Positions 1 through 64,000 of a DNA stretch of 64,000 nucleotides are shown here, piece after piece; within the stretch, counting starts at the first letter, position 1, and every line of letters begins with the position of its first letter. The translations under genes were made by a program, and so were the position numbers. The stretch is from Datnioides undecimradiatus (lineage: Eukaryota; Chordata; Actinopteri; Lobotiformes; Datnioididae): contig WARS01000054.1 in the NCBI GenBank assembly GCA_008933995.1, positions 2,347,001-2,411,000 on the forward strand, given 5' to 3'. The notes beneath the pieces are model-generated. The model did not search any database. It saw only the letters and a program-made list of their open reading frames with translations, and was not told the DNA's origin.

Positions 1-347
1 AAGACATTATCACTCGATATAAAAGTTAGCACGTTTTATCTCATTTCCTCTGTCCTTTGTCTAAATCCCTTTCCTCCTCCTAACTTTGGCCCTTCTCTTT
101 ACTTCCTCCTTCCCAGCTCCTGTTTTGTGCTCTCCCTCCCCCTTCATACCACCCTGTCTTCAGCCTCCACCCCGATAACACCTGAGCTGTCTGCACAAAG
201 CCCATGTTTACCCTTGCATTCCCGCTCCGATAAACAGCGATAGCGCCCGATCAATACTGGCCATAAACGTCCCACAGCCACGTGATGCCCTCACACTCAC
301 CCTTTCTGTTATTAATGTACAGTTGATCTGCATCGTCAAATAAATCA

Positions 348-368
348 ACACACACACACACACACACA
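348..368. repeat. (CA)n microsatellite
   Basis: This is an uninterrupted CA dinucleotide run inside a broader CA-rich stretch that continues imperfectly to about 520. Confidence 0.9.
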
Positions 369-2551
369 AAGAGAACCATATGCACACATACACACACCAT
401 CCATCTTCACATCACGTCCACCTTTCAACCTCATCCACACACAAAACTCATACACAGCAACATACTGTACACACACTAAAGCAAGCAGACCTACACACAT
501 ATGCACACACACACACACCTCCCCCCTGCCTAAACAGTGCCATTATTTTCAGCTATAAATCACATTGAATGGCACATTGATTTTATCCTGCAGGGACTGA
601 GGCGAGGGAGGGGAGCTGGAGACACAGTTATTGCGTTTAATATTATCAATATTATCTCCCATATCATCTCAGACAGGGAGGCAGGTATCAGGAGGAGTCG
701 ACAGACACTTTTCTGCCAAACCCCCTCCTACCCACTCCCTCTCTCCCACCTTCCCTCCCCCCATAGCGAGACAGTCTCCATCAATCTGATAAGCTGAACT
801 TCCCCTGTCACACCTGCAGGGCAAAGTCACCCAACAATCTTGCCTTCTAACTTCTTCAACCCTCCATACATTCCTCTCAGATTTTAATGCTGCATTTGTC
901 TTTAGCACCATTTCTTTACATTTTCTGAACTGGACGAATCCAGCATACAGAGGCTCAAGTCTTCCACCTTACACACACCTGCTAGAGAAAGCAGCAAGCC
1001 AGCTGCAGCTGCAGTCATCTGTCTGTGTCTACACAGCATTTATTCAGCAACACTTCTGCCACACACAGCGCATTGGTGATTTTAATATAGGAAGTGATGA
1101 TGAGCGTAAGCTCATGATGGTTCTTTGGGAAGGTGTCAACAGCAAAAAGATGTTAAAAGGTCATCTGTGGAGGAACAGAGAACAGTCTTCTTTCTCACTA
1201 ACACCACATTTTAATTTGCCACTGGTCCCTCTCGCTCAGTTGTGCTAAACATGGCGCAAGCTCACACCTCCTTGCATAAATGTGCTGTCATGTGTGAATG
1301 AAGCAGTGAGGGGCATAACCATCACAGTCCAAACACAAACCTATTCGATTTACTTTCCACTGGAAAAGCTGAAATGAATATCATTATTTTTCTTTGATAC
1401 ATCAATTAAACAATTGCTCTGTTTCAATTTTCTGTTGACTGACCAATCAAAAAAACGATTGCTGCACAGCGCTGCTGCATACGCCGTGCCATCAGACTGT
1501 TTTCAGAAGTAAACGCAGGACGGCTCTGTGACAAAGAAATAACAGCCGCTAACTAGAAGTGTTGAGAGCGAGCATGCAACACTAGCTGAACCAGAGTTAT
1601 AGGCTATTACATGATCACTGGCACCCATGTGTGTGTGATGCTGCCCATGCAGATGTATCATGAGATACATCTCCATCATGATTGCAAGGCACGCTGAAAA
1701 CACACAGGTTTTGTGTCTAAGCCATGACAATCAGCACATCCTACACACTCTGCCCACCAGATTTTGCTCCCTGTTGCTTCTTCTTTTTCCCAAAAATGAA
1801 ATTCAGCCTGAGGGGTCACTGTTTTGACACACAATGTGTTTGCCAGGGTGCTTTCAATGCATGGCAAGAGCACTGGGAATGGCGTATCAATGCAAGGAGA
1901 CTACTTTGAAGGGGGTGGCGGCCTAATTTACATCAGGTAATGTTTTTATTTTTTATAGGTGAAGTCTGAAAACACTTTGATTGCATCTTATACATATCCA
2001 TAATGATGATACACAGAGAGATTGTGACTGCATTCATTTGTCAGTTTATGCATCATACACTTTCTCAATCCACTCTAATCAGATTTTCAGAAAATAAAAA
2101 ATGGAGGTTTACAAGAATACAAAAATCTATCTGATTAGAAGAAATGTGGATTCAACGATTAGAGGTCAGAAGGAGGTAACATACTGACTAATCAGCCCAG
2201 AAATGGATTTTATCATGTTTCCTGTGATGTAAGTAAGATTGCCTTGTTATGAAAAAAAAAGGACCTTCAAATGTTTCTGCAAGTGCAACTGTAGAGCAGT
2301 TCTAAGAAGAGAAAGGGAAGGAAAAAAACACACACACACACCACAACAGAGAGAGTGATACATACTGAACAGATCCTTGAGTCTTCTCCAATAAAGTAGT
2401 GTCTATGTGCATGTGACTGACCATTGTATTAGTATTTATTAATACACTGACTGTCTGTCTGGCTGAGGAGGGTGTGATGGAGAGAAAATAGTGCTTGGTC
2501 CTGTAACTGGTAGAATGTGTTTTTCTTGCTTAAGTTATCAGGGCAGTTATC

Positions 2552-2554
<3 letters not shown>

Positions 2555-2604
<50 letters not shown>

Positions 2605-2635
2605 TCTTTCTCTCTTTCTTTCTCTCTCTCTTCCA
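2555..2635. repeat. (TG)n followed by CT-rich tract
   Basis: About 22 TG units (2555-2599) run directly into a pyrimidine tract of CT and TTTC units (2600-2635). Apparent open frames here are readings of the repeat. Confidence 0.95.
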
Positions 2636-2816
2636 GATGGTGGATAAGAGGCCTTGCCTTTATTAGCCAGAGCTGGCCAGATAAAGACCTGGTATTGATC
2701 CCAGGTTGAAAGAGCAGGTTCGTCAAACATGGCTGATTTACAGAGAACTGATAATGGCAGCGCTGGGCAACCGACGAACCCCAGAGAAGAGAGGAGTAAA
2801 TCAACAGTGTGATGGA

Positions 2817-2819
<3 letters not shown>

Positions 2820-2868
<49 letters not shown>
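2820..2868. repeat. (TG)n microsatellite
   Basis: This is a perfect TG array of about 24 units. A CA/CG array in the opposite sense follows at 2965-3012. Confidence 0.95.
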
Positions 2869-2870
<2 letters not shown>

Positions 2871-2964
2871 TTGGGGTTACGGGGTGCAGGCTCAGTCTGG
2901 CTGAGTTTTCTCATCTTCTTTTTCTTATACAATCTAATACACACGTAACCCACTCCTCACCTCA

Positions 2965-3012
2965 AACACACATACACACTCACACACACACACGCGCGCG
3001 CACACACACACA
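2965..3012. repeat. (CA)n with internal (CG)n
   Basis: CA repeats are interrupted by CGCGCGCG near 2993-3000. This alternating purine-pyrimidine composition favours Z-DNA. Confidence 0.9.
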
Positions 3013-4471
3013 TCTACAGCTAATCTCTAATCTCGTCTCGATTAGCACCTGACAGAATTTCCATGGGTTTATCAAACCAAGCCAACCAACAGACGCTTAT
3101 CACTTCCAGCCCCAAAATTTCACAAGAGCAGGAATTTTTGAGATTAAAAAAACACAGCTAGTGAAATCTTGAATAAGTCAAAAGAATATGACTGAAAACT
3201 CTGCTATCACACAGTACAAGGGGGAGGCTCGGGATAAGAGGTGCATGAGGGAGCAGATTCACTGGAGCCAAGATTGAACCTGAAGAAATTCTTTTTTTTT
3301 TTATTCGTTTAGACACAATAGAGATAAAAGAGCGATACATGTGGAAAGCTGCAACCTCATAATGGTTCTTCAGTCTTTTTTTAGTTGTCTCTGGGTACGT
3401 TAACCGTCTCCTGACAGATAACAGGTACACGTCAGTGGATGAAAGAAAGACTTTGCGTCTTGATGAGGAGATAAAACTGGTAATAACCACTAATAACTGC
3501 CAGTGCACTAGACATCTGGATTATTTTACTTAGTGAGGTGCTTAGTGGTGCATGTTGTCAGTGCACGGCTGTCATTATAGACAGTGAGATAAAGTATAAT
3601 ATAATGAAGAAAACACACACAAAAGGGTGCTGAACGTGTTGGCGTTTTCCTGATTATATTGCAAAAGAATGAGCGCGAGGGTAGATGTCAGCAAGTCATC
3701 TGGTCAAAACTGTTTTCGCTAAAGGTCTGTGGACTCTCAAGTGTAAGTGCACAGTGACATTTGAAAGTGGTGTTGTGTGTCCTTGCAAAATGGGTACTGC
3801 ATGAATCTCGGTGCAAAGCTCTCGTTTGCTGACTGAATAATACATTAACATGTTGAATTCACAAGAACATATTTCAGACCTCCACTTCTCTGCCCGGACT
3901 TCATCCATGCCACCGTTTAGACTTCTAGCAGATTTGGGTTAGACATGAAGTGGTGAGTTGATTAAAATAAATAGTGGCTATTACTTGTTGATTACGATTA
4001 CAATCAATATTTATTGAATAGATTAATGAATATTCAATGCCAAAAATAACTGTGCAAAGTGACTGACAGCAAATGATTATCTTTTGGTTTTGAACAACAC
4101 GGGGAAAAACTAGCACTCTGTAACATTTTGTATACCAAATGATTAATCAATGAATCAAAAGAACATTTTATTGTTTACTAATGCTACTGATACTAATCGT
4201 TGATAAGACCATGTGTAAAAGTAGAGTGTCCTTTTTCCCCCAGTAATCACATATAGCAGTATTTATCTTTTTGCAGAACCTATTGTGGGGCTTCATAAGA
4301 AGTGCTACGACAGATATTATATTTAATAGAAGGAGCTTCTCCTCAGGAACAGACAGGAAGCCTAAAACTGCTGTTCATTTCCTTTTTCAGTTACAGTTTT
4401 GAGCTGAATCTTGTGCGAATGTCTTCTGTTTGAGTTGGATTTTTGACCTTTGTCTTTCTTCCCAATCTCAC

Positions 4472-4618
4472 CTTCATTGTACGGTGGCGTGTACGGAGGA
4501 GGACTAGAGCTGTCACCTTCTGCTGAATCATCTGGGTCCGAGCCTCCACCCTCCTCTCCGGACAGGCTGAGGTTGTCTGGTGTGTTTTCCTCACCACCGT
4601 CAAGATCCCCAAGGGAAC
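4472..4618 (-). CDS. zfpm1: FOG (zinc finger protein, FOG family) coding exon 2
   Basis: This is a 147-bp internal exon. On the minus strand it is preceded by a strong pyrimidine tract ending in TGTCAG (AG at 4620-4619) and followed by the donor GAAG|GTGAGA (GT at 4471-4470). Exon 1 ends in phase 1 with C, and the first two bases here (GT) complete CGT, Arg. The frame continues S-L-G-D-L-D-G-G-E-E-N, then an acidic and serine-rich stretch, then S-S-S-P-P-P-Y-T-P-P-Y-N-E, and leaves a phase-1 G at the donor. From memory, mammalian FOG1 reads R-S-L-G-D after the N-terminal motif and has a nearby SPPP stretch, whereas FOG2 reads R-P-L-E-D. This is why I favour zfpm1. FOG proteins are nuclear cofactors that bind the N-finger of GATA factors. 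This exon lies before the zinc fingers. The exon call is strong; the paralogue is less certain. Confidence 0.85.
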
Positions 4619-5899
4619 CTGACAGAGAAGGAGAAAAGAAATTAAACAACAATGATCATCACATGAACTATATTCTAGTTCCTGCTGGGTTTAAGAAGAT
4701 ACCATTAACATCTGAAGAAGAATTTAATTCTGATGGACCTTGAAAAAAAAAATTCGCTGTTTGGACAGATGAAGACGTGTCTCAAGCAGTTATATTCAAA
4801 AAACAGCTTTCATTTCAGTAGAGAATAGCTGGTTGCAGACACATTTTTGTTTGATTCATCAATTATAGCAAGTGATCACGACACAGAAAATGCACATAAT
4901 TTAAAAAAAAAAAAAAACAGAGCTCCATAATGTACAGACCCCTAGAGATCTCTGTCTTTGACACAGTTATAGAACAGCGTTACACTTTTGTTTTGGAAAA
5001 GAAGAATGATTTGTGTTTAATTGTCTTCCCATGGGCCTTGAGTCTAACACATTAGTGCGGGAGAGGTGAAAACTAAAAGGAAGTGTGATTGTTCAACAAG
5101 CTTCTTATGAGTGTATGAACTGCGGAAAAGAGGAAAATACCCTAAACACACTGATCCATTTTTTTAACTGAACTCATTCAAAAAACAGTTTCAAGAATTG
5201 GACACACTGAACGGTCTAATCCAGAAGATTAATAGCAAGAAGCCAAGGGGGACCTTAAAGCCAAATTACAGTATACCTAAAATTGTAGCTAAAAGAGTGA
5301 TTAGTGTAGGGCTGATCTGTATCAATTACAGTTTCATAATCCCTGCTGACCATAGTAATTAAACACTACTTTTGATCTATTTTAGCCTGTTTGAAGATTA
5401 CATCCCCCAAAAATTGAGTCAGTTAATATGGATTTAATGTGACTTTTTTTAAATTGCTTCATTAATAGTACTCTTTCTATAAGATGAATACACAGGACTG
5501 CTTTAATGGTATATTAAATGCTCTGAACCTTAGAATATACTGTCATATTTATTGGCTGTTTTTCTGTATCAAAGATTGAGTTACAGTTATGAGTGTTTCA
5601 AGGCTTGCTGATTATGCAAGGCAGTCTATTATGTTCATCTGCATTGGATGACATTCTCAGCTCCCCGAGAGGATATCATGACAGAATTATTAATTCAGGG
5701 TACCGTTTCTTTTAAGAGGATTAGGGAGTACTAGAGTGAAGCAGAAATGGTTAATATGCCGCAGACTGCCAAGGGAGAAAACATTCACATACATAATAAT
5801 GATGTATTGGAAAGTCAAGGAGGGTGGGCACATTGTTTTTGAATAACTAAATCAGAGTGAAATTAATACTGAGAGGAAACCAGGAGGTTTTTTTTTTTA

Positions 5900-6270
5900 T
5901 TTCCCGCCTTTCTCCCCCAGTCCAGACAGGTTGTAAATTAATTTTCATTAGGTTGTGTCGAACGAACGGAGGGATTGTTTCGGAGCTAAAGCCGTGACTG
6001 GGGGCGTATATATTTACAATACTGGAACAAAAGGAGTCTATAATCTATACAAAGCACACAACAATACCCATGAATAAAGAAGCTTGTAGAAAAAGGGAGA
6101 GGCAATTTTTCTAATTCTGTTAATTTCACTTCCAAAGCAATTAAAAGCAGGCAGAGATAATGCTGGGAAACAATCGCCGGCTGACAAAGTGTTTCTGTCT
6201 TTGTAAATGAAACATCTTTAGGCTAATTCCAACTTCCACGCCTGCATGGTTCACTCTAATTTCAGATAAA
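5900..6270. promoter_or_regulatory. Candidate conserved non-coding element
   Basis: This is a non-repetitive, compositionally balanced block rich in homeodomain-like ATTA/TAAT cores and TTTGTC/GACAAA motifs, with no open frame of note. It lies 1.3-1.65 kb inside the intron 1 end near exon 2. The texture resembles vertebrate conserved non-coding DNA, but I cannot show conservation from one sequence. Confidence 0.3.
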
Positions 6271-9200
6271 ATTAACACAGCTAGATTTGGACCTTAACAA
6301 AAAAAAAAAAAAAAAAAGGAGTAGAGGAGAATGGAAAAAAAAAGATCGATCCTGTACACAATATTTTTAGAATTAGGTCTATGTCGCCTGAGCCTGGCTA
6401 GATCTAATTTTCAGTATCTATAAGGACATTTTCATACAATTAATTTTCCTTTAATCATAATTGTACAAAGGACTTCTCTGTACAAAATTCCAATTATATT
6501 TCCTGTTTAAAATGTAAGTTTGAATTATGATTTCTTTCCTCATTACAGCTCTGGTTTAATGAATCAATCGCTACATCACTGCTTTCAGACATCAAATGGT
6601 GTGGAAAAGTTTCAGCTCCACTTTCTCCCCTCTTTTATCCAAGGAGAAATATTCTCTCTTTCCACTTCTCTTCCTGTCTCGGATAGTTGGCAGAAAGGAT
6701 AGCGGGGGCCCGTGTGATAAGTGCAGCACATTCTACTTCATTTGCCAGTTTAAAAGTTAAAGCCTTATTAATTGTTACAGTGTTATATCCACAGGAAAAT
6801 TGGACTGAACTCATTCAAGAGATGGAGAAATAATAAAAAGACGGTCCACATGTGTATCTCTGTAGGAGGGACATCAATTAAGCCGAGACTTATCCAACAG
6901 CACCACTCAACTTTCCACGTTACGGACTAAGGAACCAGAATCTTGTTCATGAAAAACGCCTGAAGCTTACATTTATTCATATTTCTAAACGTAACATTCT
7001 AAGGCACGAAAAACTTAAAATAATGAAAGATGAAACTTCAGGAAATACTTCACATCAATTCCTGGACACGGAAGGACCACTGATTTACAGACACAACCTG
7101 CAAAAAGTTTGAATGAACAAATTCAGTTTTGGGTTTGGATTGTTTACAATAGTCAGAATAAACAACGCCGTGATCCAGATCATCTGGACTACAACTGATT
7201 TGAAACCAACAAAAAACATTTCCATGTTCCAAATGTTCCATTTACCAACCTGAGACTGAGTAAATGATTTATTTTATGTCAGTCTTCAACAAAAATGGAA
7301 ACACTATTACACTATAGTACTATTATTTTACTCCTATTATATTATGAGTTACCTTTGTTTTTATGTGATAACGAACTGATTACCTTGAGACAAAACAAAC
7401 TGATACCATTATCATGGGCCACCCTGCATAGATTGGGCCACATATTGATCGATTACTCAAGACATGGAATGATTCGTTGGTTGGAGCCCTAATGGATGTA
7501 TTTCAGTTGATATTATATTCAGTTGGTAAGAACAGGAGTTCTTCAGCTCTGGCGCAGAGTTTTCAGCTGCCTGTCTTAGAGGCGCGAGGAGAGGCAGAAC
7601 AAAGTAGCGCAGCTGATGAAGGCACCAAAGATACTGCTTTATTAACTCTCCGTCCACATCAAACCTGCAGTGAGCAGCTCGCTGATTAAACACAGAGACA
7701 ACACACATCAAACCTGCATGCTCAACAAGCCTGATTAAACAGACGCAAGCCTCGCCGCTCTCACGCTAATAACCCGCTGTACAAAAAATATATTAGACCT
7801 GAAAGCAGGGGGGGGGGGCATACTTGTATCAGAAAATCACAGAGAAACATTAAAAGAAGATATTTAGAGAAAGAAAGGAGGAGAGAGTGGCAAGGAGAGG
7901 AGGATATGTGAGCTCTCAAGAGAAACTAAGGCACCTGACACAGAGTCACGCACTGGAGAGGGGACACTTATTGATCAGAGTGAAGAGAATTACCCACCGC
8001 TGACAAAATACTTTTAATCAACTTTGCACTTTAAACATTTCCTTCAACGCTGCACAGGCTCTTATCACAGCTTCATGGCCACCATTCCCTCCCATCAAAC
8101 CACACACAATGGGAACCATCCACACAGCCCATGGTATTGATCCTTTATATTCAGCTTCAATAAAAATCAGCTTTTTCTCCTCAGCCTTTGGGATCTGAGC
8201 TGCTAACGACCACCCATTGATTACTCCGGGGATGACAAACTCAAGCAAAGCGACAGATTTTTTTTTTCGACAGATCTAAAATCTCCGGGACTTATTGACC
8301 ATCCTTCACATCTAATGTGGTGATGAAAAACAGGGCAGCAAATTTACTTTTTTTGCACGAGAGACTCTGACTACAGAGGCTGACGTTCCTCTTGTCCTGC
8401 CTTCATTTTATTTGGTAGTTGTTTTTTTTTCTTTTCGTAATGACTTTTTGTTATTTTGAACAAACACAAAGTGACTGTCCTGGTATTAAGTTAAACTAAC
8501 ATGTGTCAGGTAATAAAACAGTTCCACTAAAGTGAAAAATCACCTTGAGTACATTTATCAATCAGAATCAATATTGTTATGCATTTATGAAGTTAGAGCT
8601 ACAGCTGTACAGTAAACATGCATCCCTTAGTGGTGCAAAACTATAGGACTGGTTTATTAGGCTGTCAAGATGCTCCTGCTGATACACTGGATATATATAT
8701 TTACAGTACATAATCTGTGACTTGAAATGTGAATTAGCATATTTTAATTATGTCTTTATGCCTGCCAATGTATTAAAGTATTTTACTTTAGTTTTTGTTT
8801 TGATTCTGATATATTTTTGAAATTTGTCTCTTTTTTGTTTGTTTTGTTTTGGGGTTTTTTTTAACCAAAGTTGTCATACCAGCCAGTTTAAGTACAAAAT
8901 GTAAGTATTACTGTAACTAACAATATAGTATCAGAAGATTGTGGCATAAAGGCATAAAATACAATTATTTTTAATTCAACCAATTGTCCTGTCTTATTAA
9001 TATTTGTCTGGCATTTGTAACAAACCAGGCTGCTTCAAAATCAGTGAAGTTCAGCAGTGATATTATATGAAAGTGATGCAGCACTGATCCAACTCACTCA
9101 CAAACAAACACACAACTGATCACCTCACATAAACAAGCTTTGTCTCGGCCACGCGTCGCAGAGCTGTAGCTGCCCTGGTGTCTGCAGTAATATCATTCAC

Positions 9201-11899
9201 TGCACAGATGTTTTCGTAGCACATGCAACATTCTTTATTTATACTGCTGTATCATATTGCAAGCTCCCAGAAGGCAGTGGGGTGTGATAGGTGACGTATG
9301 GTGGTTGTTAGTATGAGGGTTAGAGCACAGTCTCAGTCATTCTAGGAGCACAGACCTTCAACATGTCAGGGTGTATTTCCAAAGCTATGGTAATTATGAT
9401 CAAATATGGTTTGTCTTCAATATCTCAGCAGGTCCAAAAATGTTTCCTCATTATCTCTTATAGAGTTTATTACAGACAATTCAAATTTAATTCTGAGTAA
9501 GACTACAATTGCATGATGTCTGTGTATCATAGTTTCCATAGACACATCTTCGTTTGAGTAATGCTGTGGTTACAATTGTAATTTAACAGTTATATCAGTT
9601 CTCCTATGACATCACTCTGCCTGAGTGCTCCTTAATGACTGGTTTTTGGAAGTCATATGTTGGTACCACAGAGAATTCCTGATACACTTGACTGTGATAT
9701 GGAGTCTTTGTAGGCTGTTGTCATCATCTAACAGAGTGTAAGATGTATGGCATTTGTTCTGCCAATTCCAAATGACCTCTCTCGCAAAGTTAATAGTTTG
9801 TGTACATGTATGTACATAGTCATTCTACACCCTTCCAAAAACTAGTCTTACACTCTACAGGAGGTGTTTTTTTCCATAATCCTGCTGATGAACAAATGCT
9901 TCCATTAAACAACTTTTTTTATTCCAAATTGACCAGATGTTAAGTGGGTGTTTTTAGTTTTAATGGGACAGGCTTTAACTGATAAATGAAAATGCCCATC
10001 AGTACCAGAACCAGAGCTAAAGACACGACAACTTAAACATCAAAGATATTCAGATTATAATGACAGAAAACGAACAAAAGCAGCAGTTTCAGAAAAAGCT
10101 GATGTGTGGATGGATTTTTGAATGTGTTAGTTATTCAGGGATCAAAATTGTTCCCGACACATTTTCTGACTATCTACTAATCAATTAATCAATTACTATT
10201 ATACAGTATGCAGTGGCCTACAGTAGATTTTCAGAATTAAACTGACCACAGATGCCCACAGTAGTCAGGCTTGGTGGTTGTAAGATTACAGTTACAGTTT
10301 ATTTTCATTACATGAGCAACCTTGAACTACTACCTTACACCTGTGAGTGAAATCATGGGTTATGCATGGAAAGCTTGAAAAGTCTGATATACATTCATAT
10401 CAGGGCTGAAACTTGTGAAATTTATTTTATACTGTATTATTATATACTGTAAATTCATAATTCATGACAAACATCACCTCGTTGCATTCCCTCAATCATG
10501 AGGATTTACTTACTTACTCATACTACTTTTACTCATTTACTTGTGAAAGGTTAAATGCCTTTGGGATTTGGACACGTCGCCACAGAAACACTAAGAAACT
10601 GCTGACAATGAGAATATCCATTAACTGCAGCAATATCTCAACATTCGTCTTCATAAAAGCTTTTGTTCTGTGGGCCTCGGTGTGGTCTACCCCTGTCGTG
10701 ATAGATGACACGCTGGTTGATTGATTATTTTTTTATTACAGAAATAATCAACTGACCAATTCTTGAGTGAAGCACTAAGCTCGAATTGATTCAAATGAAA
10801 TAGTATGATCACATTACCTTTTGGCTGATAAAGTAACAGGACCACGCTGAGGAAGACGAACGCCTGCAAAAGAATCCTCCACTACTCTCGTCGCCTCTCA
10901 TAGCAACACTGGGTTGCACGGTAAGTGTGTCCGACAACACTCTACTTATATATGTAAAGACTGAATTAAATTATTATTTAATTATTAAATAACAATCAAC
11001 AAGGAGCTGTTAACAACATCAATTCAAATTTAACTGGCAGTTGCTTTCCCACAAAATAACCCTCTAAATATTGTGTTAAAATATTTTTGTGTGACAGCAG
11101 CAGCAACACAAAAACAGCCCAGATCTTCAGCGTCGCTGAAGGAGAGCAGGTTTGCTGCTACGCCTGCAAAAAATAAGAGCACCAGCTGACGGTGTGAAGA
11201 AATGGAAACACTGAAGAGAGGAATACGTACGCAGGAATAACGCCAAGAGAAAAATACGGTAGGCAGGAAATGTCCATCACAAACACAGAAACATATGGCA
11301 TAAGGCGAATGATAACGACTGACTGTTTAATGTGACTGCAATGAGAAGCGGATGCACTTGAACTTAACTTAACATAAAACATCAAAGGCCTGAAAGAGCG
11401 CGAACACAGTGTAGCGCAGAAACACAGCACGGTGTGTTTTTGCAGGATTGATCAAGCTAGACGCGTTGAACATTACAGACATAATAATATTAAATATATA
11501 GGAGACATTTTAAAGTCATTCCCTAAATTACATTTTTGAACTGACTGTATTCAAAACCTTTCAAAACCTTGAGTTAAAAAGAATTTTTAGACTTTCAGGA
11601 CCTTGTTTTCACACTCTGTAGGTCTCTCATTCTTTCAGTCTCCGTCTCCTCTCTCATCCCTCATCTCTCCCCAACCTGCAATCTCCCCTTTATATTCTCG
11701 CTTCCTCCTCTCTTTCTGTCATTATCTCTCCGTTCCTCATCCCCTCTTATTCCCCCACAACCACCACCGCCACCTCTCTTTCTTCTTCTCCGTCCCCCTT
11801 CAGTATCACTCATGCTCTCTCTATCCCTTATACTCCATCACCTTCCCTCCCTCTCTCTCTTTCTTTCTCTCCCTCTATCCCTTTCTCTTTTTTTCAGTG

Positions 11900-12115
11900 A
11901 AAAAGCGTAGTGACTGGGAGCGTCACTCTGTGCGGATAGCTGGGAGCCGTTGGCGGTTATCGGCTCCTGCAGACTCTCTCTGCCGGTCTGATCTGTCTCC
12001 TCTTCATTAAGCAAATACGCCGACGTGGAAATGAAAACATAATAGCTATTTGATTTCCAGCGAGATATTTTGCATATTGGTTCGGAGCTGATAGCGGAAT
12101 TTCATCAAGTCGTTT
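11900..12115. promoter_or_regulatory. GATA-motif cluster, candidate enhancer
   Basis: The block contains GGATAG at 11934-11939, TTATCG at 11957-11962 and TGATAG at 12089-12094 in a non-repetitive, relatively GC-rich stretch between pyrimidine-rich tracts. A POU-like TTTGCAT is near 12069. Function is inferred from motif content and from its place in a FOG gene. Confidence 0.35.
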
Positions 12116-12719
12116 TTTTTCTCTCCTTCTCTCTTCCCTCCCTCTCCTGCCACCACCCCCCCACCCCACCCCTCCTCCTCCTCCACCACCGCCGCCCTCC
12201 TTCCCCTTCCCTCCATCCTCACGCTTTAAAAACTGAATTACTGAGCTGGGCCGGCTTTCAGCAAGATTTCTTTACATTGCTGGGAAGAGAAAAAGAGAGA
12301 GAGAGAAATCTAGTTCCCCAGGAAGACTACTTAACCGATTAAATATCCCCCCATTCCCATCTTTTTTTCTCCCTCTCCCTTTTTGATAACAAGGAAGAAA
12401 ATTTAAAGAATTCACAGTGCTTTAGGTTGACTATACTAATCAGAGATAGGAGTGAGAAAATTAACTCCTTAATGAGCAGAGCCGTCTCCCTGATAAAGGT
12501 CCTGGGGAGACGGTGGGGTGGGACATGGCTGAACCTTGGGAGAGAGACATAGAGACAGAGAAGGAGAGATAGACAGCGATAGAGCTGGCCAGCAGATGGA
12601 GGGATGGAGTGTGATCGAAACAGAATTAGAGAGACTTGACACCATGCAGGGGTAACAATTAGTTTCCCTCTTCCTCCTCTGAGGAGATATTTGCGTCTTG
12701 GGTATGAGGAGAGCAGGTA

Positions 12720-12745
12720 AAGAGATAACAGCGATACCGCCCCCA
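12720..12745. promoter_or_regulatory. Paired GATA motifs
   Basis: AGATAA at 12723-12728 is followed at once by CGATAC. This is a single short site and weak on its own. Confidence 0.2.
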
Positions 12746-13250
12746 CAGCACCACGGATACCCACAGTGCCTTGCATCAGCATTGGCTGTGATGGATGGTC
12801 CAGTGGCAGGGTATCCTTCATGCCCCCTGGAGAGAAAAACTAGCCCTGGAGGAGAGGATCAGCAGCCTCTTTACAGTGGGCCTATCTGATAGTCCGGCGC
12901 CTCTCAGGAGGACTATTCACCAGCCCGTCCGCTGAAATAAATCTCCCTGTTGCTGCTTTCCATGTTGGAACACCATGTTGCTTCAGACGTGATAGCAGGC
13001 CCGCCGTGTTACACTTGCAGCCCAGTGAATACTGTACATACTCACACAAACAGTGGACTAGACAAACACACCTTTGTCAAAGGCTCCTGAGGTGAGGAGA
13101 GAGGTTCCTGTTATTCGTTAGCTATTAATAACCTACTGATTGGTTGGAGTTGGCTGGTCATAATGACAATAATTCATAAAAACGAATGTGATGATGTGCC
13201 AGCTTTCACTGAGTCCTCATTTCATTCGCTCCTCGACTCCATCATGTAGA

Positions 13251-13299
13251 CACACCCACCCACACACACACACACACACGCACACATGCACACACAGCG
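13251..13299. repeat. Imperfect (CA)n microsatellite
   Basis: CA repeats with ACCC, GCAC and ATGC interruptions. Confidence 0.85.
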
Positions 13300-15862
13300 A
13301 CACAAGCAGATACCTATTATACATTATTATGGTGATATCCACTACTGCACCCCCCCATTTAGTGTTGGTCTAATGAAGTTTTAATGTCTGAATTCTGATT
13401 TGTTGTTGAGTTTTGTTTGTTCTGTTAGTCTGTTGTGTTCTTAGGAGTGTTCACTAAATACTGGCTGGGATATATTTGCCTAGTTGATTTAACATTTGAG
13501 GACTATACTGTTTATATATTTATAGAAATGGTAGATGGACTTTATAGTGATGATCAGTGAGTCATAAGGAGCCAGTGCAGAACAAGAACAACATCTTAGT
13601 CTGCACCGACTTGTTTGTTAGTCCACGCTGTACATTAGTATATCAGTGAACATTCTTAATGTATCCAGTTTAAAAATACTGCGTACATTTGAAAAATGAA
13701 TTCCAGAATTCTCTGAAGTCTCATCCATGAATATTGGTATCAGAAGAAAGCCTGCGTCCCTCAACTCAACATTATATTAACCCTTTCAGAGTGTAAAAAC
13801 AAAGCCTCAGAGAAACCCAAAAGAAAACTGTTTAGTGCACATCAACAGCATCATCTGATGAAAATGATCATAGCACCATCGAGGAAAGTGTGTCAAAACA
13901 GACCGACATGCTGCGATAACATTTTGGAGATGCTGCATTTCAGCAGATTTCATCACCTTTGACAGAGATCATATCAGACTCATCTGACTAATAAAAAGTC
14001 ACTCTCTTCATCCTGCACCACATCTGCTATGCCTCTCATTTTTGTTTTTCTCCGCCTCATTTTGTGCACTTTGTAGTGAAGATATAGAAAAGTGACAAAC
14101 ATCGCACAAGAATCAATGGACATGTATGTATGACTGAATGCAACGTCTCTGTCATTACTTATGTACGATCTAAGTGAAGTGATAATAAGGAAGCAGTTTT
14201 TCCAAGTTTCAAATAAGGAACGCACCTTTTTTATCCACCACCATATCACTGAAGTATCTCATAAATTCCCTGCATGATGCATAGTGTGAAGAAACCTCAT
14301 GATGTGTTGGATCAAGTATTTCCTCTTGTATTCTCTTTCACAACTGTCTCTTCTCTGGCAGCACTTCAGACACGCTCAGTCTGACAGACTATTTCATGTT
14401 CCTCAAGGGCACCGCACTCCCACACACATCAGAGAGGAACAGCAGTCTACAGTTAGAATACAGTGAGAACAAGTAGTGTGATCTTCTGACAATCTCATGA
14501 AAGGTGAACATGTGTGCATTGTGATAAGAACGTGAGAGAAAGACAGTGTGTGTAAGTTGCAGACTCATATTTCTCCAAATACTATCAGCTTTCATGTCAC
14601 AGATGAAACTTTTCAGTTCTCTGTCTCTCTTGTTATATTACTGACAGAGAGGCGAACGCTCTCCATTTTCCTACCTACCAAACTGAGCCCGAACAGCTGT
14701 CAGGTCCTACCATCTGGCCAGGAACATTACATCTACGACATGAACCTGCAGTGTGATAAGTCAGGTGCAGTGTGATGACATTGTGCATTAATTTATTAGT
14801 ACAAACTATGAGCTCCAGTAAATCCTCAGCAGTTCTCAGTTAATGACAGTCATTGCAGTGGTAAACATATATTAGACCCTTTCAGATCCCCCTCTGTAAA
14901 GCAGCACCGTAAAAAGAAATAAATGAAAGAAATCCATTTCCTTTTTCATCCCAATACCACACCCTTTGTGTTCCACCACAAACAACCCCCCCACAATAAT
15001 GAATTCAACTTTTGACCCATCAAAACGTATTTAGTGTGACTGATTTAATGTCTCACCAGAGAAGCTGTGCACCAAAAACACTTCTGTCTTCTTGAAGAGA
15101 ATTTAAAGATACACCGTCTGTTCTCACTACAGTACCGAACAGAGCCCCACAATCCCAACATCCTCTCCCATATTTCCACAGTCGATATTTCAAACATTTA
15201 ACTTTATGAAAGGCCATTTAATGGAGGATTCTTCAAACTTCCCAGCACATCTGTCTGTTTACATTTGTTGTGTTGTAAAAATGGCAGCAGTTTATTTCTG
15301 TCTTTTAATCTCGAGGGAATAAAACTTAAAATAGTTCATATGTGGCCCATGCTCAAATATATTGAATAAGTTTAAATACATGAAACACCTTAATATCTGT
15401 GATTCAATCCACATATGAATCCACATCCTCTACAATGGTCCAAACCCTATGATTTACAAACCCAAGTCACACACGCCCACACACACACACATATATATAG
15501 GTGAAATTATGTCAGAATGATGTCTCCAGGATTTGCAGCTACCCTATGTGCAGTGTAATGTGTTTGCATAATCCACAAAATAAACTAATCTGTACCTGCT
15601 TCTCTTAACAGGTTATGTGATAAACAACAAAAAACAACAACAACAAAAAATAAGCGGGTGCTACAAAATATTCTCTTTGTCTTTAAAATGGACTGTTCAT
15701 GATAAAATGTGGAGGAGAAAATGATAAGAACAGGTGGTGTTTCAAAAAGCCAAAAAGAAAGAGGGGAGGAGTCTGTAGGGAGGGATACAGAGAGCAGTTA
15801 CCATGCAGCCTGAGCTGAGACCCTGGACTATTGAAGCCAGGCATGCAGACGAGAAAGCCAGC

Positions 15863-15888
15863 CGATAAGCCCGACTGATAAAAGATAG
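15863..15888. promoter_or_regulatory. Triple GATA motif cluster
   Basis: CGATAA (15863-15868), TGATAA (15876-15881) and AGATAG (15883-15888) lie in the same orientation within 26 bp. This is much tighter than chance spacing for a 6-base motif. Confidence 0.4.
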
Positions 15889-16077
15889 AAAATAGCAGCA
15901 GATTTGAACTTTCCCACCATCCTAAGATCCACAAGGGGAGGAGGGGTTGATTCAACTACTTATTGAATCCCTTCCTATCTACAACCACCACCAACCCCCA
16001 ACCACCTCAAAAAACCCAACAGTCAGGCAAGGCCAAAAGTGGAGCAGGGTTACAAGGTTGATATATACAAATACAAA

Positions 16078-16079
16078 TG

Positions 16080-16157
<78 letters not shown>
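16078..16157. repeat. (TC)n(AC)n compound microsatellite
   Basis: A TC array (to 16100) joins an AC array of about 28 units (16101-16157). Open frames across it on both strands are repeat artefacts. Confidence 0.95.
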
Positions 16158-16158
<1 letters not shown>

Positions 16159-19100
16159 CAGGCTTCCCACTGCTGAACAATTCCACAACTCTTCTAGAAA
16201 CTGTTGCAAACTCCGTGATACTCTGGTGATAAAAACCACAGCCAGTGGGAACCAACACACTCACAAAAGAATGGCATACACACACACACGCAAAGACTTA
16301 TCAGCATACTACAATCATATACTGCAGAATTTAAGATTTAAAATAACCCAAGGATTTCATTGGGAGGTCAAAGAGAGGTCAAGACGAAATGGTTTTACAT
16401 AGACACACATATACAAATACACACACATACACAAGGTCATACCGTACGTGAAGTCTAACCATCTTCACGCCATCCTAAATCAGAGACACTGTTGCTTTCC
16501 ACATCTCCTTACTTGGCCTTGAGTAAAATGCTGAGAATTTTCACACACTTGCACAAGCACACACACACATGCACACATGCTGTTCGATCAAATAAGGTCA
16601 TTCCCGTATCCGACATGGCTTTGGCTGTGAAATTTATTGATGGGATGCATTCACAAGGTCCACTGCAGGTGCTCTTTGCCACTAGTATGATTCTCATACC
16701 GTGAATATTACACAACAGTACAGGTGTGACTTGCCCACACTGCATATGCAAAAACAAACAGTTGATGAAACACACTGGAGGAAAGCAATGTGTTGGGAAA
16801 AAAGAAATAAAAAACAATGAATTAATTATGTGTTTTCAGAATGATCAATACATTATTAAATAGAATAGTCAACTAATCAAAAAAAGGATTGTTAGAAAAA
16901 TATATAAAAAAATAATAAAGCCCTAGAATACGTTATGGCTACGTGAAGAGAGGGTTAAGGTTAAACCTCTCTCTATCTTCAACAGCACTGGTTGTACCTA
17001 ATGTGCAGTCAGCTAATTTGAGCTTTAATGTTCACATTCAGATAAGCTGTGCAGTCAGTGTTGAGTGTGAAGTAGGATGAGCAGTTCTCAAGAAAGCTGC
17101 AAGTAGCAATTGTCCAGTGTTTTGAACGGGCACTATACTTGTATAAACAGCAGCTGCAAAAGTGTCACAGCAAAAGCGATCCATGCAACTTAGTAGTGAC
17201 AATTCACAGGGGTAGTTGGCAAATATCTTTAGTTGGGGCTCTTACTGCTAACATGCTAGCCAGCTGGGATGACACTAACTATGTTGATAACTCTCCCATA
17301 GTTCCCCAAGTTCCCCAAATGCAACTGATGCATTTAAAAATCAAATGCCAGGTTCTCTACTTAGCATTTTGTTCATGATTCCTTAGTCCCATTTGTTAGC
17401 TCAGCTTGGCTTCTGATGGTTCACACATCTCAGTCAAAAGATTTAAACCATCATCTTTGGTCTCATGGCTGTCTGAAAAACCATTTGGCTTTTTTTTGTG
17501 AAGCAGTCTACAAGGTTAGTGAAATTAAAGTGGAGGTGCAGCAAAGCTGATAAACCACAACGGCTGTCCAAAAGTGGTGTACCACTAGTCACAATGAAAC
17601 TCATTAGATGTCCTGCAAATCACAGTGATTCTGTTGGATAGTAATAATTTGCACAAGTTTCACAGTTTAAAATGCTGCCGTGACCAGGCCTTTCATGCTG
17701 TTACACAAGCTGCAACTTTAGCTGGATATTAACAAGGTTAATTGCGTACAGTATGTGGGAGAACCCGTTATTATGCATCTGTGTATATTTTACTTTTAGT
17801 GTGATTAGTGTCTGCCTGTACTGCATGTGTGAGCATGATAAAATAAGCCTTAATGCAATCCCTCCTCCTTGATCTCAACCCTGAATGAAGACGAGAGGGG
17901 GATGAGAGATTATAATGGTATGCAGGAGGACAGAGAGAGAGAGAGACTCCCTCCACTGTGGTCCTCCCTAACTCGCTCTTCCTTTCTGATCGACTTCCAA
18001 CACCACATCTTTGACATGAACCAGCTCTGGGTTCACGTCACTGTGATGTGACAGACGCTGAAGAAAAAAGTGTTGTTAAAACTCTCTAAAACTTTTATTA
18101 AAAATATAATCATATAAACCGCCAACATCGCTTATGCCTATGTCACTCACTTCTTCTGTTCCTCTTTTTAGTTTCACTTACTCATCCTCCGCTCCCTTCA
18201 TCCTCCTGATCACCCTGTCAAGCGCCACAGCTTTTGCTTTTGCTTTTGATCCAAATTTTTAGCCCTGAAACCTCATGTTAACTGTACAGCTACTCAGTAG
18301 GAACCAACGCACACACATGCAGGTGTTTCTGCTTGTCCCGGAGACTAAACACACCGAGGGAGCGAAGGAGAGAAACAGCTCCAGCAAAAAGAGACAAAAA
18401 CACAACTGGAATCGCAGCAAGGACTGTTCTGGAGGCATCTGTTGTTTTTCTCACCCAGTTTAGACAAAAACAGGCCCACTTCTGCATGACGAAAGCCTTG
18501 ATGGCATAGGACAGTGAGCACCTTTCAAGAAAGCAGCACTAAAGACAGCTACACTGTCTGTGAAAATAGTGATACAGGGCAATGATTTCGATGACAACAA
18601 CTGACTTGACAACATGTGTAATGTATCGAATACTCATAACTTAATGTCCATGATAATAACAAATGTATGTAGGTATGACATTTAATAATAATAATGTAAA
18701 AGTAATGTGACTGAGCCAATGCTATTGTATTGTTTCCAATGTTTCTGTTTTCAGCTATTTGTTTTGGTTGACTACCACATTGGGCAGCAAACTTTATGAG
18801 GTTGAGTTGATTGCTTTACCTGTTGCTAAAGTAACTGCAACCTGCTGCTAACTGAAGTTCTACTCTCCTTCAGCTGGTTAGCTAAGTTGGCTATGCAGCT
18901 CAGCAGCTTGCCAGAATGGACTGAACAAAGGCTTCCAGATCAACTGAAGACAGCTGATCAACAATGAATACACAACTGGGGTGGGTTTCTGGCTGGATTT
19001 GGTTCCAGGCACGCAAGAACTGACCCCTTGTCAGGCCTCTGTAGGAGGGCACTTACACACCCTGAACCTGTCTTTGTCACTGCTGAAGTCAGATTCCAGG

Positions 19101-20458
19101 TATATGCTTCTGCAAATCACCTCTCAGTGACTGTGTCCTGTCCTGGTCTCCAACCTCTAGGCCTGACTCAAACTGTTAACCCACAGTTGTTCAGAATTAA
19201 GAAATTTATGTTTCCCCAAAACTCAGCGCCAGACACCCACTGGACATATATTCTTATTCATTCCTAATAACATCCTGTGCTCATGTGTGGTTTGATTAAC
19301 AGTAAATCCATTACAGTCTGTCACCACATCTATATTTTTCATCAACCTTGTTTTCCTTGTGAGAACAGCCATCAAGGCTTTTGTCATGTGGAAGAGGGCG
19401 TGGTTTTATCTAAACTGAGTTGGAGAAATGACAGACGCTCCCTGTGTGTGTGTTTGTGTGTGCGTGTATGTGTGTTTGTGTGTGTGTCCGCGAGAGGGAG
19501 AGAGAGGGGAAGAGAAACAGGGAGGGGTATCCACCAAGGATATTAGCCTTACATTTGATCATTTTTATTTGTATATGATCCATTTGTCATTAAATATGCA
19601 GAGCTATTTATATTGATACATTTACCGTAAAACTGATCCATACCTCAGTCGGTTAGTTTGCATGTCCTATAATGTCCTCTATGACTAATTTACCACCTTC
19701 CAGCAGACAGTGGAAAAGTCTTGATTCTGTCTATATGTTTTTTTTCCTGCCAGAATAAAACACATAACAGGTTAAAAGTATTAATCTGTTTTCTAAATGA
19801 ATGTCAGGATGTGAAATAAGACATTTTACAGAGGGTGAATACACAATTCTGTATTGTTGGTTACAGCCTACACAAGGTGTCACAATCTGCCTCTGAAGCT
19901 TACCTATCGAGACATAATATCTCATCAGTTCAATCTGTACACAGAAATGTAAGAGTGATATGTAGCTGCACAGGAAGGCAATGTGAGTTATTTTCTGTCT
20001 TGGAGAACAACAGTTCAGTCTTCTCAACACTTCTGGTGCCTACAGTTATGGCCTAGGTTGCCAAATCTGTTTTTTTGGGGGTTTTTTATGGATGATAGCA
20101 AATGAGGTATGCTCTGTCTCTTTAACTCTTATTGGTCTCTGGGTATCTACTTGCAAACACAGATGCAGACAAGTGGCTCAGTCAATGAAAAATATATCGA
20201 CCTGGTAGATTTATCGGTCTGCCTCTAGTGAACGGACACTAGGGATGGTATTTTCTTACATACGCAACATTCTGTTTTATTATAGGTTTACAATTGTTTT
20301 GAATGCACATAAGCTACGAAAACTTTAATACGTCATCACTCCACATGATAGAATCCCAGAGTTGTACATCTCCAGCTATACTGTACATCTGCTTCTCGGT
20401 CTGTCAAGAAGAGGAAGCTTCTACCAGGAAACCCTCTTTAAGAAGTGAAGAGAAATAC

Positions 20459-20461
<3 letters not shown>

Positions 20462-20521
<60 letters not shown>
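20462..20521. repeat. (GA)n microsatellite
   Basis: About 30 perfect GA units begin a strongly purine-biased stretch that runs to about 20690. Confidence 0.95.
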
Positions 20522-20526
<5 letters not shown>

Positions 20527-20537
20527 GGGGTGGGGCA

Positions 20538-20568
20538 AGATAAAAAGCCAGAGAAGTGATAAAGATAA
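20538..20568. promoter_or_regulatory. Triple GATA motif cluster beside GA tract
   Basis: AGATAA (20538-20543), TGATAA (20557-20562) and AGATAA (20563-20568) lie in one orientation just after the (GA)n array. Purine-rich composition raises the chance rate of such motifs, so this cluster deserves less weight than those in mixed sequence. Confidence 0.3.
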
Positions 20569-20659
20569 AGAGACAGACAAGCAAAGCAAAAGAAAAAACA
20601 AGGGAAAAGAGAGATTGAAAGAAAGAGAGGGTAGTCTTTTGTTGGAGAGGGAGCAGAAA

Positions 20660-20688
20660 TAGAGAGGGGGGCGGGGGGGTGGGGGGGC
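20660..20688 (+). other. G-rich tract, possible G-quadruplex
   Basis: Three G runs of six to seven bases are separated by single C or T bases near 20664-20687. This supplies enough guanines for four stacked tracts. Confidence 0.4.
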
Positions 20689-21036
20689 GTATGCCACTCA
20701 CAATTTGGCTTTGCATCTGTTATCTCCGCCTCCTGTCACAAGGCTTAAAATAAAAATAAAAATAAAGTGAGATGGTGGCAGCAGTGTTGTTGCGATAGCC
20801 CTGTGGAGCATGGAGAGGGGATGTAAAGGAGATAGCTGGTTAAATATAACCCGCTGCATGGCTGGCAGCAGCAAAGAAAGGGGGTATTTTCAAGAGGCAG
20901 GGCATCACTGGAGCCCTCACTGCCCAGATAACATCCATGTTAAGTGTGTGTGTCTGTGTGTGCGTGTGCATGTGTAAGACATATCCATAACTACTCTACT
21001 GATCGCACACATGCACAGTGATGGAGAAAGAAAACA

Positions 21037-21039
<3 letters not shown>

Positions 21040-21082
<43 letters not shown>
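21040..21082. repeat. (CA)n microsatellite
   Basis: Perfect CA array of about 21 units. Confidence 0.95.
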
Positions 21083-21084
<2 letters not shown>

Positions 21085-22049
21085 AGAGCCAAGAAAAGAT
21101 GTGTTCACTCACATCTATGTATCTCTCTGCCTCGCCAAAGGAAGTATCAGCCCCCTCCCCCCCAACGCAAAAAGTCACAACGGGATTTCTGATGGGAAAA
21201 ATGTGCTTTCCTCAGATGATGGTCAGATAGAGGGGGAGTACAGCCAAATGTCAAAGATGATAAATGGAAGGGTGCAGAGACAAGATCACACACACAAACA
21301 CAACACAGGGAGGCAGGACACAGAAATACTCTGCTCCTCACTTGTACTCATAAAAGCACACATGCAAATACACATGCACACACCAGGGCTGCCACTGTCA
21401 TTTCCATGTCTGAAGAATCTATCAAAGCTGACATCCAGTATTCAAATCAAGACAAGCATGTGGAAAATATTTATTTAAAGGTCTTTTGGAATTAAAATTG
21501 AATTCCGTTTGATGTAAAAATGAAAAAGTTTTTTAAAATCTAAGGTTTTGAGATTTTTTTATACATACTACATGATACCAACTGAAAAATAATCATTTTG
21601 AAATGCCTCACCTTTTGTTTGACGACCAGTAGTCATGGTATTTCAGAAACTACGTTCTACGTTTCACTCACGTTCTAAAAGAGAGAGGCTTCTCCCATTT
21701 ACAAAGAAAACTTTGTTTTCTCTCTGTTAATACTGGACCCAACATTTTTGTTCCTGCTGGTGTCGCTGTAAAGCAGGAAAAAGTGCAGGGCCTTAACTTT
21801 TTTTCAGAAATCTAAAAAGCTGTAATATACAATGTAAAAACCTGCTATTGCCATGGTTACCAGTGAGGATGATTGAAAGGTTACTTTTACCTGGTGAATG
21901 ATCATTCAGTCACAGGATGACTCCCTGACTACTGGATTAATTCATGGTGGAGTCCCATGTCTTGTCTTTCTTTGCCTGGTCTGGCCTTGCCCTGTCTGGT
22001 CTGATGTCTTCTTGGGCTTTAGAGTCATGCAGTCTAGCCTAATCAAGGT

Positions 22050-22054
<5 letters not shown>

Positions 22055-22130
<76 letters not shown>
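22055..22130. repeat. (TG)n with terminal (GC)n
   Basis: A TG array of about 34 units ends in GTGCGCGCGT, a Z-DNA-prone junction. Confidence 0.95.
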
Positions 22131-22223
22131 ATGGATGACTTAAGAGATCATTTTAATATCAGGCCTGTGTGGATTGCTGATAGTGTTTTAAGGCAGGGCC
22201 CGGTGGACTGAGCGCTGGTAGTA

Positions 22224-22266
22224 CCTATCTGTAATTAGTAACCATTCCCTATCACTGATAAGATAA
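22224..22266. promoter_or_regulatory. Overlapping tandem GATA sites
   Basis: CTATCT lies at 22225-22230. TGATAA (22256-22261) then shares its last base with AGATAA (22261-22266). Overlapping GATA sites of this kind are a known arrangement in blood-cell enhancers. The surrounding DNA is non-repetitive. Confidence 0.4.
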
Positions 22267-24914
22267 ACTACGTCTGACCTTTTCGTTTTGGTCACCATAG
22301 CAACCCGACACCCCCACCCCAGCACCACCACCCTCCCCCTCGTATTATTTTAGTGATTAAACAGCAAATAGTGCCGAAGATGTGAGGAGCTGATAGGAGC
22401 ATGATTAATAATAGTCCTCCACATGGTCCTCTGAGGTGTGTGTGCGCGCGTGTGTGCCCTGAGGAGGAGGGGCCCGTCAGTGTCAAACAGTCATTGTGAA
22501 AAGGCTTGGCTTGGCTTTCTGTGGTGAATAATGGAAATTTAAGATGAGCTGAAAGTGAAATAAAAGCAGCAGGATGAGAGCGAAAGATGTCTCCCTTTTC
22601 TGAGAGCCGCTCTCTGAGGATAGGGAATATTAACATCGCCCTCTCCCACTCAGCTTTTGCCCGTCATGGCCCTTACATTCTGAGGGGCCATGCTGTGGAA
22701 GTGCTATCTGTTGATGAATAATGAATGCTGGATTCCAGAGTTACCTCTTCCTCACTTTAAAATGCCATACTGTGGTTTTAGAGTGGTGGGCAGGAGGACT
22801 TAACTGTCGACCAGAGAAACTGAGTGTAGCTCTTAATTGATGTTCATGACAAACTTCAAACTTCAAATCACAGACTGAGAAATACTCAAGTGTGTATGTA
22901 TCACCATAAATTAACAGTATGAGGCATCTTTGCTGCTCTTTGACAGTAAACATGTGGTTTAGCGGATGTCAGTACGAGAACAATTATCTGTTTGTTCGGT
23001 GATATGTACATAATGTTACAATTCTGTTAAATGCTGTTTGACATGGCTTTAGCTAGTCACAGTCACCTCTCTTCTCTATAACTGTATTAACACAGTGTTT
23101 AATGCTGCACTATCTAATTTTTATATTAACAATGAATCAGGTGTAACTGAACCAACACAGAACTGTCGATTCAGCTCTCAGCTCTATGCAGCCTTTCAGC
23201 CTCTTTTAGCTAATTGTTTTGGCTGTTTTAGCAAAAACGCTCTGCTAAATCTGCTCTGCCTGCCCAGCAACAAAAAGCAGACAGTTTGCAACCAGATAGT
23301 AAAGGAAATCAACCATTAGCCACATCAAGAGACAGAGCTGGCAAGTGTTTGATTTCCTGTAATTGATCAAAATGGCTGAAAATATCCATTACTGAAACTT
23401 TAACTATACCCCGTGGAGTTTTGTCCACTATGCACACTTATTTTTTGGATCTACCAACAGGATGTGTTCTGGTAAGAACACATAGAATAATGTGATCTTA
23501 TTTATTGTATAATTAGATATGAAAAACTTGTACAGCCTGTTAATATACATATATTTATTTACTGACAATAACTCAATTCTAACTCCACATCTAGAGCCAT
23601 CCACAGCAGTCAGAGCCCACTAAACTCAGAGTGAGGCCTTTCCCACTCCTAGGAAGCCTGCTCTGCATCCATCCCCATTTGCATGCCAAGGAAACAGCGA
23701 GTAGGTATGCAAAGTGTGACCAGTTGACTGAAAGGTCAGTGTGGGTTTGCTGAGGCCAGGCAGCCAAAAGAGCCAAGCAGGACCCGGCCTACTGTTATCA
23801 GTCAGATCCCGCAACTGATAGTGAGTTGGGGAGGTGGGGGCACTCTTTCCATACACTGCACAAAAAAGGGAAATCTCCCTTTTACCTCCACTGGTGGATT
23901 ACAGTGGTTCAGGATGTCCTAATATAGACACACACCAAACTACCTGTACATATACACGCAGGCAAAATATCTACCACAATAAAAGCCATATAATGGGGTC
24001 CTAACTTAACATGGTTTTATCCATGTATCCCATATCCAACATTTAACATATGATGCATAGAAGCTGTCAGCAATTTTCCAGATATTGCTTTTTGTCAAGT
24101 CTATTAATTTCATGGTGATGTCATCATCTCAAGATACAGGTTTTTACCAAGAGTCTGTTGAATGGTGGGAAATGTGGCTTTCAGTGTTCAGTGTGAAGTT
24201 TTCTCTACATAAGGATTTTTTTTTTATTATTAATTATTTTCTCTCAAGCGCCCCCTAATGTGCACGTGAACAAAGGAGGTCACTATCCAGAGAACTCTAT
24301 ATAGCTAGCAACAGGGCAAGTTGATGACACTGTTGTCACAGTACTGTCTTAGCCCACATCTCATTAGAAAACAGTTGGATATATACTGCCACGCCTCAGT
24401 CGAGGAATGCAGGTACAAAATAATGATTTATTACTGAGTGCATGGTTCTGAACATTCATCCGTCAGAGGCTGGTAGATGTTTACATTTGTGTCCATGCAT
24501 GTGTGCTTTGGGTGAACAGACCCTTAAATTTTCTTCTGGCATAGTTTTGTTTTTTTGTTTTTTTTTCCAAATATACATCCTACATTTTGTTTCTCTGGGG
24601 ATGAACGGATTAGTACAGTTACTATTCCAATGCCATTTCTAACACAGGCCTAAGCTCTAGAATAAGGATGGGTCTCCCAACATTGCAGTCATTGGGGTTG
24701 GGAGGGGGGTCAGAGGAATGCGCCTGAGAAGGCAGATGTAGCCAATCAGATGAGTGTCAGCCATCCAGAGATATTTCAGAGATAATAAGCATTCTGGGAT
24801 ATCTCTGGAAAATTCCTGCCCCTTACAGTGGAGCAGATAATGGATGCCATACACTGCTGAGTGATGTGGACGGAGGCAGGATCAGATTCACACAAGTACA
24901 CAAGTAACATACAC

Positions 24915-24920
<6 letters not shown>

Positions 24921-24974
<54 letters not shown>
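24921..24974. repeat. (CA)n microsatellite
   Basis: Perfect CA array of about 27 units. An imperfect ACAC/GCGC stretch follows at about 25047-25102. Confidence 0.95.
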
Positions 24975-24978
<4 letters not shown>

Positions 24979-25597
24979 AAACATACTGCTGCTGGTATAA
25001 GCACTTCCCAACACCCCTTTGAAGGCAATGTGGCTGTAGCATATACGTACACACACAGACACACGCACGCGCGCACACACAAATGCACACGAAAACACAC
25101 ACAGTATGTCGGCATGATTGCTTGAGTAAGCGAATTAGCCTCAGCGATGGCTGAGGAGGCAATAAGTTGGCAGAAAAGAGGGATAATCTTTTATCTTTCA
25201 CCCTCCCAAATGATTTCTTAAAGTCTGTATCAGTTCCCTGACAGTTGACGTTCCACTTTTTCCTCTTTCATTATTTATTTATCTATTTTTGCTTTGTGTG
25301 AATTCAGCTAAAATACTTCTAAAGCGCTTAATGGCCATATCGCTGCCTCAGATCTGCTACCACATGCTGCCTTTTCCCCGCTTCCCCTACTTTTTGAGAT
25401 ATTCTCCGGCCCGGCCCCCGAAGAGCTGCCGCTTTATCACACCGTCTTGACGAGAATGACACGGCCAATTATTGACAAATTATTCCTTCATAGAATGACA
25501 GTAAGACAAGGAGAGGACTGAGAGAGAGGGGGGGAGAGAGACTTGATGAGTGGAACCCAACCCAACGCCCCCCTAACAGGCCTGAGGAGACAGGCGT

Positions 25598-25607
25598 CTA
25601 TCTATCA
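25598..25607. promoter_or_regulatory. Overlapping inverted GATA sites in a candidate conserved block
   Basis: CTATCT overlaps CTATCA. The wider block 25360-25690 is non-repetitive and relatively GC-rich, and it holds another reverse GATA motif (TTATCA near 25434). Confidence 0.3.
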
Positions 25608-25784
25608 GATTCTATTAAGAGCTCGGCACTTTGGCGAACAAAGCTGCCCGCGCCCCGCCACGCATTAACTGCTATTATATGCTCATGAACTTTGTCACAA
25701 TCACAATGGTTCCCCCCATTTTCCCTTTTGCATATTTTTAGCCTCCTTTTGTGCGCTTAAGAACTGAGAATCACATCACTTCAC

Positions 25785-25785
<1 letters not shown>

Positions 25786-25852
<67 letters not shown>
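25786..25852. repeat. (TG)n microsatellite
   Basis: Perfect TG array of about 33 units, ending about 140 bp left of the Tc1/mariner element. Confidence 0.95.
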
Positions 25853-25853
<1 letters not shown>

Positions 25854-25989
25854 AAAGACTTGCTCTGTACATAGAAGATGATACAAAAAAAAAGAGTGTT
25901 GTCAGAAAACAATCATTTTTACAGTGCATTTCCATTGTCCGGGACGACCAGTCTTCAGAAACATCAGCATCACACAATATATCAATTTA

Positions 25990-26016
25990 CACCGCGTTCC
26001 ACATTATTATGCAAAT
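25990..26016. repeat. Tc1/mariner left outer inverted repeat
   Basis: This is an exact reverse complement of 27541-27567. The TA target duplication is immediately to its left. Confidence 0.93.
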
Positions 26017-26319
26017 GTAATTTTTCTCTCTTTTTCCTAAATAATCTATAAAAATGATAGTTCTCATAATTTTCAAGTCATCAAGCATTAGAGTATAACT
26101 CGACTGATTTTGAATGAACCTCCAAATCATAACGTTTTTTTTTTTTAAAAATCAAAATCTTAAAATGCACTGTTCCACATTATTACGCACAATAGAGTTT
26201 CAAAACATTTTATTGTTGTAAACAACTGAAAATGGTCATTAGTTAAACTGCAAGCATTTGCAGGTTATATTTGCTGAAATCACAAGCTCTTTCAATCAAA
26301 AATATCTTAACAGGCCAAA

Positions 26320-27340
26320 TTACATTTTGACATAGGACCCCTTATTGGATAGGAGCTTCACAATTCTTGCATCCATGGAAGTTGTCAGTGTTTGGATGGT
26401 TTCTGCTGGAATTTCTTTGCAGAATGTCAGAATAGCCTCCCAGAGATGCTGTTTTGATGTGAATTGCCTCCCACCCTCATAGATCGTTTGCTTCATGATG
26501 CTCCAAAGGTTCTCAATAGGGTTGAGATCAGGGGAGGATGGGGCCACACCATGAGGTTTTCTTGTTTTATGCCCATAGCAGTCAATGATGCACAGGTATT
26601 CCTTGCAGCATGGGATGGTGCATTGTCATGCATAAAGATGATCTTGCTACGAAAGGCACGCTTCTTTTTTTTGTACCACGGAAGAAAGTGGTCAGTCAGA
26701 AACTCCACATATTTCACAGAGGTCATTTTTACACCTTCAGGGACCTTGAAGGGGCCGACCAGCTCTCTCCCCATGATTCCAGCCCAAAACATGACGCCAC
26801 CACCTCCTTACTGATGTCGCAGCCTTGTCGGGACATGGTGGCCGTTCACCAACCATCCACGACTCCATCCATCTGGACCATCCAGGGTTGCACGGCACTC
26901 ATCAGTGAACAACACTGTTTGGAAATTAGTCTTCATGTACATGTAGGCCCACTGCAGGCATTTCTGCTTCTGCGCTTTGGTTAAGGGTGGCTGAATGACG
27001 ATGATGATGGTTTATGCATAACTGCAACCCTCTTGAGGATCCTACACCTTGATGTTCTTGGCACTCCAGAGACACCAGCAGCTTCGAATACCTGTTTGCT
27101 GCTTTGCAGTGGCATTTTAGCAGCTGCTCTCTTAACCCGACGCATTTGTCTGGCAGAAATCTTCCTTATTGGTCCTTTATCTGCTCGAACCCGTGTGTGT
27201 TCTGAATCGGCTACAAATCTCTTTATTGTACGATGATCATGGTGAAGTTGTTTTGAAATATCTAAAGTTGTCATACCTTCTCCTAGGCATTGAACTATTT
27301 CTCACTTTTCAGCAGCAGAGAGATCCTTCTTCTTCCCCAT
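26320..27340 (-). pseudogene. Tc1-like transposase, pseudogene
   Basis: The natural start is the ATG at 27340-27338 (M-G-K-K-K-D-L-S). A TGA at 27304-27302 breaks it after 12 codons, and the frame then continues through an N-terminal helix-turn-helix region. Frame breaks occur near 26984 and near 26545, and an in-frame TAA is at 26810-26808. The catalytic residues are still visible: Asp in L-F-T-D-E-C (26903-26901), Asp in F-M-H-D-N-A-P (26627-26625) and Glu in N-P-I-E-N-L-W (26514-26512). Bridging the last frameshift, I count 37 residues between the second Asp and the Glu, so it appears to be a DD37E rather than a DD34E enzyme. Two stops and two frame breaks make it non-functional. Confidence 0.9.
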
Positions 27341-27540
27341 ATTGCTGGAAAATGGTGGTCTGCTTAATAATGTGGAACATCCATTCTTAAGTAGTTTTCC
27401 CTTTATTTGGACTCACCTGCAAACTAATTGGCACAGGTGTCTGAGATTGATTGGAGTGATTGGAAGAGCCCTGACACACATTCCAATCCACGTGTTTAAA
27501 CTGACAGACAAAAAAATGACCTTTATGACCTTTAAACACA

Positions 27541-27567
27541 ATTTGCATAATAATGTGGAACGCGGTG
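27541..27567. repeat. Tc1/mariner right outer inverted repeat
   Basis: This is an exact reverse complement of 25990-26016, followed by the TA duplication at 27568-27569. Confidence 0.93.
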
Positions 27568-29110
27568 TAAAAGCTGAGAGGGGAGGTGACTCTCCTTGCC
27601 TCTTTTCCACTGATATGTTCTGACCTGCTCAGACTCTAACTGGCAACCATCCAGTATGATCCAACACGCCAGACCTTCATTTTTAAAATGCACACCAAAC
27701 ACCTGTCATGCATTTACAAATAGCCATAGTATGAAATACATAATCCTTGTGAAGTGACCCACTGGTGACATTACTTGACTAACTGCCTAATCTGCCTAAT
27801 CATTTGTACCATTGCTTTTGTGAACTACCTGTCTTATCACTTGCATTGTAATCATGGGGACTTTGAGGCCTGACAGTCGGCACAGATGGCTGTGAGATAG
27901 AAGTGGACGATGTGTTTGCAGGGATGAATGGACTACAGAGTTGGCAGCCCGTGAGAACTTTGATACCAATGCCACACAATTAGGCCCACGGGTAGGGATC
28001 TCTTAGGCATAAGAAAGGAGGGCAGCAGTGAGGGCAGCCAGCTGGACTTTCATCAAAAAGCCAGTTGTTTTTAAGAGAAAGCTTTTAGTTACTGCAAAAC
28101 GCCACAATGAAACGTAGGAAATTTGAAGAAGATGTAGGTGTAGTGTGCAACTTGTTACTCTGGCAGCTAATGTTGACAATGTTTCAGTTTATCCAATGAT
28201 AATAATAACAAGGTTTGTGATGTTATTTATTCTTTATGCACATTTTCTCTTGGCAGGTTTTTGGCTGCAACAAATAATTTGAACAGAACGTGAGTTTTTA
28301 TATTTTTCAGTCCCTTTAACTGTTTTCTTCTATCTTATAGCTATTTTAAACCAAAACACATATAACACATATATATTTAAACACATATAAAGGCGTTAAA
28401 AATAGGCAACCCACTCCTTTCAGACTGTCAATAGACACATTTGCCTTCCTGTGTTTGTTCCACTACCAGTAGGGATGTAACCAACGATGGCTCCATTAAT
28501 GGTTTAATCTCAAAATATCAAATATAGTGAAAAATGTAAAATTTTCCAGATTGCATGAAAAAACGTATATGTAATCAATTGATGATCAAATAAACTTTTG
28601 ATGAATTTTCTCTTTAACCACAATCAATTAAATAATAAATCATTTCAGCACTATCTACAACGCATGTTGCATAGCTAAAAAAAATTTTTTTGTTTTGTTT
28701 TGTAACAAGTAGATGCACAATATTTTTACATTTGAAAAATAAAGATAAGGGTAAATAGAAATGGGAAGTCAGAGCTGAGGTAAGTCTGACACTGAAACCC
28801 AAATTAACAGAGGAAAGTGAGGTTGAAGAACAAAAGTGCTCCAGGAGCTGAGGAACCCAAGAATAGACGTGTGCATGTTTGAAAAAAACAAAAACAAACA
28901 CCCATCAGGGCCTGACCCTTGGACCCTCGACTGATGCCGAAAAAGACCTTTTCCTCTGTGACTCCTCTCACCCTGCCACCCTCCTCTTCTTCTCTTTCTC
29001 TCCATTTTCCGCCTTCAAACACCCTCCCTATCGCTCGGCTTTGCCAAGTCCACATCGTCGGTAACGAGGGTGTAGTTTCTTAACATTCATCATCGCTGAA
29101 CTCTGAAACT

Positions 29111-29190
29111 TTATCAGCTCCAGAGAGCGGCGCCACAGCCCCGGCCCTGGCTTTCTCAGCTCTCAGATAGGGCCGATAACACGCTGATAG
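29111..29190. promoter_or_regulatory. GATA-motif cluster, candidate enhancer
   Basis: Four motifs fall within 80 bp: TTATCA (29111-29116), AGATAG (29165-29170), CGATAA (29174-29179) and TGATAG (29185-29190). The last three sit within 26 bp in one orientation in a GC-balanced, non-repetitive block. This is one of the best regulatory candidates in the intron. Confidence 0.45.
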
Positions 29191-30648
29191 ATTACAGCAG
29201 ATTGTTTTACTTCAGGGGACACTGCTGCTGCTGCTAATACTAATACACAGACAAGAGGACTTGCCAGTGATAGAAGGGGAGGTGGAGGGAAGGGGGCAAA
29301 GAGGCACAAAGAGGTAAGGGCAAGGAAACCGCGATGAGTTGGAGGAAATTACAGCCGATGTCCGATATGTCCTTATCCTGCCTCTGCAATCAGCTGTGGA
29401 AATACAGGGGGGCAAATTTGGAAACTCACTGAGGTTAGCAGCTCAAGTCAACAAATAATATAGACCATAGACCAAATGGACATCTTTAAATTGATGAAAT
29501 GTTGATTTCTAAAAGAAATTGTGTACGTGTACACAGACAGACACACACACACACGCATTTAGGGGGGTAACCTGAGCTGGCAGGGGAGGGGGGCGCCAGG
29601 TGACCTACGGATAAAAACAGGGTCAAGTGTGAAACACAAGGACCACTTTCTCTCTTGCTGTCTCTGTTTCAGTTAGTCAGTTGATACAGTTTACTACTTA
29701 ATAAAATCCCTTTTTCTCTGAGAGATCCTGATCTCAGATGGAATGAGCTAATAAAATCTAACCTTAGAAAAGAAGAAATATAACCCGATAAAATATCTTT
29801 CCAAGGCATTAAATTAATGGTTTATCATTCTTTATTTCATTTCATTAATCTTCCTACAGTATTCTCTCATTTCAGTTATGGAATTCTCCAGCCTATTTCT
29901 ACAGGTGTACTTCATCATGATTTAGAAGGGTGAGCCATTATTTTCTGGAATTACTGTAAAATTTATGGCACTGCTCACGTAAAACGGTGGTGGCTTTCAC
30001 CAGGCATGCCCCAAGAACAGAAACAGGCGACGGCTAAAATCACAGCAGCAATCACACGTTTTCCATTCTAGAAAGAGTGATATTAATGTCCTGCTGTAGG
30101 TCTAGAACAAAAGTACGAGTTTAGGATATGTTTGGCCTCATGAGCACAAACTGTGGAAATGGAAAAGTTGCTGGAAGTGGAGGAAATGCTTTCCATGCAT
30201 GTAACGTAAGTATACAATATTGTGGTTTTGGAAGCTGGTTTTGTGATGAAAATGTGATGAAAAACAACAATAAGAATTCAATGCACCCCTGTTTTAACAC
30301 ATAATGAAGTTTATAGTGGTTTATTTGTCTAAATAATTTATTTGATTAAGTCAGTGTGATTTTTTCCTATGCCTCCCGCTCTTTAATCTACTCTCATCAG
30401 AGAGTGCCCGTTAACACACACTGTAGCAGGATGTATGAGGTAGGCAACTCCATTTTTCTTTCACTGAAACCTCATAACTGCTTACAATGTGAGAAAACAT
30501 TTAGGGTTGTTGACCCACATGCAGAACACAGAGATTAAGTGCTGGTTCACAGCGTTTCATACAGACTGAACTACATGCAGTCAAGTGGCAGAAACTGTTC
30601 AGGTTAGGCTTCAAGTTTAATTAGCTATTTGTGTGTATGTTTGTTTCA

Positions 30649-30678
30649 TTGTGTGTGTGTGTGTGTGTGTGTGTGTGC
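30649..30678. repeat. (TG)n microsatellite
   Basis: Short TG array ending in GCACGCGC. Confidence 0.9.
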
Positions 30679-32052
30679 ACGCGCAATCATTCCTCTTTCA
30701 ACAGAAAATTAATCAGTGTTCGACTGTATAAACAGAAACTACAAGAAAACCTGCTTTAAGCTTTTAACTGCTATTTATTAGTTGTCGCTCATAAAACAAT
30801 TCGTAATTATGATAATAGTTTTTTTTTATCTCATTTACTCATGAAAACACAGGCTCAATGCACCACCTACAGGATTAAAGGTGCAGGCCGTTCATTTTAA
30901 AGGCTTGTTTGTAGGAGAATGATTGGGGAAGAAATCTGCTCAGTATAACAGACAGAGGAGGGTGTGGCCAGTCATTTTGCAAGTTTATAATCCTATCATT
31001 CTTTCAAAAGTCACACTGACAGGGTTCAGAGTTTGAGCAGGACAGGACTTATAACCTACAACACAGGCCTGAGGTTAAGTGTGCTGTATTTGGCTTCATA
31101 GATATTCAGATCTGATGAGCAGTAATGTCAACTTAACCGCTATAACAGCAGGGCTAGGACACTCTGAGCAATTAATCATGCACTGACACTCCCCCTTGGT
31201 GGGAGAGTCTCTCGTAGGATAAACACTAGACTGGCTCTGACACAGGTAACCTCACAGAAACTCTCTCAGAGGAGCATACATGTACTTCCTGTCTTTCCAG
31301 CAGAGTAATGGAAAGCCCAGCAGTAGCTAGTCATAGCTGGCGAAGGCCTGCTTCGTGGCCATGCACGCTCCTATGCTGTCACTGTCCCCCATATCATCAC
31401 AAACAGTGCAGAACACCTCATGTTAATGTTTGTACACCATTCATCTGATGCATGCTTTAAATGACTGGAAAGGAGAGGCATCTGGGCAGAATCAGAGGGT
31501 GGTCTCGTGGTCTTACTCAATTCAAAATGAGTGCACTGTTTTCACAGTTTTCCACAAAACAGCAGATTCGCAGTATTCTTTGGATCTTTAAATCAATTTC
31601 CGAGCAGACATGCTGATTTTCTCTGGTTTTGTATCACTGTAAATTGAATATCTGGGAGCCTTAATACTCACCTCAATTTATACAAATGGGGCAAACTGGT
31701 CTACATTCTAGAAAGGATTACTATGTTAAATTACACTCAATACGGACACACATACACACACGCAGCCATAAAGACAGTCAGCTGGGAAGCTCAAAGCTAT
31801 TCTAACAGCAGCAATTAGTGATTCACATGTAAAGTGGGGTCAAGCTGCTGACCTGCCTGTCTTCATGTCTTCTGCTAGGACACCATGGGACAGCTCTGTA
31901 CCACAAAGCAACCAATCACAGTGCCTGTTTCTTGCAACTGCTGTTGAGACGTTTTGGTTCCTCATTGTGGAAACCTCAAACCTGTCCGCTGCTGGTTTGT
32001 GCCTCTCTATTAGTGACAGATTGAGGACTGAGCTTATCTTGGCCCAACAGAA

Positions 32053-32097
32053 TGTGTGTGTGTGTGTGTGTGTGCGCGTGTGTCTGTGTGTGTGTTT
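32053..32097. repeat. (TG)n imperfect microsatellite
   Basis: TG units interrupted by CGCG and TCTG. Confidence 0.9.
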
Positions 32098-32849
32098 ATT
32101 AAGACAGAGGGTGTACATGTAATAAATTGGCATCAGGGAGGGCATAAAGAGTTAAATGAGGTCTAATCTGCTAATAGCAAGCAACGGCAAAAAATTATCA
32201 ACACACAGCTTGCACACAATGCAAAAACCTTTACACACGCATTAAAAAAAAAACAACACAAAAATCATTATGAAAAACACTCGCGGAGCAAAAAACAGTG
32301 CCTGTATCGGTCTTAATTTCAGCATCAACACTTTATCAGCCAACCCCCATGAATAATCCGCACGGTAATTTCTTTCTTTCTCCCCTTTTTGTTCCTGGCA
32401 TTTTGGTGCAGCAAGATAAGGGCTAAAAAACAACAGAAGGGCTCGCAGAGCGAAAAAAAGACAGATAGATAACATTGATAGCAACTCCTACACAACACAG
32501 TCATTTTCTTATCTCGGCTTTTTATCGCTCTCTCTGTCTTTCTTTCTGCCTGTCTTTTTTCTTAAGGTTCTTTCGTTCTTTCTCTCTTTCTTTCTTTTTT
32601 CTTTGTGGACTCACACGGCGTAGCACTCGCCATAGCCAGATTCGTCACATCAAATTAAACTTGATACAAAAATCTGCATCCTCATTCTGATTAAGGTGTG
32701 AAATGCAGCAAGGACATGCACACCGGTCACATACAAAGCAGAGTTTAGGCAGAAAAAGAAAATGTGTTTCGATCAAGATCTAGCGAAGTGGGAGGGGAGT
32801 TGCTTATTAGCAGACACGGACAGGAAGATTGGTGGGTAGAAGCAGACTG

Positions 32850-32876
32850 ACACACACACACACACACACACACACA
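32850..32876. repeat. (CA)n microsatellite
   Basis: Perfect CA array of about 13 units. Confidence 0.9.
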
Positions 32877-35541
32877 GGCACACGCACAAGCATAAGCATG
32901 CACACAATCTTGTCCTGGCCTACACTGCAGCCATATTTCTGAGAAGAGGAAAAACTATTTCACACACAGACTTATCATTGCTCTGTGTCAGACAGAAAAG
33001 CCTCTCTGGGTCTAATCTATCAAGGTCAGCAAGTGTGGCCCGGACAAACAGCATGTTGTTCCATCCCACTGCTCCCTGCTGGAGAACACAACATCTGACT
33101 GGCTCAGCTGAGGGATGACTGACTGATCCACCTGCTGATGTACTGCTATATCATAATGAATTCATCTTGGGGTTGGAAAAAATCTGTCTGGTATTGTTTC
33201 TTTTCATTGAAATACTAATACAGTAAACGCACCACACATCTGGTCCCTGTTGAGTCCACCCCCCAACACCACCACACTGTTGTTTCCCAGGATTAAGTTC
33301 ATTTTATTGTATAGTGATGCAGATATAATCAGTTTAATCACTTTTATTAACATTTATGAGGCTGTTCCACTTTGTTGTGGTATCAAAATTTAAAAAAAAT
33401 ACCTACACTGACATTTAATAATGAGCATAATATGAGATTTTAATATTCAATAAATCTTCACTTTAATCAGAAAAGTAGTTGAACTGGTCTCTCTACATGA
33501 GCAATCTCTGACCTCAATGAGACATGGATAAAGGTTCATTCTGAAAGAGAAAAAAAAAATCACGCTGCTGAAACAGATGACATGCTGATAACTTCACACT
33601 GTGCTCGCTCCACATACCAATATACTCAAAGGTAGTATTGAACAATCCAAACTAGTACCAGCGGGAGAAAAAATAAACAGTGAGCTTAAACAAACAGTTG
33701 AGAAATGCAGTAATTTGCTAAAAGTTGGATGAAAGGACCCATACCAGGCTGAAGGCTTTATTTCTGGGCACAGATTTAAAAAATAAGAGATTTAACATAT
33801 CTGTTGGTGAGCTGCAGAGGTGTAGGTAGGCAGATTTTGTTGTGTTAAGACAAAGCATGACTACTGAACGGAAAGACATGAGATTGGTATCAAGCCTCTT
33901 TACCTTCCTCTCTGCAAAGCAGCAAATAAACATATTTTGTAGCATTCCTGCAAGATGCTATATTTTAATGAAAGCAGTATAATATTCAGTGGCTGTCTGC
34001 TCTATTTACATAAATGAAGTTAGACTAAATATTACACCACCATTGATAAAACCCACACTATCCTCCACACAAAGGCCAGAGGTCACCAGAAGTTATAAGG
34101 CCGCAGACAGATTCACCACCGTGCTAACAGATATTTCAAGCAGGGAGGACAGCAGCAGAGCAGCCCATCCCCAGCTACTGACCAATTTAGAAAGCAGATG
34201 TCACTCTGCAGCAACATCTGCGCTCGACTGCCCCTGTATTCCACTTTTCATATTCTGTGATTTAGTGATACTGATTTATTGGTACTTATGTAACCTTTTG
34301 CTTACCAAACGGCCCTGTGTAAACATTCCAAAAGCAAAGTTAAATCTGCCACTGGGTTTATTAAGCCAAATTTACCCAGCATGGGCTGTGTGGGTAGCCT
34401 ATGATTTGTCCCAACAACGCCAGCAAAGCAGCGAGGAAAGTCTGTCCACCTCCTCCACAATGACGCCATAAGCCGGTGAGCAGAATGTGATCAAGGTTCC
34501 ATTCATGAGTAAAATGTAGAACAGATCAGACTACTACACCAACTACTGCTGGGGGTTTCTGAGTGACACACTGACATTTTGCAGAAACATTGTTGCAAAA
34601 GTTGCGGTTGATTTCATTAGATCCCACAATGGATAGCGTATGATTTTGTAATTAATGATGTCAGTGTCCCCCCCCCATGATGGTGGAAAGTGAATTTGCC
34701 CTCCATCTTAATCTCTTCAAAGGCAGTATGTCATAACTCACCTCCATCAACTTGAATGTAAACCGACCTATTGACAGACGGCAGACACTATCATCATCAT
34801 CACCACCCTGCTCAAGGATGAGGAGGTGCATGGTTCAGTGATGGAAAGGTGAGAAGAAGAGGTGAGAGGAGGAGGAGGAGGAAAGAGGACAGAAGTTCAG
34901 TTGGACAGACAGAGAGCTGTAGAGCTAAAGATAACAGAGGGGAGGGAGATAGAGGTTGGTGTGTACGTGTGTGTGTGGGGGGGGGGGGTTATAAAAGAAA
35001 ATGGGTTAGAGGATTTGGATGCAGGGAGCATATCCATCAGGGATCTTTTCTGGTATCAAACTGGAGCGATCAGTGATAAAAAGTCAACCTGGAAACGGCT
35101 GTAGCTGCAGTGGGAGTTCACTGGGCTTCAAATAGGCCTGTGTGCCCCCACTCTCACTCTATCACTTCATCTCTATGTGTATGCCCCCAACCTCCACCCC
35201 CAGACACTCTTGTTGCCTTTATAATAACCAAAGAAGCAAGTAATACAAGTTTTCATTCTATTCAAGCTGGCACTAATGGCCATTCTGCAGTGATCTCTAT
35301 GCACATGCCGTTGTCCCCGATCTATACAGCACAGAGGATCTGCAAACATAATACATTCCAACTCTCAACGCTCTCCTTCCAATCATATGACCACTACAGA
35401 ATCTCTCAATCCCTCCTCCCTTCCTCTTCGCACTTCATCTCCCTCCTCCAAAAAAACTCCACAAAAGAAAAGAAAAATGAAATGAGGAGAGGGTTTTCTT
35501 CTTTCTGCTGCGCCCCACCCTTTTCTAGATGGGGGGGGGGG

Positions 35542-35864
35542 NNNNNNNNNNNNNNNNNNNNNNNNNNNNNNNNNNNNNNNNNNNNNNNNNNNNNNNNNNN
35601 NNNNNNNNNNNNNNNNNNNNNNNNNNNNNNNNNNNNNNNNNNNNNNNNNNNNNNNNNNNNNNNNNNNNNNNNNNNNNNNNNNNNNNNNNNNNNNNNNNNN
35701 NNNNNNNNNNNNNNNNNNNNNNNNNNNNNNNNNNNNNNNNNNNNNNNNNNNNNNNNNNNNNNNNNNNNNNNNNNNNNNNNNNNNNNNNNNNNNNNNNNNN
35801 NNNNNNNNNNNNNNNNNNNNNNNNNNNNNNNNNNNNNNNNNNNNNNNNNNNNNNNNNNNNNNNN
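35542..35864. other. Assembly gap (323 N)
   Basis: A run of N follows an 11-base G homopolymer (35531-35541). No feature should be read across it; the open frames that span it are meaningless. Confidence 0.99.
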
Positions 35865-35918
35865 TAGCATGGACTATGGCGATCCTTGGTGATCATGTCG
35901 TCAGTGCTTGTCTTCCTA

Positions 35919-35937
35919 AGATGTGTATAAGAGACAG
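35919..35937 (+). other. Tn5/Nextera mosaic-end adapter, assembly artefact
   Basis: AGATGTGTATAAGAGACAG is an exact copy of the 19-bp Tn5 mosaic end used in Illumina Nextera libraries. It starts 55 bp after the gap. The bases from 35865 to 35918 may be library-derived or misjoined sequence too. This is a sequencing artefact, not fish DNA. Confidence 0.93.
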
Positions 35938-36111
35938 GAGAAGAAGAAGAAGAAGAAGAAAAAAAACATAATTTATCTGTGTATTATCAAGAAAGGCAGA
36001 CACTTTAATCAGTCAGCTATGAAGTCAGTATTTCCATTCTTATCTGTCGCAGGAGTGGAAATGGAGAGGAGATAGCGTTCTGGGAGCCCATCGGTGGGCA
36101 GGAATGATAAT

Positions 36112-36152
36112 GGGGGGGTTGGGGGGTGAGGGTGGGAGGGAGGGGGGCAGGG
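36112..36152 (+). other. G-rich tract, possible G-quadruplex
   Basis: Six or more G runs of three to seven bases are separated by one to three bases, which fits a classical quadruplex pattern. It lies just before a GATA-motif cluster. Confidence 0.5.
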
Positions 36153-36179
36153 CTAGGCTATTGGACCGCTGTGTCAGCG

Positions 36180-36210
36180 CTATCTGCACCCATTATCAAC
36201 AGCTTTATCT
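36180..36210. promoter_or_regulatory. Triple inverted GATA cluster
   Basis: CTATCT (36180-36185), TTATCA (36193-36198) and TTATCT (36205-36210) are evenly spaced 12-13 bp apart in the same orientation. Spacing near one helical turn would place bound factors on similar faces of the DNA. Confidence 0.45.
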
Positions 36211-36521
36211 GCCCTACCATCAGCCTCGCTGTAATGGGGCCAGTTCAACTTTCCACATTATCATACCGCCAAGACCTGGTTTGCCAAGGCTAGGGGTCTG
36301 GCTGGAGACAGAGAGAAAGAGGAGGTGGGGGCAGATAGAGAGAATAGAAGAAGGGGTGATAGGAAAGTAGAGGTGGAATGATAGAGATAGGGGGAGCGGT
36401 GTTTGAAAAAACAGTGGAGGGGTAAGAGGAAAAAGCCAGATGATTATTTAAAAAGGAAAAAAATAATTAGTTGATGAAAAAGCAAAAAGCTGGAAATGAG
36501 TGGATGTGGGAGAGGGATGTA

Positions 36522-36547
36522 ACACACACACACACACACACACACAC
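36522..36547. repeat. (CA)n microsatellite
   Basis: Perfect CA array of about 13 units. Confidence 0.9.
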
Positions 36548-37766
36548 GTCCAAAAATCACTGCAAAGCTTCATTAAGAACATGACAAGCATCTGATTTAA
36601 CCTGATACCACAGCAACGCTTTGCTTTGTGTTGCTTTCTGTCCACGCACGAAAGAAGATTTTACTGCGTGATATCCTGTCTCTCCTGGCTGTTAAGTTAT
36701 ATTAGAGCGACACGCCCATAATAAATGATGTTACAGCCAGGTTTCATTAATCTGAACCATAAAGTCAGTTATATAGATCCCTCAAGCTTTATCTACGTGT
36801 CTATCGAAAGAGACGTTGAAACAATGCATCATAAAAGCCAAAACATTATACACAAGATGAAAATTAAGCAGAGTGTTGATTTTTTTTCCTCTGGAATGAA
36901 ATATGTGTTAAATTAAACATGCTGAAGGGCAACTCCAGTCATTTTGTGTGGCACCTCTATTAAGTTAAGGGACTCACAAAGTGCCAGCAGCAAATATGCC
37001 TTAAATGTTGGATCCTAGTATGGGCCAAGCATCCGAACCTCTGGATCCTGAGCATGTTTCTGTGACATCCTTACTTTATGGTCTCGCTTACACTGAGCCT
37101 ACACTTTAATCTGTGGAAAGACAGATTCTAACTCACACTTTTACCACATTGCCTCCAAGTTTTTAGAATGAAACTACATCAAAATCTGCAAATTCTGAAG
37201 TATGTCTACAAACGCGGCTATAAAACACTTAAATGTGCAGATCACAGAAACGGTTGTGAACTTTCTGACTTTTCTGACTTGTTGAATAATCGTTGATGAT
37301 TAATGAATCTTTCATATCGTGACCTTTTTAAGCAGAAACAATGATTATCCTTTAGTTCGTTCACTGCAGCCTGAATGAATGCCTCTGGACAGTCGGTCAG
37401 ACAAAAACAAATATTCACCTGTGAATCACATTTTCACATGGATCTACATGCAGTCATTTGAAGTAAACTGATGTTTTGTCACAGCCCGTGTGACTGTGAG
37501 CTGCAAGTGGTTCAAACCAAGACGGACGAACCTTAACCCAGGCTTAAGAATCCTGAACCCTTCAAAACAAAAACAATACAATCTCTGACTGCACAGTGCT
37601 GCAACACTAAGAGCTATAACCAGGATGGTAATATGATGATGATCTTTATTAATATACCAACTCTACTTTTACATCAAGCAATTTATATTAAATGCTCCTT
37701 AGGTTGTCTCACCTTTGGCACATACCAGTCTATGAGCACATACTGTAAAGCTAGACACTAACTCAC

Positions 37767-37801
37767 ACTCACACACACACACTCACTCACTGACTCACTC
37801 A

Positions 37802-37850
<49 letters not shown>
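37767..37850. repeat. CA/CT compound microsatellite
   Basis: CACT and CTCT interruptions lie between two CA arrays; the second (37811-37850) is perfect. Confidence 0.9.
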
Positions 37851-37852
<2 letters not shown>

Positions 37853-37986
37853 CTGGTTGATTGGCAGTTCACTTATCAGTAAGGGAGCCAGAGCACCATG
37901 GTTTACACAAGCACAAAGCAATCCAAAGGCCCGGATCACTGCAACACTACTGGCTCACATGACTCATAATGTACACAGAGACATGA

Positions 37987-38059
37987 GAGAGAGAGAGGGA
38001 GATACTGAGAGACAGATAGACACAGAGAAAGACAGAGAGAGACAGAGAGAGCCAGAGAC

Positions 38060-38100
<41 letters not shown>
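37987..38100. repeat. GA-rich low-complexity tract
   Basis: GAGA and GACAGA units with little else. Frames through it are artefacts. Confidence 0.85.
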
Positions 38101-39061
38101 CCCTTGTCAGCCTTACATTCCTAAATGTAATAAGATACATAAACACTACATTTCAATGGAAAACAATCATTTATGACTTTTATCATCCTCTGTTGGTAGC
38201 CGGAGGAAACTGCAACAACAACAGGCTCTGCTTCACTTACAACTGACAGCTGACAAAAAGTCGCACCTTCACAACACGGAGGAGAAAACAAGGCTGATCA
38301 GCAGACCAGAAAGTGAGTGTTAGAAGCAATTCAGCACCTGCCAGGTCACTCATTATTTTGTGTGGCTCATTGAATGTCCTGATCTGTGAAGGTGTTAGTC
38401 TACACTGTAGACTGCAGCGACACTGTTGTTTCATGATAACTGTTTCTTCGTGTGTGCGTGTGTGTGTCTGTGGACAAACATCGAGAGGATGGTCTAGACG
38501 CCCTCTGTTAAGGTGGCTCCCAGGAGGCTGCTCCAGCATCTCCTCTTTCTACTCACATTGTCTCAGAGTTCAGGTCACCCTTATCACCCCCGGCCTCCTA
38601 TCCTTCTCTTTTCCTCCTGGTTCACCTCCTCTGTCTCCTTATTGTCCCATTCTCGTCATCTTCTTCTTCTTCTTCTTCTCCTTTACTCTATTTACTCTAC
38701 ATATGGTGGCCGTTGACTGTTTCTATCAGGTCTCCATGTTATACTTTTACGTTAATACTTTCTTTTTGCCATTAAAATGTTGAAATGAGTATGACATAAT
38801 GAGCCCTTTTACACTTGTTGGCTGACTATAACAGAAGCAGGTGCACACAGTGTCAAAGGTCAGTGAAAATTAATGTGTATGTGTTAAACACCGCATGATC
38901 TGTCAAGGGATGGACGGGTGCTCTTCCATATTGTCAGGTAGCTGTGACCTTTGACCCTTGACCCTTTAAACTGTTTTTCTGATTTAATATTTGTGATGTG
39001 GCAGTTCAATCTACAGCGGCATTTATTGTCATTCGGTCAGGAAAAGAGCAGTTGCGATGTG

Positions 39062-39062
<1 letters not shown>

Positions 39063-39110
<48 letters not shown>
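39063..39110. repeat. (TG)n microsatellite
   Basis: Perfect TG array of about 24 units. It faces a CA array at 39285, about 175 bp away. Confidence 0.95.
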
Positions 39111-39111
<1 letters not shown>

Positions 39112-39283
39112 CGGTGGCTGTAAAAGCAGGTCAGGCGGTGTTGTTTGCCCAGGTTTCCTTAATACCCCGGAACAGAGTGCTCAGCACAGTAGGAGCAAAT
39201 GGTCTGTCTTATCACTGCCACTGGGGGGGCCATGTCATAACTCTCTCTCTGTTCCCCCCTCCTCCCTGTCCTTCTCCCTCTCA

Positions 39284-39284
<1 letters not shown>

Positions 39285-39345
<61 letters not shown>
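39285..39345. repeat. (CA)n microsatellite
   Basis: CA array of about 30 units, complementary to the TG array at 39063-39110. Confidence 0.95.
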
Positions 39346-39346
<1 letters not shown>

Positions 39347-39913
39347 TCAGACAGTCCATCAAGTGTCCACAGTCATTCTTACTAGAGATCAGAGCCACGT
39401 TACTACCTCTGGCTGTCAGCTTAAAGGCAGAACATCCATGGCCCCCACCAGCCTGTGTTCCTACATTTTATACAGGCAAGCAGAAATACAAGGCAGCATT
39501 CCCCCCATGAACAAGCAGAGCGAAAGGGGCTATTGGTTTCTCTGGTTAAGCATCCACCATCTCTAATAAAAACACCAACAATGACTTAAGCCCTGACTTA
39601 AGCTCTAACCGTGCAATGGGAAGAGCTGGCAGAGTGGTAATTAATGCTAAAGCAAACAATTTGGAAGTAAATTATACGACTGCTGGTCGGATAATGTTTT
39701 CTCCCCTACCTCATCTACGGAGTCGTCAGTGCTGAGGTCAAGGGTGAAACCGTTTACAACTGCGCTGAGTTTGGGAACCATAATTCATCACGAGGTTGTC
39801 CCCCGGGTAAATAGCAGGAAGAGGTAATAACTCATCTACACACTGAGCACAAACGGTGTTTCCTCTGTAAACCTGCCAACTTCCCCCTTTGGTGTATCTG
39901 ACCATGCACGTGT

Positions 39914-39960
39914 GCACACACACACACATCACACACACCCACACACAAACACACACACAC
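39914..39960. repeat. Imperfect (CA)n microsatellite
   Basis: CA repeats with CATC, ACCC and CAAA interruptions. Confidence 0.85.
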
Positions 39961-40861
39961 TGTCAGGGCTGCTCAGATACGAACACACATATCAATAAAA
40001 AAGTTAACACCTCTAGCAAGATCAGACACATAGCATCTTGAGCTGTTTTTTTTAAGAATTCCAAACAGATGACAGGAAGAGACAAAGTCAAGTTTAATAA
40101 TGTGAAGGTCACATGACACAACACATTACTGAAACATAATGAACTGACAGCTTTCTTCCATAGATCCAATCAGGGATATCCAGTGAAAACTTCATCAAGT
40201 CTACATTTTTACCATGTTCGCAGTATTTTGTCCACCTCCGTTGCAGATACTATATATGCATGCATATGTAGATATGACTGATTGCAGAAATGTGCAGCTC
40301 TCACACCAAGCTATCTCATCATGAGCATGAGAAACGTTGGCGTCCAATACACAATCATTCACCATCTAGCTAGTTTAATATCTGTCAGTAGAATCAACCA
40401 AGTGCGAGTCATCCTGCTGATGCTGTTACTTTCCTCTTTTCTTCCCCTCCCGCTTACTGTACACTCTTCAAGTTTTATGTCTTTAACAGAAATATTTAAA
40501 AAGAAAAAAAGTCACCCTGGAGATAATCATCAACGAACACCAAAATTTCCCAACATGTCTGAGCTATCTTACACGGGATCTGGAATGAGTAATACGTGGT
40601 ATTAATTTTAATTAAATTAATCAATGACAACGCTTGTTAGGGAGGAGAGAGAGCAGAGACGAGGGGAGGAAAGAAGGAGGGGGTTTGAATGAGTGAGAAA
40701 AGATTGAGGGAGAAAAGAAATGCATTCACACCTATCATCTAATTATACAACAACATTAATCCCATTAGGGCTGGAACTGATTGCCAGGGTCCGGACCCCA
40801 GCTGCTCCTGCCTGGGCCTGTTGTTATTGCGGTGGAGCCTCGGCTCCTGCCTGCTGCAGCC

Positions 40862-40928
40862 TGATAACAACTCTAATCACACTTGGCGATCTCTATCTGC
40901 ACCGGAGATCAGGCCCCGCGGCTTATCG
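40862..40928. promoter_or_regulatory. GATA-motif cluster, candidate enhancer
   Basis: TGATAA (40862-40867), CTATCT (40893-40898) and TTATCG (40923-40928) fall in a 67-bp GC-balanced block. GAGATC and CGATCT, which are GATA-like but weaker, lie between them. The block 40620-40960 is non-repetitive. Confidence 0.4.
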
Positions 40929-41443
40929 AAAGTTCACATCAAGCTAAAAGCAGAACAAAGAAGGAGGAAAAAAACACAAGGGAAAGCCACCAAGGCGGTG
41001 CATGAGTCTTCTGGCTGTGTGTTTGTGTGTGTGTGTGCTTGGAATTTAGACATGCTTGTGTTTTATATTTCGCTTTGGCTCACAAAGAATGAATTAATCT
41101 CTCAATTTCGTGTCCATATAACAATCACGTGACCTGAGCCTTGTCAGACTACTGATAAAAGAACAACAGAGTAACATGTTCCCTTCACACAGCCGCTACA
41201 TGCTCAATTGGAACCTGTCTCCAGTCACTTAGAACATCTCAAAATACACATCTTATATAAGCTTTCGAAAAGTTTATCCACTGTTTTATGAACCAAAAAG
41301 GAAAGGGGGAGGAGGAGCTGAGTGTGGTGATTTCCTTGTCTGGCCTCTGCAGGCGTCCTGGTTTGCTTTAAGCTGTGGGAGGCAGCGTATTATTCATGCT
41401 GACCTCTGAGCTCTAGTACTGATGTCATAGGAACCAAGCGTTT

Positions 41444-41457
<14 letters not shown>

Positions 41458-41496
<39 letters not shown>

Positions 41497-41506
41497 CACA
41501 CACAGA
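41458..41506. repeat. (CA)n(TA)n microsatellite
   Basis: A CA array is followed by ATATATATA and a short CA run. Confidence 0.9.
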
Positions 41507-41537
41507 GGCCCAATCAGCAGTGGGGATCTGTAGGGTG

Positions 41538-41570
41538 TTATCTATCTACCATCAGCAGGCCTCCTTATCA
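41538..41570. promoter_or_regulatory. Triple inverted GATA cluster
   Basis: TTATCT (41538-41543) overlaps CTATCT (41542-41547); TTATCA (41565-41570) follows. All share one orientation, in non-repetitive DNA after a CA array. Confidence 0.35.
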
Positions 41571-44500
41571 AGCCAAAACATCTTTCAGAGAGGGGTGGGG
41601 GAAGCAGTAGAGCTGGCTGGGCTGCCATTAAAAACACACCACAACACATTCGTCTACCAGCTATGTGTTCCACACACTTTTTCATTCTTTCTCTACCGCC
41701 TTCTCACCGCTATCCAGCTTCACTCCTCCTCTTCTCCTCTGTCTTATCACGCCATTTTCTTCCTGCTCTTCCTCTGCTTTTCCCTTACTTTAATTATCCA
41801 GAGATCCACCCCCAGTCATTCACAAACAAAAACACAACAATACTAAAAAATGGCATGCAACAGCCAGATGTAATTACAATGTGCCCTCCATCCTCCATCT
41901 CTCCTTCCATCTGCCCAACCTCCCATCTCTCTCTCCCTCACTCTTTTGCTTTCTGCGATATCAGCAGTTGCGATCGCCGCCAAGTTTTATCAAGTCTCCC
42001 ATCTCAACCGCCAAAATATAAGCCCAGGGATCCAGCCTCAGTGGGCTGCCTGCCTGCCTGCCTCCTATCTCTCCATCAAGGAGAGAAGGCTTATCAGGCT
42101 GAAAGATCACCAACCGTTGGGGAGGATGACGCACAAAGAGACACAGACAAATATCTATCTGCTACACAAACACCCGCTTCTCCTCCTCAACTATGGGCCT
42201 CTAGAAAGCCCTGGACTTAATCCATTATTGTTGTAAAAAAAAAAAATAAATAAATAGAAAAAGATATCCATGCTATGTCTTAATGTACCACTCTGGTGTG
42301 TGTGTGTGGGGGGGTGTTGTGTTGTTCTCAATTGTTGCTTTTCTGGTGGGTTTTACCAAAGTTATTTCAGGTCAGAGAATCAGGGGGACCAGCCCTGCTC
42401 CTCTAGGGCTGCACATTTCCAAACTACATCACTACACAGTTTTAACAAAAGTGCTGATTCGATATGGGAGTTTGGACTGATATCAAAACAATAATCACTG
42501 TATAGTCTAAAACTGGTAAAACAGTGTCAGGATCTTCTGATAAAAGAATAAGTCAACAGGATTACAATTTGACCATACATTAAATGCCAGTGTGCTTGAC
42601 AGTTTCTGATACTCAGTGGTGCATACGTATTTTTGTAAAGACAGCCCTTGTTACTCGCTTGCCTTGATTATTGAGGTTACAGGGGTTCACCAAAATTGCA
42701 GGAAGCACTTTATCATAGGGTTCCAAACGAATAAGCTCACGTGAATGAACACTAACATGTAATCAAAGTTATAGCTCGTCCACGCAGCAGAATGAGAAAT
42801 TACATTGTAAAACCAACACTGCTCTTCATTTACAGTGTCTCTGCTGCTTCCATGTACCAGATTCTTTTATTCTTATACATATTCTGAGCACAGGGTTGTA
42901 TTTTTACAATCGGCTTTCCTGTTGCTCACATTCATACAAAGCATTATTTACATTTGAGGTGATGTGCATGTTGCTTCCTCTGAAAGGAGTTACCCATGAC
43001 ACCCTTCTTCTTTGGTTTGCAGAGGTGTGTACTTATTGCAGAAGCTCAATTGCCACTTTACTGACAGCACAGCTGCCTTACAGTTTTGCATGATATTTCA
43101 ATCTATGCCACTGAATTAAAAGCACCTCCTCACGTTCTGCTGGATGTCCTGGTTATCGATTGAAAACATTTCCTCCATTTTTCATAAATGAAGAAAACAG
43201 CAATTGTATAGTTTACTGTTAGGTCAGGGCTGCACCACATCAGAGTGACATTTTATAATGAATCCATTGGGGTACAGAGCATGACCTGTTTATCAACTTT
43301 TTATTGCTCAAAGCATTCATATTTTCATCTTCTGGGCACTGTTGAAGACTCCATGCACCTGCATCATGGTAAATGCCTTCCTTGTCCAATGGAAAGCTAC
43401 TGTAGTTTGAGATAAGTTTGTATTATCAGCAGACTAACACCAAAACAGACTTGATTACAGCTCTAAATAAAGCTAAATTACAAAAACAATTGTTGGCCTA
43501 CAACAGTGTTTGCTATGAATAATTTTGCGAAAACAAGTTTCAACTGTATTACTGTGATAATGAAACTCAACCCAGCAACACTATGACCGGGCTGGAATCC
43601 GTCATATCAGAAAGAGCAAGCAGCATGCTCAAAACAACATGGTGGACACACTGCCTCAGTAGTAATCGTAATAGTTGTAGTGGTAGCACCGGCAGCCCCC
43701 ACCTCTGCTGAACCCCCACACATCCTAGTCGAACAAAGTCCTTATCACTCCTCACTCTTTCCTATCAAAATGTCTGCCAAATCACAAGAGAGTCACGGGG
43801 CTGGGAGCCTGGCTGGCCTCGACCACAACCAGGGCCTGGTGCACAGGGAAGCATAGTGGACCAGAAGTACTGATAAAGACGGCCATGACACCCCTGAGAC
43901 ACACACACGTACACACATACTCTCTCTCTCATACACGTCAAGTCTAGTCTTGGTTTATCAGCCTCAGGGTCTGGAATACATCTCCAGGCTTTACTGTAGG
44001 TGCCTGCTGGGAGTTCACAGCTGATAGGCCTTTCCATGGAAATATATGAAAAAGCAGGAAGCAACAGACTCTATAGGCAACTTGCAGTGGTACACCAGAA
44101 AAAGCTCATTAAGAGAGATTCTCAATGGCTGCCCAGCAAATATGCTAGATCATGATGGATGCATCAGTAAGTTCAATGCCATCGGGGACCTATGGACCTA
44201 TGGAAGAAAGTGAGCAGCAAATAGCAACTTGAACCACATCCTCGAGTTAAGAATGAACACCTCGCTCTCATCTGCAAAGAGCCGGCCACAGCATTGCACT
44301 TGCCAATGCAGGTTAACAAACTAATGCTATTGATTAAACAGTGTATGTATTTAAGCTGGTTGTATATTTTTTAAATGACTCTACTGCAGGTGTGTAGTCA
44401 GTGTTTACATAACTTTAAACTAGATACATCTCTACCAAGAAGATCACAAATAAAATAATCAACTGAATGAATCTTTTCACATCCTCTAGATTATTTATAT

Positions 44501-45291
44501 ACCTGATACTGTAAATGATCATCACATTCAAAATGTGATTTTGCTCTTCAAAAAGCAGAAAGTGAATTACTCATCTGTATTTGCGTGCTGCAGTTGTGAG
44601 CCGCTTGGCCTGACACGACGCTCCTTGCTTCTTTTGACCTCTTGCTCTCAACAACACGACATTGCTGACGAGTGAGGTTTGCACTAGAGCGTGAAAAAAA
44701 AAGTTGCTCACTTGTTTTGGGGGCATTTTTCCCAAAATCAGTGCTTGCAGAAATAGCACACCTGCCATCACCTAACTTACATAATCAGGTTATTTTGATC
44801 ACTAACTGTCGACTCAATAATGTTCCTGTGTGAGACAATGCAGCCTTAACTTTCCAAATGTTGCTGGTAGACGGCAGGTTTCTGGGAACACAGTGACACA
44901 AGCACTGATGACAAGATATTATTTGTTCAGTGTGATAATTTACCAAACAAACTGCCTTGCCGCTGTTGTGGTTTTAATACCAGCTGTAGCCTCCAAACAT
45001 TTACATGCACACTTTTCACTTAATCTTTCACCTCCATTATAATGACATTGAATTTAAAGTGAGAATCTTCATCAGCTCAGAGTGCAACAGGCCTATCCTT
45101 TGGCCTCACAAAGCACGGGGATAATGACAACATCATTAATATGCTTTTATATCAACTTTGAACATCAGTCACCAGCGATAAACCTCACACGTTTTATAAA
45201 CAGGAAGAACTCGACGAGCACGGGGACCAGCCAAGCGCCAGACCAAGAAAAAGGCCTTTCAAGCGGACCTAAGATGCATTATTGAGTTAAA

Positions 45292-45502
45292 AGGATAGAT
45301 GAAAAAAAGATCCAATTGTAAGCAGCTATCAGCCGGAGAGATCAGCCAGGCGGCCTATCTGACGCCCCATCTCTGGAAAAGAGAAGTGAAAAGCCAGGGG
45401 GAAAATGCAACGCCAGCCTCGGCGCTGCCTCAGACAGAAAACAAATAAAAAAGATCCAATTTTAATCTTTATCTGGGCTCACATCGGATCGCTGCTTTAT
45501 CT
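45292..45502. promoter_or_regulatory. GATA-motif cluster in proximal intron 1
   Basis: GGATAG (45292-45297), CTATCA (45326-45331), CTATCT (45355-45360), TTATCT (45469-45474) and TTATCT (45497-45502) lie 500-730 bp inside the intron from exon 1. The sequence is non-repetitive and GC-balanced. Its position just downstream of the promoter makes it a plausible first-intron enhancer. Confidence 0.45.
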
Positions 45503-45899
45503 CTGTTCACATCGGCTTTTTCAAAGAACACTGACGTTTCCACAACAGAATTAAACAGGAAGCCACGGCTATACAGTTTAGCTGCCAATGGACAGGGTAT
45601 TCTTTGCAGGGTAATAAATGAGAACCTTTTATATTCTAACACAGTCTAGATAGCGAGGCCGCTAAAGTTGTGCTCTAATAATTCTGAAAAACGGTCCAAG
45701 GAAAAGTGAGAACAACGTTACTCGGTTATTCCGCAAAATGCCGCTGCTTTGTAGCCTACTTTAAGTCTTCTGTGTTGGTCTAGATTGTGTTTTAGGCGAT
45801 ATTTACCCATACAACGGTGTCATAAAACTACTGGCAAGCCACTCGGCCGTTGCAGTTGGGTTTCATACTACTTATTAACTTTATGAACGTACAGTTCCA

Positions 45900-46680
45900 C
45901 TGAACCGCCGCACACAACGTGCGTCTCTTTCCCAGTGCGCGCGTGGCTCTCCACATATTATTTTTCACAGTGCTTCCAGGAGAAAAAAACATGAGTAATG
46001 AACTTGTTCAATTCTTACGCTTTATCTGCCGGGGTTTGCTCTGCTTTCTCCGGGACATGGCTGCTCTTCCTGCGACTAGGAGCCCGCCTGGACGCACTGA
46101 CAGAGCGGCAGAGAAGCGGTCTGGTTCTTCTGCTTTCTGCTTCTTCTCTCTCCACCGTTTATTGCTGCGACGCGGCGCTCCGATCAGCGACCGGAGAAAT
46201 CCGCATGACCCGCCTGCACTTTGATATCTTCTGCCACGACAGCTAACGAAGTGCTACCTGTAGCTCAGTCCGTGTACTTGTCACCGCACTCCTCCTTTTC
46301 TTCCCAAACGTGCCTTCACCTCACCTTTCCCCTTCGTTTTCCTTCTTAACGTTATTCCTTCACTGGACGCGCCTCCGCAACACTAGTGCGTCTGTCAGCG
46401 AGTACAGTTGCGTGTCTTCAGAAATATTAACACTGATGAATAATAACAGTTATATGGAGGTCAGCGGAGTGACTGCTATTGTATTCTGTCAAGTTTCCTC
46501 TCGCCGGTCCGCCCCCTCGTCCGCTCGCACTATCTCTGAACCGGGGAGCTACTTTCAATGGAGCTCGAGCGCTACAGTCAACTCTGCTTACTACTGAGGA
46601 GAAAACGCGACTGTGGAACGCCCCCTGCGTCTGACGTTGGGCACCGCACTCGTCTGTTATTGGTGTACACGTCTCCCATG
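45900..46680 (-). promoter_or_regulatory. zfpm1: CpG-rich promoter and 5' region of the FOG gene
   Basis: CpG is frequent here and rare in the flanks, as expected of a vertebrate promoter island. On the minus strand, upstream of the start codon, there are GC boxes (minus GGGGGCGG near 46509-46517, and another near 46619-46628) and a CCAAT box (plus ATTGG at 46659-46663). I see no clear TATA box at a fixed distance, consistent with dispersed initiation. The exact start site and the extent of the 5' UTR cannot be told from sequence. Confidence 0.75.
46019..46058 (-). CDS. zfpm1: FOG coding exon 1 (FOG repression motif)
   Basis: The ATG at 46058-46056 sits in a good Kozak context (GCAGCCATGT). 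It encodes M-S-R-R-K-Q-S-K-P-R-Q-I-K followed by C, then the strong donor GTAAGA at 46018. This 13-residue N-terminus is the FOG repression motif, which recruits the NuRD corepressor through RbAp-type subunits. The same R-R-K-Q-x-x-P motif opens SALL and BCL11 proteins. With exon 2 the split codon reads Arg, giving I-K-R-S-L-G-D. Lys at position 8 matches FOG2 as I remember it (FOG1 has Asn), but the residues after the junction match FOG1. Very short first coding exons followed by a long intron are usual for this family. The coding part alone is reported; the 5' UTR lies to the right in the CpG-rich region. Confidence 0.88.
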
Positions 46681-47393
46681 TACAAACAAGCATGTTTTTT
46701 TTTAATCTCTCAAAATAAAGTAATATATAAGGCATATTATTTAACATCTCTACTGCATGGTTATTCAGTTGCTGTATTTATGTAAAAAGCTAGCTAAATC
46801 AATGATACATCAGCCACAAGAGCCTGTTCTGTGTCTGAGAGATACTGAATATTCATTGTCAATTTAAATATTCACTGAAGTTGTTGTTTGACAACTTTAT
46901 GATGCTATAATAATAATTGCCATTTCCAAAAAAAAAGTGTATCATTGTTGTTTTGGGACAAACATTGTTTTTCAACTTTTTTTATTTGAGCTTCTTAAGT
47001 TCTGGACACTCATGAACCTCTAAAATGATTTGGATTTGACTGAAACATTACTTTTCTTGTACTTTTCTGAGCAGTATTTCAAACCAATTTACTTGCTATC
47101 ATATGCTATTTAAAATTTCATATTTATCTAATGTGTAATTCATGGTAATGTTGAGAGCTTTCATTGTACTGTACTTCTTGTTGAAATGTGATACAGACAT
47201 GAGATTAGCCAGGATTTCCTTTAGGGCTGACGACAGACGGCTTTGTTTTCCTGCATGGATGACTCAGATTGAAGTTACAAAGTACAGTAGCTGTATTAGA
47301 CTATGATATACAATGGTTATCTAGGGATGCACATGTAAGTGAATTTGTGCATACGTTTGCTTGTTTTCACTAACATCATCACTAGACTATGTA

Positions 47394-47483
47394 AAGTGAG
47401 TTTTCATAGTGAAAAGTGAGTTTTCATAGTGAAAAGTGAGTCTTCATAGTGAAAAATGAGTTTTCATAGTGAAAAGTGAGTTT
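47394..47483. repeat. 20-bp minisatellite with palindromic units
   Basis: Four complete 20-bp units start at 47401, 47421, 47441 and 47461, with partial units at both ends. Each contains TTTTCA-TAG-TGAAAA (one TTCTTCA variant), a perfect inverted repeat with a 3-base loop in most units. Confidence 0.92.
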
Positions 47484-48668
47484 GGGGAAAATGCTGTCCA
47501 AGAAAAAAGTGTTTAGCAGGTTTCACAGTGTTCACTGTTTCATCCAAGCTTTTTAATATCTTTACTTATTTACAGTAAGAACATGATAAGAAAGGTGTAT
47601 ATAGCACCTGTTTAGGAATGAAAGGTTTTACCATTGATTTCAAAAATTGATATAATGAGAAACTCTGAAGCTAGTTTTATGGTTCATACATCCACATCCC
47701 TGTTTAAAATAACAGTACACTGCAGAAATGTTCCTATTTTCAACAAAGCAGTGAACTTTAAATCAGGTAACCTCCAGCCACTGGTTAATCATGACATTTC
47801 ATTCCATCCAGATTTGAACCAGCCAGGCCAGGGTCATACAATTGTTTTTCGAAATGTGCTGCTGTCTTGTTGCAGAAAAAAAAGAGTGGAGCCAATGTTG
47901 GCGCCTTACCAGCCAACTTCACTGATGCCACCTAGTGGCCATTTTTCAAATCCTCTGAGTGTTTCGCGGGAGCTTGGAGAGGTCAGAGCTGAAAAATACA
48001 CTTTACATGTAGTCCGTGCAGTTGCATGGAGACTTTACAATTATATAGAAGAGCATTATAATAAGACAGTATAGGAGGAGCTCCATCGTTGAAGCTATGT
48101 TCTACAGGGTTTCATTGATGACACACGGTAACCTATTGTCCCAGTGAAAACCTCCAGAACAGTTTCATTGCTCCTTGTCACAGATTCTCCAGATGCGTGG
48201 GCCTATCCAATAGGGATGACGTTCTCCAGTAGTATGTTACACAGTATGCACTCTGAATGCAGTGTATCACTTTCCTGTCCTATACTGGGTAATATTTTGG
48301 AGATTTTGTCACTAATGCAAATTCCAGTTTTGTAGTCTATTTTTTTTAGTCCTGAGTTTCCAGATTTCAATCATTCAGGAAGCTAGATCTTTCATTTTAA
48401 TTTTTCTGTGTGTGTCTGGTGTCATTTTTCTGTTTTTCAATCCATGATTACAGACAGTGGTCAGATTGTGTTTTATTAACATCTTTTAATATATATGTGT
48501 GTGTGTGTGTGTGTGTTTATGGATTTTAGTCACATTGTGTATGAGCCCACAGACATTACACTGTTTACAAGTCAAATAGTCATCAACTGCATATCCCTGC
48601 CAAGAATGACAGATATGAAAAACAACATTATTGTTTACTGTCTGAATACTGTCTGCTTTTCAAGGGCA

Positions 48669-48740
48669 TCACAGCAAGAAACCTTCATTTTCAGAACATA
48701 CTCTGTTGTTGTTGTATGCGAAGTGATTTCATCACATCAA
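48669..48740. repeat. Local direct repeat, copy 1
   Basis: About 70 bp starting CACAGCAAGAAACC is repeated at 49071-49149 with few changes. The main difference is the number of GTT units (three here, five in copy 2). Confidence 0.85.
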
Positions 48741-49070
48741 CAATGGACACATTTTTGAATATTCTAACAAGAAACTTTAAGAAGTAAATGTATTGTTTTT
48801 TATAGCTGATATATACTTGAGGTTGATGCTGACAAATCTCTTGAGTCTTGCAGAGAGCCAATGTAAACATCAAATGTTTTTACAGTTTAATATGAACTGA
48901 GATTATCTGCTGCATATTGAATTAGACAAGTGACTTTAGTGAGGAAGGAGTAATACGATAAAAAAAATCTGTTTCACCAGCTCTTTGGCTTCCTTACAAC
49001 AGCAGTGTTGGAGCATCTGATCCAAAATATTTTCACATCTAATTTGGTCAATAAGGATTTATTTTGGTGC

Positions 49071-49149
49071 TCACAGCAAGAAACCTTCATTTTTAGAACA
49101 TACTCTGTTGTTGTTGTTGTTGTATTTGAAGTGATTTCATCACATCACA
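49071..49149. repeat. Local direct repeat, copy 2
   Basis: Second copy of 48669-48740, about 400 bp downstream. Both copies end with the near-palindrome GTGATTTCATCAC. Confidence 0.85.
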
Positions 49150-50395
49150 TGAATTATGCCAGCAATAATTCAGTATATGACAAAATACCAGTGGCACTCC
49201 TAAAAACCACAGTTGTGCTTTCTGTTTAGTGCTACATAGCAAAGTTTTGCAAATGCGTGGTTGCACATGCAATTGCAAGACCTTAGAGTTAGACTGGCAG
49301 AAACCCAAAACTGAAGGTAATTAGGTAGGCAAGGGTCAAAACAAGGTAATCAGGCAGAACACACAAACTTTTCTGACAAGCAGTAGGCTGGGAATCCAAG
49401 GTCCAAGAGCCTGGCAAAGATACAGACAGTCAGAAGTGGACCCACTTGTTTGATTACATCAGAGATGGGATACAAGCCTGCAAACCGAGTTGCCTGCTTA
49501 AGGGAACTAACCCAGAGGAACAAGTACAATGTGGACACACTGACCATCAGGGCTGGGGTATAATAGCAACCACTGCTCCACTAGTATAGTACTAGATTGG
49601 GAAGATGAAGAAACCCTGAGTGAGGAAGGGACAACTGGCCCCAGGAAAAAAATCCAGGGGTCTGCTGTTATCAAAACACAAGTGGGTGTGCCAGGTATAG
49701 AGATTGTTGTAAGACAAAAAAAAGAAAGGTTCCTGATACAGTACTGGATCAGTTCCGGGATTCTGTCATGATGAGCAGAGATTTCTGAGAATCCTGTCCA
49801 ATGGAGGTGAGTGGCTGTTTATAGCGCTGGATGAGACTTGTTTGTGACATTTTATCATTATATCAGGTCTATATTAGCTGGGTTCATTCTGGCCAGATTA
49901 AATTCTAACAGTTCAGAAGTAGGTAAGCACAATTAAAACTAGTCAATCTGACAAAAAGGCAAAGTTATTTAACTATGGATAAGCTGGGAATCCAAGGTCC
50001 AGACTTCACCCAGAGGTACAAATAACCATGTAAGGCACTTTGTTGCCAAAGGGGGTAAATAGCAAAACAGGAGTAAACCAGACAAGCAGGAAAGCAGCAG
50101 GAAATGAGCTGAGATAGGTTGGTAGAAGTATCACATAGCAAATTTAAAAATGTTGGGCAGGTAAACGAATGAGTTCAGAGAAACAGTGGCAAAGGAGGAG
50201 TTACTGGAAGTAAGGAGGGAGTGTCTGTATCTGGAATGACAGGGAGAGTAGGTGGCAAGGTGAAAGGGCAAAACAACTTGATAAATGTAATGGGCTGGGG
50301 ATGTGACATAAATGAAGATGGTGAACCTGCTATATATATCAGCATGTTAATGTTCTGCTAACATTATTCTGAGCTTGTTGACAGTAGCAGGTGGC

Positions 50396-50952
50396 TTAAA
50401 GGGGACATATTGTGGCAGCTGAAAGCTGTTTTAAACAGGGCCTGGATGTCTTAAAAACAAGCTTTTGAAATTTTTTGCAAAAAAAACTGAAATTCAGCCT
50501 CTGAGGAGGGTCTGTAGTCTCCCATTCTCTACCTTCATTATCTATGAGGAGTTCCAAGTGGGCGGGGAGGCTATGATAATGGAGTGCTGTGCTGATTGGC
50601 TGCCTGGACTATGGAGGGGGAGGGTGCAGAGCGGTGCAGGACCGGTATCCAACATGGCTACCACTCCCGACGAACAGCCTGCGACACACCGCTAGCTTAC
50701 CACTGGAAACACTGAACTTCACCTAGCGGGATGAACGCCCCAGAGGAGGATGGCCTATGTAAATCACTCTTGTCATTACGTAACAACAGGAGCTGGATCT
50801 GAACGGCCTGTAGGAGCCCCATTTTACCGGTGGGTGGGCTGTAGAGACGATGCAGGACTTCCTCACTCTCTGAGTTGGTAGGCTGAGGGGGGACTAGTTT
50901 AAATATGTATAGACAAGAAAAAAATGTGCTTTTCATAATATGTCTCCTTTAA
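50396..50952. mobile_element. TTAA-flanked MITE-like element
   Basis: TTAA at 50396-50399 and 50949-50952 bounds imperfect inverted ends (AGGGGACATATTGTG on the left; reverse complement AGGAGACATATTATG on the right). The 557-bp interior has no supported coding region. TTAA duplication suggests mobilisation by a piggyBac-type transposase, but TTAA could instead be part of the inverted repeat, so the superfamily is uncertain. Confidence 0.6.
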
Positions 50953-52205
50953 AGTACCAGTGTACTGTTTTTGTAACCCACCTACAGCTTAGTTGTGTGC
51001 CTATGGCTCACTTGAATGTCTTACTGAGATACTTAATGACACTGAATAGCTACACCTATGTTTTACTTGTGATAAGTCAAAAAGTCTGTTGTGATGTTCA
51101 CTGGACAGGATGCCTAGATGTCCCCTTCCAAATCAGTAATCTGTAGATAAGCTTCCTGTTGAGCAGAATGCCCATGGAGTGTATCCACCTTGTAGCAGAG
51201 GGCTACAAGCTGTAGCAGGTTTAATATTTACAAAAACACAACCATACTGCTCCCTCCTCAGGTTCACAGAGCTCACCATGTTTGTTCGGCCTGATGGAAC
51301 ACCTTGTTTTCCAACTTTTTTATAGAAAAGTAAACAGTGTTGCCAAACCTGACCTCTTGGGTAGAAGAATGACTTGATGGACCAGTATATGTTCACCTTT
51401 TCACCAAAGCTTCTAACATCTCTGTAACCTCATTAGAGCTCTTCCAGTACACTGTGATGTCATTTGTGTGGTGTGCTACTTGTCAGGTTATTAATAGAGG
51501 ATAATTGTAAAAGGCACTCGGATGATATTGAAGCTTAAAATTGTTACTTGCTGAACAGAAATATTTTTAGTGCTATACCAGTAAGTTCACTAAATCAAGC
51601 ATCCTTGACAGTGGCAAGTACAATAGGTTGATCAGAACAGTTCTTTGCTTTTGCAATAAGATCTGAGTTATTTGCTTGCCTATTTATTTTTCTCATAATT
51701 TTGCTGGCATTGATTCAGTCTTTTTTCAGGAAGTTTGGCAACATTTACTCTGTCCTAAAAAAGGGATACAATTCCATTTTTTTGTACCATACAATAGATA
51801 TAACATCTAAACGGGCTGACAAGAACACAAAATCATGTATTTGTAGATATGTTATAGGCCAGTTTTCATCCCAGTTCTCATATGTGTGACTCACCATTTC
51901 CTATGCAGATTTCTTCCTACCAAGGGCAGTCCATGCTTCCAACCAGAGGAAAGAAAATGGGTTTTATTATCCTGCCATGGGTGAGAGGCCTTTCCCACTT
52001 CCTGGGCCAACCTTCTTTCCAGACCCAGCTAAGCCCCTTACTTCTGCTGTCATCTTTGAATCTCACTGCATCCGTATCTATAACTCAATTGATTTAGTTA
52101 AGCTAGAAGTGGAGGCCAATGGCAGAAGAGTTGCAAAAGTACCTCTTTAAGTCATTGAAATATGCAATGTGTTACATTTGAAAGTCTTATGTTGGAGAAA
52201 TCCTT
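50953..52205. other. Intergenic DNA, nothing identified
   Basis: AT-rich sequence without a supported gene, clear repeat unit or mobile-element end. Confidence 0.5.
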
Positions 52206-52262
52206 TAGAATAGAATAGAATAGAATAGAAGTACTTTATTAATCTCCTGAGGGAAATTTTGT
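52206..52262 (-). mobile_element. LINE 3'-end fragment
   Basis: On the minus strand this reads as an AT-rich end with AATAAAGT-like sequence followed by (TTCTA)n. On the plus strand it appears as TAGAA repeats followed by CTTTATTAATCTCCTGAGGG. This is the common 3' tail of teleost LINE fragments. The body of the element is not recognisable. Confidence 0.55.
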
Positions 52263-52819
52263 TATTTAACTTTACAAAGCAACATCTCTAAGGAAGAGCA
52301 AGATTTACAGCTTCATTCATTAATGACATGCACATGCGTATTTAAGCTGTGGCCATCTCGCTCACTCTTTCTTCTCCTTCTCTATCCCTACTCTCTCTCC
52401 ATACTTTCTCCTCCTTGCCCAGACTTTTCGCTTAGGGTTACTCTGCTGGACCATTGCTGGAATTCTGGTCCTGAATGTGAAGCTTGTGAAGCTTTGTGTT
52501 TCAGGAGATTCAGGCTTGAGTTTTGTTTACTGTTTTTGAAGTTTGTCTTCTTTCTAGGTCTCCATGGTGGAGAAGATGTTTCACAATGGCCTGCATGGTG
52601 GCATGTAGAAGTTGCTTAATGTCTTTCTGGATCATATTCTTCACGTGTACAATCTGTCTTTAATTTTGAGAATCATTTGTGATTCATGTTGTTATTCTGC
52701 TATTTTAGTCTGTTCTTGCATACAATATCTATTACAGCCCCAGTATGTATGTTGAATCTGGGAAGGCACTTTCTGAGATATCTTCCCTTTTCCCCATACC
52801 TTAACTGAATCTAGGGTCG

Positions 52820-53350
52820 GGGATAGTGGGCGTCATATGCTGTGCTTGCAAAGCCCATTCAGGATTGTGATTTGCGCTGTTGGGCTACAACAAAAAAAGA
52901 TGTAGATCTGCATATTGTAGCTCCATTCAAAGTTGTCAGTCTTTGTTAGTCTTTTTTGTTACTTCCTGTTGTTGTGTACTTGGTTTCCTGTGTCTTATTG
53001 ATTCACTGGTTTCACTCGTGTTTGCCTTCCCTCATTAGTGTATATATGTTGTGTCATTCCATTTGTTCTGTCAGACCATCATTTTACATGTGCCTTCCTT
53101 CCTACATATTCTGTATTGTTTTTCCTTATATTGCCTTGTGTTTATAGATTTATGGTTTTGTGAATTTTGCTTGGAACTAGCAACTTTGATTCTGCCTGCT
53201 CCCTCTTGGATTTGTTTGCTTGTGTTGAACTGATATCTGGTTTTGACCTTACCTGCCTCAACCACCTGTAAGCCTAACTCTTTTACAATAAAACACTTGA
53301 ACTTTCACTGCTCCTCTTCTCCATATCTGCTATTGGATCTATTCCCTCCA
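52820..53350 (+). repeat. LTR-like sequence, uncertain
   Basis: T-rich sequence with scattered short CTG-type words ends in ACAATAAAACACTTGAA, with a polyadenylation signal at 53287-53292, then a C/T-rich segment. The pattern resembles U3-R-U5 of fish LTRs. I cannot see both termini or a target duplication. Confidence 0.3.
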
Positions 53351-53429
53351 GTTTTTCTATTTCCTGAGTGGCACTACTTTAACAAAAGTGCTCTTCACTA
53401 CATGTCAAACCATTACCAGATTCATAGAA

Positions 53430-53880
53430 GATATGGAATGAGGGATAAATACCCTAGGGCCAGGGACACAGTGAGAGGTGCATCAGATTTTGGCACAATC
53501 AGGGTATCACACAGGAGGGCAGAAAGTGAAGGATCTAAAACAAGACAAAAGGTGGAACCTGCCAAGATGAGAACTAGATCTGAATGCAGAAGCAGCACTA
53601 AGTCATGCAGATACAAAAATGTAATGTCTTTTAATCAAGCAAAGGCAGGTACAGTACACAGGTGGTTAGTCACTAAGAGCAAAGATACAACAATCAGTAG
53701 ACAAACAAATCAAAAAACAGATTAGGTTTATCAACACTGGGATATGGAAATAACTCCCAAGGAAACTCTGCTTGTACACTTGACACAAAGGCAATCTGGT
53801 TCAGAGGGGAGAGAAGACTGACAATAAATACACTTCAGAAGGAAGTGGAAGATCTGAACCAAGACAACAGGTGAGTAATG
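53430..53880 (-). repeat. LTR-like end of decayed gypsy element
   Basis: This shares dispersed blocks with 62425-62945: GGAAGTGGAGGATCTGAA-type words, CTTTTAATCAAGCAAA, AGAAGCAGCAC and TGTACACTTGACACAA. It lies directly beyond the integrase end of the degenerate gypsy copy, where a 3' LTR belongs on this strand. Confidence 0.5.
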
Positions 53881-54660
53881 AAATGAAACAGAGGAGATTG
53901 GTATACCCACAGACGTACTGAGAAGGTGACAGGCCTAATGAGGAACAAGGAAAAAAGTTAAGACCATACTCCACCCAGGTACACTGTTTATTCCAAGAAC
54001 TGGGTTCCTGAATAAGCTGCAGTTTGATCATTTGACAACCATAAGACAAACTGGCTGTAGATGCCAGGAGAGAGCAGAATGCCTACCAGAACCAAGGACA
54101 CAAAGTGCAAGAGTAAAGCACTCTTCTTTAGGTCTTGGTAGAGCTTATTGCCTGCAACCAAGCAACACGGATGAAATTCTGGATGAATCTGCAATAGAAA
54201 TTAGCAACCCCAGGAAACCACTTAACCACTGACCTTCCAGTTCCATTTCAACTTTCACCCTGGGAAAAATGAATCCCAGAGGGAAGACAGAGGGGAAATT
54301 GAACTGGAATACTTTGGTAACATGTTAAACAGGAGACTTTTCATCAGGGCAGATGAGGAGTAGAGTACCAGGGAGTAGGTCAAGAGCAGGTCAAGAGCAC
54401 AATCATTGGGACAATGGAGTGCAAGTGATGAAGGTCGACCTTTCTGAAAACCGCCTTGAGATGGTGGTAGCAGGGAGGAACCTTGGAGTTGTCCAGGAAA
54501 CCAGGCTCATCCTCAGATTTGTGGTTCGGACAGAGATAGTTCTAAAGGCAATATTTTCCCCAGTATATAACCTGACCCAGTATAGGTGTGGGTTGTGTTG
54601 TGAGAGCCATGGGTGGCCTTGAACATGTGAAAACTGATCCTTCTCCGAGTGTAAATCAGA
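53881..54660 (-). pseudogene. Degenerate Ty3/gypsy polyprotein remnants
   Basis: On the minus strand, from right to left, four pieces are recognisable. A post-protease segment has H-P-W-L-S-Q-H-N-P-H (about 54600-54625). A reverse-transcriptase start resembles F-x-K-V-D-L (about 54450-54475). An RT C-terminal piece reads F-P-G-V-A-N-F-Y-C-R-F-I (about 54190-54225). An integrase core end contains A-F-C-S-L-L and T-W-V-E-Y-G-L-N (about 53960-54085). The order protease, RT, integrase is that of Ty3/gypsy. Large internal deletions, stops and frameshifts separate the pieces, so it is an old dead copy. The second gypsy element in this window has a matching W-V-E-Y-A-H-N motif, which supports the assignment. 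Confidence 0.7.
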
Positions 54661-55299
54661 GACAGTGAGCACAACTGAGTGAGTGTAATAGGTGATCGTT
54701 CCTGAACTTTTACCATCTAACGCAGGGTTGTTTTTTTTCCACTGAGGGCCACATACACAAAAATATACAAAGGGCTGGACCACTTACTAGAGGTGAGGTA
54801 TATCGCCTCAAAAACAGCCTACATCACAACTTTCCATTAATTGGTATTCATTTATTTTGTAACAAAAAGGATTGGTGGCTCGTTCTCAAAACATCAGCCT
54901 GAGATTGCTTTTTAGTCAGGCTGGTGGTCCCCCTTCACAGCCCCCTATAAAGGGGGGGGGGTAAGGGGACAGGGTGATGGGTGTATATTTTAGGCTTGTA
55001 CTACAATTAAGTTATTGAGCTTGTTAGCATATCAACAAACATTTGTTAGAAAATATCAACTTTAATAGACTGAATGTATTAAGTTATTGAGCCTATCAAC
55101 ACATGAAAACTGTGTAATATATTTTTAACTCACCTAAAATGGGAACAGTGTTACACAGTGTGGGAGCAGTGATGATGCACTTTGGACTGAGGGATGGTTG
55201 GCATGTCAGGAGTAAGTTTGGTGGTTGAGATGTGAAGGACATCACAGACATGGCTGTTGGTCATTTGGGTAATGAATAATTATTTAATTATAGTTCTAA

Positions 55300-55722
55300 C
55301 TACAGACTCTCTTCCAATTCTTCTGCATCCATCAGGAAGGGGGTCAAGAACAGCTTGATTTCTTTCTCAATGACAGAAAAATCGTGGAAGCACTGACTGA
55401 ATTCTGTCTTGAGGTATGATCACAGACACACATTTTCCATTTTTAGCAGAGTGGTTACGCTTTGGGTACCCTTTGGGTGGTTACAGGAAAACAGGAAACC
55501 ATGAGACAAAATACAAAACTAGACCGCCTTACTGATCCTTGACACATAGTTGTATCTCGAGCTGTCTCTGAGCTTCACACAGAATGCTTTCATGTATATT
55601 GTTGCAATACAATCTGGTCTGTGCCTCATAGGCCCTTGTTCAGTGTGTTAAGATGATGAGTAAGATTAACTAAAAATACCAGGTCTGCCAACCATAGGGG
55701 GTCACTCAGCTCATGAAGAGGT
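55300..55722 (-). pseudogene. hAT transposase, C-terminal fragment
   Basis: The minus strand reads S-D-P-L-W-L-A-D-L-V-F-L-V-N-L-T-H-H-L-N near 55640-55705 and, after stops and a frame change, Y-L-K-T-E-F-S-Q-C-F-H-D-F near 55375-55415. These match the middle and late parts of the hAT transposase type found in GTF2IRD2-like and ZBED-like proteins. The piece between this and the N-terminal fragment is partly missing, in addition to the LINE insertion. It is not translatable. Confidence 0.65.
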
Positions 55723-57853
55723 CAGTCTCTGATCAAATGCCCAACCAGAGAGGAGAACACACTGGATCACTGTTACACCACAATAAGCGGAGCATATCGT
55801 GCAGTGCCCCGCGCCGCCCTCGGACTATCTGACCACGTCATGGTCCACCTGATCCCTGCATACAGACAGAGGCTGAAGCTCTCCAAGCCTGTGGTGAGGA
55901 CATCTAAAAAGTGACTAACGACTCGGCCTCTGTGTGGAAAGGGCTTAGGCAAATCACCAACTACAAACCTAAAGCCCCCCATTCCACTGACGACCTGCAA
56001 CTAGCCAATCGTCTGAATGAGTTCTACTGTCGCTTTGACGGACTATCAGCCAGCCCTGACACCTCCTCCCACCCCATCAACACAGTCATTCACACTCCCC
56101 ACACCCCAGAAGACACCTCACCGAAGTCCACCTCGTTCCCCTCCTCTCCCTCCACAGCTACAACCCTCTCAATCCTGGAGGAAGATGTAAACAGGCTGTT
56201 CAGGAGACTGAACCCTTGCAAGGCTCCTGGACCAGACGGTGTGTCCCCCTCCACCCTGAGACACTGTGCGGACGAGCTGACTCCAGTGTTCACAGACATT
56301 TTCAACACCTCTCTGGAGTCATGCCACGTGCCAGCCTGCTTCAAATCCTCCACCATAATTCCAGTCCCCAAGAAGCCGAGGATCACTGGACTTAATGACT
56401 ACAGACCTGTTGCACTGACGTCTGTAGTCATGAAGTCATTTGAGCGCCTGGTTCTGTCCCACCTCAAGATAATCACAGCCCCCCTCCTGGACCCCCTGCA
56501 GTTTGCCTACAGAGCCAACAGATCTGCAGACGATGCAGTCAACGCTAAGATCTTGTTTGTGAACTTCAGCTCTGCCTTTAATACAATCTGCCCAGCTCTC
56601 CTCCAGGACAAGCTGTCCCGGCTGAGCGTGCCTGACCCCATCTGCCAGTGGATCACTGACTTCCTGACAGACAGGAGACAGCATGTGAGGCTGGGGAAGA
56701 ATGTCTCGGACACCCGGACCATCAGCACCGGTACCCCGCAAGGTTGTGTTCTCTCGCCTCTTCTCTTCTCCCTCTACACCAACTGCTGCACCTCCGGTCA
56801 CCAGTCTGTCAAACTGATTAAGTTTGCAGACGACACCACCCTCACTGGACTCATCTCGGACGGGGATGAGTCTGCCTACAGGAAGGAAGTGGACCGCCTG
56901 GTGTCCTGGTGCGCCGACAACAACCTAGAGCTGAACACCCAGAAGACAGTGGACGGTAGACTTTCGGAAAGGGTCGGCTCCATCGCTCCCCCTCACCCTG
57001 ACAGAGTCCCCCATCTCCACTGTGGACTCCTTCCGCTTCCTGGGTACCACCATCACCCAGGACCTCAAGTGGGAGCTGACCATCAGCTCTCTCATCAAGA
57101 AGGCCCAGCAGAGGATGTACTTCCTGCGGCAGCTGAGAAAACTCAATGTGCCAGCCAGGATGATGGTTCAGTTCTACACTGCCATCATTGAGTCCATCCT
57201 CACCTGCTCCATCACAGTGTGGTACACTGGGGCCACTGCCAGGGACAAACACAGAGTGCAGCGTGTTGTGCGCTCTGCTGAGAAGGTGATCGGCTGCAGC
57301 CTCCCATCTCTCCAAGACCTGTACATCTCCAGGACTCTGAGGTGTGCAGGTCGGATCACAGCTGACCCTTCTCACCCTGGACACAGACTCTTTGAACCAC
57401 TCCCTTCAGGCAGAAGGTTACGGTCCATTCGGACCAGAACCTCACACCACAAGAACAGCTTCTTCCCCGCTGCTGTTGGACTGTTGAACTGTAATTAATC
57501 ATACTGCACTGTCACTTTACTCCAGGACAGCTACTATACCATGCCCTGTCATGACCCACCTACTGACTACTTGCACTGTCTACCTACTGTAGACACACTT
57601 AACTCTTCTGTTCATTTGTTCTGTTCATTTGTTAATACGTTGCTTTATTTTTGCTTACTTAGATTTTATCCTATTTATCTAATTTTATTTTATTTTATTT
57701 TACCCCATGCATGCCTCTTATTATATGTTACTTATTTTATGTTTGATGTATGCACCAAACCGCTAAGTCAAATTCCTAGTAATGTGAAACCTCTTCACTT
57801 ACATGGCAATAAACACTATTCTGATTGTGATTGTGATTCTGATTCTGATTCTC
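55723..57853 (+). mobile_element. L2/CR1-like LINE, 5'-truncated and inactive
   Basis: The copy begins within the endonuclease domain (N-T-L-D-H-C-Y near 55757, S-D-H-V-M-V-H-L near 55830-55853). It jumps by an internal deletion at about 55910 into the region before reverse transcriptase, and ends with an AATAAA (57808-57813) and a short TGATTG/TGATTC tail (57820-57852). Tails of short repeats rather than poly(A) are typical of the L2/CR1 group. It sits inside the hAT element and is therefore younger. Confidence 0.88.
55911..57498 (+). pseudogene. LINE reverse transcriptase, pseudogene
   Basis: The first frame (55911-57191) carries A-P-G-P-D-G-V-S, N-D-Y-R-P-V-A-L-T-S, F-A-Y-R-A-N-R-S, G-T-P-Q-G-C-V-L-S and F-A-D-D (56823-56834), the ordered motifs of a non-LTR reverse transcriptase. 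The correct frame is lost near 56950 and resumes in the frame 57022-57498, which holds the thumb and C-terminal part (K-K-A-Q-Q-R-M-Y-F-L-R, S-L-P-S-L-Q-D-L-Y). About 20 residues are missing just before motif A. In motif A, where the first catalytic Asp belongs, codon 56562-56564 encodes Asn. The copy is therefore dead by deletion, frameshift and active-site loss. Confidence 0.87.
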
Positions 57854-58598
57854 TCTTTCAAAAAGCTGGTTGATTTCTGATCTCATGGAATGAATGAAAC
57901 TCCACTCTCATTACCTTGGTGCAGACCATCAATGCCATTGCTTTGCGCTCGCCTGTCATAGCTGGAGCCACATCTGTCATTACCCCACGCAGCTTGACCC
58001 GGCCCCAGATAAGCAGAAGAAGATGGATGGACAACTTTCAAAACGTGCGCAGCTGCACAGTGTCTGTGGCATCTGTGTTTTCATCACATGCAATCAAATA
58101 AAGATCAAAAGCACAGCTTTATTTGACACTTGGTGTTTTAAGTTAGGTGACAAATCTTCATGGCCGCACAACTGTGTTTCTGGACAAGCTAATGTCGTTA
58201 AAGTCCTGCATTTTTTCTGGGCACATTATTTCTGTGACTTTAGTGAGGCATTGTAAGGCATTTAGTAAGTCACCAGTTGAGAAAGGTTTCCTGTGTTGGG
58301 CAATAAGTTGAGCTCCCTTGTAGCTGGCTGGCATGGCATTTTCTTGTGTTTTGTTTGCACAGAAAAAATACTGTTGTTGAGCGAGCAGGCTACCTGCCAT
58401 TTGCTTAAATTTCTGTTCTTGCTCTGCACCTGCACATGTAGGTCTGATGTTTGGTTTCGTAGTGTTGTCGCACATTATACTTTCATCACTGCAACACTTC
58501 ATCAAACACACATACCTCCCTTTGACTTCTATGAAGAAATATTTATTTTCCCACCATGTCTGAAATTTTCTGCACTCACTTGCTCTCTTGTCTGCCAT
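57854..58598 (-). pseudogene. hAT transposase, N-terminal fragment
   Basis: The frame starts at ATG 58598 and stays open to 58158. It contains a decayed BED-type zinc finger (the C-x-x-C half is partly kept; the paired His are not seen) and ends with D-F-N-D-I-S-L-S-R-N-T-V. After stops, Y-L-I-A-C-D-E-N-T-D-A-T-D-T and M-T-D-V-A-P-A-M follow near 58040-58100 and 57935-57975. This series matches the N-terminal half of the hAT transposase type seen in GTF2IRD2-like proteins. In the second motif the catalytic Asp is still present. Stops and the LINE insertion make it non-functional. Confidence 0.72.
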
Positions 58599-58801
58599 TC
58601 TTGGGAACCTGTGACAACATTTTTCCTCAACTGGTATTGTTTTGTGGAGAAGCTATTTTATTCAAGACAGTAGCTCTACCTAATGTTAAACCTAAGAAGT
58701 ACATGTTTTCTGTGTAGACCATATCTTATTATATTTTTAGAATTTGCTGTGGGCCAATTAAAAATGGACCATGGGCCGCAGTTGTTAGGAAACGCCTGAT
58801 C

Positions 58802-59259
58802 TGTAATGGGTGTTCTTTGGACCCAAAAGCAGCACTCTGGAAATTGGAGGCAAGGCTGACAAGGCAGAGAAGCAGACAAGGAGTGTACAGCAGGGAAGTC
58901 GGAACTAGGCAGAGGAGTCGGAGCTGGGAGAGCTGACAGAAGCCGGAGACGTCGAGGCAGAACACGTGGTCAGGGACAGAAGGCTGGTAAGTTTACCCGG
59001 AGGCAGGCGAGGTAGGCAGGTCAGAGGCAGGCAGGGTCGGCAACGGGAGATTAGGCAGAAGAACGCTGTCTTGTGTGGCAAAGAACAATCTGGCAACAAG
59101 TGAGAGTGCTGGAGAGGCTTAAATACTGGGCTGATTGGGAATGAGCTGCAGCTGAGTGGAGTTGGGCTGATGAGGTGGGAGTGGCTGGCAGGTAGAGTGG
59201 AGCAGAGGCAGGGAGAGTGGAAAATTACTGAGACAGAGGGAGAGGAGGGAAACTCCTCA
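58802..59259 (-). repeat. Gypsy 3' LTR
   Basis: On the plus strand it starts TGTAATGGG and ends ACTCCTCA, giving the expected TG...CA termini. A G-rich minus-strand tract just to its right (59262-59278) could be the polypurine tract. Two 15-bp tandem units lie at 59011-59040. Confidence 0.75.
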
Positions 59260-60842
59260 GCCAGGACCCCCGTCAGGGGGACATGGTTGCAGCTGAGAAG
59301 CGGGCATCAACGGACTCTCACGAACTGGCTTGACCCTGGAGACGTGGAAGGTTGGGTGGATCCGCATGGCACAGGGCAGCTTGAGTCTGGCAGCCGCAGG
59401 GTTGATGACCTTCTCACTTGTAAACGGCCCGATGAACTTAGGAGCCAGCTTCTTGGACTCCACCCTCAGGCGAAGGTCCCGGGTTGAGAGCCACACCATC
59501 TAGCCCATCAGATAAGTGGGAGCCCAGGAACGACGGCGGTTGGCGGCCATCGAGTAATGGGCAGCCGCTCATAGGAGAGCGGCTCTGGCCTGGGTCCTGG
59601 TCTGGCGGCAATGGCGGATGAAGGCCTCGACGGACGGACAGGAAGCTTCCCTCTCCAGAGCTGGGAACAGTGGCGGCTGGAAGCCATAGGCGCACTGGAA
59701 GGGAGAAAGTCCAGTGGCGGAGCTGGTCAGGGTGTTGTGGGCATATTCTACCCACAGTAGCTGCTTGGACCAAGTCGAGGGGTGTTTGGACGCCATGCAG
59801 TGAAGCACCATCTCGATCTCTTGATTCATCCTCCCTGACTGGTCATTGGATTGGGGATGGAAACCTGCGGACAGGCTTATGGTGGCCCCGATGAGGCTGC
59901 AGAAGTCCCGCCAGAATACAGACGTAAACTGGGGACCCCGATCCGAGACCACATCAGATGGAAGGCCGTGGAGCCGAAACACGTGCTGCAGAACTAGCTC
60001 AGCAGTCTCCTTGGCCAACGGAAGCTTGGGTAGGGGCACAAAGTGAGCCATCTTGCTGAACCTGTCTACCACCGTCAGGATTGTGGTGAATCCACCCGAC
60101 AGTGGCAGACCAGTAAGAAAGTCCAATGAAATATGGGACCAGGGCCAATGTGGCACAGGCAGAGGTTGCAGGTAACCAGCAGGGGCCTGGCGGGAGGATT
60201 TGTGTTGACTGCAAATTGGGCAGGCGTTGACAAACTCTCTTGTGTCTTCCTCCAAAGTGGGCCACCAGTACTGTTGCTGCAGAACCTCTTTGGTGCTTGG
60301 ATGACAAGTGAGCCGGGAGCTGTGGGCCCATTGCAGGACGTCAGACCTCAAGCCCTGAGGGACAAACAGGCGGTCATGGGGACAGGAACTGGGACCTGGC
60401 TGATCCTCCAAGGCGGCTTTTACCCACTCCTCCACCTCCCAGGTGAGAGAGGCCACCAGATGGGGAGCAGGGAGGATGGTGTCAGGGTCAGTGTCTTCTC
60501 CTGGCGAGACAGGGCGTCGGACTTGACACTGTGGGAGCCCGGCCGATAGGAGAGGGAGAAGTTGAACCTGGTGAAGAACAATGACCACTGGGCTTGACGG
60601 GAGTTCAGTCTCTTAGCCAAAAAGGATGTACTCCAGGTTTTTGTGGTCAGTCCAAACTAGGAAGTGCAATTTTGTCCCCTCCACTCCTCCAACACCAGCT
60701 TCACCGCCAACAGTTCCCGGTTCCCAGTGTCATAATTTCTCTCTGCTGTAGACAGCCATTGGGAGAAGAAAGCGCAGGGGTGCAGTTTTTGGTCCTCAGC
60801 TGAACATTGAGAGAGGACGGCTCCAATGCAGGTCATGGGCAA
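59257..60842 (-). pseudogene. Gypsy pol remnant: RNase H and integrase
   Basis: RNase H begins near 60840 (G-A-V-L-S-Q, then C-A-F-F-S-Q, then N-R-E-L-L-A-V-K) and, through two frame changes, continues with [11 protein letters not shown] and K-S-D-A-L-S-R-Q. Integrase (frame 59569-60588) has a zinc-binding region ending C-P-I-C, the first core Asp in S-L-D-F-L-T-G and the second in S-D-R-G-P-Q-F. At 35 residues further, where the catalytic Glu belongs, the sequence has Gly (D-Q-S-G-R). After two in-frame stops (near 59569 and 59500) the GPY/F-type tail follows (K-F-I-G-P-F, H-P-T-F-H-V-S). It cannot make an active enzyme. Confidence 0.88.
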
Positions 60843-60882
60843 GGGGCAGAGTCATGGGTCCGGCTCAGCAGAACACCCCTGT

Positions 60883-61788
60883 TTACTGCTGAGCCCTCCC
60901 TTTTACTGGGCAACAGGAGACAAAGTGAGCAGCCTGGCCACAGTAGAGACAGAGGTTCCCCTGGCGTCGTCGCTCCCGCTCCTCAGGCTGGTGTGTCCTA
61001 CCTGCATGGGTTCGGCCCCCCAGATGAGGACTTTGTGAGGAGGTTGGAGGGCGTCTGGAGGCCCTCGCAGGACGTAGCTCCCTTCTCCTCGCCTGGATGC
61101 GCCTGTCCAGCCTGGATGTCAGCTCGATGAGTCCGTTGAGGGAGGGCGGAAGGTCAAAGGAAACCAACTTGTCCTTGATGTATGGCGCTAGCCCGGAAGG
61201 AATCGCACTGGGCCACTGAGTTCCAGTCACTGAAACAGGCCTGGGTACAGAAGTCAATGGCATAGTCGGCAACAGACCGGCTTCCCTGTCTCTGGCTCAT
61301 GAGCCCCCCGGTGGCAGCAGGGCCCAGAGAAACAGGTCCGAAAACTTTACGAAGTTCCACAGAGAAAGCCTGGAAGGAGGAGCAGGCCGGCGTGCCCCTC
61401 TCCCACTCTGCCGTTCCCCACAGACATGCTCTGATTGATGGTAAAGGCAACCTTCGCCGCCTCTGAGGCGAAGGTGTAGGGCTGCAGAGCAAACAGGATA
61501 GAGGAACGGGTTGCAGACCTCTGGGTCCCTAGAATAACACTTGGGGGTTCCCACCCAGGGCTCTGGAGTGGTGCCTGTTGGGAAAGCTGGAGCAGGAGTG
61601 GCCTGTTGCAATATAGTGACCACCAGCTGTTGGACCTGGGTGGCCAGTGAGGTTAGCACCTGCTCTAGGGCCAACGCAGACTGCCAAGCCTCCGCTGCGT
61701 TGGAGGCTAGCTGTGCCTCATGTTGCTGGAGCATTCCCTCCACCCAGTCCAAGTGAGACTGAGGTGATGATGAGTGTGCTGGGTCCAT
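60883..61788 (-). pseudogene. Gypsy gag, frameshifted
   Basis: The start codon is 61788-61786 (M-D-P-A-H-S-S-S), 18 bp inside the right LTR border. The reading frame changes near 61500 and again near 61220. Recognisable parts are a Gln-rich N-terminal region, the retrotransposon-gag core (S-V-A-D-Y-A-I-D-F) and an arginine-rich linker. A CCHC zinc knuckle, C-L-Y-C-x4-H-x4-C, lies near 60905-60950. Two frameshifts inactivate it. Confidence 0.85.
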
Positions 61789-61805
61789 CTTTGGCCAGAT
61801 TGTAC

Positions 61806-62222
61806 TGTAATGGGTGTTCTTTGGACCCAAAAGCAGCACTCTGGAAATTGGAGGCAAGGCCGACAAAACAGAGAAGCAGGCAAGGAGTGTGCAGCAGGGA
61901 AGTCGGAACCAGGCAGAGGAGTTGGAGCCAGAAGAGCTGACAGAAGCCAGAGACGTTGGGGCAGAACACGTGGTCAGGGACAGAAGGCTGGTAAATTTAC
62001 CGGGAGGCAGGCGAGGTAGGCAGGTCAGAGGTAGGCAGGTCAGAGGCAGGCAGGTCAGAGGCAGGCAGGGTCAGCAACGGGAGATCAGGCAGAAGAACGC
62101 TGGAAAGTCTTGCATAGCAAAGAACAATCTTGCAACGAGTGAGAGTGCTGGAGAGGCTTAAATACTGGGCTGATTGGGAATGAGCTGCAGCTGTGCTTGC
62201 AGGTGAGTGGAGTTGGGCTGAT
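61806..62222 (-). repeat. Gypsy 5' LTR (outer side truncated)
   Basis: This aligns with 58802-59171 from its TGTAATGGG border and stops matching after GTTGGGCTGATG. It carries four 15-bp tandem units at 62015-62074 against two in the other LTR. The primer-binding region (61789-61805) gave no tRNA match I could name. Confidence 0.85.
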
Positions 62223-62424
62223 GGAGCTTGGGATCTCTGCATTTGCTCCACAAGGTTGTTCAGTTGGGAGCAATATGCTGACCTGAGGTATTTATGTCAA
62301 TCAGCTAATCCCTTCACTTCTTGGCAGAGGAAATTAATCTTTGTTTGATTTGTCTTGTACCTGAAGCAAGTGTGTCCACTTAATCCATGGTTGGCCATTT
62401 TATACCCCTGAACCCAATCAAGCA
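62223..62424. other. Junction sequence, nothing identified
   Basis: Unassigned DNA between the truncated gypsy LTR and the LTR-like repeats. It does not match the missing end of the LTR. Confidence 0.4.
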
Positions 62425-62945
62425 GCAAGGCAGGAAGTGAAGGATCTGAAACAGGACAAAAGTTGGAACTTATCACAATGAAAAACAGGCCTGAACCCAA
62501 AAGCAGCACATTGTCATGCTGATTTAAAATACAATATCCTTTAATCAAGCAAAAGCAGATCCAATTTGGTAACACAGCTAGGAAATAACTCATCAGAAAA
62601 CACTGTTGTACACTTGACACAAGGGACAAAGACAAACTGACACAAAAGGGAGGGAAGACTAACAATATAGACAATAAAAGACAAAAAGAGACACAGTGCC
62701 AAACATTCAGGTGGCGATAATCACACAGGAGGGAAACACAGGAGGACAGGAAGTGGAGGATCTGAAACAAGACAACAGGTGGAACCTATCATGACAGAAA
62801 CCAGGCCTGGATCCAAAATCAGCACACAGACATGCAGACACTAAGGCTGGGAAGACAGTGAGACACAGGTGCATCACATTAGGGTAGAGTCAGGTAATCA
62901 CACAGGAGAGCAAGAAGTGGAGGATCTGAAAATGACAACAAGTGA
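62425..62945 (-). repeat. LTR-like repeat block with internal duplications
   Basis: A unit reading GGAAGTGGAGGATCTGAAAC, then a short ACAGG-TGGAAC segment, then CAGGCCTG and AGCAGCAC-like words occurs near 62430, near 62755 and in part near 62908. The same words occur at 53440-53880 beside the decayed gypsy copy. The block is probably overlapping LTR fragments of one family. Confidence 0.5.
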
Positions 62946-63018
62946 GTAACAAAATAAAGCACTGTGAAACAGTGAGTCCATATAATTGTTGGGATATATG
63001 GATGTACATGTATAAACC

Positions 63019-63024
<6 letters not shown>

Positions 63025-63058
<34 letters not shown>

Positions 63059-63090
63059 TGTGTGTATATATATATATATATACACACACA
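63025..63090. repeat. (TG)n(TA)n(CA)n compound microsatellite
   Basis: A TG array with a TA interruption runs into about nine TA units and then CA units. The last part (about 63057-63090) is self-complementary and can fold into a hairpin. Confidence 0.93.
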
Positions 63091-64000
63091 TCTACTAAAT
63101 AAAAGATTAACCACATACGTACAGATTAGTATGGGACAGCAATATATGCCAATATATATAAATTGTTCCCATGTATGATGGGATTCATACATGGTTTATG
63201 TATATGAGTATATATATGTTTTTTATTTGATATGACCTTATATTTTATAAAGGTGAATTCAATACATTTACAATTATTATATTTACAAATGGGAAAACAA
63301 GTGTGCAGGTAGAAAAACATCAAACTTTCTCTTTGACAGCCTTATCATCAAAACCAGTGATATGTGTAAGTATCTTTGCAACAACACAGACAGTGTACAT
63401 ACATAAATACATAGATTTTGAAACATTACAGTGGATTTTAAATATTATAAATAATATATTACACTTCACTCAATCTAACACTACTTAATCTTCTCTTCTA
63501 GTCTCATCGCTCTTGTTCTCTTCTTAACAGAGTGATAGATAGATAAATAACTAGAAGAATGTCATCCAGCTATCAAAATATTTGGGACATCTCTGAGCTA
63601 TTCACCTACAACAGTATGAGTCAGCAAGTCAAGTAAGATAAATCCCTCATGAAACCGACAATATCTTTGCCAGTAGTAATTTCACATTTGCACTGAAACA
63701 TAACCATTCAATCTGTGTATACATTGCAAGAACTGGCAGAGGCACGATGCTGTAATGTGAGCTGTTATTTTTTCCATTCCAGTAAATAAAATTAAGTTGT
63801 TTTGGTTCTAAAACTTTTCATACCTTTTAAAACTGAGTTTACTCAGAAACCTCTAAAAAGTAAAATAAGGATACAAAGTATTGTAGAAAAGTGGTTAGCA
63901 GCAATGATCTGTAGTGGCCAAAGAGCAGGATTTTGAGCAGGATCAGGATTTTTGACTCAGCGGTCAGAGTTCTGTTTGTGGTGCACTGGAGGTTAAATCA
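63091..64000. other. AT-rich DNA, nothing identified
   Basis: No supported gene, RNA or mobile-element end. Short open frames only. Confidence 0.5.

Follow-up and report, generated by a model that had tools for sequence, protein, structure and literature searches.

Linked-read adapters and their carry-over into assemblies

Single-tube long fragment read (stLFR) sequencing is a linked-read method of MGI/BGI. According to two papers (PMC7235238, PMC7751402), transposons that carry a capture sequence are inserted every 200-1000 bp, the transposon-bearing long DNA is captured on beads and a bead barcode is ligated. A further paper prints a command for filtering stLFR reads that contains a 45-base -F adapter and a paired -R adapter (PMC10989976). 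PMC7235238 describes how the Mekong tiger perch was assembled from stLFR data by Supernova and then GapCloser, so that at least one such fish assembly is in print. The Tn5 mosaic end (ME) also occurs in a different, ring adapter (PMC7357533), and adapter contamination of microbial genome databases has been reported (PMC11536531).

As a control for the appearance of ME leftovers, viral contigs were scanned for the ME, and the matches listed comprised at least 127 copies in at least 120 loci; since the control is viral and covers the matches listed only, it illustrates how Nextera leftovers look and not how frequent stLFR leftovers are. Among these listed viral matches, an i5 or i7 Nextera flank was present at 112 of the 127 MEs (60 i7 and 52 i5), ten MEs had no more than two bases outside them, five were unclassified, and none had an stLFR flank. 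Of the five unclassified copies, three (L026, L105 and L116) have a flank that resembles i7 or i5 but differs at a single base; the flank of the other two (L061 and L090) is less clear. Almost all of the listed viral copies (125/127) lay no more than 90 bases from a locus end and faced inward; the two exceptions, both with an i5 arm, were 101 bases in (L120) and 2167 bases in (L005). The latter is a public viral contig in which a Nextera i5-ME adapter (2141-2186) lies inside the contig just after NN. There, NN is followed by a few bases, the i5 arm, the ME and then sequence, which is the same layout as at the site described below, from another kit. Its edge position and an ME that points inward are what that site has in common with adapter carry-over in public assemblies, where leftovers lie at the ends of contigs or the edges of gaps; the site differs in the kit of origin and in lying on a eukaryote-like scaffold.

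The gap and the 73 bases at its edge

Within the window, by which we mean the whole 64-kb stretch of DNA that was analysed, there is a single N run, 323 bases long, at 35542-35864. An exact copy of the 19-base ME, AGATGTGTATAAGAGACAG, is present on the + strand at 35919-35937; it starts 55 bases beyond the N run, with 54 bases intervening (35865-35918), and both the coordinates and the distance had been given correctly in an earlier note on this DNA. Even when up to three mismatches were allowed, this was the only ME match in the window, and at the same tolerance 100 dinucleotide shuffles gave a mean of 0.07 matches, with at least one match in 7 of the 100. The expected number of exact ME 19-mers, given the base composition and both strands, is 7.9e-7, in agreement with the claim that a chance occurrence is negligible.

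The -F adapter, as it appears in the command printed in PMC10989976, has a single occurrence in the window: its reverse complement is identical to 35893-35937 at 45 of 45 positions, a stretch that takes in the ME and, of the 54 bases between the gap and the ME, the 26 nearest the ME. These 26 bases (35893-35918, + strand) form the inner part of the stLFR capture sequence. Elsewhere in the window, the best ungapped match to the 54 non-ME bases was 28/54. The reverse complement of all of 35865-35937 is identical (73/73) to what we take to be the full stLFR forward read-through adapter. The remaining 28 bases (35865-35892, + strand) are presumably the outer constant part of the adapter; a search of open-licence papers found no print of them. 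The suggestion that 35865-35918 might be adapter-linked was therefore borne out, by 26 bases that match the printed adapter and 28 that match the presumed full adapter, and the adapter is larger than had been described, since the entire 73 bases read as adapter. Compared with the stLFR forward adapter, the site agrees at every printed base, at every base of the presumed full form and in having the ME adjoin the insert, and no difference was seen in the sequence itself; the barcode and the reverse adapter are absent. The -R adapter, in the form in which PMC10989976 prints it, was not found in the window, and the stLFR reading does not need it.

Judged from its sequence, the 73-base stretch is very probably adapter left over from a linked-read kit, and not biology. 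The alternative, genuine DNA of the organism, genomic or from a mobile element, with an ME at its end by coincidence, has nothing in its favor beyond the presence of the sequence in the assembly, and we regard it as so improbable as to be practically negligible in view of the expected number of the 73-mer (1.8e-39, base composition, both strands), its identity to an adapter printed in the command of PMC10989976 and its position abutting the gap. By megablast, nothing in phages, plasmids or E. coli genomes matched the 73-mer, and no exact match to it was present in the genome contigs or viral contigs searched, where its 39-base core was likewise without a match; with their content of prokaryotes, phages, plasmids and viruses, these databases have little bearing on fish. 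As for a possible misjoin across the gap, which the earlier note had raised, direct repeats of at least 20 bases, which would suggest one, were not found in 34500-37500, and the one inverted repeat pair in that region is made of CA-rich repeats.

The window also contains retroelement frames and putative transposase frames. A reverse transcriptase frame at 55908-57191 matches PF00078 (E 3.3e-25), and a retroelement integrase frame on the - strand at 59569-60612, open over 347 codons, matches PF17921 and PF00665. A frame at 56935-57498, which overlaps the final part of the reverse transcriptase frame, matches ALKBH8_N (PF09004, E 2.7e-16); in this setting it probably belongs to the retroelement, and the ALKBH8_N name could therefore mislead annotation. 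On the - strand, the frames in 26320-27301 look like a decayed transposase of the Tc1/mariner type (family judged by eye): the frame at 26320-26625 has a weak transposase match (PF13358) below the curated cut-off, and those at 26493-26807 and 26981-27301 have no Pfam match. In the two sets of frames submitted to the Pfam search, four of seven were without a match in the first and one of eight (that to PF09004) was matched in the second. Together with the many CA repeats that the translations reveal, these frames suggest that the DNA comes from a teleost fish. Searches for RNA families and tRNA genes gave no hits.

Identity of the kit

The earlier note had rightly recognized a Tn5-based library adapter left at the edge of the gap, but had named it Nextera. 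The ME is common to both kits, and the likeness of the site to a Nextera i5/i7-ME adapter is confined to these 19 bases. Outside the ME, the Nextera arms would be TCGTCGGCAGCGTC or GTCTCGTGGGCTCGG, and no piece of either the i5 or the i7 arm of 10 bases or more was found in the window. The 26 bases that adjoin the ME are instead those printed for stLFR in the filtering command of PMC10989976. Because of this flanking sequence an origin from the Illumina Nextera kit is refuted, unless a custom Tn5 library carried the stLFR capture sequence, and we consider it exceedingly unlikely.

Another Tn5 library with the same capture sequence, from a related MGI/BGI protocol or from custom oligos, would leave the same artefact, and kits that share oligos are indistinguishable by their sequence. 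Among the open-licence papers searched, however, the inner adapter sequence is in print only in an stLFR paper, and we judge such a source to be very unlikely. In a comparison with other adapters by exact pieces of at least 12 bases, the best were a 14-base piece of an MGI adapter, which fell inside the 73-mer, and a 14-base piece of a PacBio adapter, which occurred at two places in the window; no such piece was found in the window for the TruSeq, ONT or two reverse MGI/stLFR adapters. At 41244-41255, 12 bases agree with part of the stLFR adapter, which was taken as a chance match. The site is thus an ordinary assembly artefact that was correctly spotted and whose kit was misnamed.

Probable origin of the adapter and consequences

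Our preferred reading, to which we assign a probability of about 0.97, is that 35865-35937 is synthetic and consists of the ME and the constant stLFR capture/ligation sequence, retained from untrimmed read-through of short inserts. The observed support for it is the identity of 45 bases to the printed adapter and of 28 to the presumed full one, the orientation, and a location abutting the gap. Read-through itself, the program responsible for adding the adapter and the barcode as the stopping point are what we infer. Tn5 would have cut the genomic DNA immediately left of 35938, and short-insert reads on the - strand would have passed this cut into the adapter, which was then presumably left untrimmed. 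Consistent with such a course, the order on the - strand, from about 36000 down to 35865, is genome, ME and capture sequence, which is the order of read-through, and the ME faces the sequence to its right, as do the inward-facing MEs in 125 of the 127 listed viral control copies. An assembler or gap filler may next have extended the contig leftward with adapter reads to the end of the constant part, beyond which the bead-specific barcode would begin, the reads would disagree and an N run would be left. Extension would stop there because the constant part is common to all such reads and the barcodes differ between beads; the adapter and the gap meet with no base between them, which fits this putative stopping point. 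Supernova followed by GapCloser is one pipeline that could leave such an adapter. It is plausible that the gap itself is owed to the run of 11 Gs at its left edge (35531-35541, + strand) and to the (AGA)n array to the right of the adapter (35939-35960, + strand), with which the presumed genomic sequence starts.

Tentatively, and at somewhat below even odds, we propose that this stLFR adapter recurs at many other gap edges in the assembly, as it may in other published stLFR animal genomes; if true, the cause would be gap filling with untrimmed reads, together with a submission screen that did not include the adapter sequence. When this assembly or others from comparable linked-read libraries are screened, the stLFR adapter should be searched for at contig and gap edges alongside the Nextera and TruSeq sequences. 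We agree with the recommendation that the assembly needs trimming at this site: 35865-35937 should be masked and the gap treated as 35542-35937. The site matters for data quality only, as 73 artificial bases at the edge of a gap.
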